Below are positions 1-64,000 of a stretch of DNA of 64,000 nt, piece after piece. Source of the DNA: Flavobacterium petrolei (GTDB taxonomy: Bacteria; Bacteroidota; Bacteroidia; Flavobacteriales; Flavobacteriaceae); assembly GCF_003314435.2 (NCBI RefSeq), contig NZ_QNVY02000001.1:372001-436000 (forward strand). The letters run 5' to 3'. Numbering within the stretch: position 1 is the first letter of the stretch; each line of letters opens with the position of its first letter. The translations under genes and the position numbers were made by a program. The notes beneath the pieces are model-generated. The model saw only the letters and a list, made by a program, of their open reading frames with translations. It was not told the origin of the DNA and made no database searches.

Positions 1-2235
1 TTTAGATTTCACTTCTTCTTTCGGCCAAGTATTATTGGTCACATCAATATCAGCAGTTTCTAATTTTGGATCCACTTGGATTTTTTTGATTGCTTTTTCA
101 GTCGCATATACTTTCTTAGCGGTATCATTGTTTTTTCTCCAAATTTGAGCTGGATATTTGAATGACTCTTTTGTATCATCTTCGTACGTTAACTCAACAA
201 TAAGCGGCATTAACATTCCTCCAGGTTTATTGAACTCTACTTCGTAAAAGTATTTTGGAGATTTTATTTTTGTTTTTTCATCCGCTATAAAGTTTTTATT
301 TACATAGTCCGCTAATAAATTTACATCCGCAATTGCTAATGCTTTCTTTTCTTTTGCAGATAATTCTTCGCTAGTTCCAGGAACTAAATATACGAAAGGT
401 CCTTTTTCCTGTCCAAAACGTCCTCTTCTTACCGTTGCATCCTTTAGCTCTTTAGTAGCCGTTTCAGACACGTAATATTGTTTAACTTCTTTAACGCCGA
501 TATCTACAAAATCAGTGGAGTAAAACCATCCTCTGAAAAACCAGTCTAAATCTACTGCCGAAGCGTCTTCCATCGTTCTAAAAAAGTCTTCCGGAGTAGG
601 ATGCTTGAATTTCCATCTGTTGGCATATACTTTAAACGCATGGTCAAACAATTCTCTTCCCATGATCGTTTCTCTAAGAATATTCAAGCCTGTCGCTGGC
701 TTACCATACGCATTTGCACCAAACTGAACTATTGTTTCAGAGTTAGACATAATAGGCTCCAAGAATTTTTGATCACCGCTCATGTAAGGAACAATTTTGC
801 TCGCAGGACCACGACTTGAAGGGAAATTTGTTCCCATTTCCTGCTCAGCCATGTATTGCATGAAAGTGTTCAAACCTTCATCCATCCAAGACCACTGACG
901 CTCATCAGAGTTTACAATCATGGGAAAGAAATTGTGTCCTACTTCATGCACTACTACCCCAACCATACCATTTTTTATGCGTTCACTAGTTACTCCTTTT
1001 TCGTCAGGACGACCGTAATTCCAGCAAATCATTGGATATTCCATACCTTGATCTTCTGCAGATACTGAAACCGCTTTTGGATAGGGATAATCAAACGTAT
1101 GTGCAGAATAACTTTTTAAAGTATGTGCTACCGTTCTTGTTGAAGTTTCTCCCCATAAAGGATTACTTTCTTTAGGATAAACTGAAATTGCCATTACCGT
1201 TTTCTCACTTAATTTAACCGCCATGGCATCATAAATGAATTTTCTTGAAGTGGCAATTCCAAAATCTCTAACGTTCTTAGCGCTGAATTTCCATGTTTTC
1301 TTCTTATCAGAGAATCCTTTTTCATTTGCTTCAGCTTCCGCTTGTGTTACAATAACAACCGGATTATCATAGGATTTCATTGCAAGTTCATATCTTTTGA
1401 CTTGTTCCGGAGTAAACACTTCGCTTCTGTTCATAAGCTCACCTGTTGCTTCCATAACGTGATCCGCAGGAACTGTAATATTTACATCAAAATTTCCAAA
1501 AGGCAATGTAAATTCTCCTGTTCCCCAAAACTGCATATTCTGCCATCCTTCAACATCATTATAAACCGCCATTCTAGGATAGAATTGAGCAATCACATAT
1601 AATTTATTTCCGTCTTTTTCGAATAATTCATATCCTGAACGACCGCCATCTTGTCTGTAATTGTTGATATTGTAAGACCATTTGATTGCAAAAGAAAATT
1701 TCTCTCCAGGTTTCATTGGCGTTGCCAAATTGATACGCATCATCGTTTGATTAATCGTATACGACAATGTGTTTCCTTTTACATCCTTCACGAACTCAAT
1801 GTTAAAACCACGCTCTTGCTCTTCTTTTAAAAATTTATTAGCAAAACCTCCCGCTGGAAAAACCTGCTCCATTCTCTGGCTTTCCGCCAATGGTGTTTGT
1901 GAGTTTTTAGCAGCTTGATTTTGATCTAACTGCACCCATAAATATTCTAAAGTGTCCGGAGAATTATTAAAATAGGTAATGGTTTCCGAACCACTTAATC
2001 TTGAATTCTTATCGTCAAGCTCAATATTTATTTTATAATCCGCTTGTTGTTGGTAGTAAGCCGGACCTGGAGCTCCTGAAGCCGTACGAAACATGTTAGG
2101 CGTGGCTAACAAATCATACATTTGACTAAATTTGTTTGTGTCGTACTTTCCGGTTTGTTTTGGTGTTACCGGCACTGTTTTTTCCTGTGCAAATAACAAT
2201 GCAGGAAAAAACAATAATAAAGATAATTTTTTCAT
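1..2235 (-). CDS. M1 family metallopeptidase (3' end outside window)
   Basis: Secreted zinc metallopeptidase of the M1 (aminopeptidase N/gluzincin) family. The reading frame is open from the ATG at 2235 to the window edge, giving 745 codons without a stop, so the C-terminus is missing. The N-terminus is a signal peptide ending near LLFAQ. Zinc ligands and catalytic Glu are visible as HEVGH at residues 430-434, followed 18 residues later by E453 in WMDEG, which is the gluzincin spacing HExxH-x18-E. An exopeptidase GxMEN-like strand is present as DQGMEYP upstream of the zinc site. The mature enzyme should act in the periplasm or at the surface on peptides. A DUF6702 gene lies 64 bases upstream on the same strand. 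The M1 family call is firm; the substrate is unknown. Confidence 0.93.
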   Translation of the reverse strand, partial: MKKLSLLLFFPALLFAQEKTVPVTPKQTGKYDTNKFSQMYDLLATPNMFRTASGAPGPAYYQQQADYKINIELDDKNSRLSGSETITYFNNSPDTLEYLWVQLDQNQAAKNSQTPLAESQRMEQVFPAGGFANKFLKEEQERGFNIEFVKDVKGNTLSYTINQTMMRINLATPMKPGEKFSFAIKWSYNINNYRQDGGRSGYELFEKDGNKLYVIAQFYPRMAVYNDVEGWQNMQFWGTGEFTLPFGNFDVNITVPADHVMEATGELMNRSEVFTPEQVKRYELAMKSYDNPVVIVTQAEAEANEKGFSDKKKTWKFSAKNVRDFGIATSRKFIYDAMAVKLSEKTVMAISVYPKESNPLWGETSTRTVAHTLKSYSAHTFDYPYPKAVSVSAEDQGMEYPMICWNYGRPDEKGVTSERIKNGMVGVVVHEVGHNFFPMIVNSDERQWSWMDEGLNTFMQYMAEQEMGTNFPSSRGPASKIVPYMSGDQKFLEPIMSNSETIVQFGANAYGKPATGLNILRETIMGRELFDHAFKVYANRWKFKHPTPEDFFRTMEDASAVDLDWFFRGWFYSTDFVDIGVKEVKQYYVSETATKELKDATVRRGRFGQEKGPFVYLVPGTSEELSAKEKKALAIADVNLLADYVNKNFIADEKTKIKSPKYFYEVEFNKPGGMLMPLIVELTYEDDTKESFKYPAQIWRKNNDTAKKVYATEKAIKKIQVDPKLETADIDVTNNTWPKEEVKSK

Positions 2236-2299
2236 AGGTGGGAATCTGGTTGTTTCAATGGGTGAAAATAATAATTTTAAGCAGATACATCTACATTAA

Positions 2300-2803
2300 T
2301 TAATATTTTAACATTCCCTTGGATGTGGATTCCGTAAAAAGCAATGTGTTTTTGACTCCAGAAACATTAAAATGCATGATATTTTGTTGCTCTGAATTAC
2401 CTTCAGTGATTACAGCATTATAGATTTCCAAGGAATTTATTTTTTGAATTTCTTTTATGCTAAAGTAACAAATGAGTACATCACCTTCCATTTCTTTGCT
2501 CAAAAAATGTATCGATTTGGTCTGACCATTTACTTTGATATAAAATTTTTCGCTGAAGTATTTTTTCAAAAAATTTATATCATCAACAGATTCATTTTCT
2601 GAACCTAAATTGATTTTCTTGCTGTACTTTTTTCCAACTGCAATATTCAAATCATCTACAAAGATGCGAGTCGTTATCTGAAGCATTTTCTTTTCAGGAG
2701 CGTAATTCACCTGATACAAAGCCACATAAAACTTATGTACACCAAAAGAAGTTAATGTTAAAAATAGTAAACCAAAAAAAGTGATTAAGATTGTTTTTTT
2801 CAT
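2300..2803 (-). CDS. DUF6702 family protein
   Basis: A 167-residue secreted or periplasmic protein of unknown function. It opens with a signal peptide (MKKTILITFFGLLFL, cleavage probably after SFG) followed by HKFYVALYQVNY, which I recognise as the start of the DUF6702 family of Bacteroidota. The remainder is a predicted beta-rich domain without catalytic motifs. It sits directly upstream of the M1 peptidase on the same strand with a 64-base gap. A shared transcript is likely and a functional link to the peptidase is plausible, but nothing in the sequence proves it. The family name is from memory of the N-terminal motif. Confidence 0.75.
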   Translation of the reverse strand: MKKTILITFFGLLFLTLTSFGVHKFYVALYQVNYAPEKKMLQITTRIFVDDLNIAVGKKYSKKINLGSENESVDDINFLKKYFSEKFYIKVNGQTKSIHFLSKEMEGDVLICYFSIKEIQKINSLEIYNAVITEGNSEQQNIMHFNVSGVKNTLLFTESTSKGMLKY

Positions 2804-2883
2804 TCGAAGATTCTATTTGTTTTTTATCGGAAAATGGTATCGCCATTCTTCAATCATATTTGTATTCTGGAATCATGGCGATT

Positions 2884-3639
2884 TCATTTTTGCAAAGTAG
2901 TAATTCTTTTAAACTCTTCGTTCTTGGTGATTAAAAAATCAATTAGTAAAAACTCATCTTCTTCTTTCAAAAGATTTTTTGATTTCGGATCACTTTCACA
3001 ATAATCCAGAAAAAGACTAATTTCTTCCGTTTTCAACTTCAAGGTATTGGTAAAAAAATAGCGATCTAACCCTTTAGAAACGACATCAGAAAAATCTGCT
3101 TGAGCATTTAACCCTGCCTTTTCATCCGAATCTTTTTTAAAGACTTTGGAAACCATTTTAAATATTCTAACAAAATCCATTCCGTTTTCAATGGTTCCAT
3201 CTGAAGGCATTGTTCTGTTTATCGGTGAAGATTTCGCATCATCCGTAAATTGCGTATCCACGATTGACTGAGAATTACTGATAGCTGGCTTTATATCCAT
3301 TTTACCTTTTACAATTACTTCTTTCAAAAGTGTAGTTTGCGCCTCTAAATTGATTACAAACAGCGTTTTTAAAAAATCCTTTTCTTGAAGTACGATTTTT
3401 TTAGACTTAAAAAAAGGACTTGAAACCAGCAACGTATCTTTGGCTTTCGCCAAAATATCAAAAAAACCTTGATTGCCGATGAAGGTTCTTGTTTTCGAAT
3501 TCAAATTAAAAACATAGCCATTGTCTACCAAAGCGGATTCATTTACAAATTGTCCGTGGAGTGACTTTCGAGTTTCAATTTGCCCAAAAGAAAGTTGGCA
3601 AAAGAAAAGGAAGCACATTATTTTTATTTTAGTTTTCAT
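2884..3639 (-). CDS. carboxypeptidase-regulatory-like domain protein (paralogue 1)
   Basis: Secreted protein, about 251 residues from the ATG at 3639, chosen because it begins a proper signal peptide (MKTKIKIMCFLFFCQLSFGQ); an in-frame ATG at 3672 adds 11 residues that fit no export signal. After the signal comes a CarboxypepD_reg-like beta-sandwich (GQFVNESALVDNGYVFN and following, then VSSPFFKSKK) of the kind found at the N-terminus of TonB-dependent receptors, here without a barrel. The C-terminal half carries an LKEVIVKG element and a helical region. It is the last of four tandem paralogues read leftwards and is the most diverged of the full-length ones. Function unknown. Confidence 0.8.
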   Translation of the reverse strand: MKTKIKIMCFLFFCQLSFGQIETRKSLHGQFVNESALVDNGYVFNLNSKTRTFIGNQGFFDILAKAKDTLLVSSPFFKSKKIVLQEKDFLKTLFVINLEAQTTLLKEVIVKGKMDIKPAISNSQSIVDTQFTDDAKSSPINRTMPSDGTIENGMDFVRIFKMVSKVFKKDSDEKAGLNAQADFSDVVSKGLDRYFFTNTLKLKTEEISLFLDYCESDPKSKNLLKEEDEFLLIDFLITKNEEFKRITTLQK

Positions 3640-3672
3640 CTGAAATTGTTTTACTGTAATTAATTTAGACAT

Positions 3673-3879
3673 CTAACCCTCCGAGAATAAATAAAAACCT
3701 TCTCCAGCATTATTTGTTTGTGTTGTTTTTCCGTTCGTTAAATTTAAGATATTTATTCCATTTACGCCTACAGAATCTACCCTGATTTTTCCTTTTACCA
3801 GCTTTTCATCGAGAGTTTGTCCAAAAGAAATTTGGCAAATCATAAAGAACATTTCCCTTAAAATGTTATTTATTTTCAA
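3673..3879 (-). pseudogene. truncated paralogue of the carboxypeptidase-regulatory-like array
   Basis: A 68-codon frame starting at TTG (3879), with an internal ATG at 3852. It encodes a signal peptide ending in ISFGQ and the first strands of the same domain as its neighbours (LVKGKIRVDSVGV, INILNLTNGK), then stops at FYLFSEG, where the full-length paralogues continue for about 180 residues. Neither other frame carries the missing part, so this looks like an internal deletion that left the 5' end next to the following paralogue. It overlaps the upstream gene by 14 bases. It may still be translated as a short secreted peptide. Confidence 0.6.
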
Positions 3880-4594
3880 GCGCTATAATTTCGTTATAAT
3901 TCTCAGCAAGTTGCACGATTAAATACATAATCAATGTTTTGTTCTTTGCTCGCAACGCATTTGCAAACACACCATCATCAACACAATAATACTGAAATCC
4001 TTTGATATAATCCGACGGAATCCTTAAGGTTTCCGTGTAATATTTATCTTCAAAAAGCACATCAATTCTAGCCAAAAGCTGTTCTTTCTTTTCTACAATA
4101 ATTTCCTTTTTCAACATAGCTTTTCTCCCGGATATCGTATTCAATAGCCCGTCAATTCCACCACCAGAAGTTGCTGTGTATAATTTCCTTTCAGAAGGTG
4201 TGTATTTCTTTTGACCGTAGGGAATAATTCCTAAACTCTCCGCAGTAATAGATGATTCATTCACTATTACTTCTTTCAAAATAATACTTTTAGGAATCAT
4301 CTGAACCGTAATAACTTCCTCTACCAAATCCTGTTTAGTGATTTTCCGGCGAAGAGCCTCTAAATTAACGGCTGTGAAGAATAGAATATCGCCTTCTTTT
4401 CCGGGGATTGTAAAAAAACCATTAGCATCTGAAACCGTTGCTTTTTCCGTTGACACATTTACAACGTTAATGCGATCCACTGCAACAGAATCTGAAGTTA
4501 TTTTTCCTCGAATTTCCTTCGTATTATTGGTCTGCCCAAAGGCAACCTGAACCAACAAAAGGATTACAAACTGTAGCGTATTTTTAATTTTCAC
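3866..4594 (-). CDS. carboxypeptidase-regulatory-like domain protein (paralogue 2)
   Basis: Secreted protein, 242 residues when read from the GTG at 4594; a TTG two codons earlier is also possible and no ATG is available at the expected place. Signal peptide MKIKNTLQFVILLLVQVAFGQ-like, then a CarboxypepD_reg-like domain (IRGKITSDSVAVDRINVVNV, DANGFFTIPGKEGD, LFFTA), the LKEVIVN element and the segment LGIIPYGQKKYTPSERKLYTA, nearly repeated in paralogue 3. The C-terminus is helical. Its start overlaps the 3' end of the upstream gene by 11 bases, which suggests translational coupling and explains the weak start codon. Role unknown; no barrel or enzyme domain is present. Confidence 0.82.
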   Translation of the reverse strand: MKIKNTLQFVILLLVQVAFGQTNNTKEIRGKITSDSVAVDRINVVNVSTEKATVSDANGFFTIPGKEGDILFFTAVNLEALRRKITKQDLVEEVITVQMIPKSIILKEVIVNESSITAESLGIIPYGQKKYTPSERKLYTATSGGGIDGLLNTISGRKAMLKKEIIVEKKEQLLARIDVLFEDKYYTETLRIPSDYIKGFQYYCVDDGVFANALRAKNKTLIMYLIVQLAENYNEIIALENK

Positions 4595-5354
4595 CGGCAA
4601 TTATTTCTTTATACTTAGTAGCTAATTCTCCTATCAAAAAAGTAGTCATTGTAACATTTTTAGATTTCAGAACCGTCACAAATCGTTCATTTTCGATACT
4701 GTAATATTCGAATCCTTTGACATATTCAGCAGGTATTTTTAATTTACTCACAAAGTAATCGGCAGTAAACAAATTCTCTAACTGTCTTAAATAGGATTCT
4801 TTCTTTTCAATCTCAACTTCTTTTTTCAACATCTTAGTTCTTCCCGAAATCCAATTTAACAATGGATCCGCCGAAACTGATCCTCCCATCATGCTACCCG
4901 CATTTGCGGAAGCATTAAGATCACTGGCCGTATACAATTTGCGTTCAGCCGGAGTATACGTTTTCTGACCTCTAGGAATAATCCCTAATGAAGATGCATT
5001 AATCCCATTTCGAACAATCACTTCCCGCAATTGATTCACTATTGGCGTGACTTTCACATAAAGAACTCCTTGTTCAAAATCATCCTGAGTCAACAGCAAT
5101 AAAGTCTCTTTGAACTGCGGCGCAGTAAACAGCAATGTATCACCAGCAGCTGCCTGAATAAAAAAATTACCATCACGATCCGTAATTGATGCCTTTTCTG
5201 TTTTTTTGTTTATAACATAAATACCTTCCAAAACTGAAACATCAGCAGTTACTTTTCCGTTCAATTTTCTTCGGGACGCATCTTGTGACCAAACATTTGT
5301 TATAGTAAAAGCCAAAAATAAGTACACAATTCTAATCATCTCTTTGATAGCCAT
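4584..5354 (-). CDS. carboxypeptidase-regulatory-like domain protein (paralogue 3)
   Basis: First gene of the array as transcribed. The ATG at 5354 is preferred over the GTG at 5363; an ATG at 5339 directly before the hydrophobic stretch (IRIVYLFLAFTITNVWSQ) is the other candidate. After the signal peptide there is a regulatory-like beta-sandwich (LNGKVTADVSVLEGIYVIN, DRDGNFFIQAAAGDTLLFTA), the element LREVIVRNG, then GIIPRGQKTYTPAERKLYTA and a helical C-terminus. A -7-like TACTTTTA lies at 5375-5368 on this strand, just before the start, so the array is probably one transcript from here to 2884. Function unknown; the type is widespread in Flavobacteriaceae. Confidence 0.83.
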   Translation of the reverse strand: MAIKEMIRIVYLFLAFTITNVWSQDASRRKLNGKVTADVSVLEGIYVINKKTEKASITDRDGNFFIQAAAGDTLLFTAPQFKETLLLLTQDDFEQGVLYVKVTPIVNQLREVIVRNGINASSLGIIPRGQKTYTPAERKLYTASDLNASANAGSMMGGSVSADPLLNWISGRTKMLKKEVEIEKKESYLRQLENLFTADYFVSKLKIPAEYVKGFEYYSIENERFVTVLKSKNVTMTTFLIGELATKYKEIIAGEN

Positions 5355-5432
5355 TATTGACACCTCGTAAAAGTATCTTAATGCATTCCAAATTAAGTAC
5401 TAAAGACTTGGTAAAAAAATGTTAATTAAAAA

Positions 5433-5465
5433 TTTGAAATAAAAAAGACCGATTTAATATCTTTA
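5433..5465 (+). promoter_or_regulatory. putative promoter of peptidase E gene
   Basis: TTTG at 5433-5436 and TATCTTTA at 5458-5465, 21 bases apart. This is a near match to the Bacteroidota -33/-7 pattern (last base A instead of G), 20 bases before the start codon. Confidence 0.5.
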
Positions 5466-5485
5466 GCACAAATTATGCACCAAAA

Positions 5486-6193
5486 ATGAAAAACATACTA
5501 ATCGCAAGTACCTCAACACTTGCAAACGAGAATTATCTGGAGTATCTATTACCGGAATTGACAACGCATTTCCAGGATTGTGACACGATTCTTTTTATTC
5601 CTTACGCCAGACCTGGCGGTATTTCGCATCAGGAATACACTGCAATGGTTGGCTTGGCTTTCGCCAAAATAAATAAAAAGGTAATAGGAATTCACGAATT
5701 TGAAGATCCCGCAGAGGCGATAAAAAATGCCGAAGGAATTTTCACAGGAGGCGGAAATACTTTTGTTCTGGTATCCCAATTACACAAGAACAATGTGATG
5801 GAAACCCTTTCGGAAGTTGTAAAAAATGGGACTCCGTATTTAGGAACAAGCGCAGGAAGCAACATTTGCGGACTTACGATGCAAACGACAAACGACATGC
5901 CGATAGTTTATCCGCCAAGTTTTAAAACGCTTGGATTAATTCCTTTCAATTTGAATCCGCATTATTTAGATCCAGACACTTCTTCAAAACACATGGGCGA
6001 AACACGAGAAACCCGAATTAAAGAATATCATGCATTTAATACTGTTCCGGTTTTAGGACTGAGAGAAGGCAGTTGGCTAGACGTAAAAGGAGATTCAATT
6101 ACTTTGAAAGGCAATTTGAAAGCACGATTGTTTCGACAAAATCAAATTCCTGAAGAATTAGAACCTGGAACTGAATTGAATTTTGTAAAATGA
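5486..6193 (+). CDS. pepE: dipeptidase E (peptidase E, family S51)
   Basis: Cytoplasmic serine dipeptidase that removes N-terminal aspartate from peptides, mainly Asp-Xaa dipeptides. The protein is 235 residues, the usual length. The nucleophile lies in GTSAGSN (Ser122). An aspartate at 137 (TNDMP) and a histidine at 159 (NPHYLD) have the same spacing as Ser120/Asp135/His157 of the Salmonella enzyme, as I remember it. The glycine-rich strand FTGGGNTF is also typical. No signal peptide. It is a single gene divergent from the paralogue array. Identification is firm. Confidence 0.93.
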   Translation: MKNILIASTSTLANENYLEYLLPELTTHFQDCDTILFIPYARPGGISHQEYTAMVGLAFAKINKKVIGIHEFEDPAEAIKNAEGIFTGGGNTFVLVSQLHKNNVMETLSEVVKNGTPYLGTSAGSNICGLTMQTTNDMPIVYPPSFKTLGLIPFNLNPHYLDPDTSSKHMGETRETRIKEYHAFNTVPVLGLREGSWLDVKGDSITLKGNLKARLFRQNQIPEELEPGTELNFVK

Positions 6194-6210
6194 TTTTACA
6201 AAATCTCCAA

Positions 6211-6245
6211 AATAAAAAAAGCCGAAACAATTAAGTTTCGGCTTT
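6211..6245 (-). terminator. intrinsic terminator, minus strand
   Basis: Stem AAAGCCGAAAC (6218-6228) with GTTTCGGCTTT (6235-6245), followed on the minus strand by a T run (complement of 6211-6220). The T tail shows it belongs to minus-strand transcription, that is to the tRNA-Gly array and its vestigial copy, rather than to pepE. Confidence 0.65.
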
Positions 6246-6248
6246 GAA

Positions 6249-6265
6249 GAGCGAAAGACGAGGCT
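6249..6265 (-). other. vestigial 3' end of a tRNA-Gly gene
   Basis: Seventeen bases identical to the 3' end (T-arm edge plus acceptor strand) of the two intact tRNA-Gly genes just upstream on this strand. They are followed at the same distance by a terminator hairpin like the one behind the intact copies. The rest of the gene is replaced by unrelated palindromic sequence. Best read as the remnant of a third tandem copy. Confidence 0.55.
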
Positions 6266-6307
6266 TCCCGTATCTCTTCGTTGACGGGATATCCCGAAGC
6301 TTCGGGA
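6266..6307. repeat. palindromic intergenic insertion
   Basis: Contains a perfect 16-base palindrome, TCCCGAAGCTTCGGGA, at 6292-6307, preceded by a second imperfect inverted pair (TCCCGT near 6266 with ACGGGA near 6284). It sits inside the vestigial tRNA unit. This resembles the short GC-richer palindromes scattered through Flavobacterium intergenic DNA. Confidence 0.5.
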
Positions 6308-6320
6308 CTAGCACAACCTT

Positions 6321-6355
6321 AAAATAAAAAACCTCAAACAATAGTTTGAGGTTTT
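6321..6355 (-). terminator. terminator behind tRNA-Gly copy 2
   Basis: Twelve-base stem AAAACCTCAAAC (6327-6338) with GTTTGAGGTTTT (6344-6355), followed on the minus strand by a T-rich tail (complement of 6321-6330). It starts three bases after the tRNA 3' end. Confidence 0.75.
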
Positions 6356-6357
6356 AG

Positions 6358-6430
<73 letters not shown>

Positions 6431-6474
6431 ATTATAACAGTAAAATAAGATTTCAAAGTAAATTTGAAACTTAG

Positions 6475-6547
<73 letters not shown>

Positions 6548-6560
6548 ATTAACAACGGTG

Positions 6561-6568
6561 CAAATATA
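6561..6568 (-). promoter_or_regulatory. promoter -7 box of the tRNA-Gly array
   Basis: TATATTTG on the minus strand, 13 bases before the first tRNA, an exact TAnnTTTG. Two TTG triplets lie 16 and 21 bases upstream as -33 candidates. Confidence 0.65.
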
Positions 6569-6719
6569 ATTAATAACTTTGCTTCAATGCAAGTTTTTTT
6601 CTTAAAAAGTCTCAATCTTACCTCTTAAACCTTTTTTAAAAAAGAGGATTCAAATCATAAAGAATTTAATATGAAAATATTATACCTTTATAGGACACAA
6701 AAAAATCTTTGAAAAAATA

Positions 6720-7018
6720 ATGCAAAACATCAAACAAATAGTTGCTTTGGATGCATTTTCGGTACGACTTCCTACACTTCGGATGGAAGAATCGCTAGAA
6801 AGTTGTCGTCTTGACGGCCATATTTTAGCAACAGCTGTTCATTTTGGTTGATATAACTCTGAAAATCTCTTGGGAGTAGTTCCCATATTTGAAGTAAAGA
6901 ACATGCATTCACCCATGAAAAAGAGTGCAGCAAAAACAAACCAAATCTAATTTGGTTCAACGCCGGAAAAGGAAGGTTTTATTTTTTTATAGTAAAAGGT
7001 CTAGGAATCGAACAATAA
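6720..7018 (+). pseudogene. GNAT-family N-acetyltransferase remnant
   Basis: An ATG at 6720 opens a frame of 43 codons (VRLPTLRMEESLESCRLDG, TAVHFG) interrupted by TGA at 6849. The same frame continues with NSENLLGVVPIFEVKN, then the frame changes and NLIWFNAGKGRFYF appears from 6944 to a stop at 7016. These three pieces match, in order, the start, second strand and C-terminal LIWFNAR-type motif of a common Bacteroidota GNAT family. The central acetyl-CoA binding loop is missing. One in-frame stop, one internal deletion and one frameshift make it non-functional. A -7-like TACCTTTA precedes it. Confidence 0.6.
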
Positions 7019-7040
7019 AGTATAACATTTAAAGGTATAA

Positions 7041-8630
7041 ATGATGAATAGTACATTTTTGATTGTGATGCTGTTGACCTTCATTAGTTGTAAAAAAGAA
7101 GAACTAAAAAGTGAGGTAATCTTGAAAGAAGAGATTGCAAAACCTCATGTGCAACCGGAAGGAAAACCAACCACTATGGACTCCACTTTAGTACTTTCGT
7201 TCCGCAACAAAGTACTTACAGATTTTTACACGTCTACGAATTTCAGGACAGTTTGGCAATCCGAAGAAAAGAGAAAAATAATTTTAAGAGAACTTCTCAA
7301 ATCAGATGAAGAAGGATTAATCCCCGAAGATTACAACGTAAAAACGTTATTTGATTTCGAAAAAAAAGCAGCCTCTCTAGATTCTGTAGATTTGGCAAAA
7401 TATGATATTTTACTGACTTCCAGTTTACAAAAATACATCTCACATCTTACTAACGGAAGACTAAATCCTCGAAAATTATATAAGAACTGGGATTTGAAAC
7501 CAAACGAAATAGATCTAAATACAACAGTCGCCCAATTACTTCAAACCGACTCCTTGGCTTATAAAATAGAGCAATTGAAACCCAATCACCTTATTTACAA
7601 AAGATTAAAAAAAGCACTTCAGCAAATTAATTCTTTTCCAAAAGACAACTTTAAATCCATAAAATTTACAAAAATAATAACTCCGAATGATACCAATCCT
7701 TCTTTAATCGACATCAAGAAACGATTAATTTATTGGAAAGAATTGCAACCTAAAGATAGTCTTACTACTATTTATGACGAAGAAACGGTTAATGCCTTAA
7801 AAAAATTCCAAAGTCGGCACGGTTTAGCCGCTGATGCAAAAATTGGAGCCGGAACCATTGCTTCCCTTAATTTTTCTAAAACCCAACGCACACAACAAAT
7901 ACTGGCTAATCTGGAACGCTGGAAATGGTATCCGAAACAAATGGGAAAGGAATATATTATCATCAACATTCCAGATTATAAGTTGTCGCTGGTAAACAAT
8001 AATGATACGTTGAGAACACACCGAGTAATTGTAGGAAGAGCTAAAAGAAAAACACCAGTGCTGAGTTCTAAATTAACACAAGTCGTTTTTAATCCAACCT
8101 GGACGGTTCCGCCAACCATCCTGAGGGAAGATGTAATCCCTGCTATTTTAAGAAGTAGAAGCTACTTAACGCAATCAAATATTAAAGTTTACGATAGTAA
8201 TGGAAGAATTGTAAGTCCTTACGAATGGCAATTATCTCAGGCCAAAACGTATCGATATGTACAAAGTCCGGGTACTTTCAATTCGTTGGGCATGGTGAAA
8301 ATCATTTTTCCAAACCGTTTCTCCGTTTATTTACACGATACGAATCACAGGGATTATTTTGACAAAATAGATCGTTCATTAAGTTCTGGCTGCGTCAGAG
8401 TAGACAATCCATTGGAATTAACAGAATATATCCTAAACGACGGAGTCAATTGGAACCTGGAAAATATCACAGAAACTTTACAGAATGAGAGAACAAAATT
8501 TGTAAAAATCAAAAAAGAAATAGCTTTTCATCTACTATATTGGACCGCTTGGAGCGAGAACAACAAATTGATTTTCAGAGATGATATTTACAACCTTGAC
8601 GCAAATTTGTACGATAAATTACGAAATTGA
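7041..8630 (+). CDS. L,D-transpeptidase, YcbB/LdtD type lipoprotein
   Basis: Cross-links peptidoglycan stem peptides (3-3 bonds) or attaches proteins to them, in the periplasm. At 529 residues it has the long YcbB-type layout. A lipoprotein signal has lipobox FISC (Cys17). A scaffold region comes next, then a peptidoglycan-binding repeat near residues 235-278 (DEETVNALKKFQSRHGL). The YkuD catalytic domain runs from about 305 to 470, with HDTNHRDYF and the nucleophile Cys451 in SSGCVRV. The start could also be the second Met (7044). Its 3' end overlaps the convergent second transpeptidase gene by 12 bases. Confidence 0.9.
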   Translation: MMNSTFLIVMLLTFISCKKEELKSEVILKEEIAKPHVQPEGKPTTMDSTLVLSFRNKVLTDFYTSTNFRTVWQSEEKRKIILRELLKSDEEGLIPEDYNVKTLFDFEKKAASLDSVDLAKYDILLTSSLQKYISHLTNGRLNPRKLYKNWDLKPNEIDLNTTVAQLLQTDSLAYKIEQLKPNHLIYKRLKKALQQINSFPKDNFKSIKFTKIITPNDTNPSLIDIKKRLIYWKELQPKDSLTTIYDEETVNALKKFQSRHGLAADAKIGAGTIASLNFSKTQRTQQILANLERWKWYPKQMGKEYIIINIPDYKLSLVNNNDTLRTHRVIVGRAKRKTPVLSSKLTQVVFNPTWTVPPTILREDVIPAILRSRSYLTQSNIKVYDSNGRIVSPYEWQLSQAKTYRYVQSPGTFNSLGMVKIIFPNRFSVYLHDTNHRDYFDKIDRSLSSGCVRVDNPLELTEYILNDGVNWNLENITETLQNERTKFVKIKKEIAFHLLYWTAWSENNKLIFRDDIYNLDANLYDKLRN

Positions 8631-9341
8631 TTTAGCTCCAAATACAGAAGCTCTCGAAGGATGATAAATAAAGAAACACGATTTGTCTTTGATTGTGCTG
8701 ATAATCTCTTTAGATAATTCAGCAGGAACAGCAGGACAGCCTTGACTTCTTCCTAACCTATGGTTATTTTTAATAAATGAATTGGAAACATAATCTGCTG
8801 CGTGCATCACTACACCTCTTGCTCTTGCATTATCATTTACTCCTTTTTCTAAACCGTCTAAACGAAGTGACATTCCGTGTTTACCATTATAAATTTCACC
8901 TGTAGCGTAGAACCCTAAGCTACTTTTATAAGACTCTGAAGCATTAGAAAAATTAGAAGCGTATTCTTCACCAGTATTTCTTCCGTGGGCAACCAGAGAG
9001 TGAAACAGGACTTCACCAGTCATCAAATCAATTACCCAAAGTCTTTTGGTATTAGAAGACAAACTAAAGTCGATTAAGGTTAAAATATCTTTTTTGATCA
9101 ATCCTTTATCTTTCAAGGAATAATACCCTTTCAAAGCAACAGCAAAGCTTTCCAATTTTGGCAAAGCAAATTTGTCAGAATGTAAATGATTGTAGGCTAT
9201 TTCAATTTTAGTCTCAACACTAGTTTCTAACGCCTTAGCATAAATTACTGGTTTAACATTATTTGGTTCAGAGAAACTTATTTTACTTGGAGATAATGAA
9301 GCAAGCATAAACAAAACAGTAGGAAGTATCGTATAAATCAT
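8619..9341 (-). CDS. murein L,D-transpeptidase catalytic domain family protein (YkuD_2 type)
   Basis: A 240-residue exported protein with N-terminal signal or anchor (MIYTILPTVLFMLASL). It contains the catalytic-domain signature VMHAADYVS followed by LGRSQGCPAVP with the probable nucleophile Cys202, which marks the smaller murein L,D-transpeptidase family. Related E. coli YkuD-domain enzymes attach Braun lipoprotein or make 3-3 cross-links; which reaction this one performs is not visible. It has its own promoter at 9377-9405. It is convergent with the YcbB-type enzyme at 7041 and overlaps it by 12 bases, so the two 3' ends are mutually antisense. Confidence 0.85.
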   Translation of the reverse strand: MIYTILPTVLFMLASLSPSKISFSEPNNVKPVIYAKALETSVETKIEIAYNHLHSDKFALPKLESFAVALKGYYSLKDKGLIKKDILTLIDFSLSSNTKRLWVIDLMTGEVLFHSLVAHGRNTGEEYASNFSNASESYKSSLGFYATGEIYNGKHGMSLRLDGLEKGVNDNARARGVVMHAADYVSNSFIKNNHRLGRSQGCPAVPAELSKEIISTIKDKSCFFIYHPSRASVFGAKSIS

Positions 9342-9376
9342 TGATTTTCTTTAAGTTATAGATTAATTCGGGATTG

Positions 9377-9405
9377 CAAACGTACGCCAATAATTAAGAA
9401 TCAAA
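9377..9405 (-). promoter_or_regulatory. promoter of the YkuD_2-type transpeptidase
   Basis: Minus strand TTTG (9405-9402), 17 bases, then TACGTTTG (9384-9377). An exact -7 box with good spacing, 36 bases before the start codon. Confidence 0.7.
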
Positions 9406-9501
9406 TCGTATTTAACAAAAATTTAGTTTTACAATAACGAAAACTACGACTAATTATTGAGTGAATAATCATAAAAAAGGCAATTTGTATGTTAATTTTT
9501 C

Positions 9502-9509
9502 TATTTTTG
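9502..9509 (+). promoter_or_regulatory. promoter -7 box of first DUF5916 gene
   Basis: TATTTTTG, an exact TAnnTTTG, 20 bases before the ATG at 9530. It lies inside the stretch that would be coding if the upstream GTG (9461) were the start, which argues for the ATG. Confidence 0.6.
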
Positions 9510-9529
9510 TTCATATTCAATCCCAATTT

Positions 9530-11923
9530 ATGTCAAAATTATATTCTGTAACTCTATTTTTTTTAATATTCTTTAGTCATACTGCTTTTAGTCAAAAAAA
9601 GTCACTTCAAGCAAAATCTATCACAGAAAACATTACAATAGATGGCAAGATTAATGAGCAAATCTGGGAATCTGCATCGATTGCTTCGGATTTTATCATG
9701 TTTGAACCTGACAATGGAAAACCGATAAGCAATGATAAAAAAACAGAGGTAAAAGTATTGTATGACAACAATGCCATTTACATATCGGCATTACTTTATG
9801 ATAACGAACCCGATAAAATTCAAAAAGAAATAACCAATAGAGATGTTTTTGGTGTTTCGGATCATTTCTCCGTTTACCTCAATGGTTTCAATGATGGCCA
9901 ACAAGATTTTAGGTTTTTTGTAAGTGCGGCAGGAGTTCAAATGGATTGTTTGGCAACAGAGGATTATGAAGATTTTACGTGGGACGCCATTTGGGACAGC
10001 GAAGTGACAATTACTGAATTTGGCTGGGTTGTAGAAATGAAAATTCCTTATGCCGCTTTGCGCTTTTCGAAGGCCGATAAACAAACTTGGGGCTTAAACT
10101 TCATGCGTGAAATAAAGCGTGATGTACAAAAATATACTTGGAACAGGATTGACACTAAAATAGGCGCTGTTATTCCACAAGCAGGAATTCTTCAAGGAAT
10201 AGAAAACATTCAAACTCCTACACGACTTTTCCTAATACCCTATTCATCCGCTTATTATCAGCAAAGTGACATTGGTTCAGACACCACTTTAAAAGCTGGA
10301 TTGGATATCAAATACGGTATCAACGACTCTTTTACATTAGATGCGATTTTAGTACCTGATTTTGGACAAACAAAATTTGACAACGCAATTTTAAACCTAT
10401 TGCCTTTCGAACAGCAATTTGCTGAAAACAGACCTTTTTTCACGGAAGGAACGGATTTATTCAGCAAAGGCGGACTATTTTATTCCCGAAGAATTGGTGG
10501 TGCTCCAAGCACCGAACCAATCACCAATTTGAACGAAGAAATAACGGATTATCCCAGCACTGTAGATTTATTGAATGCCGTAAAAATATCCGGACGTACA
10601 GAAAAAGGCTTGGGAATTGGATTCTTGAATGCTGTTACAGAAAAAACTAAAGCTACTATTTTAAATATTGATACGGGAGAGGTAAGAAAAGAAGTAATTG
10701 AACCTTTGACAAATTACAATATGTTTGTCGTGGACCAACGCTTTAATCAAAACTCTTCGGTGACTTTTGTTAATGCAAATACTACCAGAAACGGTGGTTT
10801 TAGAGATGCAAATGTTGCGGCATTACTGTTTGATTTAAATACAAAAGCGAACACTTATAATTTATATGGTGACTTTAAATACAGCTCCATCAATACCATT
10901 GAAGACTATGATGGATTTAAAACAGAAATTGGATTTGAAAAAACAAGCGGGAAATATAGGTACGGGTTTTCTGGAAAATATCTTTCAGAAAACTACGATG
11001 TGAATGATTTAGGAATCAATTTTTATTCTAATTATCATAATGCCTATGGACATGCAAGCTATAGAATTGTGAATCCTACCAAAATTTTTAATACTTTCAG
11101 AATAAATGAATATGTGAATTTTGAAATAGACAATACTTCCGGAAAATTACAGACTGGTGCTTTTGGGACAGAAATTAAAGCAACAACATTAAATAATGAC
11201 ACTTTGGAATTTGTAGCTGAACTTTCACCATTCAAAACATTCGATTTTTACGAGCCTCGTGAATATGGAAGATATGTATTTCTTCCAGAAAAAATGATCG
11301 CCATACTAAATTTTACGTCAAACGATAACAATCCTTTTACACTAATTATCCAACCTACAGTTACAAAATACAATGAGAGTGGTAGAAATAATTATGGTTT
11401 TTATTTAGGTCCAAAATACCGATTCAGCGACAAATTTTCTTTATCCTTCGCAGCAGAATACACCAATATGAAAAATGATCGTGGCTGGGTTGCCTTTGAT
11501 GATACAGGAATTATATTTGCAGAACGCAATCGAGAAATCCTTCAAAACGATTTTACCGGAAAATATGCACTGAACAACAAAATGACAATTAATTTAACAG
11601 CTCGCTATTATTGGTCGTATTCTAAAAATCATGAATTTTTCACCCTGCAAGACAGCGGCTATCTAACTCCAAACACAGCTTACGCACAAAACAAAGACCG
11701 GAATTTTAATTCCTGGAACTTTGATTTATCCTATTCATGGTGGTTTGCACCAGGAAGCGAAATCTCAGTTTTGTACCGTAATTATGGTTTACAAAGATCT
11801 GACATTGTTGAAAAAAGAGCATCCAAAAACCTCGACAACATCTTCAACAGCGATCTTACAAACGTGCTTTCTGTAAGCATTCGTTATTTTATTGATTACA
11901 ATTCGGTAAAAAATAAATTTTAA
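9530..11923 (+). CDS. DUF5916 domain protein (carbohydrate-binding-like + outer-membrane C-terminus), paralogue A
   Basis: About 797 residues from the ATG at 9530, which begins a clean signal peptide (MSKLYSVTLFFLIFFSHTAFS). Residues about 20-200 form a CBM9-like sandwich (ITIDGKINEQIWESA, EVKVLYDNNAIYISA), the usual N-terminal half of DUF5916 proteins. The rest is DUF5916, predicted to be rich in amphipathic beta strands and ending in an aromatic strand (VSIRYFIDYNSVKNKF) as in outer-membrane barrels. Function is unknown; a role in handling an extracellular polymer or peptide is possible. It is followed by a paralogue in the same direction. The two share an unusually conserved DNA stretch (see findings). 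Confidence 0.85.
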   Translation: MSKLYSVTLFFLIFFSHTAFSQKKSLQAKSITENITIDGKINEQIWESASIASDFIMFEPDNGKPISNDKKTEVKVLYDNNAIYISALLYDNEPDKIQKEITNRDVFGVSDHFSVYLNGFNDGQQDFRFFVSAAGVQMDCLATEDYEDFTWDAIWDSEVTITEFGWVVEMKIPYAALRFSKADKQTWGLNFMREIKRDVQKYTWNRIDTKIGAVIPQAGILQGIENIQTPTRLFLIPYSSAYYQQSDIGSDTTLKAGLDIKYGINDSFTLDAILVPDFGQTKFDNAILNLLPFEQQFAENRPFFTEGTDLFSKGGLFYSRRIGGAPSTEPITNLNEEITDYPSTVDLLNAVKISGRTEKGLGIGFLNAVTEKTKATILNIDTGEVRKEVIEPLTNYNMFVVDQRFNQNSSVTFVNANTTRNGGFRDANVAALLFDLNTKANTYNLYGDFKYSSINTIEDYDGFKTEIGFEKTSGKYRYGFSGKYLSENYDVNDLGINFYSNYHNAYGHASYRIVNPTKIFNTFRINEYVNFEIDNTSGKLQTGAFGTEIKATTLNNDTLEFVAELSPFKTFDFYEPREYGRYVFLPEKMIAILNFTSNDNNPFTLIIQPTVTKYNESGRNNYGFYLGPKYRFSDKFSLSFAAEYTNMKNDRGWVAFDDTGIIFAERNREILQNDFTGKYALNNKMTINLTARYYWSYSKNHEFFTLQDSGYLTPNTAYAQNKDRNFNSWNFDLSYSWWFAPGSEISVLYRNYGLQRSDIVEKRASKNLDNIFNSDLTNVLSVSIRYFIDYNSVKNKF

Positions 11924-12004
11924 TTTTTTCAAAACAAACTGTAACATTCGATTGAAAAGGGAGTCTATTAATCCAAACTACTGTGTGGATTGGTGATTTG
12001 TCCC

Positions 12005-12034
12005 TTTGAAACTATTTTGGTTTTTCTAATTTTG
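12005..12034 (+). promoter_or_regulatory. promoter of second DUF5916 gene
   Basis: TTTG at 12005-12008, 18 bases, TAATTTTG at 12027-12034. Exact -7 box and good spacing, 25 bases before the ATG, so the two DUF5916 genes have separate promoters. Confidence 0.7.
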
Positions 12035-12059
12035 CATCAATCAATCAATCAACAGTTTC

Positions 12060-14477
12060 ATGAAAAATAATTTATTGCTTTGTTTCCTCTTCATAAGTGT
12101 CTTTGGTTACAGCCAAAAAAAAACATTACAAACAAAATTCATTTCCGAAAAAATCGAAATTGATGGTAATTTAAACGAACCTATTTGGCAATCTGCTGCA
12201 GTAGCAGCTGATTTCATTATGTTTGAACCTGATAATGGCAAGGCAATTCCTGAAAACAAAAGAACAGAAGTAAAAGTCTTATACGATAACGACGCCATAT
12301 ATATTGGAGCCATGATGTATGACGACAATCCAGATAAAATTTTAAGAGAAATCACTCAAAGAGATAATTTTGGCACTTCTGATATTTTTGGAGTTTTCAT
12401 AAATGGTTTTAATGACGGGCAGCAAGATTTTCAATTTTTTGTAAATGCGGCTGACGGTCAGGCCGATTGTATTACAACCGACACCAATGGCGAGGATTAT
12501 TCCTGGGACGCCGTTTGGAAAAGCAAAGCCGTAATTACAGCTAAAGGTTGGATTGTCGAAATGCGAATTCCATACGCAGCACTCCGTTTTTCTGGTGAAA
12601 ACAAACAAACTTGGGGACTTAATTTTTTTAGAGAAATAAGACGAGACCGACAAAAATTTACTTGGAACTTCATCGATTCAAAATTGGGAACATTTACCCA
12701 ACAAACAGGGGTCTTGGAAGGTATTGAAAACATTAAACCTCCTACCCGACTTTTTCTTTTACCGTATTCTTCTTTTTATGTTAATGCTGATTCGAGACAA
12801 AAAACATACGGAACACTTAAAGGCGGATTGGATTTAAAATATGGAATAAACGATGCTTTTACGCTGGATATGATTCTTGTTCCTGATTTTGGACAAACAA
12901 AATACGACGATCAAATCCTAAATTTAGGACCATTCGAACAACAATTTAATGAAAATAGACCTTTTTTCACGGAAGGAACGGATTTATTCAGCAAAGGAAA
13001 TTTAGTTTATTCAAGACGAATTGGAGGAAATCCAATCAATTATCCTACCGCAGCTGCAAACGAAGAAATCATTGATAATCCCGCTAGTGTAAACCTTATC
13101 AATGCATTTAAAGTTTCTGGAAGAACCAAAAATGGATTGGGAGTTGGAATCTTAAATGCTGTCACCGAAAAAACAACTGCAACCATCAGAAATAACGACA
13201 CACAAGAAGTCCGAAAAGAAGTTGTTGAACCGCTGGCAAATTATAATGTATTAGTTTTAGACCAGCGCTTTCGCAAAAATTCTTCTGTTGCGTTTGTTAA
13301 CACAAATGTTACCAGAAACGGAAGTTTTAGAGATGGAAATGTAACCGCCTTAGTTTGGGATTTGAATACTAAAAAAAACACCTACAACCTTGCCGGTGAT
13401 TTCAAATACAGTTATATCAATGGTGTAGAAGATAAAAAAGGGATTAATTCCCAATTGAATTTTTCTGAAACCAGCGGTAAATTTCGTTATGGCATGGGGG
13501 CTGACATCACAACCAAAGATTTTGACAACAATGATTTAGGAATCAATTTTGAGACTAATTATTACAGTGTATATGGTAACACCAGTTATAGAATCCTTAA
13601 TCCGACGAAGTACTTTAACACTTTCAATGCCAGAATAAACGCTTATTCACAATTTCAAAAAGAAACAGGCAAATTACAAACGGGCAATATTAACTTTCAG
13701 ATTAATTCGAATACCAAAAAAAATCATTACTTCGGAATAGGTTTCGATGCGAATCCGGTAGAGACCTACGATTATTACGAACCAAGAACCGCTGACAGAT
13801 ACGTCATAAAACCAAGTAAACTTGGAGGTTTTATTTATATTTCAACCAATTACAACAATAGTTTTGCCATTGATTTCAATCCGTCATACGCCGTTTTTGA
13901 TGAAGCAGGAAGAAATTCCTATGGTTTTTCTGTGGGTCCAAGATATCGTTTTAATGATAAATTATCACTGAATTACAACTTCAACTTTTTTAGGCAAAAC
14001 AATAATAAAGGCTATATTGACAGCATTAATGACGACATGAATTCGGCTACTCCAAACACGATAATTTTTGCCAATAGAAATGTAATTACCTATTCAAATA
14101 CACTTTCAGGAAAGTATTCACTGAACAGTCAGATGACGTTTAATATTTCGTTACGCCATTATTGGTCCTATGCCGAGAATAAAAATACTTTATCCTTAGA
14201 ACAAAACGGCAGACTTACGGATTTTACAGGATACACAGACAACAAAAACTCAAGTTTTTATTCCTGGAATGCTGATTTGTCTTATACTTGGTGGTTTGCG
14301 CCAGGAAGTCAGGTTTCTGTTTTGTATCGAAACAATGCTGGTGCTTTTGAAAGAAACATTAATAAAGAATTTAGAGAGAACTTCACCAATTTACTGAATA
14401 ACGATGCATTGAGTCATGTTTTCTCGATCAGTGTGCGCTATTTTATAGATTATAATGAAGTGAAGAATAAATTCTAA
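12060..14477 (+). CDS. DUF5916 domain protein, paralogue B
   Basis: 805 residues with signal peptide MKNNLLLCFLFISVFGYSQ. The domain order matches paralogue A: a CBM9-like sandwich (IEIDGNLNEPIWQSA, DNDAIYIGAMMYDD), then the DUF5916 region with many predicted beta strands and the C-terminal SVRYFIDYNEVKNKF, almost the same last strand as in A. That conserved aromatic C-terminus supports an outer-membrane location. The pair came from tandem duplication; separate promoters suggest separate control. Substrate and activity are unknown, and no catalytic motif was seen. Confidence 0.86.
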   Translation: MKNNLLLCFLFISVFGYSQKKTLQTKFISEKIEIDGNLNEPIWQSAAVAADFIMFEPDNGKAIPENKRTEVKVLYDNDAIYIGAMMYDDNPDKILREITQRDNFGTSDIFGVFINGFNDGQQDFQFFVNAADGQADCITTDTNGEDYSWDAVWKSKAVITAKGWIVEMRIPYAALRFSGENKQTWGLNFFREIRRDRQKFTWNFIDSKLGTFTQQTGVLEGIENIKPPTRLFLLPYSSFYVNADSRQKTYGTLKGGLDLKYGINDAFTLDMILVPDFGQTKYDDQILNLGPFEQQFNENRPFFTEGTDLFSKGNLVYSRRIGGNPINYPTAAANEEIIDNPASVNLINAFKVSGRTKNGLGVGILNAVTEKTTATIRNNDTQEVRKEVVEPLANYNVLVLDQRFRKNSSVAFVNTNVTRNGSFRDGNVTALVWDLNTKKNTYNLAGDFKYSYINGVEDKKGINSQLNFSETSGKFRYGMGADITTKDFDNNDLGINFETNYYSVYGNTSYRILNPTKYFNTFNARINAYSQFQKETGKLQTGNINFQINSNTKKNHYFGIGFDANPVETYDYYEPRTADRYVIKPSKLGGFIYISTNYNNSFAIDFNPSYAVFDEAGRNSYGFSVGPRYRFNDKLSLNYNFNFFRQNNNKGYIDSINDDMNSATPNTIIFANRNVITYSNTLSGKYSLNSQMTFNISLRHYWSYAENKNTLSLEQNGRLTDFTGYTDNKNSSFYSWNADLSYTWWFAPGSQVSVLYRNNAGAFERNINKEFRENFTNLLNNDALSHVFSISVRYFIDYNEVKNKF

Positions 14478-14571
14478 ATGCATAAACCTTAAAAAAGGTA
14501 ACTTTCCACAACAAAATAATCATTATTTGTGATGCTTAGCCTCTGAATCTATAATAGTGATTTTGATTCAC

Positions 14572-14601
14572 TTGAAGATTTTTAGAAATACTTTATCTTT
14601 G
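14572..14601 (+). promoter_or_regulatory. promoter of gpmI
   Basis: TTG at 14572-14574, 19 bases, TATCTTTG at 14594-14601; 17 bases from the -7 box to the start codon. One of the best consensus matches in the window. Confidence 0.75.
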
Positions 14602-14618
14602 CTTAAAATAAATTTGCA

Positions 14619-16136
14619 ATGAATAAAAAAGTAATTCTAATGATTTTGGACGGTTGGGGAAAATCTCCTGACCCAAAAGTTTCTGCTATCGATAATGCCA
14701 ATGTTCCATTTATTAATAGTCTTTATAGAAATTATCCAAGTGCTCAACTTCGAACTGACGGATTAAACGTTGGTCTTCCTGAAGGTCAAATGGGAAACAG
14801 CGAAGTAGGTCACATGAATCTTGGTGCGGGCCGAATTGTATATCAGGATTTAGCCAAAATAAATTTAGCAGTTGCTCACGACACTTTAGCGAAGGAGCAA
14901 GTTCTAGTTGATGCCTTCACGTATGCCAAAATACACAATAAAAAAGTACACTTTTTAGGTCTGGTTTCAGATGGAGGTGTACACTCTCATACGTCTCATT
15001 TACGCGGCTTGATTGACGCCACACAACAACACGGATTGCAAAAAGTTTTTGTTCACGCCTTTACTGACGGTCGTGATGTAGACCCAAAATCCGGTAAACA
15101 TTATATACAGGATTTACAGGATTATATCGCTAATACTACCGTAAAACTGGCTTCAGTTGTAGGACGTTATTATGCAATGGACCGCGACAGACGTTGGGAA
15201 AGAGTAAAACTTGCCTACGATTTATTAGTAAACGGAATTGGAACACATTCAACAAATGCAGTGGCTTCCATCGAGGATAGTTATGAAGTCAATGTAACGG
15301 ATGAATTTATTCATCCAACAGTTATGGTTAATGAATACGACCAACCATTGGCCACAATTGAGGAAGATGATGTGGTTATTTTCTTTAATTTCAGAACAGA
15401 CAGAGGACGAGAATTAACCGAAGTATTGACTCAGATGGATTGTCATGAACAAAACATGCACAAACTTAATTTGTATTATGTTACGCTGACTAATTATGAC
15501 GAAACGTACAAAAACGTAAAAGTAGTTTACAACAAAGATAATATTACGGAAACTCTTGGAGAAGTTTTAGAAAAAGCACACAAAAAGCAAATTCGTATTG
15601 CAGAAACGGAGAAATATCCTCACGTAACTTTCTTCTTTTCCGGCGGAAGAGAACAGCCCTTTATTGGCGAAAGCCGCATCTTGAAAAACTCTCCTAAGGT
15701 CGCCACTTATGACTTGCAACCGGAAATGAGCGCCTTTGAATTGACCGATGCTTTGATTCCCGAATTGGAGAAAGAAGAAGTAGATTTTGTTTGTCTTAAT
15801 TTTGCAAATGGCGATATGGTCGGACACACCGGAATTATGAGTGCTGCGATAAAAGCCTGTGAAGCAGTTGACCAATGTGTCGAAAAAGTAATCACGGCAG
15901 CATTAGCCCATAATTATACTACCATCGTAATTGCAGATCACGGGAACTGTGAGACAATGATTAATCCTGATGGAAGTCCAAATACAGCACACACTACAAA
16001 TCCTGTCCCAATTATTTTAGTAGACAAAGACTTGAGAGTGATTCATGATGGAGTTCTTGGCGATATCGCTCCAACAATCTTGGAATTAATGGGTGTCGAA
16101 AAACCGGAGGTAATGACTTGTCATTCTTTACTTTAA
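14619..16136 (+). CDS. gpmI: 2,3-bisphosphoglycerate-independent phosphoglycerate mutase
   Basis: Cytoplasmic glycolytic enzyme interconverting 3- and 2-phosphoglycerate. The length of 505 residues is typical. Metal and catalytic motifs of the alkaline-phosphatase superfamily are visible: LDGWG (Asp11), GQMGNSEVGHMNLGAGR with the phosphorylated Ser61, GRYYAMDRDRRWER, and the C-terminal metal site NGDMVGHTG ... IADHGNCE ... TAHTTNPVP. Strong promoter upstream and an intrinsic terminator downstream, so it is a single-gene unit. Confidence 0.97.
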   Translation: MNKKVILMILDGWGKSPDPKVSAIDNANVPFINSLYRNYPSAQLRTDGLNVGLPEGQMGNSEVGHMNLGAGRIVYQDLAKINLAVAHDTLAKEQVLVDAFTYAKIHNKKVHFLGLVSDGGVHSHTSHLRGLIDATQQHGLQKVFVHAFTDGRDVDPKSGKHYIQDLQDYIANTTVKLASVVGRYYAMDRDRRWERVKLAYDLLVNGIGTHSTNAVASIEDSYEVNVTDEFIHPTVMVNEYDQPLATIEEDDVVIFFNFRTDRGRELTEVLTQMDCHEQNMHKLNLYYVTLTNYDETYKNVKVVYNKDNITETLGEVLEKAHKKQIRIAETEKYPHVTFFFSGGREQPFIGESRILKNSPKVATYDLQPEMSAFELTDALIPELEKEEVDFVCLNFANGDMVGHTGIMSAAIKACEAVDQCVEKVITAALAHNYTTIVIADHGNCETMINPDGSPNTAHTTNPVPIILVDKDLRVIHDGVLGDIAPTILELMGVEKPEVMTCHSLL

Positions 16137-16164
16137 ATAAAACCAATAAGCAATATTTGAATTG

Positions 16165-16193
16165 AAAGCTACTCCAAACGAGTAGCTTTTTTT
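16165..16193 (+). terminator. gpmI terminator
   Basis: Ten-base stem AAAGCTACTC / GAGTAGCTTT (16165-16174, 16180-16189), loop CAAAC, followed by T's, 28 bases after the gpmI stop codon. Confidence 0.85.
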
Positions 16194-16219
16194 ATAAATA
16201 AAAGTTAAATTTTCATTGT

Positions 16220-16236
16220 TAATAGCAATACTATTA
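16220..16236 (+). promoter_or_regulatory. candidate operator palindrome (copy 1)
   Basis: TAATAGCAATACTATTA: six-base arms TAATAG/CTATTA around CAATA. It lies 8 bases before the -7 box, where a -33 element would be. A sequence matching at 14 of 15 core positions (AATAGCAWTACTATT) occurs in the equivalent position at 18260-18274, upstream of the leucine-rich-repeat gene. Confidence 0.5.
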
Positions 16237-16244
16237 TTTTAATT

Positions 16245-16252
16245 TATATTTG
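16245..16252 (+). promoter_or_regulatory. promoter -7 box of the carbonic anhydrase operon
   Basis: TATATTTG, an exact TAnnTTTG, 38 bases before the start codon. No good TTG at -33; the palindrome at 16220-16236 occupies that place, as at regulated promoters. Confidence 0.6.
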
Positions 16253-16290
16253 TATTAAATTTAAATGCATCACTATAATTAATTAAAAAC

Positions 16291-17067
16291 ATGAAAAAAA
16301 GTATTCTATTTTTAATGTGTTTAAGTGTAGGTCTAAGCACTTATTCGCAAGAAAAACAAGTCAAAAAAAACAAATCAAAAAAAATTGAGATTGATTCCGT
16401 ACAATGGAAAAAAGAACATTACGTCATTAATAGAGATTCCGCTTATGCAGATCCTAGGATTGGCATAAAGAAATTAATGGGCGGAAACAAACGTTTTATT
16501 GAAGGGAGAACAATCAAACCAAGGCAAGACATGAATACCATAAAAAGCCTAGAAAACGGACAGGAACCCTTTGCAACAATTGTAGGCTGTTCAGATTCAA
16601 GAGTGCCTAATGAAATGATTTTTGATCAAGGTTTAGGTGATTTATTTATCATCAGAACTGCTGGACAAGTATCTGCTGCGGCATCTTATGGCAGTATGGA
16701 ATTTGCCGTATTAAAATTAAAAACAAAATTAATTGTAGTGCTGGGACACACAGAATGCGGTGCAGTAGCTGCAGCTGTAGAACGCCCCGAGGATGTACCC
16801 GGCCACATTGTAACCCTGATTAATGAAATTAAACCCGCGGTGGCAAAATGTGCACATTTACCTGGGAATCATGTTAATAATGCAGTCCGACAAAATGTTG
16901 TTGACCAAGTTAATAACCTGCGCGATTTAGACCCCATTTTACATAAAAAATACTTAAATGGTGAAATATTAATAGTAGGTGCGGTATACGATATCCACAC
17001 AGGAAAAGTAGAATTCCTACCAGAAACACTAAACAACTTGCCACAGCCAAAAAAGAATACCAAATGA
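16291..17067 (+). CDS. beta-class carbonic anhydrase, exported
   Basis: Interconverts CO2 and bicarbonate. The 258 residues start with a signal peptide (MKKSILFLMCLSVGLSTYSQ), so the enzyme should be periplasmic, unlike most bacterial beta-class enzymes. Zinc ligands Cys100, His153 and Cys156 and the Asp102-Arg104 dyad are visible in GCSDSRVP and GHTECGAV. The Lys-rich segment at 23-31 probably links signal and enzyme. The stop codon overlaps the start of the DUF2490 gene (ATGA at 17064-17067), so the two are translationally coupled. The preceding palindrome suggests repression shared with the exporter operon downstream. Confidence 0.93.
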   Translation: MKKSILFLMCLSVGLSTYSQEKQVKKNKSKKIEIDSVQWKKEHYVINRDSAYADPRIGIKKLMGGNKRFIEGRTIKPRQDMNTIKSLENGQEPFATIVGCSDSRVPNEMIFDQGLGDLFIIRTAGQVSAAASYGSMEFAVLKLKTKLIVVLGHTECGAVAAAVERPEDVPGHIVTLINEIKPAVAKCAHLPGNHVNNAVRQNVVDQVNNLRDLDPILHKKYLNGEILIVGAVYDIHTGKVEFLPETLNNLPQPKKNTK

Positions 17068-17837
17068 AAAAAATAATATTTATAACACTGTTGTCACTAA
17101 TGGGCAGCAGTGTTTTTTCACAAAATACTAGATTAAATGACCACAACCAAATAGGATGGTTAGGATATTTTGGGACATTTAAAGTTTCCAATAAATTTAG
17201 CTTGCACTCCGAGTACCAGTGGCGAAGAGACAATTATATTGCTGATAAACAGCAAGGATTAATGCGTGTAGGATTGAACTACCAAACCAATCCAAAATTG
17301 CAATTACGATTAGGATATGCCTGGATTGAGACCTATCCTTATGGTGATTTTCCAATAAATGGAATGGGAAGAGATTTTACGGAACATAGAATTTTTCAGA
17401 TGGCTACTCTCACAGATAAAATATCAAAATTTGATCTTTCGCATCGTTTTATGCTCGAACAGCGTTTCATAGGAAGATATACAAATCCAACAATAAGAGT
17501 AGAAGATGACTATCTATTCCTTAATCGTTTACGATATATGTTTCGAATTCAAATGCCTTTAAAAGGAAAAGAAATAACAAACAAAACAACATACATTGCC
17601 GCCTACAATGAAATACTTATAGGATTTGGAAAAAATGTAAATAAAAATATATTTGATCAAAACCGAATAGGAATTTTACTAGGTTATAAATTCAACAATA
17701 ATTTTAGAGTTGAAGGCGGTTATATAAATCAAACGGTACAACTTGGAAGAGAAATAGAACAAAGAAATGTATTTCAAAACAATAATGGATTCATAGTAAA
17801 CACACTAATAAACGTAGACCTTACTAAAAAAAATTAA
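17064..17837 (+). CDS. DUF2490 domain protein (predicted outer-membrane beta-barrel)
   Basis: 257 residues, signal peptide MKKIIFITLLSLMGSSVFSQ, then alternating amphipathic strands (GWLGYFGTFKVSNKFSLHSEYQWRRD-like opening, GLMRVGLNYQ, LQLRLGYAW, FRVEGGYINQTVQLG) that identify DUF2490 and a small outer-membrane barrel. It overlaps the carbonic anhydrase gene by four bases, so the pair is co-expressed. DUF2490 function is unknown to me; the coupling hints at a task with the exported carbonic anhydrase, such as transport of its substrate or product, but that is inference. Confidence 0.82.
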   Translation: MKKIIFITLLSLMGSSVFSQNTRLNDHNQIGWLGYFGTFKVSNKFSLHSEYQWRRDNYIADKQQGLMRVGLNYQTNPKLQLRLGYAWIETYPYGDFPINGMGRDFTEHRIFQMATLTDKISKFDLSHRFMLEQRFIGRYTNPTIRVEDDYLFLNRLRYMFRIQMPLKGKEITNKTTYIAAYNEILIGFGKNVNKNIFDQNRIGILLGYKFNNNFRVEGGYINQTVQLGREIEQRNVFQNNNGFIVNTLINVDLTKKN

Positions 17838-18249
17838 TACTAAAAAATAATTGATTCTTTAGCATTAGAAAAATATAATAAGACATATGCTATTACTTAA
17901 AATCAAATTTGTGGAATAAATTTTTGATTGCAAGAAAACCACAATTTATTGGAAATATGGATTCTTAAAACCAAGGATTAATGATGCCCTAAGCTCGATT
18001 AGAAAGAGGCTTTTATTGTTTAAATTAGGCGATTTCGAATTTCAAAGAAGAAATTTTTGAGCAATTAATCAACATTTTACCGTAAAATATCATCATATCT
18101 TGAAAATATCGTTAAGTTAAACTTTCAATTTTCAGATACTTACACGAATCTAATTTCATTATTTGCACATTTTTTTTAATGATAAATCGAGTTCAGGTTA
18201 ATTACTAAACAAGAAGTAAAAGCATGCGTTTCTTAAAAAAAAGTTAAAG
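17838..18249. other. intergenic stretch without a recognisable gene
   Basis: About 410 AT-rich bases between the DUF2490 gene and the leucine-rich-repeat operon. No frame of convincing composition on either strand, no tRNA and no clear terminator. The end of this stretch contains AAAGTTAAA just before the palindrome at 18250, a string that also occurs about 20 bases before the palindrome at 16220. Confidence 0.5.
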
Positions 18250-18284
18250 TCACATAATCAATAGCATTACTATTGATTATGTGA
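18250..18284 (+). promoter_or_regulatory. candidate operator: 14-base perfect inverted repeat (copy 2)
   Basis: Arms 18250-18263 and 18271-18284 pair perfectly over 14 bases with a seven-base spacer. The core AATAGCATTACTATT (18260-18274) differs at one base from the palindrome at 16221-16235. It ends one base before the -7 box TACTTTTG at 18286, so a bound dimer would block RNA polymerase. A dimeric regulator such as the TetR protein encoded two genes downstream is the obvious candidate. It is not followed by T's, so it is not a terminator on this strand. Confidence 0.6.
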
Positions 18285-18285
18285 T

Positions 18286-18293
18286 TACTTTTG
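18286..18293 (+). promoter_or_regulatory. promoter -7 box of the LRR-TetR-exporter operon
   Basis: TACTTTTG, an exact TAnnTTTG, 24 bases before the start codon of the leucine-rich-repeat gene and adjacent to the inverted repeat. Confidence 0.6.
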
Positions 18294-18316
18294 TTGAATA
18301 ATCTAAAAAAAATAAA

Positions 18317-18949
18317 ATGAAAACGAACTTAATTTTGGCATTTTTAATCGTCTTTTCAAATGCATTATTTGGTCAAATTAAGCCTGATCAAAGTAAAGAT
18401 TACAATAATTTAGAAGAAGCTCTGAAGAATCCTGAAATGATTTACAGACTAGATCTGAGTAATCAAAGAGTTAAACTAGATACTATAAATTGGACAAAGT
18501 TTACTAATCTTACCTATCTAAATCTTAAAAATGATCATCTGAAGGAAATACCAATTGGCATTACAACTCTAAAATCTCTAAAGACAATTGATTTAAGTGG
18601 AAATGATTTCAATATATTACCTAGTGATTTTTCTAATTTGACCGCATTAGAAGAGGTGTTTTTAAATGATGAAAAGAAAATGAATTTGCCTAAAACGCTG
18701 AACATTTTAGCAAAACTGCCCAATTTAAAATCCCTGCATTTAGAAAATGATCACTTAAAATCATTACCAAGTGAACTACTGCGTTTTAAAAATCTAGAAA
18801 AATTGTATTTGGGCAATAATGAATTGAAGCAAATCCCAGTTCTCAAAACATTAGATCATTTAAAATATTTAGATTTAAAAAATAATAATATCGAAACTGA
18901 CATTAGAGATATGAAAAATTTAAACTTTGGCCTAAAAATTAATTTCTAA
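18317..18949 (+). CDS. secreted leucine-rich repeat protein
   Basis: 210 residues with signal peptide MKTNLILAFLIVFSNALFGQ. From about residue 55 it consists of six leucine-rich repeats of about 23 residues (LTYLNLKNDHLKEIP, LKTIDLSGNDFNILP, LKSLHLENDHLKSLP, LEKLYLGNNELKQIP, LKYLDLKNNNIETD and one degenerate). These form a curved solenoid for protein binding. No C-terminal sorting domain or anchor is visible, so it is probably periplasmic or released. It is first in a run with a TetR regulator and a tripartite exporter and could be a sensor or accessory of that system; this is inference from position. Confidence 0.85.
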   Translation: MKTNLILAFLIVFSNALFGQIKPDQSKDYNNLEEALKNPEMIYRLDLSNQRVKLDTINWTKFTNLTYLNLKNDHLKEIPIGITTLKSLKTIDLSGNDFNILPSDFSNLTALEEVFLNDEKKMNLPKTLNILAKLPNLKSLHLENDHLKSLPSELLRFKNLEKLYLGNNELKQIPVLKTLDHLKYLDLKNNNIETDIRDMKNLNFGLKINF

Positions 18950-19060
18950 TAATAACCAATAAAACTTATCTTTAATTAAAAATACGTTTTAAATACAAGC
19001 AGTGAAACAATAATATAAAATCCCTTTTTGTCTCTCAAGTATATCATCAAAATTTTAAAA

Positions 19061-19732
19061 ATGAACACTATTTTAGCAAATATAACAATAACAGTCAACG
19101 ATCAACTTTACGTCAAGAATCCTGAAACTTCTTCTTTAGGAAAAAAAATAATTGAGCATAGTATTTTAATGATAGATGAAATAGGTTTTGAAAATTTTAC
19201 GTTCAAAAAGCTTGGTGAAAAAATTGGTTCAAATGAAAGTTCAATCTATAGATACTTTGAAAGTAAGCATAAACTATTATTATATTTATCCTCGTGGTAT
19301 TGGGGCTGGATGGAGTATAAATTAGTGTTTGCAACTAATAATTTATCTATACCATTGGAGAAATTAAAAAAAGCTATTACTATTTTAACGGAAAAAATTG
19401 AAGATGATTTTACAACCGCCCATATCAACGAATCTATTCTAAACAAAATAATAATTGCCGAATTCACAAAAACATTGCTAACAAAAGACGTTGACGAGGA
19501 AAATAAAATTGGTTTTTTCTTAGTGTATAAAAGAGTAATCAATAGAGTTATAGAAATGATACAAGTGGTAAATCCTGATTATAAATATGCAAAAAGTTTA
19601 GCCTCATCAATAGTCGAAGGTGCATTACACCAGCATTTTTTAAAGGACCATTTAAAAACAATTACAAATTGTAATGAAACTATTTCACCAACCGATTTCT
19701 ACATTGATTTAGTTGAACGAATTACAAAATAA
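19061..19732 (+). CDS. TetR/AcrR family transcriptional regulator
   Basis: 223 residues from the ATG at 19061, preferred to an in-frame TTG at 19028 that has no start context. The N-terminal helix-turn-helix is clear at about residues 45-70 (FTFKKLGEKIGSNESSIYRYF). The C-terminal ligand domain is all helical and not assignable. No -7 box was found in the 111 bases before it, so it is probably transcribed with the leucine-rich-repeat gene from the promoter at 18286. It sits six bases before the ABC gene, as expected for a local repressor of that exporter. The inverted repeats at 18250 and 16220 are candidate targets. Confidence 0.87.
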   Translation: MNTILANITITVNDQLYVKNPETSSLGKKIIEHSILMIDEIGFENFTFKKLGEKIGSNESSIYRYFESKHKLLLYLSSWYWGWMEYKLVFATNNLSIPLEKLKKAITILTEKIEDDFTTAHINESILNKIIIAEFTKTLLTKDVDEENKIGFFLVYKRVINRVIEMIQVVNPDYKYAKSLASSIVEGALHQHFLKDHLKTITNCNETISPTDFYIDLVERITK

Positions 19733-19738
19733 GATATT

Positions 19739-21406
19739 ATGAAAATTTCTCCATTAAAACGTTTTTACAATTTACTTGAATTAGATAAAAAAGATGTTTA
19801 TCAAATATTTTTCTACGCTATTTTTGCCGGATTAATCAGTTTGTCTTTACCGCTGGGTATTCAGGCGATCATCAACTTTATACAATCCGGAAGAGTAAGC
19901 GCCTCTTGGATTGTTTTAATTATTTTGGTGATTTTTGGTGTTGCATTAGTGGGGATTTTATCCTTGATGCAATTGCGAATCACTGAAAATTTACAACAAA
20001 AAATATTTGTTCGCGCCTCATTTGAATTTGCAGCCCGTTTGCCCAAAATAAAAATGGATCAATTGTACAATTCCTATCCACCGGAATTAGCCAATCGCTT
20101 TTTTGATACAATGACCATCCAAAAAGGAACTTCCAAGCTGCTAATCGATTTTTCTGCGGCGCTGTTGCAAATTGCTTTTGGAGTAATTTTACTGTCTTTA
20201 TACCATCCCTATTTTATTCTGTTTGGTGTACTACTTTTTTTCCTTTTGTATTTTATTTTCCGATTCTCTTTTAAATCCGGTCTGGAAACAAGCTTGAAAG
20301 AATCAAAATTCAAATATAAAGTAGCAGGCTGGTTACAAGAATTAGCTCGAAATAATTATAGTTTCAAAAATGATCTTCATTATAATTTTGGACTTGAAAA
20401 AAATAATAATATCGTTAGTGAGTACTTAAATTACAGGGAGAAACATTTTAGCATCATCAAAAGACAATTCACCCAATTAATTCTTTTTAAAATTTTAATA
20501 ACTGGAGGATTATTATCTATTGGGGGCTTTTTGGTACTTTCAGAACAAATGAATATTGGCCAATTCGTAGCGGCAGAAATCATTATTTTATTAGTTATAA
20601 CCTCTGTCGAAAAAATTATAATTGGACTCGAAACATTCTACGATGTACTGACCTCAATTGAAAAAATTGGTCAAGTGACTGACATGGAATTAGAAGAAGA
20701 CACCGCTTTTAGCAGCGACACTTGCTATGCTAATATATCATTGGAAATAGAAAATCTTACTTTTAAATTTCCGGACTCCAAGAAGGAAATATTGAGTAAT
20801 TTATCCCTTAAAATAGAACAAGGAGAAAAAATAGCGATTGAAGGTCCTAATGGTTCTGGAAAAACAACGCTAATTCGCATATTATCCGGATTATTACAAC
20901 CTACATCGGGTACTTTTTACATCAATGACGATACCTATAGAAAAATCAACCTAAAGCAATATCGCTCTCAAATTGGCGGTATTATTCACGGTGAAACGCC
21001 ATTTGAAGGTACTCTGTTAGAAAACATTACGTTCAATGACAACTCAATCACTACTGAGAATCTAAAATGGGCTATTGAGGGCGTCCAACTTTCCAGCTTT
21101 GTAAAAACGCTGCCGAAGGGTCTCGAAACACACATATTCCCGGAAGGCAAGCAATTGTCATCTTCCGATGCTGAAAAAGTACTATTGGCTAGAAGTATTA
21201 TACACAAACCAAAAATCCTTTTTTATGAAGATCCCACGGACATGATGGACATTAAAGTTGCTAATGAAATTATTGATTTCCTTACATCCGAGAAGAATAA
21301 CTGGACGATAATAGTTTCCTCAAAAAACCCATATTGGAAAACCAAATGCAGTCGTATTATCACTATGGAAAATGGAACTATTCAACTTGATTTAAAAAAT
21401 AAATAG
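19739..21406 (+). CDS. ABC transporter, fused membrane and ATPase domains, degenerate nucleotide site
   Basis: Half-transporter of 555 residues: a membrane domain of about six helices (residues about 20-320), then an ATPase domain (about 330-550). Walker A is intact (GPNGSGKTT, 369-377), but the other motifs are altered. The Q-loop Gln is replaced by His (IGGIIHGETP). The signature LSGGQ becomes LSSSD (473-477). In Walker B the usual Asp-Glu pair is swapped to Glu497-Asp498 (ILFYEDP). The H-loop His is replaced by Ser-Lys (SSKNP, 527-531). With HlyD and TolC partners next to it, it should be the inner-membrane part of a type I secretion or efflux system. ATP binding is likely; normal hydrolysis is doubtful. 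Confidence 0.85.
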   Translation: MKISPLKRFYNLLELDKKDVYQIFFYAIFAGLISLSLPLGIQAIINFIQSGRVSASWIVLIILVIFGVALVGILSLMQLRITENLQQKIFVRASFEFAARLPKIKMDQLYNSYPPELANRFFDTMTIQKGTSKLLIDFSAALLQIAFGVILLSLYHPYFILFGVLLFFLLYFIFRFSFKSGLETSLKESKFKYKVAGWLQELARNNYSFKNDLHYNFGLEKNNNIVSEYLNYREKHFSIIKRQFTQLILFKILITGGLLSIGGFLVLSEQMNIGQFVAAEIIILLVITSVEKIIIGLETFYDVLTSIEKIGQVTDMELEEDTAFSSDTCYANISLEIENLTFKFPDSKKEILSNLSLKIEQGEKIAIEGPNGSGKTTLIRILSGLLQPTSGTFYINDDTYRKINLKQYRSQIGGIIHGETPFEGTLLENITFNDNSITTENLKWAIEGVQLSSFVKTLPKGLETHIFPEGKQLSSSDAEKVLLARSIIHKPKILFYEDPTDMMDIKVANEIIDFLTSEKNNWTIIVSSKNPYWKTKCSRIITMENGTIQLDLKNK

Positions 21407-21408
21407 TA

Positions 21409-22755
21409 ATGCTAAACATATCTGACAATAAAACAAAACTGCCGCCATTAGATCGTTTTACTACGGTAAAAAACCTGGTCAACAGACCTCACTATAAAAT
21501 TTTGAATAAAATTATTGTAGGAGTTTCAATTATAGGTGTGATAGCACTTTTCCTGCCTTGGACACAAAACATTTCAGGTAGCGGAAGCGTTACCACATTA
21601 AGACCTGATCAAAGACCACAGTCCATTCAGAGTGTGATTTCTGGTCGACTTGAAAAATGGTATGTTCAGGAAGGCGATTTTGTAAAGAAAGGCGACACCA
21701 TCCTATTCATTTCAGAAATAAAAGAGGATTATATGGACCCAAATTTAGTTCAGAACACTAGAAATCAAATAGATGCAAAAAAACAATCTTTGCAATCGTA
21801 TGGTTCAAAAGTAAGCACTCTTACCGGCCAGATCCAAGCCATTGAAAGAGAAAAAGTTTTGAAACTGGAACAAGCGCAAAATAAAATCAAACAATCTGTT
21901 TTGAAAATTAAGAGCGACAGTATGGATTTAGTTGCAGTAAAAACTCAACTAAAGATAGCTAACACGCAATACAATCGTTCTGTTCAATTGAATAAGGAAG
22001 GACTGAAACCGCTTACTGACATTGAAGAAAAAAGACTGAAATTACAAGAAGTAGAAGCGAAAATTATCACTCAGGAAAACAAATTTTTAACGAGTAAAAA
22101 CGAATTTATTAATGCCAAAGTTGAAATAAACAGAATAAGCGCAGAGTATGCAGAGAAAGTTTCGAAAGCCAATAGTGACAAATTTACAGCGCTTAGCAGT
22201 CAGTACGACACTGATGCGCAAGTGAATAAACTTGAAAATCAGTATGCAAATTACAGCATTAGAAACGGAATGTATTATATCAAAGCCTCGCAAAACGGCT
22301 ACATCAACAGGGCATTGCAATCCGGTATAGGAGAAACCATAAAAGAAGGAACGCCAATTGCAACCATAATGCCATCAAAATATGATATTGCCGTAGAAAC
22401 TTTTGTAAACCCAATAGACCTTCCGCTGTTAAGAAAAGGTGAAAAAGTTAGGGTTTGGTTTGATGGCTGGCCTACAATTGTATTCTCCGGATGGCCAAAC
22501 ATGTCATACGGTACCTTTGGTGGTGAAATTGTAGCCATTGAAAATTTCATTAGCGTCAATGGAAAATATCGGGTCTTAATATCACCTGATAAAAATGATG
22601 AAAAATGGCCTGAACAACTAAGTATTGGAGCTGGAGCACAAACTATTGCGTTGCTAAATAATGTACCTGTTTGGTTTGAATTGTGGCGATCCCTGAACGG
22701 ATTCCCTCCTAATTATTACAAACCAGCGGTAAAACCAACAACAGATAAAAAATAA
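21409..22755 (+). CDS. HlyD family membrane-fusion (periplasmic adaptor) protein
   Basis: 448 residues, two bases after the ABC gene. One N-terminal membrane helix (IVGVSIIGVIALFLPW, about 36-51), then the first half of a lipoyl/biotinyl-like domain (GRLEKWYVQEGDFVKKGDTIL), a long coiled coil (about 120-275), the second lipoyl half (IKASQNGYINRALQSGIGETIKEGTPI) and a beta-barrel region. It links the inner-membrane ABC subunit to the outer-membrane TolC channel. It overlaps the next gene by one base. The substrate is not indicated: no RTX protein or peptide gene is adjacent. Confidence 0.9.
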   Translation: MLNISDNKTKLPPLDRFTTVKNLVNRPHYKILNKIIVGVSIIGVIALFLPWTQNISGSGSVTTLRPDQRPQSIQSVISGRLEKWYVQEGDFVKKGDTILFISEIKEDYMDPNLVQNTRNQIDAKKQSLQSYGSKVSTLTGQIQAIEREKVLKLEQAQNKIKQSVLKIKSDSMDLVAVKTQLKIANTQYNRSVQLNKEGLKPLTDIEEKRLKLQEVEAKIITQENKFLTSKNEFINAKVEINRISAEYAEKVSKANSDKFTALSSQYDTDAQVNKLENQYANYSIRNGMYYIKASQNGYINRALQSGIGETIKEGTPIATIMPSKYDIAVETFVNPIDLPLLRKGEKVRVWFDGWPTIVFSGWPNMSYGTFGGEIVAIENFISVNGKYRVLISPDKNDEKWPEQLSIGAGAQTIALLNNVPVWFELWRSLNGFPPNYYKPAVKPTTDKK

Positions 22756-24143
22756 TGAAAAAACTATTTTTAGCATTTTTATTTTTGGGTTTTGCTGCAA
22801 CAGCCCAAGATATCACCTCAAAAGAATTCACTTATACAGAGTTCCTGGGGTATGTAAAAAAATACCATCCGCTGGTGAAGAATGCCAACTTAGAAATCAA
22901 TAAAGCGCAAGCTAATTTGATGATGGCTCGCGGTGGTTTTGACCCAAAAATCGAAGTCGATTTCAGTGAAAAACAATTCAAAGACAAAGAATATTACTCA
23001 ATATTGAACAGCAGTTTCAAAATCCCAACTTGGTATGGAATCGAGATTAAAGCGGGTTTTGACAATAGTGACGGTGTATACTTGAATCCGCAAAACACAC
23101 TTCCCAATCAAGGATTAACTTCCTTAGGAGTGACCGTTCCACTTGGACAAGGACTGTTTATTAACCAAAGAATGGCTGATGTACGAAAGGCAAAAATGCA
23201 AATGCAATTGAGTCAGGCAGAACGAAAACTTCAGGCAATTGCAGTTTTGTATGATGCTTCGCAGGCCTATTTTAATTGGAAAAAAAACTTCAATGAAGTG
23301 CAGTTGTATGCAGAATATAATGAAAATGCACAAATTAGATTTAAAGGGATTCAATCTTTAATCAATCAAGGTGACAAACCCGCAATTGATAGTGTTGAGG
23401 CCGGAATTATTGTAAAAAACAGAAAACTGAGCTTGGAAGATTCGAATCTGAAATTGGCTAAAGCCAAATTAGAACTCGCTAATTTTCTTTGGTTAGAAAA
23501 CAATATTCCGCTGGAATTATCCGATGAATTGATTCCTGAAACCCAATTAGAATTAACGATTCAGGAAAGTTTAAAAACGAATGATTTACTGAACACCGAC
23601 TTCTCCATCACCAATCATCCAAAAATTAATGCGTTGCAAAGCAAAATTGACATGCTCAATGTGGAACAAAAATTAAAAGCCAACATGCTTTTGCCTAAAA
23701 TAGATGTGGGTTACTCTTATATTTCAGAACCCAGCTATATTGATAATTATCAGTTTAAAGATTACAAAATTGGATTGGATTTTTACTTCCCTTTGTTTCT
23801 TAGAAAAGAGCGCGGAAGTTTAAAACTGGCGAAGTTCAAAGTTCAGGAAACGGAATTCACACTGGACCTTGAAAAAGTGCAATTGACCAATAAAATCAAT
23901 GCCCAAAAAATGGAAATTGAGTCCTTGCTGAGACAAAAAAAGCTGATTAAAGGTTTGGTTCAGGACAATCTCACAATGTTAAACTCAGAGGAAAGATTAT
24001 TTTCTTTTGGTGAAAGTTCCTTATTTCTAATCAATACACGAGAGAATAATTTAGTTAGCGCACAACTTTCGAAGATTGCTCTAGAGAATCGTTTTTACGT
24101 TTCAAATTCAGAGCTTTTTAAAATAATGGCCAATCCGGATTAA
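22755..24143 (+). CDS. TolC family outer-membrane efflux protein
   Basis: 462 residues with signal peptide MKKLFLAFLFLGFAATAQ. It shows the two-fold TolC pattern: long helices alternating with short beta strands (VKNANLEINKAQANLMMARGGFDPKIEV; INALQSKIDMLNVEQKLKANMLLPKIDVGYSY as internal repeat). It forms the outer-membrane channel for the ABC/HlyD pair; the overlap of stop and start codons with hlyD (TAATG) shows tight coupling. This is the last gene of the exporter unit, followed by the separate promoter of map. Confidence 0.92.
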   Translation: MKKLFLAFLFLGFAATAQDITSKEFTYTEFLGYVKKYHPLVKNANLEINKAQANLMMARGGFDPKIEVDFSEKQFKDKEYYSILNSSFKIPTWYGIEIKAGFDNSDGVYLNPQNTLPNQGLTSLGVTVPLGQGLFINQRMADVRKAKMQMQLSQAERKLQAIAVLYDASQAYFNWKKNFNEVQLYAEYNENAQIRFKGIQSLINQGDKPAIDSVEAGIIVKNRKLSLEDSNLKLAKAKLELANFLWLENNIPLELSDELIPETQLELTIQESLKTNDLLNTDFSITNHPKINALQSKIDMLNVEQKLKANMLLPKIDVGYSYISEPSYIDNYQFKDYKIGLDFYFPLFLRKERGSLKLAKFKVQETEFTLDLEKVQLTNKINAQKMEIESLLRQKKLIKGLVQDNLTMLNSEERLFSFGESSLFLINTRENNLVSAQLSKIALENRFYVSNSELFKIMANPD

Positions 24144-24159
24144 ATAATTTATAAAATCG

Positions 24160-24167
24160 TACTTTTG
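24160..24167 (+). promoter_or_regulatory. promoter -7 box of map
   Basis: TACTTTTG, exact consensus, 20 bases before the start codon. No convincing TTG at -33. Confidence 0.6.
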
Positions 24168-24187
24168 CAAACTGAAAAACAAGAATT

Positions 24188-25006
24188 ATGATTATTGTAA
24201 AATCACGTGAAGAAATAGAATTAATGCGCGAAAGTGCGTTAATCGTATCAAAAACATTAGGAATGATTGCTTCTGAAATCAAAGAAGGAGTTACTACTTT
24301 ATATCTGGATAAATTAGCCGAAACATTCATTCGTGACCATGGTGCAGAACCGAGTTTCCTTGGATTATATGGTTTCCCAAATTCACTTTGTATGAGTCCG
24401 AACTCGCAAGTGGTACATGGAATTCCAAATAATAAACCATTGGAAAGCGGTGATGTAATCTCTGTGGATTGTGGTGCTTTCAAAAACGGATACCATGGTG
24501 ACCATGCCTATTCTTTTGAAATAGGCGAAGTTGCTCCTGAAACTAAAAAATTATTGCAGGTTACCAAAGAATCATTATACGTAGGAATTCGCGAATTAAG
24601 ACTAGGAAACCGTGTTGAAGACGTAGGAAATGCAATTCAAAAATATACCGAATCACATGGTTATGGTGTAGTTCGTGAATTAGTAGGTCATGGCGTAGGA
24701 CAAAAAATGCATGAAGATCCTGAAATGCCTAATTATGGTAAAAAAGGAAGAGGAAAACTTTTTGTAGAAGGAATGGTTGTGGCTATTGAACCCATGATTA
24801 ATTTGGGAACCCGAAACATCAAACAACACAAAGACGGCTGGACAATCACGACAGCTGACGGAAAACCAAGTGCCCATTTTGAGCACGACGTAGCCATTAT
24901 TGATGGAAAACCGGAGATTTTATCGACTTTTGGATACATCTACAAAGCCTTAGGAATTGTGAGTAATGAGGAAGATGAGTTTAGACAAACACCTTTGGTT
25001 CTGTAA
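24188..25006 (+). CDS. map: type I methionine aminopeptidase
   Basis: Removes the initiator methionine from nascent proteins. 272 residues, slightly longer than the E. coli enzyme because of a short C-terminal tail. Substrate-site His (VVHGIP) and the five metal ligands are recognisable: VDCG, HGDHA, GHGVGQKMHEDP, AIEPM and HFEHD. Not located with secY or infA as in many bacteria. Its stop codon overlaps the start of the following methyltransferase gene by one base. Confidence 0.96.
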   Translation: MIIVKSREEIELMRESALIVSKTLGMIASEIKEGVTTLYLDKLAETFIRDHGAEPSFLGLYGFPNSLCMSPNSQVVHGIPNNKPLESGDVISVDCGAFKNGYHGDHAYSFEIGEVAPETKKLLQVTKESLYVGIRELRLGNRVEDVGNAIQKYTESHGYGVVRELVGHGVGQKMHEDPEMPNYGKKGRGKLFVEGMVVAIEPMINLGTRNIKQHKDGWTITTADGKPSAHFEHDVAIIDGKPEILSTFGYIYKALGIVSNEEDEFRQTPLVL

Positions 25007-25776
25007 TGAAAAAACTTTTTAAACTTATACTCAATACTATTCCTCGTCCTTTATTAATTAGGCTGAGTTATGTAGCTCGTCCTATTATCGCTTTTTCATT
25101 AAGAGGAACTAATTTCACCGATCCAATCGACGGAAAAAGCTTCAAATCGATGTTGCCTTATGGTTATGAAACACAACGCAACAATGTACTTTCGCCAAGT
25201 ACACTTTCCTTGGAAAGACATCGCTTATTATGGTTGTATTTGAATGAAGAAACCGATTTTTTTACTTCGACAGCAAAAAAGAAAGTACTGCATTTTGCAC
25301 CAGAGCAAGCTTTTTATAAATTGTTTCGAAACCAAAAAAATCTGGACTACACGACAACCGATTTGTTTTCACCTCTTGCGGATGTAAAAGCAGACATTTG
25401 TAATTTGCCTTTTGAAGACAATCAATATGATGTTATTCTTTGTAATCATGTTTTAGAACACATTCCGGATGATACAAAAGCGATGCAGGAATTGTATCGG
25501 GTTTTGAAACCGGGTGGAATGGCTATTTTACAAATTCCACAGGATTTGTCCAGAGCGATCACTTTTGCCGATGATTCCATTACCGACCAAAAAGAACGCG
25601 CTAAAATCTTTGGTCAATACGATCACGTCCGCATTTACGGTCGCGATTATTTTGATAAATTACGAAGTATCGGTTTCAAAGTAATTGAAGAAGATTACAC
25701 CAATAAAATTGCACCTGAATTAGTAGAAAAATATTGTTTGGCTAAAGGGGAAATTATTCCCGTTTGTTTTAAATAG
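25006..25776 (+). CDS. class I SAM-dependent methyltransferase
   Basis: 256 residues, a methyltransferase of the Methyltransf_11 type. SAM-binding elements are in order: LHFAPEQ (motif I position), an acidic strand end DYTTTDL, DVILCNHVLEHIPDD (motif post I/IV with the typical xLEHIPD) and LKPGGMAILQIP. The N-terminal 60 residues (RPLLIRLSYVARPIIAFSLRG) are basic and amphipathic and could contact a membrane. The substrate cannot be named. It is translationally coupled to map (TAATG), an arrangement whose meaning is unclear. Confidence 0.85.
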   Translation: MKKLFKLILNTIPRPLLIRLSYVARPIIAFSLRGTNFTDPIDGKSFKSMLPYGYETQRNNVLSPSTLSLERHRLLWLYLNEETDFFTSTAKKKVLHFAPEQAFYKLFRNQKNLDYTTTDLFSPLADVKADICNLPFEDNQYDVILCNHVLEHIPDDTKAMQELYRVLKPGGMAILQIPQDLSRAITFADDSITDQKERAKIFGQYDHVRIYGRDYFDKLRSIGFKVIEEDYTNKIAPELVEKYCLAKGEIIPVCFK

Positions 25777-25848
25777 TTAGTCTTTTTTCAGGAAATAATA
25801 TCTTAGGGCATAATTCGTTATATTTACATCAAAGCAACTATCACCATT

Positions 25849-27105
25849 ATGCCCACTTCCTTTTTCCAGAAAATAATAGTATTTTTCATTTTTACTTCTG
25901 CATTTGCACAAGTAGAAAAAGAAATCGCTCCGCCATACCACATCAAGACGATTTCATTTGTACAAAATAACCAAAATACAATTCCAATTTTAAAACTGGG
26001 CGAAGGATTTCAACTACAATTTGATGATCTTTTTGGCAATGAAGCAAATTATTATTACGAAATAATCCATTGCGATTACAACTGGAATCCTACCGCAATT
26101 CCAAAAAATGAATATCTGGAAGGTTTTGACAACCAAAGAATTCAGGATTACAGTAATTCCTTCAACACACTACAAATCTATTCGCATTACAAATTAGCAA
26201 TTCCGAATCAGTTTACCCAACAATTGAAGATCAGCGGGAACTATATGATTAAAGTTTTAGATGAAAATAAAGCAGTTGTATTTTCCAGAAAGTTCATTTT
26301 ATACGAAGATTTGGTTACAGTTCCCATCCAAGTCAAACGAGCCAGAACAATTAATAACATCGAATTAAAGCAAAATTTAGATTTCACTATTCGATCCAAT
26401 ACCATTACTTTTCAAACGCCGTTGCGAAATGTCAAAGTACTGTTACTTCAAAACGGCCAAATGAATACTGGCATTAAAAATATAGTTCCGCAATACACTA
26501 TTGGTAATGATTTGATTTACAAATATGATTCGGAAACTCAGTTTTGGGCGGGAAATGAGTTTTTATTTTTCGAAAATAAAGACATCCGTTCAGCAAGCAA
26601 CAATGTCGCCCGAATCGATTCTAACACGCCTATTTATGGTTCATATTTGTACACCAGCGCCGCCAGAGCCAATTTCCCGTATTCCTTTACCCAAGATGTG
26701 AATGGGAATTTTGTTGTCAACAATTTAAACTCAGCTAATAACGAAATCGAGGCTGATTATGCCTGGGTTTATTTCAGTCTTTCGGCACCTACATTCCGAT
26801 TGAATAAAAATATTTATGTTACTGGAATGTTTAACAATTACACGCTGTCTCCAGAATACAAAATGGAGTACAATCCCAAAAAAGCGATTTATGAAAAAGC
26901 AATTTTAATCAAACAGGGATTTACGAATTTTGAATATAAAGTCGCTGACGAAAAAGGAGCAATTGACTATGAAAATGCAATTGACGGTAATTTTTACCAA
27001 ACAGAAAATGACTACACAATAGTCGTTTATTACAGAGAAAACATTGACCGATACGACAGAGTTGTAGGTAAAGGAATGGCAAATTCGATAAATATTATCA
27101 ACTAA
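25849..27105 (+). CDS. type IX secretion system plug protein (DUF5103)
   Basis: 418 residues with signal peptide MPTSFFQKIIVFFIFTSAFAQ. The N-terminal segment (YHIKTISFVQNN, QLQFDDLFGNEANYYYEIIHCDYNW) is the recognisable start of the DUF5103 family. In Flavobacterium johnsoniae the family is known as the Plug subunit that closes the periplasmic end of the giant SprA translocon. The rest is beta sandwich-like. It supports an active T9SS, in line with the T9SS-type cargo at 57323. It stands apart from other T9SS genes, as is usual. Paralogues with other roles cannot be excluded. Confidence 0.82.
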   Translation: MPTSFFQKIIVFFIFTSAFAQVEKEIAPPYHIKTISFVQNNQNTIPILKLGEGFQLQFDDLFGNEANYYYEIIHCDYNWNPTAIPKNEYLEGFDNQRIQDYSNSFNTLQIYSHYKLAIPNQFTQQLKISGNYMIKVLDENKAVVFSRKFILYEDLVTVPIQVKRARTINNIELKQNLDFTIRSNTITFQTPLRNVKVLLLQNGQMNTGIKNIVPQYTIGNDLIYKYDSETQFWAGNEFLFFENKDIRSASNNVARIDSNTPIYGSYLYTSAARANFPYSFTQDVNGNFVVNNLNSANNEIEADYAWVYFSLSAPTFRLNKNIYVTGMFNNYTLSPEYKMEYNPKKAIYEKAILIKQGFTNFEYKVADEKGAIDYENAIDGNFYQTENDYTIVVYYRENIDRYDRVVGKGMANSINIIN

Positions 27106-27146
27106 AAAACTTTTGATAAATTTGGTAAAACGACACCATTTTTTTG

Positions 27147-27154
27147 TAAATTTG
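27147..27154 (+). promoter_or_regulatory. promoter -7 box of apaG
   Basis: TAAATTTG, exact consensus, 31 bases before the apaG start; TTG at 27122-27124 lies 22 bases upstream as a possible -33 element. Confidence 0.6.
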
Positions 27155-27185
27155 TCAATAATAACCCCATATTCATCCATTTAAC

Positions 27186-27572
27186 ATGGTTTCTCAAATA
27201 ACAAGAGGCATAAAGATTTCGGTATTGACTAGTTTTGAGGGTACTTACTTCAAAAACTATAAGATTCACTTTGCCTTTAGTTACGTAATCACAATTGAAA
27301 ACCACAGTAAGGATTCCGTTCAATTGATTTCACGTCATTGGGAAATTTTTGATTCCCTAAATGACATCGAGATCGTTGATGGAGAAGGCGTAATTGGTAA
27401 AAAACCCGTCTTAAAACCAGGCGAATTTCACACCTACAGCTCAGGTTGCCTATTGTCGTCCCCTTATGGCGCCATGAAAGGCTATTTCAATATGATCAAT
27501 TTCACGTCAACAAAAAACTTCAAAGTTATCGTGCCTACTTTTAGGTTATGTGCGCCGTTTGCTTTGAATTAA
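27186..27572 (+). CDS. apaG: ApaG family protein (Co2+/Mg2+ efflux-associated)
   Basis: 128 residues covering exactly one ApaG beta-sandwich domain: ITRGIKISVLTSFEG, YVITIENHSKDSVQLISRHWEI, VDGEGVIGKKPVLKPGEFHTYSSG and the final MINFTSTKNFKVIVPTFRL. Soluble, no signal peptide. The family is linked by genetics to cobalt and magnesium resistance in enterobacteria and also occurs as a binding domain in F-box proteins; its molecular role in Flavobacterium is not established. A single gene with its own promoter. Confidence 0.93.
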   Translation: MVSQITRGIKISVLTSFEGTYFKNYKIHFAFSYVITIENHSKDSVQLISRHWEIFDSLNDIEIVDGEGVIGKKPVLKPGEFHTYSSGCLLSSPYGAMKGYFNMINFTSTKNFKVIVPTFRLCAPFALN

Positions 27573-27582
27573 AATCACTTTT

Positions 27583-27780
27583 TATTTAAGAGCTAATCCA
27601 GCTATACATTTCAAGTTTTAGTCGCCTCCTTTATTTTTTTCTAAGCACAATAAGGAGCTTCTAAAGTCGCTCTTATTCTGCAAGAAAAAATATAACGAGA
27701 CCACAAAAAGCTTTCCATTTCTAACTGGGCTATAATACGACTTCCACCCACATTGCTTTTAGTTTACACCAAAAAACATC
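27583..27780. repeat. degraded Flavobacterium-type intergenic repeat
   Basis: About 200 non-coding bases between apaG and the pruA promoter. It begins with a GAGCTAATCCAGCTAT-like string, contains an inverted pair CTCCTTTATT ... AATAAGGAG (about 27626-27658) and ends with a CTGGGCTATAATACGACTT-like string. The layout (conserved ends, central hairpin, no frame) resembles the intergenic repeat elements common in Flavobacterium genomes, here decayed. No transposase. Confidence 0.4.
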
Positions 27781-27800
27781 TTTTTTCAAACAATCCTTCG

Positions 27801-27808
27801 TACTTTTG
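27801..27808 (+). promoter_or_regulatory. promoter -7 box of pruA
   Basis: TACTTTTG, exact consensus; the leader to the ATG at 27862 is about 50 bases. Confidence 0.6.
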
Positions 27809-27861
27809 TGCAATATTTAAAAACACACTACAAGGATTTCTAATTTTATAATTTTACAAAT

Positions 27862-29490
27862 ATGTTAAAAGGATTTTTTCATGTACCAAAAGCGGTAAAC
27901 GAACCAGTAAAAGGATACGCACCAAATTCACCAGAAAAAGCAGCTGTACAAGCAGCTTACACAAAAATGTGGAATTCTAAAATCGATGTGCCTTTATATA
28001 TCGGAAGCGAAGAAATTAGAACTGGAAACACCAAAAACATGACTGCTCCTCACGATCACAAACACATCGTAGGAACCTATCATTTAGCCGAAAAAATGCA
28101 TGTTGAGCAAGCAATTGCAAATGCATTAGAAGCTAAAATAGCATGGGCCAATATGGCTTGGGAACAAAGAGCAGCTATATTCCTAAAAGCAGCTGAATTG
28201 ATTGCTGGTCCATACAGAGCAAGAATAAATGCAGCAACAATGATTGCGCAATCAAAAAACATACACCAAGCTGAAATTGATGCTTCTTGTGAATTCATCG
28301 ATTTTTTACGTTTCAACGTAGAATTCATGACTCAAATCTACAACGATCAGCCAAAATCAAATTCGGATATGTGGAACCGTTTAGAGTACAGACCTCTTGA
28401 AGGTTTTGTGTACGCGATTACACCGTTCAACTTTACTGCTATTGCCGGAAATCTTCCTGCTAGTGCTGCCATGATGGGGAATGTTGTGATTTGGAAACCA
28501 AGCGACAGCCAAGTTTTCTCTGCACAAATCATCATTGAAGTTTTCAAAGAAGCGGGAGTTCCTGATGGTGTTATCAACGTTGTTTTTGGAGATGCTTTAA
28601 TGATTACGGATACCGTTTTAGCAAGCCGTGATTTCGCCGGAATTCACTTTACAGGTTCAACTCACGTATTCAAAGATATTTGGGCAAAAATTGGAACAAA
28701 CATTCACCATTACAAAACCTACCCAAGAATTGTTGGTGAAACTGGAGGTAAAGATTTTATCATCGCACATCCAAGTTCGAATCCAAAACAAGTAGCAACA
28801 GGAATTGTTCGTGGTGCATTCGAATTTCAAGGTCAAAAATGTTCTGCAGCTTCAAGATCTTATGTTCCACAAAGTTTGTGGCCAGCTATAAAAGAGCAAT
28901 TAATCACCGATACAAAATCGATGAAAATGGGTTCTCCAGAAGATTTTGGTAATTTTATTACTGCAGTTATTCACGAAGGTTCTTTTGATAAATTGGCCGG
29001 TTTTATTGACCAAGCTAAAAAAGATGCTGATGCTGAAATTATCGTTGGTGGTAATTATGATAAATCTGTCGGTTATTTTATTGAACCAACGATTATCGTA
29101 ACAACAAATCCACATTATTCAACCATGGAAACCGAATTGTTCGGACCTGTAATGACGATTTTCGTTTACGAAGACGACAAATGGGAAGAAACATTAGAAC
29201 TAGTTGATACCACTTCAGAATATGCATTAACAGGTGCAGTTTTCAGCCAAGATCGTTATGCAATTGAGCAAGCGACTACTAAATTGCAAAATGCGGCCGG
29301 TAACTTCTACATCAATGATAAACCAACCGGAGCTGTTGTAGGAATGCAACCTTTTGGTGGCGCAAGAGCATCAGGAACGAACGACAAAGCGGGTTCAGCA
29401 TTGAACTTGTTGCGTTGGGCTTCACCAAGAACCATCAAAGAAACTTTTATTACTCCGGTTGATTACAGATACCCGTTTTTAGGAGAATAA
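27862..29490 (+). CDS. pruA: L-glutamate gamma-semialdehyde (1-pyrroline-5-carboxylate) dehydrogenase
   Basis: Second step of proline degradation: oxidises glutamate semialdehyde to glutamate with NAD. 542 residues, the length of the stand-alone enzyme. Aldehyde dehydrogenase motifs are clear: ITPFNFTAIAGNLPA (oxyanion Asn), VVIWKPSD, HFTGSTHVF, the catalytic Glu in VGETGGKDF, the nucleophile Cys in FQGQKCSAASR, and the C-terminal PFGGARASGTNDKAG. No proline dehydrogenase gene is adjacent. It ends at a strong bidirectional terminator. Confidence 0.96.
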   Translation: MLKGFFHVPKAVNEPVKGYAPNSPEKAAVQAAYTKMWNSKIDVPLYIGSEEIRTGNTKNMTAPHDHKHIVGTYHLAEKMHVEQAIANALEAKIAWANMAWEQRAAIFLKAAELIAGPYRARINAATMIAQSKNIHQAEIDASCEFIDFLRFNVEFMTQIYNDQPKSNSDMWNRLEYRPLEGFVYAITPFNFTAIAGNLPASAAMMGNVVIWKPSDSQVFSAQIIIEVFKEAGVPDGVINVVFGDALMITDTVLASRDFAGIHFTGSTHVFKDIWAKIGTNIHHYKTYPRIVGETGGKDFIIAHPSSNPKQVATGIVRGAFEFQGQKCSAASRSYVPQSLWPAIKEQLITDTKSMKMGSPEDFGNFITAVIHEGSFDKLAGFIDQAKKDADAEIIVGGNYDKSVGYFIEPTIIVTTNPHYSTMETELFGPVMTIFVYEDDKWEETLELVDTTSEYALTGAVFSQDRYAIEQATTKLQNAAGNFYINDKPTGAVVGMQPFGGARASGTNDKAGSALNLLRWASPRTIKETFITPVDYRYPFLGE

Positions 29491-29542
29491 ATTAGTCCTA
29501 AAGTTTGAAAGTCGAAAGTCTCAAAGAACTTTAACAATAACA

Positions 29543-29583
29543 GAAAAAGCCGAATCTAAAATTTTAGATTCGGCTTTTTTTTT
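29543..29583. terminator. bidirectional terminator between pruA and rsmG
   Basis: Perfect inverted repeat centred at 29561/29562: AGCCGAATCTAAAA pairs with TTTTAGATTCGGCT, flanked by A's on the left and T's on the right, so it can serve both convergent genes. Confidence 0.85.
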
Positions 29584-29634
29584 ATTTTTTATACTCAGTT
29601 CTATCTTTCGACTTTAAGACTTTCGCCCTTAAGA

Positions 29635-30264
29635 CTACGATTGAAACTTCAACGGCAAATGCACCACTTTTTTAGTTTCAAAGAATTCATCTTCAAAGAA
29701 ATCAGCTAAATTGTATTCACTTGCTTTCGGGAAATCCTTCAATTCTTCCGTTAAATCTCCTCCCTTTAAATAGAGAATTCCGTTTTTCAATTCGTGTTTG
29801 TTGTTCTTTTTGATTTTGGTTTTTACCCAAGAAACAAAATCCGGCATATTAGTTACGGCACGACTCACGATAAAGTCGAAATCACCTTTTACATTTTCGG
29901 CACGCATTTGCTCCGCTTTTACATTTTTCAATTCTAATCCTTCGGCAACAGCCTGCACTACCTTTATTTTTTTGGCAATAATATCAATCAAATAAAAACG
30001 TGTTTCTGGAAAAAGAATCGCCAATGGAATACCAGGAAAACCGCCACCTGTACCAACATCCAACACATAAGTACCCGGTTCAAAATTTATAATTTTCGCT
30101 ATTCCTAATGAATGCAAAATATGTTTGGTATACAAAGCATCTATATCTTTTCTCGAAATAACATTGATTTTTTCATTCCAATCATGGTATAAAAAATCCA
30201 GCTTTTCGAACTGTTCTTTCTGAATATCAGTTAAATTAGGAAAATACTTAAGAATCTCGTCCAT
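29635..30264 (-). CDS. rsmG: 16S rRNA (guanine-N7)-methyltransferase RsmG
   Basis: Methylates N7 of the conserved G527 of 16S rRNA using SAM. 209 residues, typical. Motifs: FLYHDWNEKINVISRKD near the N-terminus, the SAM loop VLDVGTGGGFPGIPLAI, an acidic strand end YLIDIIAKKI and the GDFDFIVSRAVTNM strand. Cytosolic. Transcribed from its own promoter at 30281-30288, not linked to mnmG as in many other bacteria. Confidence 0.95.
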   Translation of the reverse strand: MDEILKYFPNLTDIQKEQFEKLDFLYHDWNEKINVISRKDIDALYTKHILHSLGIAKIINFEPGTYVLDVGTGGGFPGIPLAILFPETRFYLIDIIAKKIKVVQAVAEGLELKNVKAEQMRAENVKGDFDFIVSRAVTNMPDFVSWVKTKIKKNNKHELKNGILYLKGGDLTEELKDFPKASEYNLADFFEDEFFETKKVVHLPLKFQS

Positions 30265-30280
30265 CTATTATTTTTTTTAA

Positions 30281-30288
30281 CAAAAGTA
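30281..30288 (-). promoter_or_regulatory. promoter -7 box of rsmG
   Basis: TACTTTTG on the minus strand, 16 bases before the start codon; divergent from the desaturase promoter at 30346. Confidence 0.6.
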
Positions 30289-30345
30289 ATACTTTACAGT
30301 TAAAATATTTATCTCAATTTTGTATATCCAAAAATTTATAATAAT

Positions 30346-30353
30346 TACCTTTG
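30346..30353 (+). promoter_or_regulatory. promoter -7 box of the desaturase gene
   Basis: TACCTTTG, exact consensus, 17 bases before the start codon; TTTG at 30319-30322 lies 23 bases upstream as a possible -33 element. Confidence 0.6.
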
Positions 30354-30370
30354 AACTTTATTGAAAATAT

Positions 30371-31465
30371 ATGAATAATAATGCGCCAACATTTGCTAAG
30401 CAAGATAGCCTAAAGTTTTTTAGAACACTTAACTCACGGGTTAACAATTACTTCAAAGAAAACAACATCCAAAAGACCGGGAATTGGAAACTATATTTAA
30501 AAACCATAATTCTCTTTTCAGTTTTTCTTGCGCCTTATTTTTTAATTCTGACACTTGGTATGCCATTTTGGGCACATCTTCTGTTGACCATAGTTATGGG
30601 AATTGGAATGGCTGGAGTAGGAATGAATGTGATGCACGATGGAAATCATGGTTCGTATTCTAATAAAACCTGGGTCAACAAATTCATGGGTGGAACTATT
30701 TATGTTTTGGCAGGAAATGTATACAACTGGCAAGTGCAACACAATGTTTTACACCACACCTACACAAACATTCCCGGGCATGATGAGGATTTAGATGCCG
30801 GACGTGTTATCCGTTTTACTAAAGAAGCAAAATGGTATAATTTTCACCGTTTTCAACAATATTATTCGGTATTCTTATACGGATTACTAACGTTCAACTG
30901 GGCTATCACAACTGATTTCAAACAGATGCGAAGCTACTTGAAAAGAAAATTATCGTACGGAGAAGCGAAAAGCCCAAAAATACTTTGGACGACTTTAATC
31001 ATTACAAAAGTAATTTATGTTTCTATCTGGATCGTGTTGCCAATCGTTATTGGAATCACATGGTGGAAAGTTCTTATTGGTTTCTTCGTGATGCATTATA
31101 CAGCTGGTTTAATTCTGAGTGTTGTGTTCCAATTGGCACACGTTGTGGAAGAAACGACTAATCCATCTCCAAATGAATTAGGCGAAATGGACAATACTTG
31201 GGCGATACACCAATTATTTACCACTACTAATTTTGCTCCAAAAAACGCAATCGTAAACTGGTACACTGGCGGATTGAATCACCAAATTGAGCACCATATT
31301 TTCCCAAATATAAGTCACGTGCATTATGGTAAAATTGCCAGTATCGTAAAAGAAACGGCTCAAGAATGCAACTTGCCGTATTACGAATACAAAACAATGC
31401 GAAGTGCTGTTATTGCTCATTTCAAGCATTTGAAAGATTTGGGAATGAAACCGGAACTTATATAA
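30371..31465 (+). CDS. membrane fatty acid (acyl-CoA/phospholipid) desaturase
   Basis: Introduces a double bond into membrane acyl chains with a di-iron centre. 364 residues, with two hydrophobic hairpins (about 40-80 and 205-250) around three histidine boxes: HDGNH, HNVLHH and HQIEHH. The last box, QIEHH, is typical of front-end or linoleoyl-type desaturases; the N-terminus has no cytochrome b5 domain. Chain position cannot be read from the sequence. Such genes commonly answer to cold in Flavobacteriaceae, but no such signal is visible here. Confidence 0.9.
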   Translation: MNNNAPTFAKQDSLKFFRTLNSRVNNYFKENNIQKTGNWKLYLKTIILFSVFLAPYFLILTLGMPFWAHLLLTIVMGIGMAGVGMNVMHDGNHGSYSNKTWVNKFMGGTIYVLAGNVYNWQVQHNVLHHTYTNIPGHDEDLDAGRVIRFTKEAKWYNFHRFQQYYSVFLYGLLTFNWAITTDFKQMRSYLKRKLSYGEAKSPKILWTTLIITKVIYVSIWIVLPIVIGITWWKVLIGFFVMHYTAGLILSVVFQLAHVVEETTNPSPNELGEMDNTWAIHQLFTTTNFAPKNAIVNWYTGGLNHQIEHHIFPNISHVHYGKIASIVKETAQECNLPYYEYKTMRSAVIAHFKHLKDLGMKPELI

Positions 31466-31478
31466 TTAAACAACACCT

Positions 31479-31502
31479 AGAGATGCACAGTAGTGCATCT
31501 CT
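31479..31502. repeat. short intergenic palindrome
   Basis: Perfect 10-base stem AGAGATGCAC / GTGCATCTCT with loop AGTA between the desaturase and aminotransferase genes. No T tail, so it is more likely one of the TAGAGAYGC-type palindromes common in this genus than a terminator; compare 46394-46413. Confidence 0.55.
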
Positions 31503-31535
31503 ACTTAATAAATATACTAACTACAACCTATTACA

Positions 31536-32723
31536 ATGAATCCATTATCCGATAGAATTAACAATCTAGCAACATCACAAACACTAGCAATGGCTGCTTT
31601 GGCCAGAGAATTAAAAGCACAAGGAAAAGACATTATCAGCTTAAGTTTAGGCGAACCTGACTTTAATACGCCTGATTTCATCAAAGAAGCAGCAAAAAAA
31701 GCGATTGATGAAAATTACAGCACGTATTCTCCGGTAGAAGGATATGCTGAATTAAAAGAAGCCATCTGCAGAAAATTCAAAAGAGATAATGATTTAGAGT
31801 ACAAACCATCTCAAATTGTAGTTTCAACAGGAGCAAAACAATCCTTATACAACATTGCACAAGTAATGTTAAACGATGGTGACGAAGTAATCTTACCAGC
31901 GCCTTACTGGGTTTCTTATTTCGAAATTGTAAAATTATCCGGTGGAGTTCCTGTAGAAGTTCCTACATCTGTAGATACTGATTTCAAAATCACACCAGAA
32001 CAATTAGAAGCGGCCATCACGCCAAAAACAAAAATGATGTGGTTCAGTTCTCCTTGTAATCCAAGTGGATCTGTTTATAACAGAGAAGAATTAACGGCTC
32101 TTGCAAAAGTGTTAGAAAAATACCCAGACGTATATGTTGTTGCTGACGAAATCTACGAGCACATCAATTTCTCAGGGACTTTTTGCAGCATCGCATCCAT
32201 CCCAGGAATGTTAGAAAGAACAATTACCGTAAATGGAGTTGCTAAAGCTTTCGCCATGACAGGATGGAGAATTGGATATATTGGCGCACCAGAATTCATC
32301 GCCAAAGCCTGCACAAAAATTCAAGGTCAAGTAACCTCAGGAGCAAATTCTATCGCACAACGTGCTACCATTACAGCAGTAGATGCTGATCCAAGTGTAT
32401 TGAAACACATGGTTGACGCTTTCCATAGCCGTAGAGATTTAGTGGTAGGATTATTAAAAGAAATTCCAGGAGTAAAAATCAACGTTCCCGAAGGTGCTTT
32501 TTACGTATTCCCGGACGTTTCTTCTTTCTTCGGAAAAACATTGAAAGGAACCGAAATCAAAAATGCAATGGATTTATCAATGTACCTTTTGGCCGAAGCT
32601 AACGTAGCAATGGTAACAGGTGACGCTTTTGGAAATCCTGACTGTATCCGTTTCTCTTACGCAACCAGCGACGAGATCTTGAAAGAAGCATTAAAAAGAA
32701 TCAAAGATGCTTTGGCACTATAG
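31536..32723 (+). CDS. class I PLP-dependent aminotransferase (aspartate aminotransferase type)
   Basis: 395 residues, fold-type I. It probably transfers the amino group of aspartate (or prephenate/aromatic acids) to 2-oxoglutarate. Visible: SLSLGEPDFNTPDFIKEA at the N-terminus, STGAKQSLYNI, SPCNPSGSVY with the cofactor Asn, VVADEIYEHI, the PLP Lys237 in VAKAFAMTGWRIGY and the carboxylate-binding Arg in RFSYATS. The ADEIYEHI and AMTGWRIGY forms are those of the Bacillus/Thermus-type (Igamma) aspartate aminotransferases. The exact substrate is not certain. Confidence 0.9.
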   Translation: MNPLSDRINNLATSQTLAMAALARELKAQGKDIISLSLGEPDFNTPDFIKEAAKKAIDENYSTYSPVEGYAELKEAICRKFKRDNDLEYKPSQIVVSTGAKQSLYNIAQVMLNDGDEVILPAPYWVSYFEIVKLSGGVPVEVPTSVDTDFKITPEQLEAAITPKTKMMWFSSPCNPSGSVYNREELTALAKVLEKYPDVYVVADEIYEHINFSGTFCSIASIPGMLERTITVNGVAKAFAMTGWRIGYIGAPEFIAKACTKIQGQVTSGANSIAQRATITAVDADPSVLKHMVDAFHSRRDLVVGLLKEIPGVKINVPEGAFYVFPDVSSFFGKTLKGTEIKNAMDLSMYLLAEANVAMVTGDAFGNPDCIRFSYATSDEILKEALKRIKDALAL

Positions 32724-32815
32724 TCAAAACTCATAAAATCGAAAGTTAGAAAGTCAAAAATCCAACTTATAATTCTATAAAAACCTCAAGATATTCTTGG
32801 GGTTTTGTTGTTTTT

Positions 32816-32904
32816 GGGCGTGACCACAAGGGTCGGGCTTTCCGCTGCAATCTTTATATTTTTAAAGAAAAAATGTAAAGGATTTCCACTGCACTCCCTC
32901 ACGC
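32816..32904. repeat. Flavobacterium intergenic repeat element
   Basis: About 90 bases bounded by GGGCGTGA (32816-32823) and its inverted counterpart TCACGC (32899-32904). Inside are GGGTCGGGCTTTCCGCTGCAATC and a matching right part GGATTTCCACTGCACTCC around a central hairpin CTTTATATTTTTAAAG-like. I know this arrangement as a frequent Bacteroidota intergenic repeat. It is non-coding, has no transposase, and is possibly mobilised in trans or expressed as a structured RNA. Confidence 0.6.
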
Positions 32905-33187
32905 AAACCCTGCCAAAATCTTAATTTTTCTAATCCAATACGGAATGTTCGTGAGCTGTCCTTACACTTCTTAATACATTCGGAAAAACAATGAAATTTC
33001 TGATGATTTGTATTTTTAATTTTATACTTTTAGGAGATTAACTTAAATTTCGTTTGGCTACCTAAAGCCGCAAAATTTAGGTAGATTTTAATAACGATAT
33101 AAATCCTGTCAGCAAGTTAACTAGCGACAATGCACACACAAAAAAGAAAGAAGTCAATAAATTTAGAAATAACAATTTAAAAATTAT
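32905..33187. other. intergenic DNA upstream of the accessory gene pair
   Basis: No gene recognised. It contains a perfect 9-base hairpin CTACCTAAA/TTTAGGTAG (33058-33084) and a weak -7-like TAAATTTA (33158-33165) about 22 bases before the next start codon. The strongly AT-rich composition continues into the two following genes. Confidence 0.45.
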
Positions 33188-33994
33188 ATGAAGAAAGCAA
33201 ATAAGAAATCTTTAATTTTTAGCGGAGTTTTTCTATATCTAAATGATGAAAGATTATATATTGATAATTTTCAACAGAATCTTCCGACGGGTTCATATAC
33301 AAACAATGATGATAGTAAAGTTCAAATTTTCAATATAGAATATGAAGAAAATTACATGAAAATGAATTTTGGAGAAGGAATGGTAGGACCAAGAAATCCA
33401 AATGTTTATAATTTTAATACAAACGAAGAAGAGCCAAATCCTAGACAAAAAAATCAAGTTGAACCTAGACAAACTTTTGCAATCATTGATTTTAAAACTA
33501 GCTTTCTATGGATTAGTAATTCGAAAAAGAGGACTGCCTTAATAGAATTATTTAAAAGATATTTCCCTACTTCATCAATTGTTATAAAAGAAATTTACGA
33601 TGAAACACAATTCATCGAGATGTTAAAAACACTTGATAATATAAAAATTTCTGCAGTGCCGAATTTATTCAGTGATTCAGGATTATTAAGCAAAATTTTA
33701 TCTGAAGAAATCAATGGATATGAGGCTAGTGTTGCCACTTTAAGTTTAAGTTATAATAATAGATTGACAAATAATTATTTAATCGACAAAGTTAAATCAA
33801 TATTTAAACAAAAAAATTCACTAAAAAGCATTGTTATCTCAGGTAAAGATGAAAATAATTTAGGAATGCTTTTTAATACCGAAGGCTTTTCACGAAAAAT
33901 TGATATTGAGGCACTAGTTGATGAAGATGAAATGTTTTCATCTGATGATGTATACAATATATTAATAAGTAAAGTAAAAAATGAAAACACTTAA
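33188..33994 (+). CDS. unknown cytosolic protein, partner of a small membrane protein (RexA/KwaB-like architecture)
   Basis: 268 residues, no signal peptide or membrane helix. I do not recognise a named family. What can be seen: an N-terminal part of about 70 residues, a polar Asn/Pro/Glu-rich linker (about 72-95), a hydrophobic beta strand pair TFAIIDFKTSFLWIS (about 98-112), then alternating helices and strands with LKSIVISGKDENNLGMLF near 215-235 and an acidic C-terminus. It overlaps the next gene by 14 bases, so the two proteins are made together. The strand-rich middle and the SGKDENN-type segment recall RexA of phage lambda, and the pairing with a four-helix membrane protein fits RexAB or Kiwa. 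This is inference. Confidence 0.55.
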   Translation: MKKANKKSLIFSGVFLYLNDERLYIDNFQQNLPTGSYTNNDDSKVQIFNIEYEENYMKMNFGEGMVGPRNPNVYNFNTNEEEPNPRQKNQVEPRQTFAIIDFKTSFLWISNSKKRTALIELFKRYFPTSSIVIKEIYDETQFIEMLKTLDNIKISAVPNLFSDSGLLSKILSEEINGYEASVATLSLSYNNRLTNNYLIDKVKSIFKQKNSLKSIVISGKDENNLGMLFNTEGFSRKIDIEALVDEDEMFSSDDVYNILISKVKNENT

Positions 33995-34457
33995 AATAAT
34001 ACTTAAAATTTTCATTTCAGTTTTTGCAATATCCTTTTTTGCAATAAGTTTTAACTTGAATAATAAAGCTTTTGAAGTTGTTGCCACTTTTTTATCAATA
34101 ACAACAGGTTTTTCAATCACTGCATTATCAATTATTGCTACTTCTCCTTTCTCAAAAAATCTTTATAACCAAGAAAGTAGTAAAAACAATTCTAAAACTT
34201 TACTTCACGAACTTGTAGATAGGTTTAAAACATCTATGATACTTTTTATAGCAACTATTTGTCTTATTGTCTTACTAAATTTATATCCTGAAAAATATAT
34301 TCCAACAATATTTAAAGTTTTTGAAACTGAAATTACCACAATGGCAATTTTAAAATCTTTTGTACTATATTTTTCAATTTTATCGCTAATTTCGTTCGTT
34401 ATTTTATTTAACACCTTTTCAAAATTTGTAATTAAATCCGGAAAATTAATTAAATAA
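33981..34457 (+). CDS. small four-helix membrane protein, partner of upstream gene (RexB/KwaA-like architecture)
   Basis: 158 residues, predicted inner-membrane protein with four transmembrane segments at about 6-24, 31-53, 86-104 and 122-148. The loop of about 30 residues between segments 2 and 3 is polar (SPFSKNLYNQESSKNN) and follows the motif TGFSITALSIIAT. Its size and topology are those of RexB (144 residues, four helices, ion-channel toxin of lambda exclusion). I see no enzyme motif. The start overlaps the end of the upstream gene by 14 bases. Alternatives: a holin-like toxin, KwaA of Kiwa, or an unrelated accessory membrane protein. The topology is clear; the function is a guess. Confidence 0.55.
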   Translation: MKTLKIILKIFISVFAISFFAISFNLNNKAFEVVATFLSITTGFSITALSIIATSPFSKNLYNQESSKNNSKTLLHELVDRFKTSMILFIATICLIVLLNLYPEKYIPTIFKVFETEITTMAILKSFVLYFSILSLISFVILFNTFSKFVIKSGKLIK

Positions 34458-34616
34458 AGCAATACCATCAAAAGCTAGAGTTAAGAGCATAGCACTAGCT
34501 ATGAATTGAAATCACTAAACCAACTTTGCAAATAAAATTCTTTTATTACCACAAACAACAGCAATAAAACAAGTGATCAAACTAGACTTATAGAACTAAT
34601 CAAAAACCAAACCATC

Positions 34617-34973
34617 ATGCTAACCGCCATCAACCCAAAGTTACCCATGCGTAACAAAGCAATTACACGGAATTTCTATATCAACCAATTGGGTTTTCAG
34701 GAATGGGGTAGCGCGGATTTTGATGGGTATTTGATGCTACAAAAAGACAGCATTGAAATTCATTTTTTTGAGTTTCCGACCATTAATGCTGTCGAAAATT
34801 ACTCAGGAGTTTACATTCGGGTGCAGGATATTGAAACTGTTTATAGCAACTTCTTGAACAACGGCGTTGCCATTCATCCCAATGGTCCTCTGGAAATCAA
34901 ACCTTGGGGACAAAAAGAATTTTCGATATTGGACCCAGATCATAATCTATTGACTTTCGGGCAAAGTTTATAG
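34617..34973 (+). CDS. VOC superfamily protein (glyoxalase/bleomycin-resistance type)
   Basis: 118 residues forming one vicinal-oxygen-chelate module pair: PMRNKAITRNFYINQLGF, YLMLQKDSIEIHFFEF, GVYIRVQDIETVYSNFL and a C-terminal FSILDPDHNLLTFGQ. The IEIHFFEF strand and the DPDHN turn are typical of the bleomycin-binding-protein subgroup, but many members have other ligands. Cytosolic and probably a dimer. It follows the accessory pair after 159 bases without a recognisable promoter. Resistance function should not be assumed. Confidence 0.85.
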   Translation: MLTAINPKLPMRNKAITRNFYINQLGFQEWGSADFDGYLMLQKDSIEIHFFEFPTINAVENYSGVYIRVQDIETVYSNFLNNGVAIHPNGPLEIKPWGQKEFSILDPDHNLLTFGQSL

Positions 34974-35034
34974 CGAATGGGCAGTCATAAAAAAGCAATT
35001 TAGTATTTTTACATTCTAATTAAGACTTCAAAAA

Positions 35035-36195
35035 ATGAAAATACTATTGCTAGGCTCAGGCGAATTAGGAAAAGAATTTACAATCGCGGCACAACGTATC
35101 GGACAAACCGTAATCGCTGTGGACAGTTACGAAAATGCTCCGGCAATGCAAGTTGCCCATGATTTTGAAGTCATCAATATGCTGGACGGAGATGCGTTAG
35201 ACAAAATCGTCGCCAAACACAAACCAGACTTTATCGTACCTGAAATCGAAGCCATCAGGACCGAGCGTTTTTATGATTACGAAAAACAAGGAATCACCGT
35301 AGTTCCTTCTGCGAAAGCGGCAAACTTCACCATGAATAGGAAAGCAATTCGGGATTTGGCATCCAAAGAATTAGGTTTAAAAACCGCCAAGTATCGCTAC
35401 GCCACCACTGCCGAGGAATTGCAAAAAGGTGTTGAAGCCGTTGGAATGCCGTGTGTCGTAAAACCATTAATGAGTTCCTCAGGAAAAGGACAATCAACTA
35501 TAAAAACCGAAGCGGATATCGAAAAAGCATGGAATTATGCCGTAGAAGGTTCCCGAGGTGATGTGGTAGAAGTAATTGTGGAAGCATTTGTCAAATTTAA
35601 TTCGGAAATCACATTATTAACGGTGGTACAAAATAATAACCCAACACTTTTCTGTGCGCCAATTGGTCACCGTCAAGAACGTGGCGATTATCAGGAAAGC
35701 TGGCAACCCGCCAGAATATCCGACAAGGATTTGTACGAAGCGCAAGACATGGCCGAAAAAGTAACCGAAGCTTTGGGTGGCGCAGGACTTTTTGGTGTAG
35801 AATTTTTCTTGGCTGATGACGGTGTTTATTTCTCGGAATTATCGCCTCGACCTCATGATACAGGAATGGTAACTTTGGCGGGAACGCAAAACTTCAACGA
35901 ATTCGAATTGCATTTACGAGCCATTTTGAGTTTGCCTATTTTCGAAATTACATTAGAAAAAGCGGGAGCGAGTGCTGTAATTTTAGCTTCGGAAAATTCT
36001 ACAAATCCAACCTATTCCGGAATAGAAAAAATTGCTTCCTTACCAAAAACGGATTTCAGAATCTTTGGCAAACCAACTTCAAGACCGTATAGAAGAATGG
36101 CTGTGGCTTTAGTCAATGATACTTTAGAAACTCCAATTGAAGAAGTGGTAGAAAAAGCGAAGAAAGCAGCCAATTTGGTTACCGTGCATTCTTAA
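35035..36195 (+). CDS. purT: formate-dependent phosphoribosylglycinamide formyltransferase (GAR transformylase 2)
   Basis: Third step of purine synthesis, using formate and ATP instead of formyl-tetrahydrofolate. 386 residues of the ATP-grasp superfamily. Visible: [34 protein letters not shown], the nucleotide loop [27 protein letters not shown] and [23 protein letters not shown] with the metal-binding Glu/Asp. Start at ATG 35035 gives the conserved N-terminus. Single gene. Confidence 0.96.
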
Positions 36196-36211
36196 TTTAC
36201 TATCATAGTAT

Positions 36212-36269
36212 TGTCAAGTAGAGCGCAGTCGAGACTAAGCGTTGAGTCTCGACTGCGCTCTACTTGACA
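36212..36269. repeat. 25-base perfect inverted repeat
   Basis: Left arm 36212-36236 and right arm 36245-36269 are perfectly complementary over 25 bases, with an eight-base loop AAGCGTTG. The arms are clearly richer in G+C than the surroundings and contain GCGCAGTCGAGACT, a string I associate with abundant Flavobacterium palindromes. It lies between the convergent ends of purT and the AraC gene, so it could also stop transcription, although no T run follows. Confidence 0.75.
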
Positions 36270-36300
36270 CACGTCTTAAGGAAACGACATTGATCCGTCT

Positions 36301-37164
36301 TTACTTTTTAGAAATACGAAAATCTGTCGGAGTCATTCCTGTATGTTTCTTGAACAATCGGGTGAAATAAGAATAATCATCAAAGCCTAATTCCGTTGCA
36401 ATTTCATTGACGGTAAACTTTTTATCCATCAGCATGCGTTTCGCTTCAAGGATAATTCTAGCTGTAATCACTTCTGTTGTGGTTTTTTGCAACATTTCAT
36501 TACAAATCCTGTTCAAGTGTTTCAAAGTAATATTGAGTTGTGAAGCGTAGAAAAAAGGCGCCTTTTCTGTTTTAAAATTATGCTCTAAAAGTACTTCGAA
36601 ATTTTTAATTTTCACATTATACGAATGTGCTTCGTGCAAATGTGTTTCACTATATTTTCTAGCAATTTCAATGTGAATAATATCCAACAAATTCATTATT
36701 TTATCTTGCTTCAAAAGCTGATTCGATTGTATTTCTACAATCAGACTTTCAAAATAAGGCAGAATCGCTTTCAATTCGGATGCGTCAAAAACCATTTCCG
36801 GTTTATTGTCCACCGAGGAATAAAATGGAAAGTCGGCGATTGTTTTTTGTCCAAAATAAAGATTATACATTTCCTGCGAGTAGAAAATTACAAATCCTTC
36901 CACGTCATCAGATAAATTCCAATGGTGCATTTGTCCGGGTTGCAGAAAAAACATACTTCCCTGCTGAATCGCAAACACATCAAAATCAATTTCATGTGTT
37001 CCCGAACCTTTGGTAAAAAAGACCAAAACATACGAATTATGCCTGTGCGGTTCCTCAACAAAACTATGATCAATTAAGTGATTTTTAAAGGTATTAATAT
37101 ACAAATCACTATTCACAGAATTGCAGTTAAACCGCTGAATGTTATAAATAGGATATTTTTTCAT
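36301..37164 (-). CDS. AraC family transcriptional regulator with cupin sensor
   Basis: 287 residues. The N-terminal cupin-like domain (about 35-110: EEPHRHNSYVLVFFTKGSG, QQGSMFFLQPGQMHHW) probably binds a small effector. The C-terminal 100 residues hold the two helix-turn-helix motifs of AraC proteins (LNITLKHLNRICNEML; VNEIATELGFDDYSYFTRLFKKHTGMTPTDFR). It is transcribed divergently from the DUF983 gene at 37257, which may be a target or only a neighbour. Effector and regulon are not visible. Confidence 0.93.
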   Translation of the reverse strand: MKKYPIYNIQRFNCNSVNSDLYINTFKNHLIDHSFVEEPHRHNSYVLVFFTKGSGTHEIDFDVFAIQQGSMFFLQPGQMHHWNLSDDVEGFVIFYSQEMYNLYFGQKTIADFPFYSSVDNKPEMVFDASELKAILPYFESLIVEIQSNQLLKQDKIMNLLDIIHIEIARKYSETHLHEAHSYNVKIKNFEVLLEHNFKTEKAPFFYASQLNITLKHLNRICNEMLQKTTTEVITARIILEAKRMLMDKKFTVNEIATELGFDDYSYFTRLFKKHTGMTPTDFRISKK

Positions 37165-37233
37165 TTTGCTCTAAATGTCTTTATTGTGCTATAATTAGCG
37201 AATATAGAAAACATCCATGACATGAATAAGAAA

Positions 37234-37241
37234 TACCTTTG
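37234..37241 (+). promoter_or_regulatory. promoter -7 box of the DUF983 gene
   Basis: TACCTTTG, exact consensus. It covers the alternative start at 37239, so translation must begin at the ATG at 37257, leaving a very short leader. Confidence 0.6.
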
Positions 37242-37256
37242 ATAAAAATAATTACG

Positions 37257-37619
37257 ATGTCAAATTCTATTGTACACATCTTGAATAATGATTGCCCTCA
37301 TTGTCTTAAAGGCAAAGTTTTCAATGAAAAAAGTATCTTTTTCAATTTTGGATTCCCTAAAATGAACGAATATTGTTCTCATTGCAATTACAAATTCGAA
37401 AAAGAACCCGGTTACTTTTTTGGAGCCATGTATGTAAATTATGGGTTAACAGTAGCACAAGGAATTGCGACTTATGTTATTGCCCAATTCTTCTTTACCG
37501 AAACTTTCGATTTACGAATCATTCCAATCATTGCCGTGGTGATTATTGCAATGGCTTCCATCAATATTCGTCTTTCCAGATTATTGTGGATTTACATGTT
37601 TAAAAATTATTCGATGTAA
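37257..37619 (+). CDS. DUF983 domain protein
   Basis: 120 residues from the ATG at 37257; the in-frame start at 37239 lies inside the promoter. Two CxxC pairs (NDCPHCLKG and EYCSHCNYKF) make an N-terminal zinc ribbon, followed by two membrane helices (NYGLTVAQGIATYVIAQFFF; IIPIIAVVIIAMASINI) and RLLWIYMF. This is the standard DUF983 layout, of unknown function, found in many bacteria and often near respiratory genes. Here it precedes a Cys-rich DUF6370 protein by 39 bases, suggesting a small metal- or redox-related pair. Confidence 0.86.
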   Translation: MSNSIVHILNNDCPHCLKGKVFNEKSIFFNFGFPKMNEYCSHCNYKFEKEPGYFFGAMYVNYGLTVAQGIATYVIAQFFFTETFDLRIIPIIAVVIIAMASINIRLSRLLWIYMFKNYSM

Positions 37620-37658
37620 AAAAACCTGTATCTTAGCTAAAGTAAAATTTAATCATTT

Positions 37659-37976
37659 ATGAAAAAGATACTATATTTAGCTATTTTGTTCTCTGCAACA
37701 CTTGCTAGCGCTCAGGATAAAAAAGAAGAACCAAAACCTCAAATTGTTGAAGCTTCGTGCGGACAATGTCAGTTTGGGATGGAAGGACATGGTTGTGAAT
37801 TAGCCGTTCGCATGGACGGAAAGTCCTATTTTGTTGACGGAAGTTCCATCGACTCCCACGGAGATGCACATGCCGATGATGGTTTTTGTGCGGCAATAAG
37901 AAAAGCGGAAGTTACTGGTAAAGTAGTTGATAATCGGTTCAAAGCTACTTCTTTTAAACTGTTGCCAAAAAAATAA
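37659..37976 (+). CDS. DUF6370 family protein, Cys-rich exported
   Basis: 105 residues with signal peptide MKKILYLAILFSATLASAQ. The mature part holds CGQCQFGMEGHGCELAVRM, a conserved Cys/His cluster, and a later Cys in DDGFCAAIRK, suggesting metal or redox binding in the periplasm. I recognise the CGxCxFGMxGxGCxLA pattern as DUF6370. It follows the DUF983 gene and shares the terminator at 37981 with the convergent gene. Function unknown. Confidence 0.75.
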   Translation: MKKILYLAILFSATLASAQDKKEEPKPQIVEASCGQCQFGMEGHGCELAVRMDGKSYFVDGSSIDSHGDAHADDGFCAAIRKAEVTGKVVDNRFKATSFKLLPKK

Positions 37977-37980
37977 AAAA

Positions 37981-38008
37981 AGGGCTTAAAGAAAATTCTT
38001 TAAGCCCT
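37981..38008. terminator. bidirectional terminator
   Basis: Perfect 13-base stem AGGGCTTAAAGAA / TTCTTTAAGCCCT with a two-base loop, A-rich on the left and TTAT on the right, between two convergent genes. Confidence 0.8.
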
Positions 38009-38014
38009 TTATCA

Positions 38015-39658
38015 TTAATTCGATTTCATACTCAATTTGAGATTACTATTCTCAAAACTCGAGATATCAATCACTTCTTCCAAGTCTACATCAAAAGAAA
38101 TTGTGACACTATCACCCACCATGGTCACCGGCAATTGATTGGATATTTGGGATGAACCCACAAAAATATTAGGATAATCTTTGACTTTAAAATAATAGAA
38201 GCTATTCCCGTTTTTTACATCATTTTGGATTCGGGTCACGACTGATTTCAGCGATTTTTTATTGGAAACACTATTCGGATTTATTTTATTATCCGCCATA
38301 TTATAAACGTTTTTAAACGAAGTCAAGGTTTCTCGCATGGTATTGCCCACACCCACAATCGTATAATCTGAAATGGCAACCATCGCAAACATTTTAACCA
38401 AGCCGCCATCATCTTTCAGCGTCATCACATAAGTCGGAATATTATTAATGTTGTACGGAATAGGCAACGACGCCTTGTATCCTTTCTCCTGAACTTTCCC
38501 TTGTGCAGAGCTTTGAGCAGCAAATTCTGTTGCGCCACCTTGTTTATAAAAGGTTGTTTCTTTGGTTCTGGTATCCACCAAAACAAAACCTACAGCAGAC
38601 TCTTCTTTCCCCACGGAAGTCAATCCGGTGTACCAATAGGATTTATTGTCTTTTCCGTAAACCAATGTCAATCCTTCCGTAATTTGAAGTTTATCTTGAT
38701 TAGAAAAATTCCAATACCCGTGAACGTATTCGCCCCAATCATTCAATTGATCTTCTATGAAATCCAAAGGCTGAATTCGGTCCACCCATTTTGGCGTTTT
38801 AGGAATTGAATATTCATTTATAACACCCGATTGCGCATCAACCACAATAACTCCTGTCGCTTCTTTTCCTGAGAAACCAATTTTTTTTCCATATTTCGTA
38901 ACAATCCAAAACGGATTTCCAGCATCATCAATCTCAAAACTAAAATCAGCCAAACCAACCGTAGCATTTCCGTTAAAATAAACGTGTCTGTGAATATCGC
39001 TTTGAAAATAGGCGCCTTGCTGGTACTTAATTTTAATATCCTTCCCTCCTATACTCTGAACTAATTTTACATCACGTTCATTAGTTGCAGAAACCATAAC
39101 ATATCCCGCAGTTCCTTCTTGGTTGTTAAACCATTTTAAAAAACCCGAATGCAATAAAGGCGCAACCCAATACAAGTTGTTATTGACTTTTTGGATGCAA
39201 AAATCACCTAATTCTACCTGACTTCCCAAAGCGGGTTGCGAACCTAAAATTTTCTCTCCTAAAAGATGCGCTAATTCCTCATCGACAACACGGATTTTAT
39301 CAATAGAAATTGGAGCAATATGATTGGTGATTTTTTGACCGTTTTTAACCTCGCCAATTAATTTTTGATACGAATCGCTCCGGAACATTTTTAGGCTGGT
39401 TACAAAAGGAAGCGCAGTACAATACACCAAAAGCAGTCCTGCCAAAACAAATAAAATCTTGTTTGGCTTAGAGACAATCTTGACCTGTTTGGTTTGTTGA
39501 GAAACCGTTAATCCAAGAGAAAAAATAATAGCAAGAAGTACTAAAACCAACAAAATAAAGGCAAAACCCGTAAAACCATAATTGATTACCGGCAGGATGC
39601 CATAAAACAAGAAAAACCCAAAAAGGAACAAGAAAACAATACCAACTATCTTTTTCAT
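38015..39658 (-). CDS. unknown membrane-anchored protein, 547 residues
   Basis: I do not recognise the family with certainty. Three membrane helices at the N-terminus (about 3-24, 28-50 and 68-88) are followed by about 450 residues that look extracytoplasmic. These contain two similar modules around the strings ATGVIVVDAQSGVINEYSI and AVGFVLVDTRTKETTFYKQ, each a strand-turn-strand with DxxTxE-like endings, reminiscent of PepSY-like domains. The C-terminal 60 residues (YYFKVKDYPNIFVGSS, SVTISFDVDLEEV) are beta-rich. It stands alone, convergent with the DUF6370 gene and divergent from the two-component system. Confidence 0.7.
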   Translation of the reverse strand: MKKIVGIVFLFLFGFFLFYGILPVINYGFTGFAFILLVLVLLAIIFSLGLTVSQQTKQVKIVSKPNKILFVLAGLLLVYCTALPFVTSLKMFRSDSYQKLIGEVKNGQKITNHIAPISIDKIRVVDEELAHLLGEKILGSQPALGSQVELGDFCIQKVNNNLYWVAPLLHSGFLKWFNNQEGTAGYVMVSATNERDVKLVQSIGGKDIKIKYQQGAYFQSDIHRHVYFNGNATVGLADFSFEIDDAGNPFWIVTKYGKKIGFSGKEATGVIVVDAQSGVINEYSIPKTPKWVDRIQPLDFIEDQLNDWGEYVHGYWNFSNQDKLQITEGLTLVYGKDNKSYWYTGLTSVGKEESAVGFVLVDTRTKETTFYKQGGATEFAAQSSAQGKVQEKGYKASLPIPYNINNIPTYVMTLKDDGGLVKMFAMVAISDYTIVGVGNTMRETLTSFKNVYNMADNKINPNSVSNKKSLKSVVTRIQNDVKNGNSFYYFKVKDYPNIFVGSSQISNQLPVTMVGDSVTISFDVDLEEVIDISSFENSNLKLSMKSN

Positions 39659-39859
39659 AACGCTGTTTTTTATAGTTTATTAGTTTACACAAAACGAAAA
39701 ATGTTACAGAAAAAAGTAGTAATAAATCAATATTAAAGACCAAAAAAATGTTCTGGTTTGGATCAAAAAAGCTAAAAATACAACTTTCAACTATTTATAA
39801 GGTTTTGTTAATATTAGTTTAGCAGCGGTTTTTTCGAAAAAAAACAAAAGTTTAATCAT

Positions 39860-39867
39860 TAGATTTG
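39860..39867 (+). promoter_or_regulatory. promoter -7 box of the two-component operon
   Basis: TAGATTTG, exact consensus. It ends at the GTG at 39867, which therefore cannot be the translation start; ATGs follow at 39879 and 39885. Confidence 0.55.
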
Positions 39868-39884
39868 TGGAAATCGTAATGTTA

Positions 39885-40559
39885 ATGAAGTTATTAATAG
39901 TTGAAGATGAACCTAATCTTTCGTCAATTATCCGCAAAGGATTTTCAGAAAAAAATCACGAAGTAAGTGTTGCGCTTGATGGCACAACAGCATTAGATTT
40001 ACTTTCGAATCACAATTTTGATGTGGTAATTCTAGATGTAATGTTGCCTGACATTAATGGAATTGAAATTTGCAGACGTTTGCGAGCCGCGAAAAATTTT
40101 GTTCCCATTTTGTTGTTAACCGCTTTAGGAAGCACTGAAAATATAATAAACGGATTGAATTCCGGAGCCGATGATTATTTATTGAAACCCTTTAAATTCC
40201 TGGAACTTGACGCAAGGGTCAACGCACTTTCCAGACGGGCGGGTCAAGTACAAAAACCGAATGAAATTATCACTATTGATGATCTTCAAATTAATTCGAA
40301 AACAAAATCCGTATCCAGAAATGGAGACACTATTGTACTGACGGCCAAAGAATTTAAACTTTTATATTATCTGGCCATTAACTCTGAGACAATTTTATCC
40401 CGTGAGCAACTTTTAGACAATGTTTGGGATATTAATTTTGAGATGAACACCAATGTGATTGATGTTTACATTAACTATTTGAGGAAAAAAATTGACAAAC
40501 CATACGACACTAAATTAATCCACACCATGAAAGGTTTGGGTTATGTACTGAAACCATAA
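39885..40559 (+). CDS. OmpR/PhoB-type response regulator
   Basis: 224 residues from the ATG at 39885, which gives the canonical receiver start MKLLIVEDE; an ATG two codons earlier (39879) is possible. Receiver domain: acidic pair Asp8-Glu9, phospho-acceptor Asp51 in VVILDVMLPD, Lys in LLKPFKF. The C-terminal winged helix (TAKEFKLLYYLAIN, TNVIDVYINYLRKKID, THMKG-like LIHTMKGLGYVL) is of OmpR type. The kinase gene starts three bases after the stop. The stimulus is unknown; following genes encode a Usp-like protein and a bestrophin. Confidence 0.95.
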   Translation: MKLLIVEDEPNLSSIIRKGFSEKNHEVSVALDGTTALDLLSNHNFDVVILDVMLPDINGIEICRRLRAAKNFVPILLLTALGSTENIINGLNSGADDYLLKPFKFLELDARVNALSRRAGQVQKPNEIITIDDLQINSKTKSVSRNGDTIVLTAKEFKLLYYLAINSETILSREQLLDNVWDINFEMNTNVIDVYINYLRKKIDKPYDTKLIHTMKGLGYVLKP

Positions 40560-40562
40560 AAA

Positions 40563-41951
40563 ATGCAGATTAAGAAAAAAATTACCTTTACCTATATTGC
40601 GCTTTCAACCCTCAGCACACTTTTACTAAGTTTGGTGGTTTTCTTTTTGTTCAAACAAAATAACCAATATCATTTTTTAAAAAGATTACAAGATCGGGCT
40701 AAAATTGTGGCGTCGATTCATTATCAAAATGACCCTGTAAAAACTCGTTATTTCAAAGAATTTAAAGCCAATGGACTTGAAGAACTGATTGATGAGAACA
40801 ATTATGTGTTAAAAGTCAGTGGAAAAAATACCTTTGAATATAACACCGATCTCGATTTACCAGCTGATTTCTATTCGAAAGTAATGGTCAATGGTTCTAA
40901 TTGGATAGAAAACAGCAACCGCTATTTTTATGCCCAAACTTTTACGGAATCCAATCAAAAATATATTGTAATCATTACTGCAATAGACCGCAGGGGAAAT
41001 GTCAGCAGTATCTATATCATTCAAATTCTGTTTTTTGGAGGGCTGGCTTTTATATTATTGGCGTATTTTCTTGGTAGATTTCTGGCCAGAAGAGTCATCA
41101 ATCCAGTAGCGCGAATTACGGATGAAGTAAAAATAATTAGCGCATCAAATCTTCACAACCGCCTTCCTGAGACTAAGAGTTCGGATGAAATTGGTGATTT
41201 GACAAAGACGTTTAACAATATGCTGGACCGATTGGAAACCTCATTTGAAATTCAGGCAAATTTTATCAATAATGCGTCACATGAACTAAAAACTCCCGTA
41301 ACAACCATCATTGCTGAAGCAGAAATCATGCTTTTGAAAGAAAGAAATGTTGCGGATTACATTGCATCTTTAGAAAATATTCACAGTCAGGCATCCCGAC
41401 TTGGCGATCTTACAGAAAGTCTTCTGAAACTTACACAAACCGGTTATGACGGTAAAAAACAATTATTAGATATCGTCCGTATTGATGAACTTTTAATGGA
41501 TGTAAAATCAGATATTGACAAAATTTACCCCAACAACAGAGTAACTATTAAGATCCAGAAAATTCCAAGTGACCCAAGCTTGCTGGAAATCCCTTGTAAC
41601 AAATCTTTATTGGAACTTTCATTGAATAATATTATCGCGAATGGAGTCAAATATTCGGATAACGAAACGGTATTTGTTACTTTATCTGCCAACAACTCAA
41701 GTATCAAAATTTCAATTACCGATATTGGAATTGGTATTCCCGCGGAAGATATTCCACATCTTTATGAGCCTTTCTTTCGAGGCAAAAAAGCATCAAAATA
41801 TAATGGCTATGGTTTAGGGCTTCCGCTTGCCATGAAAATAATCCGGATGCACAACGGAGAACTTCTAATACAATCGGAACCTGACAAAGGGACAATTGTA
41901 AATATTACTTTTAATACGGTCAACATTAAAAATTCTAATGTTAATTCTTAG
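40563..41951 (+). CDS. sensor histidine kinase (HAMP, HisKA, HATPase)
   Basis: 462 residues. Two membrane helices (about 7-30 and 152-173) enclose a periplasmic sensor of about 120 residues. Next come a HAMP domain (RRVINPVARITDEV), the phospho-accepting His240 in NASHELKTPVTTI, and the ATPase domain with N box (LNNIIANGVKYS), DIGIGIPAEDI and GYGLGLPLA. It phosphorylates the regulator encoded just upstream; same operon. No ligand motif is recognisable in the sensor. Confidence 0.95.
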   Translation: MQIKKKITFTYIALSTLSTLLLSLVVFFLFKQNNQYHFLKRLQDRAKIVASIHYQNDPVKTRYFKEFKANGLEELIDENNYVLKVSGKNTFEYNTDLDLPADFYSKVMVNGSNWIENSNRYFYAQTFTESNQKYIVIITAIDRRGNVSSIYIIQILFFGGLAFILLAYFLGRFLARRVINPVARITDEVKIISASNLHNRLPETKSSDEIGDLTKTFNNMLDRLETSFEIQANFINNASHELKTPVTTIIAEAEIMLLKERNVADYIASLENIHSQASRLGDLTESLLKLTQTGYDGKKQLLDIVRIDELLMDVKSDIDKIYPNNRVTIKIQKIPSDPSLLEIPCNKSLLELSLNNIIANGVKYSDNETVFVTLSANNSSIKISITDIGIGIPAEDIPHLYEPFFRGKKASKYNGYGLGLPLAMKIIRMHNGELLIQSEPDKGTIVNITFNTVNIKNSNVNS

Positions 41952-42031
41952 AATATTCTAATTTTAATTTAAGGTTGCTATAAACTGGGAACTGTTATTT
42001 TGTATGTATAAAGAAATCAAATCTGCTACAT

Positions 42032-42739
42032 ATGAAAAATATTCTTATCCCATCGACATTACAAAACGACACAATCAATGCTGTAAAAACAGCTATTAAT
42101 TCTGCAAATGGCAACCAATGTCAGCTCACATTAATGTTACTTACAGATATTCCTGACACGTTTTCCTCTGCCAGTTTATTGCGAAATATCAATACAGGCT
42201 TAAACTCAACCCAAGAAAATGTTTTGGATCTGTGTCGCCAAATCATCTCTGAAAGTAAAAATTGCAGCTTAAAAATCCACCATCAATACGGAATTTCTTC
42301 ACCGGTTTTTAAAAATTTAGCAAGCCATTTCAACATTGGTTTAACCATTATAACTCCTTCTTTTAAATCTTCAAAAAAGAAAATCAATTCTTTTTGCATC
42401 CAAATTATTTCCAATAGCAAATGTCCGATTCTGCATACCAACGCAAACTTTGACCAAGACATATTTAGCCAAGCTTTATACCTTAAAAATTCAGATTCAC
42501 TCCTTCATGCAGAAGATTTGCAAGCTTATGTGAATACACTTTTTTCTTTGAAAATTGTAAGTGAAAGCGAAACGAACGAAAGCCAACCTTTTTTGAGCGA
42601 TACAATAGCTAAAAACAACATCAACATATTGATTGAAACCAGAAAACCAAAGAAATTAAAACTATTAAAGAAAGAAAAAGCAGCACTCAACGAGTTACTA
42701 GGATTACCAGTTCTTTCATTATACGAAGAGATTTACTAG
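42032..42739 (+). CDS. universal-stress-protein-like protein
   Basis: 235 residues, cytosolic. The start (MKNILIPSTLQNDTINAVKTAINSA) and the pattern CQLTLMLLTDI, LKIHHQYGI, IGLTIITPS, SKCPILHTNAN fit the alternating strands and helices of a Usp domain. The ATP-binding glycine loop of classical UspA (GxxGxxG...S/T) is absent, so it would be an ATP-independent or diverged member. The C-terminal 90 residues are a second, degenerate half. It follows the two-component system in the same direction by 80 bases. Confidence 0.6.
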   Translation: MKNILIPSTLQNDTINAVKTAINSANGNQCQLTLMLLTDIPDTFSSASLLRNINTGLNSTQENVLDLCRQIISESKNCSLKIHHQYGISSPVFKNLASHFNIGLTIITPSFKSSKKKINSFCIQIISNSKCPILHTNANFDQDIFSQALYLKNSDSLLHAEDLQAYVNTLFSLKIVSESETNESQPFLSDTIAKNNINILIETRKPKKLKLLKKEKAALNELLGLPVLSLYEEIY

Positions 42740-42778
42740 GGAAATCAAATGATTGTTTAAAATTTTAATCCAAAGTAT

Positions 42779-43729
42779 ATGTTATTAAATAAAAAAATTC
42801 CAATGAAATATGTGTTGGGTAAAATAAGAACCGAATTGACATTAGTCATTGTGTTTTGTATTTCCTTTCAAATGTTTCATTATTTCTTCGAAACGATTTC
42901 AACCAATATTCCTATTGCGATACCTACAATAATTGGAACCATTATTTCATTATTACTGGCATTCAAATCGAACCAAGCGTATGACCGCTGGTGGGAAGCA
43001 AGAATAATTTGGGGTTCTATTGTCAACGATTCCAGAACGTTATTGCGCCAGATCATTATTTTTTATGATGATCCAGATTTTTCGGTTCAGGCAAACGATT
43101 TTAAAGAAAAATTTGCCAAAAGACAAGCAGCTTGGTGTTATAGTCTTGGACAGTCGCTCCGAGAAAAAGATCCTTTAAAGCCAATAAAAGGTTTACTGGA
43201 CGAAGACGAATTGCGTTTTGTAAAAAAACACAAACATGTTCCTAACGCAATTTTACTGTTACATGCCAAAGATTTAAAAAAAGCGCTCAGTAGCGGTAAA
43301 ATTAATGTTTACCAACAGGTAGAAATAGACAATACATTATCGCGATTGTGTGATTCGATGGGTAAATGTGAACGTATAAAAAACACCATTTTCCCAACAA
43401 CTTATAGTATGTACATTAGGTTTGCATTGTGTTTGTTTATTATTCTATTGCCTTTTGGCTTGATAAATAACATTGGTTGGCTTCAAATCCCACTAGTAAC
43501 AACTATTGCTGCCGCTTTTTTCTTAATCGAAAAAATGGCTATTCATTTGCAGGATCCATTTGAAAACAGACCTACAGACACTCCTGTAAGTGCTATTTCA
43601 AATACCATTGAAAAAAACCTTATGCAAATGGTAAACGAATATCGAGATGAGTTTGAAGAAGAATATTATTCATACCAAACAGCGAATCAACCCATTAAAC
43701 CGCTAAAAAACACGTATTTCGTACTTTAA
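42779..43729 (+). CDS. bestrophin family protein (anion channel)
   Basis: 316 residues, inner-membrane protein of the bestrophin-like (UPF0187) family. Recognised by TIIGTIISLLLAFKSNQAYDRWWEARIIWGSIVNDSRTL-type sequence at about 45-85, where the FKSNQAYDRWWEAR block is diagnostic. Four main hydrophobic segments occur at about 17-35, 44-62, 216-236 and 240-256, and a C-terminal helix carries DPFENRPTDTPVSAI. Bacterial homologues form pentameric ion channels. Ion selectivity cannot be judged. It is followed by a terminator. Confidence 0.9.
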   Translation: MLLNKKIPMKYVLGKIRTELTLVIVFCISFQMFHYFFETISTNIPIAIPTIIGTIISLLLAFKSNQAYDRWWEARIIWGSIVNDSRTLLRQIIIFYDDPDFSVQANDFKEKFAKRQAAWCYSLGQSLREKDPLKPIKGLLDEDELRFVKKHKHVPNAILLLHAKDLKKALSSGKINVYQQVEIDNTLSRLCDSMGKCERIKNTIFPTTYSMYIRFALCLFIILLPFGLINNIGWLQIPLVTTIAAAFFLIEKMAIHLQDPFENRPTDTPVSAISNTIEKNLMQMVNEYRDEFEEEYYSYQTANQPIKPLKNTYFVL

Positions 43730-43748
43730 AATTTTCATTTTTAGTGCC

Positions 43749-43781
43749 AATCCACTCTATTTATTGGGGTGGATTTTTTTA
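43749..43781 (+). terminator. terminator after the bestrophin gene
   Basis: Seven-base stem AATCCAC (43749-43755) / GTGGATT (43769-43775) followed by a T run. Confidence 0.6.
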
Positions 43782-43866
43782 TATTAAATGTTTGTTTGAA
43801 AATCGGCATCTCTTTTTCGATAGGAAAACGACTTAAAGCGATAGTTTTAAATACCGTAAAAAATAG

Positions 43867-43874
43867 TATTTTTG
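43867..43874 (+). promoter_or_regulatory. promoter -7 box of fabD
   Basis: TATTTTTG, exact consensus, with a leader of about 55 bases to the ATG at 43934. Confidence 0.6.
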
Positions 43875-43933
43875 CATCCCGATTGAAACTGATTTTTCAA
43901 TCTATACATTTTTTCAATCTTTAAATTAGACAC

Positions 43934-44809
43934 ATGAAAGCATACGTATTTCCAGGTCAAGGCGCACAATTCACAGGAATGGGTAAAGACTTATATGAAA
44001 ATTCTGCTCTTGCAAAAGAATTATTCGAAAAAGCCAATGAAATTTTAGGTTTCCGCATCACAGACATAATGTTTGAAGGAACTGCAGAAGAATTGAAAGA
44101 AACCAAAGTAACGCAACCGGCCGTTTTCTTGCATTCGGTGATTTTAGCAAAAACATTAGGCGAAGATTTCAAACCAGAAATGGTAGCGGGACATTCATTG
44201 GGTGAATTCTCAGCTTTAGTGGCGAACGGAGCTTTATCCTTTGAAGACGGATTAAAATTAGTTTCACAAAGAGCTTTGGCAATGCAAAAAGCCTGCGAAA
44301 TAAAACCTTCGACTATGGCAGCAGTTTTAGGATTGGCTGACAATATCGTTGAAGAAGTTTGCGCTTCAATTGACGGAATTGTTGTGGCCGCAAATTACAA
44401 CTGCCCGGGACAATTAGTGATTTCTGGAGAAACATCAGCAGTCGAAAAAGCGTGTGAAGCGATGAAAGCAGCAGGTGCAAAACGTGCTTTGTTATTACCA
44501 GTTGGTGGTGCTTTTCACTCTCCAATGATGGAGCCGGCACGTGAAGAACTAGCTGCAGCTATTGAAGAAACTACTTTCTCTACTCCTATTTGTCCAGTAT
44601 ATCAAAATGTGACGGCAAAGGCAGTTTCAGATCCAAGCGAAATCAAGAAGAATTTAATTATCCAATTGACAGCACCTGTAAAATGGACGCAATCGGTACA
44701 ACAAATGATTGCTGACGGAGCCACTTTATTTACTGAAGTAGGTCCTGGAAAAGTATTGGCAGGATTGATTGGAAAAATTGATAAAGAAGCGGTTACTGCA
44801 AATGCATAA
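43934..44809 (+). CDS. fabD: malonyl-CoA:ACP transacylase
   Basis: Loads malonyl groups onto acyl carrier protein for fatty acid synthesis. 291 residues. N-terminal FPGQGAQFTGMG, nucleophile Ser88 in GHSLGEFSAL, the Arg in LVSQRALAMQKA, the catalytic His in LPVGGAFHSPMM and the final GPGKVLAGLI are all present. Single gene, outside a fab cluster, closed by a terminator at 44834. Confidence 0.97.
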   Translation: MKAYVFPGQGAQFTGMGKDLYENSALAKELFEKANEILGFRITDIMFEGTAEELKETKVTQPAVFLHSVILAKTLGEDFKPEMVAGHSLGEFSALVANGALSFEDGLKLVSQRALAMQKACEIKPSTMAAVLGLADNIVEEVCASIDGIVVAANYNCPGQLVISGETSAVEKACEAMKAAGAKRALLLPVGGAFHSPMMEPAREELAAAIEETTFSTPICPVYQNVTAKAVSDPSEIKKNLIIQLTAPVKWTQSVQQMIADGATLFTEVGPGKVLAGLIGKIDKEAVTANA

Positions 44810-44833
44810 TTAGCCTTTAATGTTCAAAATAGT

Positions 44834-44869
44834 ATCCTCATAAACTCTGGTTGATGAGGATTTTTTTTT
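44834..44869 (+). terminator. fabD terminator
   Basis: Stem ATCCTCAT (44834-44841) / ATGAGGAT (44854-44861) followed by eight or more T's. Confidence 0.75.
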
Positions 44870-44909
44870 ATCTTTATAGAACGAGTTCAAATTAATTTTA
44901 ACTTTTAAA

Positions 44910-45170
44910 ATGAAAAAAATGAAAAAAGCACTTTTAGGATTAGCATTTATTGCAACTTTAATGACTTCTTGCAAAAAAGAAACAAAAGACGAAGTAAAAG
45001 AGGCTACCGAAGCCGTTGGCAATGAAATGGAAGATGCTATCGATACAGCAGCTGTAAAAGTTGATGCTGCAGCTGATTCCACTAAGGTTAAAGCAGGAAA
45101 AGTTCTTGAAAAAGGAGCGAAAAAAATGGATGAAGCCGCTGAAAAGTTGAAAGAAGCCGCAAAAAAATAA
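44910..45170 (+). CDS. small helical lipoprotein, Lys-terminated
   Basis: 86 residues (the second Met at 44919 is an equally good start). Lipoprotein signal with lipobox LMTSC and lysines after the Cys. The mature part of about 62 residues is almost pure Ala/Lys/Glu/Asp without Pro or aromatics (DEVKEATEAVGNEMEDAI, GAKKMDEAAEKLKEAAKK), so it should be one continuous alpha helix or coiled coil. The C-terminus is ...EAAKK. Short helical lipoproteins ending in lysine recall Braun lipoprotein, and a second such protein is encoded at 52244. That parallel is inference. Confidence 0.8.
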   Translation: MKKMKKALLGLAFIATLMTSCKKETKDEVKEATEAVGNEMEDAIDTAAVKVDAAADSTKVKAGKVLEKGAKKMDEAAEKLKEAAKK

Positions 45171-45250
45171 CTCTACTTCAAATCAAATTGAAACCTGAAC
45201 GAATGACAAATTAAGAAAGAACGTTTTCATTCACAGTGATTTTCACCTAA

Positions 45251-45290
45251 AAAAATCCCAAACTATCATCATTGATACTTTGGGATTTTT
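45251..45290. terminator. bidirectional terminator between lipoprotein gene and galE
   Basis: Arms AAAAATCCCAAA (45251-45262) and TTTGGGATTTTT (45279-45290), with the pairing TATCA/TGATA continuing inside. It serves both convergent genes. Confidence 0.8.
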
Positions 45291-45325
45291 AATTATTTTA
45301 ATATAAATGCTTTCGTAGTGTATCT

Positions 45326-46339
45326 CTACGAACGAATTTTCTGTTCCCATTTCCAAGCGCTTGCCATCGCTTCTTCAAGCGTCGATTGTGCTTTCCATCC
45401 TAAAACAGTATTGGCTTTATCGGTATTGGCATACGCTGAAGTTATATCTCCTTCTCTACGGCCTACAATTTTATAAGGCAATTTTTTACCGCTTACTTTT
45501 TCGAAAGTATGTATTACTTCTAAAACGGAGCTTCCGGTTCCGGTTCCCAAATTAAAGGTTTCTACTTTTTCCGTATTTTTTTTGTTCAGCAAGCGTTGCA
45601 AAGCGATAACATGGGCTTTCGCCAAATCTACTACGTGAATATAATCGCGAACTGCTGTTCCATCTGGAGTTGGATAATCATCTCCATAAACCGAAAGCTC
45701 TTTACGCAATCCAAAACCGGTTTGTGTAATAAACGGCACTAAATTCTGAGGAACACCAATAGGTAATTCTCCAATTTCAGTAGAAGGATGCGCCCCAATT
45801 GGATTAAAATAACGCAATAAAATCGCGTTGATATTAGTAACTTTGGCTGTATCAGTGATAATTTCTTCTCCTATTTGTTTCGTATTCCCATAAGGAGACA
45901 TCGCTGTTTGAATCGAAGCATTTTCAGTTATCGGCATGGTTTCCGCCTGACCATAAACAGTACATGACGAGCTAAAAATGAAATTTGCTTCCGGTTTTTG
46001 CTGTAATTCTTGTAAAACATAAACCAAGGCATTGATATTATTTTCATAGTATAACAATGGGTTTTCTACACTTTCGCCCACTGCTTTCGAAGCTGCAAAA
46101 TGAATAACACCTGAAATATCATGATGCCTTTTGAAAAAATCCTGCACTTTTTCTTTTTCTCGCAAATCTAATTTTTCGAAAGCCGGAACTTTACCCGTAA
46201 TATTATGAATTCCGTCCAAAACACTCAAGGAAGTATTTGATAAATTATCGACAACGATAACTTCATAACCTTCGTTTTGTAATTCTACTACGGTATGAGA
46301 TCCTATGAAACCCAACCCACCTGTGACTAATATTTTCAT
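45326..46339 (-). CDS. galE: UDP-glucose 4-epimerase
   Basis: Interconverts UDP-glucose and UDP-galactose with tightly bound NAD. 337 residues of the extended short-chain dehydrogenase family: nucleotide loop TGGLGFIGSHT at the N-terminus, VVDNLSN, SSSCTVYG with the catalytic Ser/Thr, the SPYGNTKQ Tyr-Lys pair and RYFNPIGAHPS. These are all features of GalE rather than of other epimerases. It is followed on the left by a terminator. The DegT-type gene lies upstream on the same strand, pointing to nucleotide-sugar supply for surface glycans. Confidence 0.95.
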   Translation of the reverse strand: MKILVTGGLGFIGSHTVVELQNEGYEVIVVDNLSNTSLSVLDGIHNITGKVPAFEKLDLREKEKVQDFFKRHHDISGVIHFAASKAVGESVENPLLYYENNINALVYVLQELQQKPEANFIFSSSCTVYGQAETMPITENASIQTAMSPYGNTKQIGEEIITDTAKVTNINAILLRYFNPIGAHPSTEIGELPIGVPQNLVPFITQTGFGLRKELSVYGDDYPTPDGTAVRDYIHVVDLAKAHVIALQRLLNKKNTEKVETFNLGTGTGSSVLEVIHTFEKVSGKKLPYKIVGRREGDITSAYANTDKANTVLGWKAQSTLEEAMASAWKWEQKIRS

Positions 46340-46360
46340 GATTTCTTTTTTCTATAAAAA

Positions 46361-46413
46361 CGCAACTTATTGCGTCTTCTCGTTTATAAAAAAAGACGCG
46401 ATAAATCGCGTCT
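46361..46413. repeat. two short palindromes between galE and the DegT gene
   Basis: CGCAACTTATTGCG (46361-46374) and, after 19 bases, a perfect stem AGACGCGAT/ATCGCGTCT with loop AA (46394-46413) flanked by A's and TCTACT. The second has the same GTAGAGAYGC-like edge as the palindrome at 31479. Confidence 0.55.
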
Positions 46414-46422
46414 CTACTAAAA

Positions 46423-47553
46423 TTATCCTAAATATTCTAAAACAGAATCTGTTATAAACTTAATTTGCTCGTCATCTAATTCGGTGTGCATTGGCAATGA
46501 AAGTACTTCCGTAACCAATTGATTGGTTACTGGAAAATCTTCTTCTTTGTAACGAGAATCAGCGTATGCTTTTTGCGAATGCAACGGAATTGGGTAATAA
46601 ATAGCACAAGGTATTCCTTTATCTAATAAATGCTGCATTAAACCATTCCTGTCAGCACCAATAATTCGTAATGTATATTGATGAAAAACGTGACAGTCGC
46701 AAATATCACAAATACTTGGCGCAACGATATTTTTATGCCCTTCAAAAGCAGCAGAATATTTCCTGGCTGCGTCTTGTCTGGCTCTTCCATAATCATCTAA
46801 TAAAGGCAACTTAGCGTTCAAAACCGCTGCCTGAATACTGTCTAATCTAGAATTTACACCTACAACATCATGATGGTATCGCTCGTACATTCCGTGATTT
46901 ACAATTCCGCGAAGTTTGTGTGCCAAAGCATCATCATTCGTAAAAATCGCTCCACCATCTCCATAACATCCAAGATTTTTAGAAGGGAAAAACGAAGTTG
47001 CTCCTACGTGTCCAATCGTTCCCGCTTTCTTTTTAGTCCCATCCGAAAATTTACAGTTGGCACCAATCGCTTGCGCATTATCTTCGATAACGTATAAGTT
47101 ATATTCTTTGGCAATAGCCATAATAGCTTCCATATTGGCGGCACGACCAAACAAATGTACCGGTACAATTGCTTTTGTTTTTGACGTAATCGCTTTTTTG
47201 ATTCCTTCAATAGAAATATTCATGTTGAACAAATTCACATCTACTAAAACGGGAGTCAATTGCAATAAAGCAATGACTTCCACTGTCGCAGCAAAAGTAA
47301 AATCAGCAGTGATTACCTCATCTCCTGGTTTCAAATCCAGTCCCATCATCGCAATTTGTAGCGCATCGGTTCCATTTGCACAAGGAATTACGTGTTTTAC
47401 GTCCAGATATTTCTCTAATGATTTTTGAAATTGATGAACTTGAGGTCCATTAATATAGGTATTAGTGTCTAAAACTTCCTGAATAGAAATGTTAACGGTA
47501 TCTTTTATTTTTTCATATTGACTTTTTAAGTCAACCATTTGGATTTTTTTCAT
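46423..47553 (-). CDS. DegT/DnrJ/EryC1/StrS family sugar aminotransferase
   Basis: PLP-dependent enzyme that aminates a keto-sugar nucleotide, usually for lipopolysaccharide or glycan synthesis. 376 residues. Visible: MVDLKSQYEKIKD, CANGTDALQIAM, ITADFTFAATVEVI, VIEDNAQAIGA, the PLP lysine in SFFPSKNLGCYGDGGA and NSRLDSIQAAVL. It closely matches the group annotated as UDP-4-amino-type transaminases (WbpE/PglE-like), though the product cannot be fixed. Probable promoter at 47624-47631. Confidence 0.93.
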   Translation of the reverse strand: MKKIQMVDLKSQYEKIKDTVNISIQEVLDTNTYINGPQVHQFQKSLEKYLDVKHVIPCANGTDALQIAMMGLDLKPGDEVITADFTFAATVEVIALLQLTPVLVDVNLFNMNISIEGIKKAITSKTKAIVPVHLFGRAANMEAIMAIAKEYNLYVIEDNAQAIGANCKFSDGTKKKAGTIGHVGATSFFPSKNLGCYGDGGAIFTNDDALAHKLRGIVNHGMYERYHHDVVGVNSRLDSIQAAVLNAKLPLLDDYGRARQDAARKYSAAFEGHKNIVAPSICDICDCHVFHQYTLRIIGADRNGLMQHLLDKGIPCAIYYPIPLHSQKAYADSRYKEEDFPVTNQLVTEVLSLPMHTELDDEQIKFITDSVLEYLG

Positions 47554-47623
47554 TGCAATTTTTGTTTAATGTTCGAAAAATTGCCGTTTCTAAACACAGC
47601 AAATACTTTCTTAAAACGAAGAA

Positions 47624-47631
47624 CAAAAATA
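47624..47631 (-). promoter_or_regulatory. promoter -7 box of the DegT gene
   Basis: TATTTTTG on the minus strand, exact consensus, about 70 bases before the start codon and just after the small frame at 47633-47782. Confidence 0.55.
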
Positions 47632-47632
47632 G

Positions 47633-47782
47633 TTATTTATGAGTTGAAACCAATGCAACCAACAGTAAAAAAGATAATATTCCAATGAAATAAAAAGGAA
47701 GTACCTGTAACCAAAATTTAAATATTACTGCAGAAGAAATTAAAATAAAGAAAACGTATTTTAGCCCCAAAATTTTAATCAT
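47633..47782 (-). CDS. possible small membrane protein, 49 residues
   Basis: A short frame with ATG at 47782 and TAA at 47633. The product (MIKILGLKYVFFILISSA, then FKFWLQVLPFYFIGIL and ending VALVSTHK) is a two-helix hydrophobic hairpin with basic ends and looks like real protein rather than random AT-rich translation. Its ATG lies back to back with the ATG of waaA, overlapping by two bases, so its own promoter would have to lie inside waaA. It stops just before the promoter of the DegT gene. I recall similar short frames in this genus but cannot verify it. Confidence 0.45.
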   Translation of the reverse strand: MIKILGLKYVFFILISSAVIFKFWLQVLPFYFIGILSFLLLVALVSTHK

Positions 47783-49016
47783 GCTTTTTCTTTATAACTT
47801 AATCGTTCATTTTGCTGGTTTTTTATTAAAAATCACTGCGCTTTTCAGTCCAAAAATGAAACTTTTTGTGGATGGCAGGAAAGAAGTTTTCCCTGTTTTG
47901 GAACAAAAAATAAAATCTACTGACAAAACAATCTGGTTTCATGCCGCTTCTTTGGGCGAATACGAGCAAGGTTTACCCGTTATTGAAAAGATAAAAGAGC
48001 AATTCCCATTGCACAAAATCGTGGTTACGTTCTTTTCTCCTTCGGGTTATGAAGTTCGTAAAAACAATACTGTTGCTGATGTTACGGTGTATTTACCTTT
48101 GGATACCAAGAAAAATGCACAACAATTTCTACAACTCGTTCATCCGGATTTAGTGTTTTTTATCAAATATGAATACTGGCCCAATTATTTATTCGAACTC
48201 AAAAAATCAAATACTAAAACCTACCTGATTTCTGGAATTCTAAGAAAAAACCAACTGTTTTTTAAATGGTACGGTGGTTTTTATAGAGACGCGCTGGCTG
48301 CATTTACCTACTTTTTTGTTCAAAATGAAATTTCAAAAAAACTACTGCAGCAGTTAGGGAAAAGTAATGTTGCCGTTTCTGGTGACACCCGTTTTGACCG
48401 AGTGGCCACAATTTTAGAAAAAGATAATTCGCTGGATTTTATTTCTCAATTCAAAAACAACACACTCACTATTGTTGTGGGAAGTTCGTGGCCAAAAGAC
48501 GAAGATTTAATAGTGAATTTTATTAATTCGAATACTTTCAATGTCAAGTTTATAATTGCACCACATAATATCAAGGAAGAACAAATTCAACAATTAAAAA
48601 ACAGTATCACTAAAAAAACTGTTTTATTCTCTGAAAAAGAAGGAAAGCAGCTTGCCACTTTCGATGTCTTCATTATTGACACCATCGGGATTTTAACTAA
48701 AATCTACAGTTATGCAGATATTGCTTATGTGGGCGGCGGTTTCGGGAATCCCGGAGTTCACAATGTTTTAGAACCCGCTACTTTTGGTGTTCCAATCCTT
48801 ATTGGACCTAACTATTCGCATTTTGCAGAAGCAATTGCGCTAGTCAATATGGAAGCTTGTCTTGCGGTCAGCAATCAAAAAGAATTAAACGAAGCTCTTG
48901 AGAACCTAATACGCAATGATGACATTCGTAACGAAAAAGGACACATGTGCAGCACTTTTGTACAAATGAACAAAGGCGCTACTGCCATCATTTTAAAAAA
49001 TATTCTGAATGATTGA
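47781..49016 (+). CDS. waaA: 3-deoxy-D-manno-octulosonic acid (Kdo) transferase
   Basis: Adds Kdo to lipid A at the inner face of the cytoplasmic membrane. 411 residues. N-terminal membrane-association helix (LYNLIVHFAGFLLKITALFS), WFHAASLGEYEQGLPVI (acceptor site with the catalytic Glu), TFFSPSGYEV, KYEYWPNYL, FVQNE, SGDTRFDRV, and the CMP-Kdo site with YVGGGFGNPGVHNVLEPATFGVP. These match WaaA/KdtA. It overlaps the following acetyltransferase gene by eight bases. The enzyme is consistent with a Kdo-containing lipopolysaccharide. Confidence 0.95.
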   Translation: MLFLYNLIVHFAGFLLKITALFSPKMKLFVDGRKEVFPVLEQKIKSTDKTIWFHAASLGEYEQGLPVIEKIKEQFPLHKIVVTFFSPSGYEVRKNNTVADVTVYLPLDTKKNAQQFLQLVHPDLVFFIKYEYWPNYLFELKKSNTKTYLISGILRKNQLFFKWYGGFYRDALAAFTYFFVQNEISKKLLQQLGKSNVAVSGDTRFDRVATILEKDNSLDFISQFKNNTLTIVVGSSWPKDEDLIVNFINSNTFNVKFIIAPHNIKEEQIQQLKNSITKKTVLFSEKEGKQLATFDVFIIDTIGILTKIYSYADIAYVGGGFGNPGVHNVLEPATFGVPILIGPNYSHFAEAIALVNMEACLAVSNQKELNEALENLIRNDDIRNEKGHMCSTFVQMNKGATAIILKNILND

Positions 49017-49455
49017 GTTCAAACATATCACTACTGCTGATATCGAAACCATCGTCTCCCTGATGGAGAAATTTTATGCCATCGATAATTATCCCATTAA
49101 AAGTGACGTTTCCAAGGCTTTGTTTGAAGAATTTATTTCTAATAAAAATCTGGGCAAAGCATGGTTGATTGTATCCGATAACGAAATTGTAGGATATCTA
49201 ATTCTAACCTTTGTTTTTAGTTTTGAATACCAGGGAAAAATTGCTTTTTTAGACGAATTGTACATCACCGAAAAAGCACGCGGAAAAGGGATTGGCTCAA
49301 AAGCCATTGAATTTATAAAAGATGAAAGTCATAAATTATCGTTAAAACTGATCTATCTGGAAGTAGAACCACACAACAAAAAAGCTCAAAATTTGTATAT
49401 TGCCAACGGTTTCGAAATGCATAATCGAAAATTAATGCGTCTTAAAACTAAATAA
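49009..49455 (+). CDS. GNAT family N-acetyltransferase
   Basis: 148 residues forming one GNAT domain: ITTADIETIVSLMEKFYAID, IVGYLILTFVFSFEYQG (strand 4 region), FLDELYITEKARGKGIGSKAIEFI with the acetyl-CoA loop RGKGIG, and LEVEPHNKKAQNLYIANGFEM. The acceptor is unknown. It begins inside the end of waaA (eight-base overlap), so it is probably translated with it. Confidence 0.9.
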   Translation: MIEFKHITTADIETIVSLMEKFYAIDNYPIKSDVSKALFEEFISNKNLGKAWLIVSDNEIVGYLILTFVFSFEYQGKIAFLDELYITEKARGKGIGSKAIEFIKDESHKLSLKLIYLEVEPHNKKAQNLYIANGFEMHNRKLMRLKTK

Positions 49456-49629
49456 TATTGCTAATTGAGCACTCAAGCGGTAGATTTTTAAATTATTCTT
49501 AACCTGAGTCGTTTTTTAGACACATTCTCAAAACAAGTAATTATAGACTGTAAAAAGGAAACGTTTTAATTTTTTGTGCGTATTTATAGCGCTTTATCCA
49601 AATATAAAACCGCAAGCAACAATGGTATT

Positions 49630-49797
49630 ATGAAGACTAAAATATGTGAAATTTGTACTGCGACGGCGGATAATATGTTTCGGATTCAAATTACTTCAGG
49701 AAAAAATTGGATGTTTGTTTGTCAAACCTGTTGTGAAAACTCTAAACCATTACCTCATTACAGATACGGGGGCACTTGGAAAGGCAAACACCATTAG
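49630..49797 (+). CDS. small zinc-ribbon-like protein, 55 residues
   Basis: Start at the ATG at 49630; an upstream GTG at 49576 adds residues of poor quality. Two CxxC knuckles, CEIC near the N-terminus and CQTC(C) about 24 residues later, can bind one zinc. The C-terminus is HYRYGGTWKGKHH. Basic and cytosolic, it resembles short HNH-less zinc-finger proteins found singly in many bacteria. Function unknown. It stands alone between the acetyltransferase and peptidase genes. Confidence 0.65.
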   Translation: MKTKICEICTATADNMFRIQITSGKNWMFVCQTCCENSKPLPHYRYGGTWKGKHH

Positions 49798-49875
49798 TGC
49801 ACTTTCTTACTGGCTTACAATTCAAAATAAATCATCAATTTGTATCACACTTTTATCAAACTAAATTATATACTA

Positions 49876-52050
49876 ATGAAATTTTTAAAATTATTCTTAT
49901 TACTATTTGTCATTCAGACGCAAGCCCAGCAAGGGGGTATGTGGATTCCTTCGCTGCTGAAAGGAATGAATGAAACCGAAATGAAAAATCTGGGCATGAA
50001 AATATCCGTGCAAGACATTTATGATGTGAATCAGTCGAGTATGAAAGATGCGGTACCTCATTTTAACGGAGGTTGTACCTCAGAAGTTATTTCGCCAAAA
50101 GGGCTAATCCTGACCAATCATCATTGTGGATTTTCACAAATTCAATCGCATTCTACCGTTGATCATGATTACCTGACGGATGGTTTTTGGGCCTACAAAA
50201 TGGAAGATGAATTACCAAACGAAGGTTTGACAGTAACTTTTATGGTAAAAATTGAAGATGTAACAACAGCTGTTCTAGAAGGCACTGCAACCCTTACTAA
50301 CGAAGCTGCAAAACAAAAGAAAATTCAAGAAAACATTACGGCATTGTCGAAATCGTTGCCAAAGGAAAATTGGCAGGAAAATAAAATCCGTACTTTTTTC
50401 GAAGGCAATCAATACATTCTTTTTGTAACGGAAACCTTTACAGATGTGCGTTTAGTTGGCGCTCCGCCTTCCTCTATAGGGAAATTTGGTTCTGATACTG
50501 ATAACTGGGTTTGGCCGCGTCATACCGGAGATTTCTCATTGTTTAGAATTTATGCCGACAAAAATAATCGCCCGGCAGCCTATTCAAAAGACAACGTCCC
50601 TTATACGCCTAAACATTTCTTGCCTATTTCATTGGATGGCGTAGCCGAAGATGATTTTACATTGGTTTTTGGTTACCCAGGAAAAACAAACGAATATTTA
50701 CCTTCGGTTGCGATTGAGCAAATTGTAAACGAACTGAATCCAGCAAAAATCGAAATCAGAGACAAAGCCTTGAAAGTTGCCGATGGTTTTATGCGAAAAG
50801 ACAATGCCATCAAAATTCAATACGCTTCAAAATATGCAAGCATTGCCAATTATTGGAAAAAATGGATTGGCGAAACACAAGGATTAAAAAAATCAAATGC
50901 AGTTGCCGTAAAAAAAGAATCTGAAAAAGAATTTCAGCAAAAAATAGTAAAAACAGGCAAAGAAAAAGAATACGGAACACTTTTGGCTGACTTTGACAAA
51001 AACTACACGGAAATTGCTCCTTATGCGGTAGCAAGAGACTATTTTACAGAAGTAGTACTGCGCAATACTGAATTACTAAGTACGGGATATAAATTATACC
51101 AATTGGAAGAAGTTTACAAAAGTAAAGGAGAACAGTCTTTCAATGACCGAAAAAATAATTTAATAGCAGGGCTGGCTGATTTTTACAAGAATTTCAATGC
51201 AACTGTCGATGAAAAAGTTTTTGAGCAGTTAATTGAATTGTATGCGACGAAATCTCCAAAACAATTTTTACCAAAAGGCTTGGTGAATGTAAATGCTAAA
51301 AATCTGGCTTCGGAAGTTTACACCAAATCTCAACTGAAAAATTACGCCGGTTTGAAACAATTGTTAACGGGTGATGCCGGAACTGTTTTGGCAAATTTAA
51401 ATAATGATCCGGGTTTCTTGCTTGTAAAAGAATTAGCCGACAAATATTCTAAAGAAGTTGCGCCAAAATACGACGAACTGAACTTAACGATTACTGCGTT
51501 GCAACGCACGTACATGAAAGCGCAATTAGAATTGAATACGGAAAGCCGCATTTTTCCGGATGCTAACAGCACCTTGCGTGTAACCTATGGAAAAGTAAAA
51601 GGTTATGAGCCTAAAGATGCCACTGTATACACTCCAGTAACGTATTTGGACGGCGTGATGGAAAAATATATTCCGGGAGACTATGAATTTGATGTTCCTG
51701 CTAAATTAATCGATTTATACAAAACAAAGGATTACGGTCCTTACGGCGAAAATGGGAAAATGCCCGTATGTTTTATTGGTACAAATCACACTACAGGAGG
51801 TAATTCAGGAAGCCCCGCAATTGACGCTAACGGAAACTTAATAGGACTGAATTTTGACAGGGTTTGGGAAGGAACTATGAGTGATATTTATTACGATCCA
51901 AGTATTTGCAGAAATATCATGGTGGATATCCGTTACGTGTTGTTCATTATGGATAAATATGCAGGTGCAAAAAACTTAATCAGTGAATTAAAACTAGTGC
52001 ATCCAAAGAAAAACAAACCACTAAAAAATAAAAAATTAAAACAAAAATAG
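49876..52050 (+). CDS. S46 family dipeptidyl-peptidase, DPP11 type
   Basis: Periplasmic enzyme that releases dipeptides from peptide N-termini. 724 residues from the ATG at 49876, which begins the signal peptide MKFLKLFLLLFVIQTQAQ; an in-frame TTG 12 codons earlier is rejected. Chymotrypsin-like residues: His83 in TNHHCGF, an Asp in the DNWVWPRHTGDFS region, Ser644 in GGNSGSPAID. Eighteen residues after the Ser lies Arg662 (NFDRVWEG). In the Porphyromonas enzymes Arg at this position marks DPP11, which cleaves after Asp/Glu, while DPP7 has Gly. So acidic specificity is predicted. Bacteroidota use such enzymes to live on peptides. Confidence 0.92.
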   Translation: MKFLKLFLLLFVIQTQAQQGGMWIPSLLKGMNETEMKNLGMKISVQDIYDVNQSSMKDAVPHFNGGCTSEVISPKGLILTNHHCGFSQIQSHSTVDHDYLTDGFWAYKMEDELPNEGLTVTFMVKIEDVTTAVLEGTATLTNEAAKQKKIQENITALSKSLPKENWQENKIRTFFEGNQYILFVTETFTDVRLVGAPPSSIGKFGSDTDNWVWPRHTGDFSLFRIYADKNNRPAAYSKDNVPYTPKHFLPISLDGVAEDDFTLVFGYPGKTNEYLPSVAIEQIVNELNPAKIEIRDKALKVADGFMRKDNAIKIQYASKYASIANYWKKWIGETQGLKKSNAVAVKKESEKEFQQKIVKTGKEKEYGTLLADFDKNYTEIAPYAVARDYFTEVVLRNTELLSTGYKLYQLEEVYKSKGEQSFNDRKNNLIAGLADFYKNFNATVDEKVFEQLIELYATKSPKQFLPKGLVNVNAKNLASEVYTKSQLKNYAGLKQLLTGDAGTVLANLNNDPGFLLVKELADKYSKEVAPKYDELNLTITALQRTYMKAQLELNTESRIFPDANSTLRVTYGKVKGYEPKDATVYTPVTYLDGVMEKYIPGDYEFDVPAKLIDLYKTKDYGPYGENGKMPVCFIGTNHTTGGNSGSPAIDANGNLIGLNFDRVWEGTMSDIYYDPSICRNIMVDIRYVLFIMDKYAGAKNLISELKLVHPKKNKPLKNKKLKQK

Positions 52051-52198
52051 CCGAAAAACAAGACTAATCAAATGTTATTAAACATTTCTTAATCAATTGC
52101 TTAAACTGGCACAATAATTGTAACCTGTTCCAACGTTGGCAAAAAATAATATTTTATAAAAAAAAAATAAAAAAATATTTTACATATTAAAAAATTTA

Positions 52199-52206
52199 TA
52201 TCTTTG
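52199..52206 (+). promoter_or_regulatory. promoter -7 box of the heptad lipoprotein gene
   Basis: TATCTTTG, exact consensus, preceded by more than 60 bases of almost pure A/T, which suggests a strong UP-element-like promoter. Confidence 0.65.
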
Positions 52207-52243
52207 CCACGAATTAATAATTAACCTTTTATATTAAATTAAG

Positions 52244-52468
52244 ATGAAAAAAGTATTTTTAAGTTTAGCTGCTGTTGCTGTATTAACTGTTGTATCATGT
52301 AAAAAAGCTGACGCTCCTGCTGAGGACGCTGCAACTACTGTTGATTCTGCTGCTATGGTAGTTGATTCTGCTGCTGCTGTTGTTGACTCTGCTGCTGTAG
52401 TTGTTGATTCTGCTGCTGCTGTTGCTACTGATGCTGCTGAAGTTGCTACTGAAGCTGCAAAAAAATAA
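52244..52468 (+). CDS. small lipoprotein made of heptad repeats
   Basis: 74 residues. Signal with lipobox VVSC, then CKKADAPAEDAATT and six consecutive heptads: VDSAAMV, VDSAAAV, VDSAAVV, VDSAAAV, ATDAAEV, ATEAAKK. Such a pattern gives a coiled-coil helix with a small-residue core. The mature length (about 56 residues), N-terminal lipid and C-terminal Lys match the plan of E. coli Braun lipoprotein, although the sequence is not similar. The strong promoter and immediate terminator suggest an abundant protein. A role as peptidoglycan tether is inference. Confidence 0.8.
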   Translation: MKKVFLSLAAVAVLTVVSCKKADAPAEDAATTVDSAAMVVDSAAAVVDSAAVVVDSAAAVATDAAEVATEAAKK

Positions 52469-52493
52469 TTAGAACTCAAATTCTAAAAATTTT

Positions 52494-52525
52494 AAAGCCA
52501 TCCGCTCTGCGAGATGGCTTTTTTA
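52494..52525 (+). terminator. terminator of the heptad lipoprotein gene
   Basis: Stem AAAGCCATC (52494-52502) / GATGGCTTT (52513-52521) followed by T's, 26 bases after the stop codon. Confidence 0.85.
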
Positions 52526-52571
52526 ATTTGTAACAGTTTCTTAAAAAAGAAACAGCTTTACAAAAGCAAAA

Positions 52572-52615
52572 AAAAAGAAGAGCGTCTTGGCAATTACCAA
52601 GACGCTCTTCTTTTT
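52572..52615. terminator. strong bidirectional hairpin
   Basis: Perfect 19-base stem: 52572-52590 pairs with 52597-52615, loop CAATTA, with AAAAAG at the left edge and CTTTTT at the right. It can end transcription in both directions, including that of the YegP-like gene on the minus strand. Confidence 0.85.
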
Positions 52616-52628
52616 GTCGATTTAAGTG

Positions 52629-52652
52629 AAAAAAAAAAAAAAAAAAAAAAAA
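52629..52652. repeat. 24-base poly(A) tract
   Basis: An uninterrupted run of 24 A's one base beyond the stop codon of the minus-strand YegP-like gene, where it would be transcribed as a U run. By far the longest homopolymer in the window; its exact length may be a sequencing artefact. Confidence 0.9.
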
Positions 52653-52653
52653 C

Positions 52654-53001
52654 TCAATCAATGAAAACTAAATCATTTGCTGAGAAATCTAAAATTTCAG
52701 ATACAGAACCATATCGTACAATTTCGTCAATTCCCTTCTGCAAACGCAGGGAAGTAGTGTACTTTCTGCTTGTTGCAAAATGATTATCCCCAAGCATTAA
52801 TTTGAAATAAAACTTCCCACTGGAAGATTTAAATTTCAAAAAATTTGCTGACTGAATATTCGTTTTAAACCTTTCAATATCTTCTTCACACTCAAACTTG
52901 AGTTCATAACTCAGACTCGTAAAAACAACTTTCCCTTTTCTGGAAGTAAATACAAATTTATATTCGTCGTTATATCTTTTACTAATTACAAAAGCTCCCA
53001 T
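52654..53001 (-). CDS. YegP-like (DUF1508) protein
   Basis: 115 residues made of two tandem DUF1508 modules: GAFVISKRYNDEYKFVFTSRKG ... ERFKTN and FLKFKSSSGKFYFKLMLGDNHFATSRKY ... GIDEIVRYG. Each has the xFxFxLxxxNGxxxxxSxxY-like beta hairpin and a helix. YegP proteins are small, soluble and of unclear function. No signal peptide. It ends directly at a 24-base poly(T) on its own strand and the strong hairpin behind it. Confidence 0.85.
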   Translation of the reverse strand: MGAFVISKRYNDEYKFVFTSRKGKVVFTSLSYELKFECEEDIERFKTNIQSANFLKFKSSSGKFYFKLMLGDNHFATSRKYTTSLRLQKGIDEIVRYGSVSEILDFSANDLVFID

Positions 53002-53102
53002 GAAATTTTAGATTTTTGATTGCGGATTTCAGATACTAAACATCGAACTTCAAATTCATTTCTGCAAAATCATTTTGTTTTGAGTTACAAATTTCTATAA
53101 AT

Positions 53103-53136
53103 AAAAAAAGCTCCAAACATAGTTTGAAGCTTTTTT
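53103..53136 (-). terminator. terminator of the tRNA-Gly/tRNA-Leu transcript
   Basis: Arms AAAAAAGCTCCAAAC (53105-53119 approximately) and GTTTGAAGCTTTTTT, with one mismatch, directly after the tRNA-Leu gene; on the minus strand it ends in a T run. Confidence 0.75.
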
Positions 53137-53138
53137 AG

Positions 53139-53224
53139 TACTCAGAGCGGGACTTGAACCCGCACGAACATTGCTGTTCACTGGATTTTAAGTCCAGCGT
53201 GTCTACCAATTTCACCATCCGAGC
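53139..53224 (-). tRNA. tRNA-Leu(UAA)
   Basis: 86 bases, class II tRNA with a long variable arm. Acceptor GCTCGGA pairs with TCTGAGT (two G-U pairs), the D-loop has AAATTGGTAGACAC, the anticodon loop is CTTAAAA (UAA), and the T-arm is CGGGTTCAAGTCCCG. No CCA encoded. It follows the tRNA-Gly gene by 15 bases on the same transcript. Confidence 0.95.
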
Positions 53225-53239
53225 ATTATGTGGTGTTGG

Positions 53240-53312
53240 AGCGAAAAACGGGGCTCGAACCCGCGACCTCGACCTTGGCAAGGTCGCGCTCTACCAACTG
53301 AGCTATTTTCGC
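53240..53312 (-). tRNA. tRNA-Gly(GCC)
   Basis: 73 bases. Acceptor GCGAAAA pairs with TTTTCGC, the D-arm has AGCTCAGTTGGTAGAGC, the anticodon stem is CGACC/GGTCG with loop TTGCCAA (GCC), and the T-arm has GGGTTCGAGCCC. It complements the two UCC glycine tRNAs at 6358-6547. Confidence 0.95.
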
Positions 53313-53360
53313 ATTATCAATTCTTAAAAGAACCGCAATACTTGATCTGTATTGCGGATG

Positions 53361-53390
53361 CAAATTTAAGACATTTATTGAATTACACAA
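53361..53390 (-). promoter_or_regulatory. promoter of the tRNA-Gly/tRNA-Leu transcript
   Basis: Minus strand TTG (53390-53388), 19 bases, TAAATTTG (53368-53361), a very good -33/-7 pair. A perfect nine-base inverted repeat CCGCAATAC/GTATTGCGG (53333-53357) lies at the expected transcription start. Confidence 0.7.
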
Positions 53391-53459
53391 GCCTTTTAGA
53401 TAAAAAAATCATGTGCAAAAGTTAATCTTCTGATAACCTAAAGATTAAAAAAAATAAAA

Positions 53460-56066
53460 TTATTTTCTTGTCAACATTCTTTTAATTTCATTGAGTTTCA
53501 TCAGCGCTTCCATAGGCGTAATGGTATTGATGTCCAGATTTAAGATCTCTTCTTTGATTTCCTCCAACAAAGGATCATCGAGATTAAAGAAACTCATTTG
53601 CATTTCATCTTTTGCAGCTTTAATTCCGTTCAGCGCATCACTGGAATGATTTTTTTCTAATTTCTTTAAAAGCTTTTGCGCTTTCAGAATTACAATTTGA
53701 GGCATTCCTGCCATTTTTGCTACGTGTATTCCAAAACTATGCGCGCTTCCTCCTTTTACCAATTTCCGAATAAAAAGTACAGTATCCTTTAATTCTTTGA
53801 CAGCCACATTATAATTCTGAATTCTAGGCAATGATTCACTCATTTCATTCAGTTCATGGTAATGTGTAGCGAACAATGTCTTCGGTTTCGAAGGATGTTC
53901 GTGTAAGAATTCTGCAATTGCCCAAGCGATCGAAATCCCGTCATAAGTGCTCGTTCCTCTTCCAATTTCGTCTAAAAGAACTAAGCTCCTATCGGAAATA
54001 TTATTCAAGATAGAGGCCGTTTCGTTCATTTCGACCATGAAAGTAGATTCGCCCATCGAAATATTATCACTCGCTCCTACTCTAGTAAATATTTTATCTA
54101 CAATTCCCATTCTCACGCTATCCGCAGGCACGAAACTTCCCATTTGGCACAACAGCACAATCAGCGCCGTTTGACGCAAAATAGCTGATTTTCCGGACAT
54201 ATTCGGACCCGTAATCATAATCAGCTGCTGCGTCTCTCTATCCAAGAAAACATCATTGGCAATATAAGGCATCCCAACCGGCAATTGCTTTTCGATAACA
54301 GGATGTCTTCCGTTTTTGATTTCCAATTCGCATGTTTCGTCTAGCTCCGGACACACATATTTATTTTCGATAGCTAATTGTGTAAAAGAACACAAACAAT
54401 CCAATTGCGCCACAAGATTAGCATTCATTTGAACCGGTTTTATATACGTAGCGATCCAGCTCACCAATTGTTCAAATAATTCTACTTCTATTTTGTGGAT
54501 TTTTTCTTCGGCACCAAGTATTTTAGTTTCGTATTCTTTTAATTCCTCTGTTATATAACGCTCTGCATTAACCAAAGTTTGCTTTCGAATCCATTCCGCA
54601 GGAACTTTATCTTTGTGCATATTTCTGACTTCGATGTAATATCCAAAAACGTTATTAAAAGAAATTTTCAATGAAGAAATTCCCGTCAATTGTGATTCCC
54701 GTTTTTCAATTCCTTCCAAGAATTCCTTTCCTGAAGTTGATATTGCCCTTAACTCATCTAATTCAGCATTAATTCCTTTGGCAATAGCATTTCCTTTGGC
54801 AATAGCAACAGGCGCATCTTGATTTAAAACCGTTTTTATTTTCTCCCGCAGCAATTCGCAACTGTGCAAACTGTCACCAATTACTTTTACTGCTTCTTGA
54901 GGACTTTCTAACGCCAGAGTTTTTATTGGAATAATAGCATCCAACGATTCTTTCAGATAAACTACTTCGCGAGGCGATACTTTTCCAGCTGCAATTTTAG
55001 AAATCAAACGTTCCAAATCGGAAATCTGCTTGATTTGATTTTGAATGTTTTTCAGAACACTTTGGTTTTCTTTTAAATAAGAAACCACTTGGTGCCGCCC
55101 TTGAATTTTATGACTGTCTTTTAGCGGCAATGCTAACCATCGTTTCAGTAAACGACCACCCATTGGCGAAAGCGTTTTATCGATAACATCCAGTAACGTC
55201 ACTGCGTTTGGATTGTAACTGTGGTACAATTCCAGATTACGAATCGTGAATCGATCCATCCAAACGTAGGCGTCTTCGGCAATACGTTGAATCGCAGTTA
55301 TATGTTGCACTCGATTGTGCTGCGTCTCGGATAAATAATACAAAATGGCTCCCGAAGCAATAATTCCTTCTTTCAATTCTTCGATTCCAAATCCTTTTAG
55401 GGAAACCGTTTGAAAATGCTTGGTTAAGGTTTCAAATGCATAATCTTCTTTGTAAATCCAATCTTCAAGATAAAAACTATGATAGTCATCCCCGAAAATT
55501 TCCCGAAAATCATTTTTATTGTTTTTTGGAATCAGAACTTCACTTGGATTAAAATTCTGCAACAGTTTGTCAATATATTCAGCATTCCCTTGCGCCGTCA
55601 AAAACTCTCCGGTAGAAACATCCAAAAAGGAAATTCCTATCGATTTATTGGCGAAATAAATTGAAGCCAAAAAATTATTTGTTTTGGACTGCAATACCTC
55701 ATCATTCATTGAAACCCCAGGAGTTACAAGTTCAGTTACACCACGTTTTACGATAGTTTTAGTCATTTTAGGATCTTCAAGCTGATCACAAATGGCTACA
55801 CGAAGTCCAGCTTTTACTAATTTTGGCAAATACGTATTCAAAGAATGATGCGGAAAACCGGCAAGCGCCGTTTCTGTTTCAGATCCCGCTCCACGCTTGG
55901 TTAACACGATTCCTAAAATTTTAGAAGCACGCACAGCATCTTCACCAAATGTCTCATAAAAATCGCCCACACGAAACAACAAACACGCATCAGGATATTT
56001 CCTTTTTATCTCGTTGTATTGTTTCATTAATGGTGTTTCCTTAACTACTTTATCTTTAGATGCCAA
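53460..56066 (-). CDS. mutS: DNA mismatch repair protein MutS
   Basis: Recognises mismatches and starts repair. 868 residues with full domain order: N-terminal mismatch-binding domain with the Phe-x-Glu motif in RVGDFYETFGEDA (about 30-40), connector, lever and clamp regions, and the ATPase with Walker A GPNMSGKSAILRQ, LLDEIGRGTSTYDG and TLFATHYHEL. The C-terminal tail after about residue 800 contains the helix-turn-helix dimer region. The single gene has no mutL next to it. It lies upstream of the tRNA pair on the same strand, with about 70 bases before their promoter. Confidence 0.97.
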   Translation of the reverse strand: MASKDKVVKETPLMKQYNEIKRKYPDACLLFRVGDFYETFGEDAVRASKILGIVLTKRGAGSETETALAGFPHHSLNTYLPKLVKAGLRVAICDQLEDPKMTKTIVKRGVTELVTPGVSMNDEVLQSKTNNFLASIYFANKSIGISFLDVSTGEFLTAQGNAEYIDKLLQNFNPSEVLIPKNNKNDFREIFGDDYHSFYLEDWIYKEDYAFETLTKHFQTVSLKGFGIEELKEGIIASGAILYYLSETQHNRVQHITAIQRIAEDAYVWMDRFTIRNLELYHSYNPNAVTLLDVIDKTLSPMGGRLLKRWLALPLKDSHKIQGRHQVVSYLKENQSVLKNIQNQIKQISDLERLISKIAAGKVSPREVVYLKESLDAIIPIKTLALESPQEAVKVIGDSLHSCELLREKIKTVLNQDAPVAIAKGNAIAKGINAELDELRAISTSGKEFLEGIEKRESQLTGISSLKISFNNVFGYYIEVRNMHKDKVPAEWIRKQTLVNAERYITEELKEYETKILGAEEKIHKIEVELFEQLVSWIATYIKPVQMNANLVAQLDCLCSFTQLAIENKYVCPELDETCELEIKNGRHPVIEKQLPVGMPYIANDVFLDRETQQLIMITGPNMSGKSAILRQTALIVLLCQMGSFVPADSVRMGIVDKIFTRVGASDNISMGESTFMVEMNETASILNNISDRSLVLLDEIGRGTSTYDGISIAWAIAEFLHEHPSKPKTLFATHYHELNEMSESLPRIQNYNVAVKELKDTVLFIRKLVKGGSAHSFGIHVAKMAGMPQIVILKAQKLLKKLEKNHSSDALNGIKAAKDEMQMSFFNLDDPLLEEIKEEILNLDINTITPMEALMKLNEIKRMLTRK

Positions 56067-56195
56067 TGGTTTTATGTTTGAGAAATTAAAAAATATTTAG
56101 GCGAATTTATAGATTTTTAAACAAAAATGCGGTCTCTTCAAAAAATTAAACTATTTTTTTAAGAAAAAATTAAGGCGTAAATTCTAATTTTTATA

Positions 56196-56203
56196 TAGAT
56201 TTG
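56196..56203 (+). promoter_or_regulatory. promoter -7 box of the DUF1573 gene
   Basis: TAGATTTG, exact consensus, 24 bases before the start codon; the upstream 100 bases are strongly AT-rich. Confidence 0.6.
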
Positions 56204-56227
56204 TATATATTTTAAAATTAGAATCAC

Positions 56228-56677
56228 ATGAAAAAAATAATTGCTTTAGGTATGCTAGTTGTTTTAGGAGTTACTACTTCTAACGCACAAGAAACATCAA
56301 AAAAATTAAAAGCAACAACTACTAAAGTTGCAACTGCAAAAGTAAATGGAGCAGGAATGGTTTTCGTAACTGAAACCATTGATTATGGCACTGTAGCTTA
56401 CAACTCTGACGGTCGTCGTGAATTTGTTTTCACTAATAACGGTAACAAACCATTAATCATTACTAATGCACAAGGTTCTTGTGGTTGTACTGTACCAACG
56501 TATCCAAAAGAACCAATTGCTCCAGGTGCAAAAGGTGTTATTGGAGTAAAATATGATACGTCAAGAGCGGGTCAAGCATTTACAAAAACAGTTACTTTGA
56601 CAACTAATGCAGTTGTACCAAGTAAAACACTTACAATAAAAGGAAATGTTTTAGCTGCTGATGCTGCAAAAAGCTAA
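56228..56677 (+). CDS. DUF1573 domain protein
   Basis: 149 residues, exported: signal peptide MKKIIALGMLVVLGVTTSNAQ. One DUF1573 module follows: VFVTETIDYGTVAYNSDGRREFVFTNNGNKPLII, then the conserved GSCGCTVPTYPKEPIAPG and VKYDTSRAGQAFTKTVTLTTN. The two close cysteines of the SCGC motif may bind metal or form a disulfide. An Ig-like fold (ASH/MSP-like) is expected. Single gene with its own promoter and terminator, divergent from mutS. Function unknown; very common in Bacteroidota. Confidence 0.9.
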   Translation: MKKIIALGMLVVLGVTTSNAQETSKKLKATTTKVATAKVNGAGMVFVTETIDYGTVAYNSDGRREFVFTNNGNKPLIITNAQGSCGCTVPTYPKEPIAPGAKGVIGVKYDTSRAGQAFTKTVTLTTNAVVPSKTLTIKGNVLAADAAKS

Positions 56678-56694
56678 ATTTTAACGCAATGCAT

Positions 56695-56730
56695 AAAAAA
56701 GCTTCCATTAACTTCGGAAGCTTTTTTTTT
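56695..56730 (+). terminator. terminator of the DUF1573 gene
   Basis: Stem AAAAAAGCTTCC (56695-56706) / GGAAGCTTTTTT (56716-56727) followed by more T's. Confidence 0.85.
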
Positions 56731-56746
56731 GGTAAATTTACAAAAT

Positions 56747-57283
56747 ATGAGAAAGCTTGAAAATAGCGAACTGGAACGAAAATCCATTGAAGCATTTAAA
56801 CAATCTGAAAAAACACCCCTTATTTTAGTATTGGATGACATTCGTAGCCTACACAATATTGGCTCTGTTTTTAGAACTGCCGATGCATTTCTAATTGAAA
56901 AAATATATTTATGTGGCATTACAGCTACACCTCCCAACAAGGAAATTCACAAAACCGCACTTGGAGCCACTGAAACTGTTGCTTGGGAACATAAAGAGAA
57001 TGTTCTTGAAGTTATCGAAAAATTAAAAAAAGAAAAAGTAATGACACTTGCCATAGAACAAGTGGAAAGCGCTATTTTTCTGCAAAACTTTAAGGTTAAA
57101 AAAGGAGAAAAATATGCTTTGGTTTTTGGAAACGAAGTCTATGGCGTTTCGCAAGAAGCAGTTGCGTTGTGCGATGGCTCCATCGAAATTCCACAACTAG
57201 GCACCAAACATTCTTTGAATATTTCCGTAAGTGCCGGAATTGTGGTCTGGGATTTATTTCAAAAAATGAACTGGCCAAAATAG
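56747..57283 (+). CDS. SpoU/TrmH family RNA methyltransferase
   Basis: SAM-dependent 2'-O-ribose methyltransferase with the knotted SPOUT fold. 178 residues from the ATG at 56747; an in-frame TTG at 56729 lies in the preceding terminator and is rejected. Three SPOUT motifs: DDIRSLHNIGSVFRTADAF with the catalytic Asn-Arg, YALVFGNEVYGVSQE, and IEIPQLGTKHSLNISVSAGIVVWDL. There is no N-terminal RNA-binding extension. The target (tRNA or rRNA) cannot be told. The signal-peptide gene 40 bases downstream appears unrelated. Confidence 0.92.
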   Translation: MRKLENSELERKSIEAFKQSEKTPLILVLDDIRSLHNIGSVFRTADAFLIEKIYLCGITATPPNKEIHKTALGATETVAWEHKENVLEVIEKLKKEKVMTLAIEQVESAIFLQNFKVKKGEKYALVFGNEVYGVSQEAVALCDGSIEIPQLGTKHSLNISVSAGIVVWDLFQKMNWPK

Positions 57284-57322
57284 AAATTTTTAAAAAAAAT
57301 AGGAACAGCAATATCGTATCAT

Positions 57323-59488
57323 ATGAGGATTTATACTTTCTTAAAAATAACAATAGCTTTTTTATTATTTGTACCAATGGCTAACTATTCAGCCAGTCCC
57401 ATTTGTACTCTAAAAAAAGACAGCGCTGTTATTTCTAAAAAATTAATAAAATCAACTAATACAGCTATTGCCCCCAGAATTACAGCAACAGGAACTCAAA
57501 TTTACTGTACGGGAACTCCATTAAAAATAGTGACCGATGTAAGCATAACTGGCTCTGATGCCAGTGACATTGCAACTGACGCAATTTATATCCAAATTTC
57601 TACAGGATATGTAAACGGACAGGATGTAATCCAATTATCCAATCCCACATTACATCCAAATATTGTGACTGAATGGAGTCCTCTTGAGGGAAAACTAAAA
57701 TTATCCAGTGCTACTCCACCAGTAAAAGTACTTTATGCAGACTTTGTAGATGCGATCAAAGATGTTGTTTTTAGCAATTCCTCTATAACTCCTTCTGGTA
57801 GTAGGACTTTTTCTATTACCCTTGGAGCAGCCAATTATTTACCTAGAAACGGTCATTATTATGAATATTTCCCTAACATAGGCATTAGCTGGACAGCCGC
57901 AAAAGCAGCCGCAGAACAGAAAAATTATTTTGGAATTCAAGGATATTTAGCGACAATCACCGCCGCTGATGAAGCAAAAATAGCCGGAGAGCAAGCTTTA
58001 GGAAATGGTTGGATTGGCGGAAGTGATGTGGGAACGGAAGGCATTTGGAAATGGATGACAGGTCCAGAAAACGGAACTGTTTTTTGGAATGGCGGAATCA
58101 ATGGCTCAGCGCCACCAAACCAATTTGCTTTTTGGAATAATGGCGAACCAAATAATAGTAATGGAAATGAGCATTATGCACACGTTAAAGCGCTTGATGT
58201 TCCAGGAACTCCTGGATCGTGGAACGATTTACAATTAAATGGTGATGCAAGCGGAGATTACCAATCAAAGGGATATATTGTAGAATACGGTGGAATGCCT
58301 GGCGATCCAATTCTTGAAATTTCAGCCAGTACCACGATAATAATTCCTCAAATTACAGCTACTACACCAGCTTCAAATTGCGGATCAGGAACTGTGACAT
58401 TGCAAGCAATAGCATCCGGCGGAACGATTAATTGGTATGATGCGGCAAGCTTTGGGAATTTATTACACACGGGTAATACATATACTACCCCATTTTTAAA
58501 TACAACAACAACCTATTATTTAGAAGCAGGATGTTCCAATAACAGAACAGCCATCACGGCAACAATAAACACTATTCCTAACATAACATCAACCAACAAT
58601 CCAGTTTCAAGATGTGGAGCAGGCTCTGTTTCAGTTCAAGCAACTACCACCAATGGAACAGTTAATTGGTATTCGAGCTTAACTAGCACCGCTGTCATAG
58701 GAACTGGAACAAGTCTGACTGTTCCCAACAGTACACAAAATACAACTTATTATGCCGAAGCCCTGAATAACGGTTGTACAAACGGAAATCGGATTCCTGT
58801 TGATATCATAATTTACGATCTTCCGGTAGTTACGGACGAAGAACTAATTCTTTGTAAATCAGGTAGTTTAATCCTTGATGCAGCAATCCCTGCTATGACG
58901 TATTCATGGTCAACCGGCGAAACCACGAAAACAATTCAGGTTACCACGCCAGGCATTTATAACGTAACCGTAACAAATAGCGCCAATTGCAGCAGTACCA
59001 AAAAAATCACTGTAATTGAACATGACACCCCAGAAATCGACCGGATTGATGTTAATGAAACCACTGTTGTAATTTATTTAAAAACCCAAAAAAATTACTT
59101 CGAATATTCTGTTGATGGGATTAACTATCAAAGTTCTAATATATTTTTCAATGTAGCGAGTGGCTTACAAACCGCTTATGCAAGAGAAATAAATTCATGC
59201 GGAATTGACAGCGACGTTTTTATAGTATTGATTGCTCCGAAATTTTTCACCCCAAACAACGACTCCTTTAATGACGCATGGGAAATAAAAGGATTAGTCA
59301 ATTATCCTAAAGCTGAAGTAAGCATCTTTGATCGTTATGGTAAATTCATCACGAAATTATATGCGGCTAAACCATCGTGGGACGGAACGTTCAATAAAAA
59401 TTTACTTCCGGCAACCGATTATTGGTATGTATTAAAAATTGACACAAACAGTCCTGAAAAAAGAGGACACTTTTCATTAAAAAGATAA
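57323..59488 (+). CDS. surface protein with C-type lectin domain, Ig-like_CHU repeats and T9SS type B sorting domain
   Basis: 721 residues, exported (signal peptide about 1-25). Domains in order: an N-terminal region of about 150 residues (unassigned, beta-rich), a C-type lectin-like domain at about 176-330 (GNGWIGGSDVG, FAFWNNGEPNN, SWNDL, KGYIVEYGG) with the sugar-ligand triplet Glu275-Pro276-Asn277, two Ig-like_CHU modules (ASNCGSGTVTLQA, SRCGAGSVSVQA), a PKD-like segment (YSWSTGETTKTIQV), and a CHU_C gliding-type C-terminal domain (FFTPNNDSFNDAWEIKG, SIFDRYGKFI, WDGTFN, ATDYWYVL). The last domain sends proteins out through the T9SS. EPN in animal lectins selects mannose-type sugars with calcium. 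It is probably a surface adhesin or glycan binder. Confidence 0.9.
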   Translation: MRIYTFLKITIAFLLFVPMANYSASPICTLKKDSAVISKKLIKSTNTAIAPRITATGTQIYCTGTPLKIVTDVSITGSDASDIATDAIYIQISTGYVNGQDVIQLSNPTLHPNIVTEWSPLEGKLKLSSATPPVKVLYADFVDAIKDVVFSNSSITPSGSRTFSITLGAANYLPRNGHYYEYFPNIGISWTAAKAAAEQKNYFGIQGYLATITAADEAKIAGEQALGNGWIGGSDVGTEGIWKWMTGPENGTVFWNGGINGSAPPNQFAFWNNGEPNNSNGNEHYAHVKALDVPGTPGSWNDLQLNGDASGDYQSKGYIVEYGGMPGDPILEISASTTIIIPQITATTPASNCGSGTVTLQAIASGGTINWYDAASFGNLLHTGNTYTTPFLNTTTTYYLEAGCSNNRTAITATINTIPNITSTNNPVSRCGAGSVSVQATTTNGTVNWYSSLTSTAVIGTGTSLTVPNSTQNTTYYAEALNNGCTNGNRIPVDIIIYDLPVVTDEELILCKSGSLILDAAIPAMTYSWSTGETTKTIQVTTPGIYNVTVTNSANCSSTKKITVIEHDTPEIDRIDVNETTVVIYLKTQKNYFEYSVDGINYQSSNIFFNVASGLQTAYAREINSCGIDSDVFIVLIAPKFFTPNNDSFNDAWEIKGLVNYPKAEVSIFDRYGKFITKLYAAKPSWDGTFNKNLLPATDYWYVLKIDTNSPEKRGHFSLKR

Positions 59489-59505
59489 GAATTTGAATTA
59501 CTGAA

Positions 59506-60642
59506 TTATCTTGATATTTTTTGTTGAATTTCACCTAAAATATACAGATAATCTTCTTGATTTTTTACAAAATCCCGATCCGAAACATCTATAATCAACA
59601 CATTCAAATCAGTTTGAGATTTGATATAATCAAGATAACCACTATTGATTTTATCCAAATATTCAGCTGGAATTTTTTGTTCATAGCTTCTGCCACGCTT
59701 TTTTATATTTTGCAAAAGCCTTTCTGAATTTTGATACAAATAAATGTACAAATCCGGTTTTGGCATTTCTCTGTAAATGATATCAAAGAGATTTCGGTAC
59801 AAACGATATTCGTCTTCGGCCAAAGTTATTTTTGCAAAAATCAAGGATTTAAAAATATGATAATCGGCAACAAGAAAGTCTTTAAACAAATCAAATTGTG
59901 CTAAATCATCCGATAATTGTTGGTATCTGTCTGCTAAAAAAGACATTTCAAGTGGAAACGCGTACCGGTTTTGATCTTTATAAAATTTAGGCAAAAATGG
60001 ATTATCGGCAAAACGCTCCAATACTGTTTTCGCATTAAAATCCTCGGAAATTTTTGTAGCCAACGTTGTTTTTCCCGCGCCAATATTTCCTTCAAAGGCA
60101 ACATAATTAAATTGTTCCAATGGAATACTTTGCAAAGGATTAACCAAATTCTGAACTACTGTACAAACACTTTCGTCTGGTGACAAAGTTAATAATTCCG
60201 AAATGTTTTTTTGAAGAATAGGATGTTTCCAATCTAAATTTAAATCCTGAATGGGCAACAAAACAAAATTCCTATTTTGCATCAAAGGATGTGGAATTTG
60301 GAGTTTTTCCGTCGCAATAATTTCTGAGTCGAATGCAATCAAATCAATATCAATGGTACGCGATTGGTATTCCTGAGTTTTATTGCGCAAGCGACCCAAA
60401 CGCTTTTCGATTTTTAAAACCTGAGCCAAAATTTTATGAGCAGAGGAAAAAGTATGCAAAACCAAGGCACAATTATAAAAAGCATCACTTTGAAAACCCC
60501 AGGCTGGAGATTCGTATAATTTGGAAACTTTGAGAACTGTACCAATTTCCTGGTGTATCAATTCCAAGCAATGCTCAATGTTTTCTAAACGATTGCCCTG
60601 GTTGCTTCCTAGCGATAAAATGACCTGATGTTGTGATTTCAT
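59506..60642 (-). CDS. folK: FolK-deoxynucleoside kinase fusion protein
   Basis: 378 residues from the ATG at 60642 (the ATG at 60654 adds four residues). Residues 1-160 are HPPK/FolK (LSLGSNQGNRLENIEHCL, SPAWGFQSDAFYN, RTIDIDLIAFD, IPHPLMQNRNFVL), which pyrophosphorylates 6-hydroxymethyl-dihydropterin for folate synthesis. From about 180 there is a deoxynucleoside kinase-like domain (FEGNIGAGKTTLA Walker A, ERFADNPFLPKFY, LADRYQQL, KRGRSYEQ), which would phosphorylate a deoxynucleoside for dNTP salvage. Both halves look complete. The single gene thus joins folate and nucleotide supply, both needed for thymidylate. I believe this fusion is common in Flavobacteria. Confidence 0.9.
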   Translation of the reverse strand: MKSQHQVILSLGSNQGNRLENIEHCLELIHQEIGTVLKVSKLYESPAWGFQSDAFYNCALVLHTFSSAHKILAQVLKIEKRLGRLRNKTQEYQSRTIDIDLIAFDSEIIATEKLQIPHPLMQNRNFVLLPIQDLNLDWKHPILQKNISELLTLSPDESVCTVVQNLVNPLQSIPLEQFNYVAFEGNIGAGKTTLATKISEDFNAKTVLERFADNPFLPKFYKDQNRYAFPLEMSFLADRYQQLSDDLAQFDLFKDFLVADYHIFKSLIFAKITLAEDEYRLYRNLFDIIYREMPKPDLYIYLYQNSERLLQNIKKRGRSYEQKIPAEYLDKINSGYLDYIKSQTDLNVLIIDVSDRDFVKNQEDYLYILGEIQQKISR

Positions 60643-60683
60643 AATTAGGTGCAAATTAACTAAAAGAATTTTAGAATAAGCAA

Positions 60684-60691
60684 TATATTTG
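60684..60691 (+). promoter_or_regulatory. promoter -7 box of sppA
   Basis: TATATTTG, exact consensus, leaving an untranslated leader of about 85 bases that contains the hairpin at 60710-60753. Confidence 0.5.
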
Positions 60692-60709
60692 TATCCTCTG
60701 TTGCTATTT

Positions 60710-60753
60710 AAACATAGAAATTCTAAACCATTGTTTGTAACACTTCTATGTTT
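60710..60753 (+). promoter_or_regulatory. hairpin in the sppA leader
   Basis: Perfect 10-base arms AAACATAGAA (60710-60719) and TTCTATGTTT (60744-60753) separated by 24 bases, within the predicted 5' leader and ending 27 bases before the start codon. A possible mRNA-structure control; no known riboswitch pattern. Confidence 0.4.
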
Positions 60754-60780
60754 TATGCGACTTATTAAAAAAATATAATT

Positions 60781-62541
60781 ATGAAATTTTTAGGAAATGT
60801 ATTGGCTACCATTATAGGTATTTTTGTTTTTTTCATGTTGTTCTTTTTTGGAATTATCCTCATTGGAGCCATTTTTGGTGGTGAATCTGAAGGTGTTGTG
60901 GTGAAAAATAATTCGGTAATCGAATTGAACTTGGAAGACATAAGAAATGATTATGCCGGAAAATATAAAGATCCTTGGATGACTATTTTTTCAGAAAACA
61001 AAAAAGTAGGTTTATCAGACATTATAAATGCTATCGAAGAGGCAAAATCAGATAATGACATCAAAGGAATCTCTATTCTAAACAACGACTCCTCACTGGG
61101 AATGGCACAAAGTAAAGCATTGAGAGATGCTCTGGAAAGCTTTAAAAAATCTGGCAAATTTGTTATGGCTTATGCCAATTCATATTCTCAAAAAGAATAT
61201 TATTTAAATTCTGTTGCCAGCCCAATTTATATCAATCCGGTTGGAGATATGGATTTCAAAGGATTATCTTCTGAAATTATGTTCTTTAAAGATTTTCAGG
61301 AAAAATCAGGATTAAAAATGGAAGTCATCCGTCATGGGAAATATAAAAGTGCTGTAGAACCATTTTTAGAAAATAAAATGAGTGATGCCAACAGAGAGCA
61401 AACTACCGCATTATTAAATTCTGTTTGGAATTCAATTACTGCTGACATTGCAAAAAGTAGAAATATATCAGTGGCAAAATTGAATGAAATAGCTAACGGA
61501 CTTCTTGCTCGAACTCCTGAAATGGCAAAATCCCAAAAATTAGTTGACATTATTGCCTACGAAGATGTGTATCATAACGCGATAAAAAAAGCACTTAAAG
61601 TGGCTAATGACGAAGATTACAATAAAGTATCTGTTGTAGATTATGCTCAAAAAGTAGCTACAACTTCACAAACTTTTGACAGTAAAGACGAAATCGCCAT
61701 TATTTATGCGCAAGGAGAAATTATGGGTGGTGAAGGTGATGTGAATGTGATTGGTGAAGGTTCTATGCGCCGTTCGTTACAAGAAGCTCGAAAAAATAAA
61801 AATGTAAAAGCAATTGTACTTCGTATTGATAGTCCGGGAGGAAGTGCTTTGACTTCAGATTTAATTTGGAGAGAAATTGAGTTGACAAAGAAAGTTAAAC
61901 CGATCGTGGTTTCAATGGGGAATTATGCGGCTTCAGGCGGCTATTATATTGCTTGTAATGCCAACACCATTTTTGCCGAAGAAAACACAATTACTGGTTC
62001 TATAGGCGTTTTTGGAATATTACCAAACTTTACACCATTGGCCACTAAAATAGGGATTTACACAGAACAAGTGAAAACCCATGAAAATTCCGCTAATTAT
62101 AGCCCTTTTGTTCCCATAGATGAAAAATTCAAAGCTGTCACGTTAGAAGGTGTAGAACACATCTACAAAACATTTGTTGCTCATGTAGCTCAGGGTCGAA
62201 AAATGACATTTGCACAAGTAGACGCTATCGCTCAAGGAAGAGTTTGGACCGGTTCAGAGGCTTTGAAAATTGGACTTGTAGATAAAATTGGAGGTCTTGA
62301 TGACGCTATTGCAAAAGCAGCTTCTTTGGCAAAAACAAAAAGTTACAGCACCCAAAATTATCCGGAATACGAGAAAAACTTCGATGATCTTTTAGCTAAT
62401 CTTCCTTTTGCAAAATCGAAAGCTGATTTCATAAAAGAAGAAATTGGAGAAGAAAATTATCGTATGATGCAGGAAATAAAAAAACTGCAAGCACGAAAAG
62501 GTATCCAAGCTATAATGCCTTTTGAAATCAATATGCATTAA
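60781..62541 (+). CDS. sppA: signal peptide peptidase SppA, 67-kDa type
   Basis: Membrane-bound serine protease that degrades cleaved signal peptides. 586 residues, the long form with two tandem S49 domains. One N-terminal membrane helix (about 5-32). The general-base Lys is in the first domain (RHGKYKSAVEPFLE) and the nucleophile Ser in the second (GNYAASGGYYIACNA), the split active site of the E. coli-type enzyme; the second domain also shows LRIDSPGGSALTSD and ITGSIGVFG. Active as a tetramer in E. coli. Single gene with promoter and terminator. Confidence 0.95.
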   Translation: MKFLGNVLATIIGIFVFFMLFFFGIILIGAIFGGESEGVVVKNNSVIELNLEDIRNDYAGKYKDPWMTIFSENKKVGLSDIINAIEEAKSDNDIKGISILNNDSSLGMAQSKALRDALESFKKSGKFVMAYANSYSQKEYYLNSVASPIYINPVGDMDFKGLSSEIMFFKDFQEKSGLKMEVIRHGKYKSAVEPFLENKMSDANREQTTALLNSVWNSITADIAKSRNISVAKLNEIANGLLARTPEMAKSQKLVDIIAYEDVYHNAIKKALKVANDEDYNKVSVVDYAQKVATTSQTFDSKDEIAIIYAQGEIMGGEGDVNVIGEGSMRRSLQEARKNKNVKAIVLRIDSPGGSALTSDLIWREIELTKKVKPIVVSMGNYAASGGYYIACNANTIFAEENTITGSIGVFGILPNFTPLATKIGIYTEQVKTHENSANYSPFVPIDEKFKAVTLEGVEHIYKTFVAHVAQGRKMTFAQVDAIAQGRVWTGSEALKIGLVDKIGGLDDAIAKAASLAKTKSYSTQNYPEYEKNFDDLLANLPFAKSKADFIKEEIGEENYRMMQEIKKLQARKGIQAIMPFEINMH

Positions 62542-62564
62542 AAAAAAAGATAAGGGCCACTATT

Positions 62565-62599
62565 AAATCCGTTTTCGCACTTGCTGAAACGGATTTTTT
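62565..62599 (+). terminator. sppA terminator
   Basis: Stem AAATCCGTTT (62565-62574) / AAACGGATTT (62587-62596) followed by T's. Confidence 0.85.
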
Positions 62600-62663
62600 C
62601 ATCCATTATAGTTAAATTATTGTTTATAAAAACGCCACAAAAGGCACACTGTCCTAAAAATAC

Positions 62664-62671
62664 TATTTTTG
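62664..62671 (+). promoter_or_regulatory. promoter -7 box of the AsmA-like gene
   Basis: TATTTTTG, exact consensus, with a leader of about 50 bases before the ATG at 62729. Confidence 0.55.
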
Positions 62672-62728
62672 TAAAAGAATACAAGGCACCGTTTTTGCTA
62701 AACTTATAAATCTAAAGACAATCAAATT

Positions 62729-64000
62729 ATGCTAAAGAAAGTTTTAAAAATCATTGGAATACTTTTTATCCTACTCATCCTAACTTTATTTGCCGCGCCT
62801 TATTTATTTAAAGATCAAATAAAAGCTAAAATTTCTGAGGCTATCAATGCCAAAGTAGATGCCAGAGTCTCTTTTGCAGAAGCGGATTTAAGCTTATTCA
62901 AAAATTTTCCAAATGCGAATGTAACATTAGAAAAATTAGTCATTATCAACAAAGCTCCTTTTGAAGGAGACACATTGATTTCACTAGGAGAATTGAATTT
63001 AAAAATGTCTATCAAAGAACTTTTTAAAGGCAAAAACGAAGCAATCGCTATTGATGGAATCACTTCTAAAAACGGATTAATCAATATCATATTTAATAAA
63101 GACGGAATCGGAAATTACGACATTGCTTTGAAAGATGAAAAAACTGCAACCGATGGAAAAAGTAGTCCGTTATCCTTAAAAATCCAAGAGTATAAAATTG
63201 AGAATTTCAAGTTTCGTTATTTTGACGAAAGTTCAAAAATAAAAATGGTAATCGACAGTTTAAACCACGAAGGAACAGGCGATTTTGCATCTCAAAAATT
63301 AGATTTGGCTACCAAATCAACGGCAAAAGTATCGCTGGATATGGACAAAGTCAATTATATGAATAATGTTGCTTTGACTCTGGACGCAGTTTTAGGAATT
63401 GATTTAGAAAAAAGCAAATATACCTTCAAAGAAAACAAAGCATTAATCAATCAATTGCCGTTAGAATTTGATGGATTTATTCAAATGGTAGAAGCTGGAC
63501 AGGAATATGATTTGAAATTTAAAACGCCAACTTCGTCTTTCAAAAATTTCTTAGGAATCATTCCAGCAGCGTATGCATCAAGCCTGGACAACGTGAAAAC
63601 AACTGGAGATTTTACTGTGGCGGGTTTTGCAAAAGGTTTGTATTCTGATACAACGGTGCCAAAATTCAACATTGAAATCGCTTCTAATAACGCCTCCTTT
63701 AAATATCCTAATTTGCCAAAATCGGTTCAAAACATTGTAATTGACACTAAAATCATCAACGAAACAGGGATTCTAAATGATACATACGTCAATTTAGACA
63801 AGCTTTCTTTCAAAATTGACCAAGATGTCTTTAATGCCAAAGCCAACATTAGAAACATAACACAAAATGCAATCGTTGATGCCGCTTTAAAAGGAACTAT
63901 CAATTTAGCCAACCTTTCGAAAGCGTATCCTATAAAGCTGGACAAGCCCTTATCAGGAATCTTAAAAGCTGATGTGACTACCAAATTCGACATGCAATCA
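62729..64000 (+). CDS. AsmA-like protein (3' end outside window)
   Basis: Open frame of 424 codons running off the window. N-terminal membrane helix (IIGILFILLILTLFAAPYLF, about 8-27) followed by the AsmA-type start IKAKISEAINAKVDARVSFAEADLSLFKNFPNANVTLEKLVI, with the conserved FPN turn, then long repetitive beta structure (NLKMSIKELFKG, TSKNGLINIIFNKDGIGNYDI). AsmA-like proteins are inner-membrane-anchored periplasmic proteins; larger relatives form lipid-transfer bridges to the outer membrane. The Flavobacterium versions are usually 800-1000 residues, so about half is missing here. Confidence 0.88.
   Translation, partial: MLKKVLKIIGILFILLILTLFAAPYLFKDQIKAKISEAINAKVDARVSFAEADLSLFKNFPNANVTLEKLVIINKAPFEGDTLISLGELNLKMSIKELFKGKNEAIAIDGITSKNGLINIIFNKDGIGNYDIALKDEKTATDGKSSPLSLKIQEYKIENFKFRYFDESSKIKMVIDSLNHEGTGDFASQKLDLATKSTAKVSLDMDKVNYMNNVALTLDAVLGIDLEKSKYTFKENKALINQLPLEFDGFIQMVEAGQEYDLKFKTPTSSFKNFLGIIPAAYASSLDNVKTTGDFTVAGFAKGLYSDTTVPKFNIEIASNNASFKYPNLPKSVQNIVIDTKIINETGILNDTYVNLDKLSFKIDQDVFNAKANIRNITQNAIVDAALKGTINLANLSKAYPIKLDKPLSGILKADVTTKFDMQS

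Follow-up and report, generated by a model that had tools for sequence, protein, structure and literature searches.

A short gene in the window, by which we mean the whole 64,000-nucleotide stretch of the Flavobacterium petrolei genome (3.74 Mb) that was analysed, encodes a lipoprotein of the PG1828 family that is probably abundant, periplasm-facing and O-glycosylated at several sites; its mature chain would form a brush beneath the outer membrane and its polar last residue would protect the tail. The protein would be Lpp-like at most in size, anchoring and abundance. The gene, its family, its codon bias and its pattern of conservation are direct observations of the analysis.

The protein begins MKKVFLSLAAVAVLTVVSC, and its mature chain of 56 aa, Cys19 included, ends in AAKK, as had been read from the sequence alone. 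The lipobox Cys named in that reading is also present: the signal peptide ends VVSC at Cys19, which is conserved in the alignment. The six perfect repeats it described proved to be only four VDSAA heptads (TVDSAAM VVDSAAA VVDSAAV VVDSAAA), followed by two degenerate units; the seven-residue register runs from residue 32 to residue 73, and VDSAA is common to only four of the units. In an alignment of 44 rows, the window included, the invariant positions were M1-A9, A12, L14, V17, S18, C19 and K20. The reading frame and its repeats are not accidental, because the gene is conserved in the genus and lies downstream of an S46 peptidase in most of the named loci. By this peptidase the nearest named relative is Flavobacterium psychrolimnae (98.6% identity), other near relatives being F. 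sinopsychrotolerans and F. limicola. The features are collected in Table 1.

Table 1. Positions of the features within the window.
Feature	Position	Strand	Remarks
L,D-transpeptidase-family gene	7041-8630	+	Scaffold, PG-binding and YkuD domains
L,D-transpeptidase-family gene	8619-9341	-	YkuD_2 domain
Second short lipoprotein	44910..45170	+	86 aa, CKK...KEAAKK; two D(S/T) motifs 11 residues apart
-7 box TATCTTTG (TAnnTTTG)	52199..52206	+	45 nt before ATG
Gene-specific conserved leader CGAATTAATAATTAACCTTT, 5' untranslated region	52210..52229	+	between -7 box and ATG
PG1828-family lipoprotein gene	52244..52468	+	74 aa, mature 56 aa; NF050142 profile, synteny, codon bias
Lipoprotein signal peptide and lipidated Cys19	52244..52300	+	near-invariant in aligned genus orthologues
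Four VDSAA heptads with DSA motifs	52337..52420	+	predicted sites Ser35, Ser42, Ser49, Ser56
Degenerate repeats VATDAAE VATEAAK and terminal Lys	52421..52465	+	
Terminator-like hairpin AAAGCCATC...GATGGCTTT	52494-52521, T-run to 52525	+	

No Pfam model matched the window protein at E <= 1. It was recognised by the NCBIfam profile NF050142 (PG1828 family) with 53.2 bits over residues 1-58, the cut-off being 50 (52.9 bits in the genome search), and the same profile matched all 44 rows of the alignment, window included, at E <= 0.001. Membership of the Lpp/OprI alanine-zipper families (NF040598, PF04728) was rejected; NF040598 gave 13.6 bits against a cut-off of 43, and PF04728 matched none of the 100 relatives searched while it did match the E. 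coli control, which bears out the earlier statement that no Lpp homologue was evident. Within the genus, 130 of 150 genomes matched the window protein at E <= 0.01, some of these matches being partial or in other proteins; across the phylum, with at most 15 candidates scored per genome, at least 81 of 395 genomes matched NF050142 at E <= 1e-5 and at least 21 exceeded the cut-off. The profile is not fully specific: of the 14 well-known genomes that served as its control, Bacillus subtilis and Bacteroides ihuae gave a match, and one of these two matches exceeded the cut-off. We know of no established function for the family. PG1828 itself is described as a triacylated lipoprotein of P. gingivalis and a strong cell activator (PMC11225709, PMC10126205, PMC8012810, PMC6706054), and Lpp-like proteins are reported to be restricted to a subset of the Gammaproteobacteria (PMC8263019). 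The window protein shares with the PG1828 family the signal peptide with a lipobox Cys and an above-cut-off score; the Flavobacterium members bear arrays of D(S/T) motifs, whereas one genus (g59), whose family matches are weaker, is without them.

Codon usage was scored with a table made from 29 ribosomal-cluster genes of the window's genome. The lipoprotein gene reached an index of 0.892; the maximum was 0.812 among 350 background genes and 0.816 among the 29 ribosomal-cluster genes. Simulated genes encoding the same protein with ribosomal codon frequencies had a mean of 0.701 +/- 0.051, and none of 5000 attained the observed value; the signal-peptide part alone, which lies outside the repeats, gave 0.872. 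The bias is kept in the relatives, with a median of 0.905 over 77 loci (weights from the window's genome) and the lipoprotein gene outscoring the S46 gene beside it in all 49 pairs. Codon bias of this strength suggests that the lipoprotein is probably among the most strongly expressed proteins of the cell.

The exact -7 box and the AT-rich region upstream of it, both noted earlier, are present; the box is of the TAnnTTTG form, which we take to be the Bacteroidota promoter type, and its distance to the ATG is 44-46 nt in all but one of the 76 upstream regions compared (the window and 75 loci). Among control genes, such a box was found anywhere within 110 nt in 98 of 364. The leader that follows is near-invariant in the orthologues printed and better conserved than the mature protein. 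A search of the genome returned one exact copy of it and three further matches, each with three mismatches; the idea that the leader is shared by highly expressed genes was rejected, as the exact copy is single and a reversed-pattern control gave five matches against the three. A terminator had been placed 26 nt after the stop, and a hairpin does start there; the pattern scan gave a minus-strand reading only, and the T-run on the plus strand was judged by eye. Just downstream of the gene, at 52572-52652, there is also a 20-pair hairpin with a T-run (minus-strand score), and nearby a run of 24 A.

For the mature part, 85 and 72 unique proteins from two genome sets were pooled to give 137 unique orthologues from the genus. 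Three loci without a pattern match stand outside the 137; one is cut by a contig end, and the other two each encode a short lipoprotein that has a single D(S/T) motif, the last residue being K in one and Q in the other. Five ORFs were excluded from the extracted lipoprotein families A and B. After its lipoprotein signal, the window protein carries four DSA motifs, one in each VDSAA repeat. These conform to the Bacteroidota O-glycosylation motif D(S/T)(A/I/L/V/M/T) (PMC8729774, PMC12871550), which was identified by mutagenesis as the site of O-glycosylation in B. fragilis and is also reported from T. forsythia and P. gingivalis (PMC8729774). Sites with this motif are described as being in general close to full occupancy, and Glu in place of Asp as not tolerated in B. 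fragilis, with rare exceptions in other species (PMC12871550). F. johnsoniae is listed among the species with a characterised O-glycoproteome (PMC10897501). The orthologue from F. johnsoniae strain CI04 (L262) has five D(S/T) sites, most of which would lie on a single long tryptic peptide. The window protein thus resembles the known substrates in bearing the same exact motif, four times, in an extracytoplasmic lipoprotein; it is unusual among them in that the predicted sites make up a large share of the chain.

Every one of the 137 orthologues has at least one D[ST][AILVMT] motif, 124 have at least two and 117 at least three, 13 having one only. The 514 motifs compare with 69.6 +/- 7.8 in composition shuffles, which ignore repeat duplication, a process that inflates motif counts. 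S or T follows 78% of all Asp residues (676) and 11% of all Glu residues (613), a preference that fits the reported need for Asp (PMC12871550). All 72 unique proteins of the second genome set carry the motif, and the DNA patterns used for that scan lay in the signal peptide. The density is 7.6 motifs per 100 aa; a sample of 20 lipoprotein-like ORFs from the window's genome, among them the two in the window, gave 0.21. Orthologues were also compared with their nearest neighbours in 95 of 104 pairs, the nine pairs under 60% identity having been dropped. In these alignments, which the motifs themselves help to anchor, the Asp of the motif had changed in 23 of 732 cases (3%), 14 of them to Glu; the S/T had changed in 71 of 732 (10%), and 53 of these were exchanges between S and T that keep the hydroxyl. 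Outside the motif, Asp had changed in 56 of 217 cases (26%) and S/T in 208 of 570 (36%).

This selective retention bears on a further possibility, namely that the mature part does little itself: the promoter, leader and signal peptide would yield a lipid anchor or signal at high expression, and the tail would need only to be soluble and stable. That the signal peptide and leader are better conserved than the mature part would agree with this, but the retention of D(S/T) within that part, with exchange between S and T, would not, and we consider this reading highly improbable.

Among the same orthologues the spacing between D(S/T) sites (n=387) is most commonly seven residues (279), followed by five (41) and eight (39). 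Pro occurs in the mature part beyond +10 in 95 of the 137, and between the first and the last site in 32 orthologues with three or more sites; Pro-rich orthologues retain their motif arrays, as in ADTTAAPADTTAAP. The heptad coil of the earlier reading is thus not kept among the orthologues: spacing varies and Pro is widespread. The D(S/T) motif is the constant of the mature part, and it is the heptad spacing and the helix-friendly sequence that vary. These data also weigh on the view that the heptads build a rod, an oligomeric coiled-coil spacer with no covalent link, in which the DSA motif is incidental to the helix. A structure prediction gave a single helix for residues 29-73 (mean pLDDT 65.0, low confidence), and a long helix of this kind in the window species would fit a rod as well, as would the heptad spacing there and in close relatives and the predominance of seven overall; yet a spacing of five or eight in 80 of the 387 cases, the Pro residues, and an Asp before S/T that is so seldom exchanged, though polar positions of a coil would permit it, make such a rod very unlikely. 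If the predicted helix is real, the Ser sites would recur every seven residues and lie near one side, so that glycans and helix could coexist.

The array is not found everywhere. In g59, seven loci (L158-L164) have EEAAPA repeats with no D(S/T) at all, and all seven proteins end in K. On this basis the D(S/T) array would not be universal in the family, and the terminal Lys may matter. Of the 20 other genera sampled, 18 had at least two D(S/T)x motifs (the search profile favours such counts), one had a single motif and g59 had none. Glycosylation of PG1828-family proteins appeared in no title or opening of an abstract among the literature matches listed, from which subscription journals are mostly missing.

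The sequence-only reading had proposed an analogue of Braun lipoprotein that may tether the outer membrane to peptidoglycan. In such a tether an L,D-transpeptidase would join the side chain of the C-terminal Lys to the diaminopimelate of the wall. The mature part of Lpp is 58 aa long, and the window protein, like Lpp and OprI, is a short lipoprotein with heptads, a C-terminal Lys and a probable high abundance. In the genus the last residue is K in 114 of the 137 orthologues, E in 12, H in 9, Q in 1 and N in 1; it is never Ala or hydrophobic, as it is in 148 of 373 ORFs sampled from the window's genome, and no other of the last ten positions varies so little (0.89 bits). Among the same 373 ORFs, 87 (23.3%) end in K and 23 in KK, so a terminal Lys alone is weak evidence; pure background is nevertheless an unlikely origin for it (83% against 23%, in relatives that are not independent).

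Loss of the Lys in close homologues had been named beforehand as one of the observations that would speak against the tether, and it is seen: an orthologue from F. glaciei, 92% identical over the protein, ends AAKNN, and E, H, Q or N stands in place of K in 23 of the 137. On an S46 tree of 50 loci, from which six rows had been dropped for a stop (as in F. psychrolimnae) or for being too short, the state of the terminal residue changes at least 5 times. Among 190 close comparisons it had changed in 22 (12%), a frequency similar to that of Ala (13%) or Val (14%) and nearly four times that of the motif Asp. Outside the genus, copies were extracted from 32 loci in 20 of the genera that matched the family, a sample chosen not at random but for rank and fragment length; every extracted copy ends in K in 12 of these genera and none does in the other 8, where the ends are E, Q, N, H, L or M. 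The genus, then, keeps a polar terminal residue, preferably Lys, with no requirement for an amine.

Of the proposed analogy, size, lipid anchor, codon bias and the want of a surface-export signal stand; the tether itself is not supported as the conserved function, because close orthologues lose the Lys, with 5 or more changes of state over the S46 tree, although in the window species a tether may still occur. Lpp and OprI differ from the window protein in that it falls below their profile cut-off and that its relatives vary in heptads, helix and terminal Lys; the continuous heptad coiled coil of Lpp is plausible in the window species only and is not kept among the orthologues. A lipoprotein linking outer membrane and peptidoglycan covalently in Bacteroidota was not found in the titles and openings of abstracts covered, nor in the passages of PMC8263019 that were covered.

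A second short lipoprotein of similar make-up (CKK...AAKK), 7 kb from the first, had been overlooked in the sequence-only reading. It too ends in K in 30 of 36 proteins, as a tether would allow; in 26 genomes from which both lipoproteins were extracted, however, K ends both in 16, one in 8 and neither in 2, the last being contrary to a tether. Folded from its own sequence alone it was predicted to be helical (pLDDT 70.1, low confidence). A high codon index for this gene was rejected, the value being 0.66. In this set of 36 proteins, successive D(S/T) sites stand 11 residues apart in 36 of 38 cases, and in several genomes of the genus the gene adjoins the first within a few kb, sometimes as tandem copies. 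Two further observations were made. Several genomes of the genus have long frames, of about 1,900 aa, with stretches like the VDSAA repeats (for example G096:C1:39142-39276 and G088:C11:398738-398893). In one family of the phylum, f3 (L142, L145, L150, L176), PG1828-like lipoproteins stand in tandem, two or three copies together; they carry D(S/T) arrays and end in residues other than Lys.

With regard to the enzymes, the two L,D-transpeptidases reported earlier for the window were both recovered by domain search. They lie about 43 kb from the lipoprotein gene, and within the window a genomic link was rejected at that distance. The whole genome holds three PF03734 (YkuD) proteins (E <= 0.001), all with a Scaffold domain, presumably the mark of LdtD-type enzymes, and two YkuD_2 proteins. 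In E. coli, Lpp is reported to be attached by LdtA/B/C, while 3-3 cross-links are made by LdtD and presumably LdtE (PMC8263019). Where Lpp has an attaching enzyme of the LdtA/B/C type, the PF03734 proteins found here are all Scaffold-type instead; the presence of three YkuD and two YkuD_2 proteins speaks for a tether, the Scaffold type of the three YkuD proteins against it. Two residues past the catalytic Cys there is an Asn in the L156 Scaffold protein (SHGCIN) and an Ala in the window's YkuD_2 protein (SQGCPA). Most enzymes of the DpaA-like group, which detach Lpp and are also present in Bacteroidetes, are described as having the same substitution (PMC8263019). Such residues would leave room for links between protein and wall and prove none. 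Ten OmpA-domain proteins are encoded in the genome, and these alternative tethers could hold the wall without covalent bonds. Taking the evidence on the terminal residue, the two lipoproteins and the enzymes together, we regard the Lpp-like tether as unlikely. A combined form seems quite unlikely. In it the lipoprotein would be a glycan-studded strut, and in most lineages a Scaffold-type YkuD or a YkuD_2 enzyme would join its Lys to peptidoglycan; the second lipoprotein would act as its partner, and DpaA-like enzymes such as the L156 and window YkuD_2 proteins would release it. We know of no covalent connection of outer membrane and cell wall in Bacteroidota, and this one, if true, would be the first.

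The side of the membrane was approached through the lipoprotein export signals K(D/E)2, QA(D/E)2 and S(D/E)2 (PMC5080379). None of the three follows the Cys in any of the 137 orthologues, and a surface lipoprotein exported by such a signal was rejected; the window protein and its orthologues differ in this from the LES-bearing surface lipoproteins, which have the export signal after the Cys. In P. gingivalis, periplasmic and inner-membrane proteins are reported to be glycosylated in preference to the abundant proteins of the surface (PMC8729774).

We therefore return to the reading that we prefer, in which a short PG1828-family lipoprotein would receive its lipid at Cys19 and be carried to the outer membrane, where it would face the periplasm. 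The general O-glycosylation system would place one glycan on the Ser of each VDSAA repeat, at four sites, and the resulting lipoglycoprotein, small and mucin-like, would make up a dense hydrophilic brush or spacer beneath the outer membrane. The chain may be a single Ala-rich helix in the window species and is probably Pro-rich and extended in many relatives; because of these relatives the fold would not be the conserved feature. Tail-specific proteases prefer non-polar ends, and a polar last residue, which in the genus is K, E, H, Q or N, may serve mainly to keep the Ala-rich tail from being read as a degradation signal; the copies outside the genus that end in Leu or Met are at odds with this explanation.

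The case carries a warning, that a protein seen in one genome to have heptads and a terminal Lys need not be an Lpp, and it offers a concrete test of whether those Bacteroidota that lack Lpp have a functional counterpart. The function of the Bacteroidota O-glycosylation system is unclear according to a review (PMC12871550). If the preferred reading is true, this phylum-wide system would gain a major substrate to test, and one of the most abundant envelope proteins of the genus, perhaps of much of the phylum, would be a tiny lipoglycoprotein rich in glycan sites.
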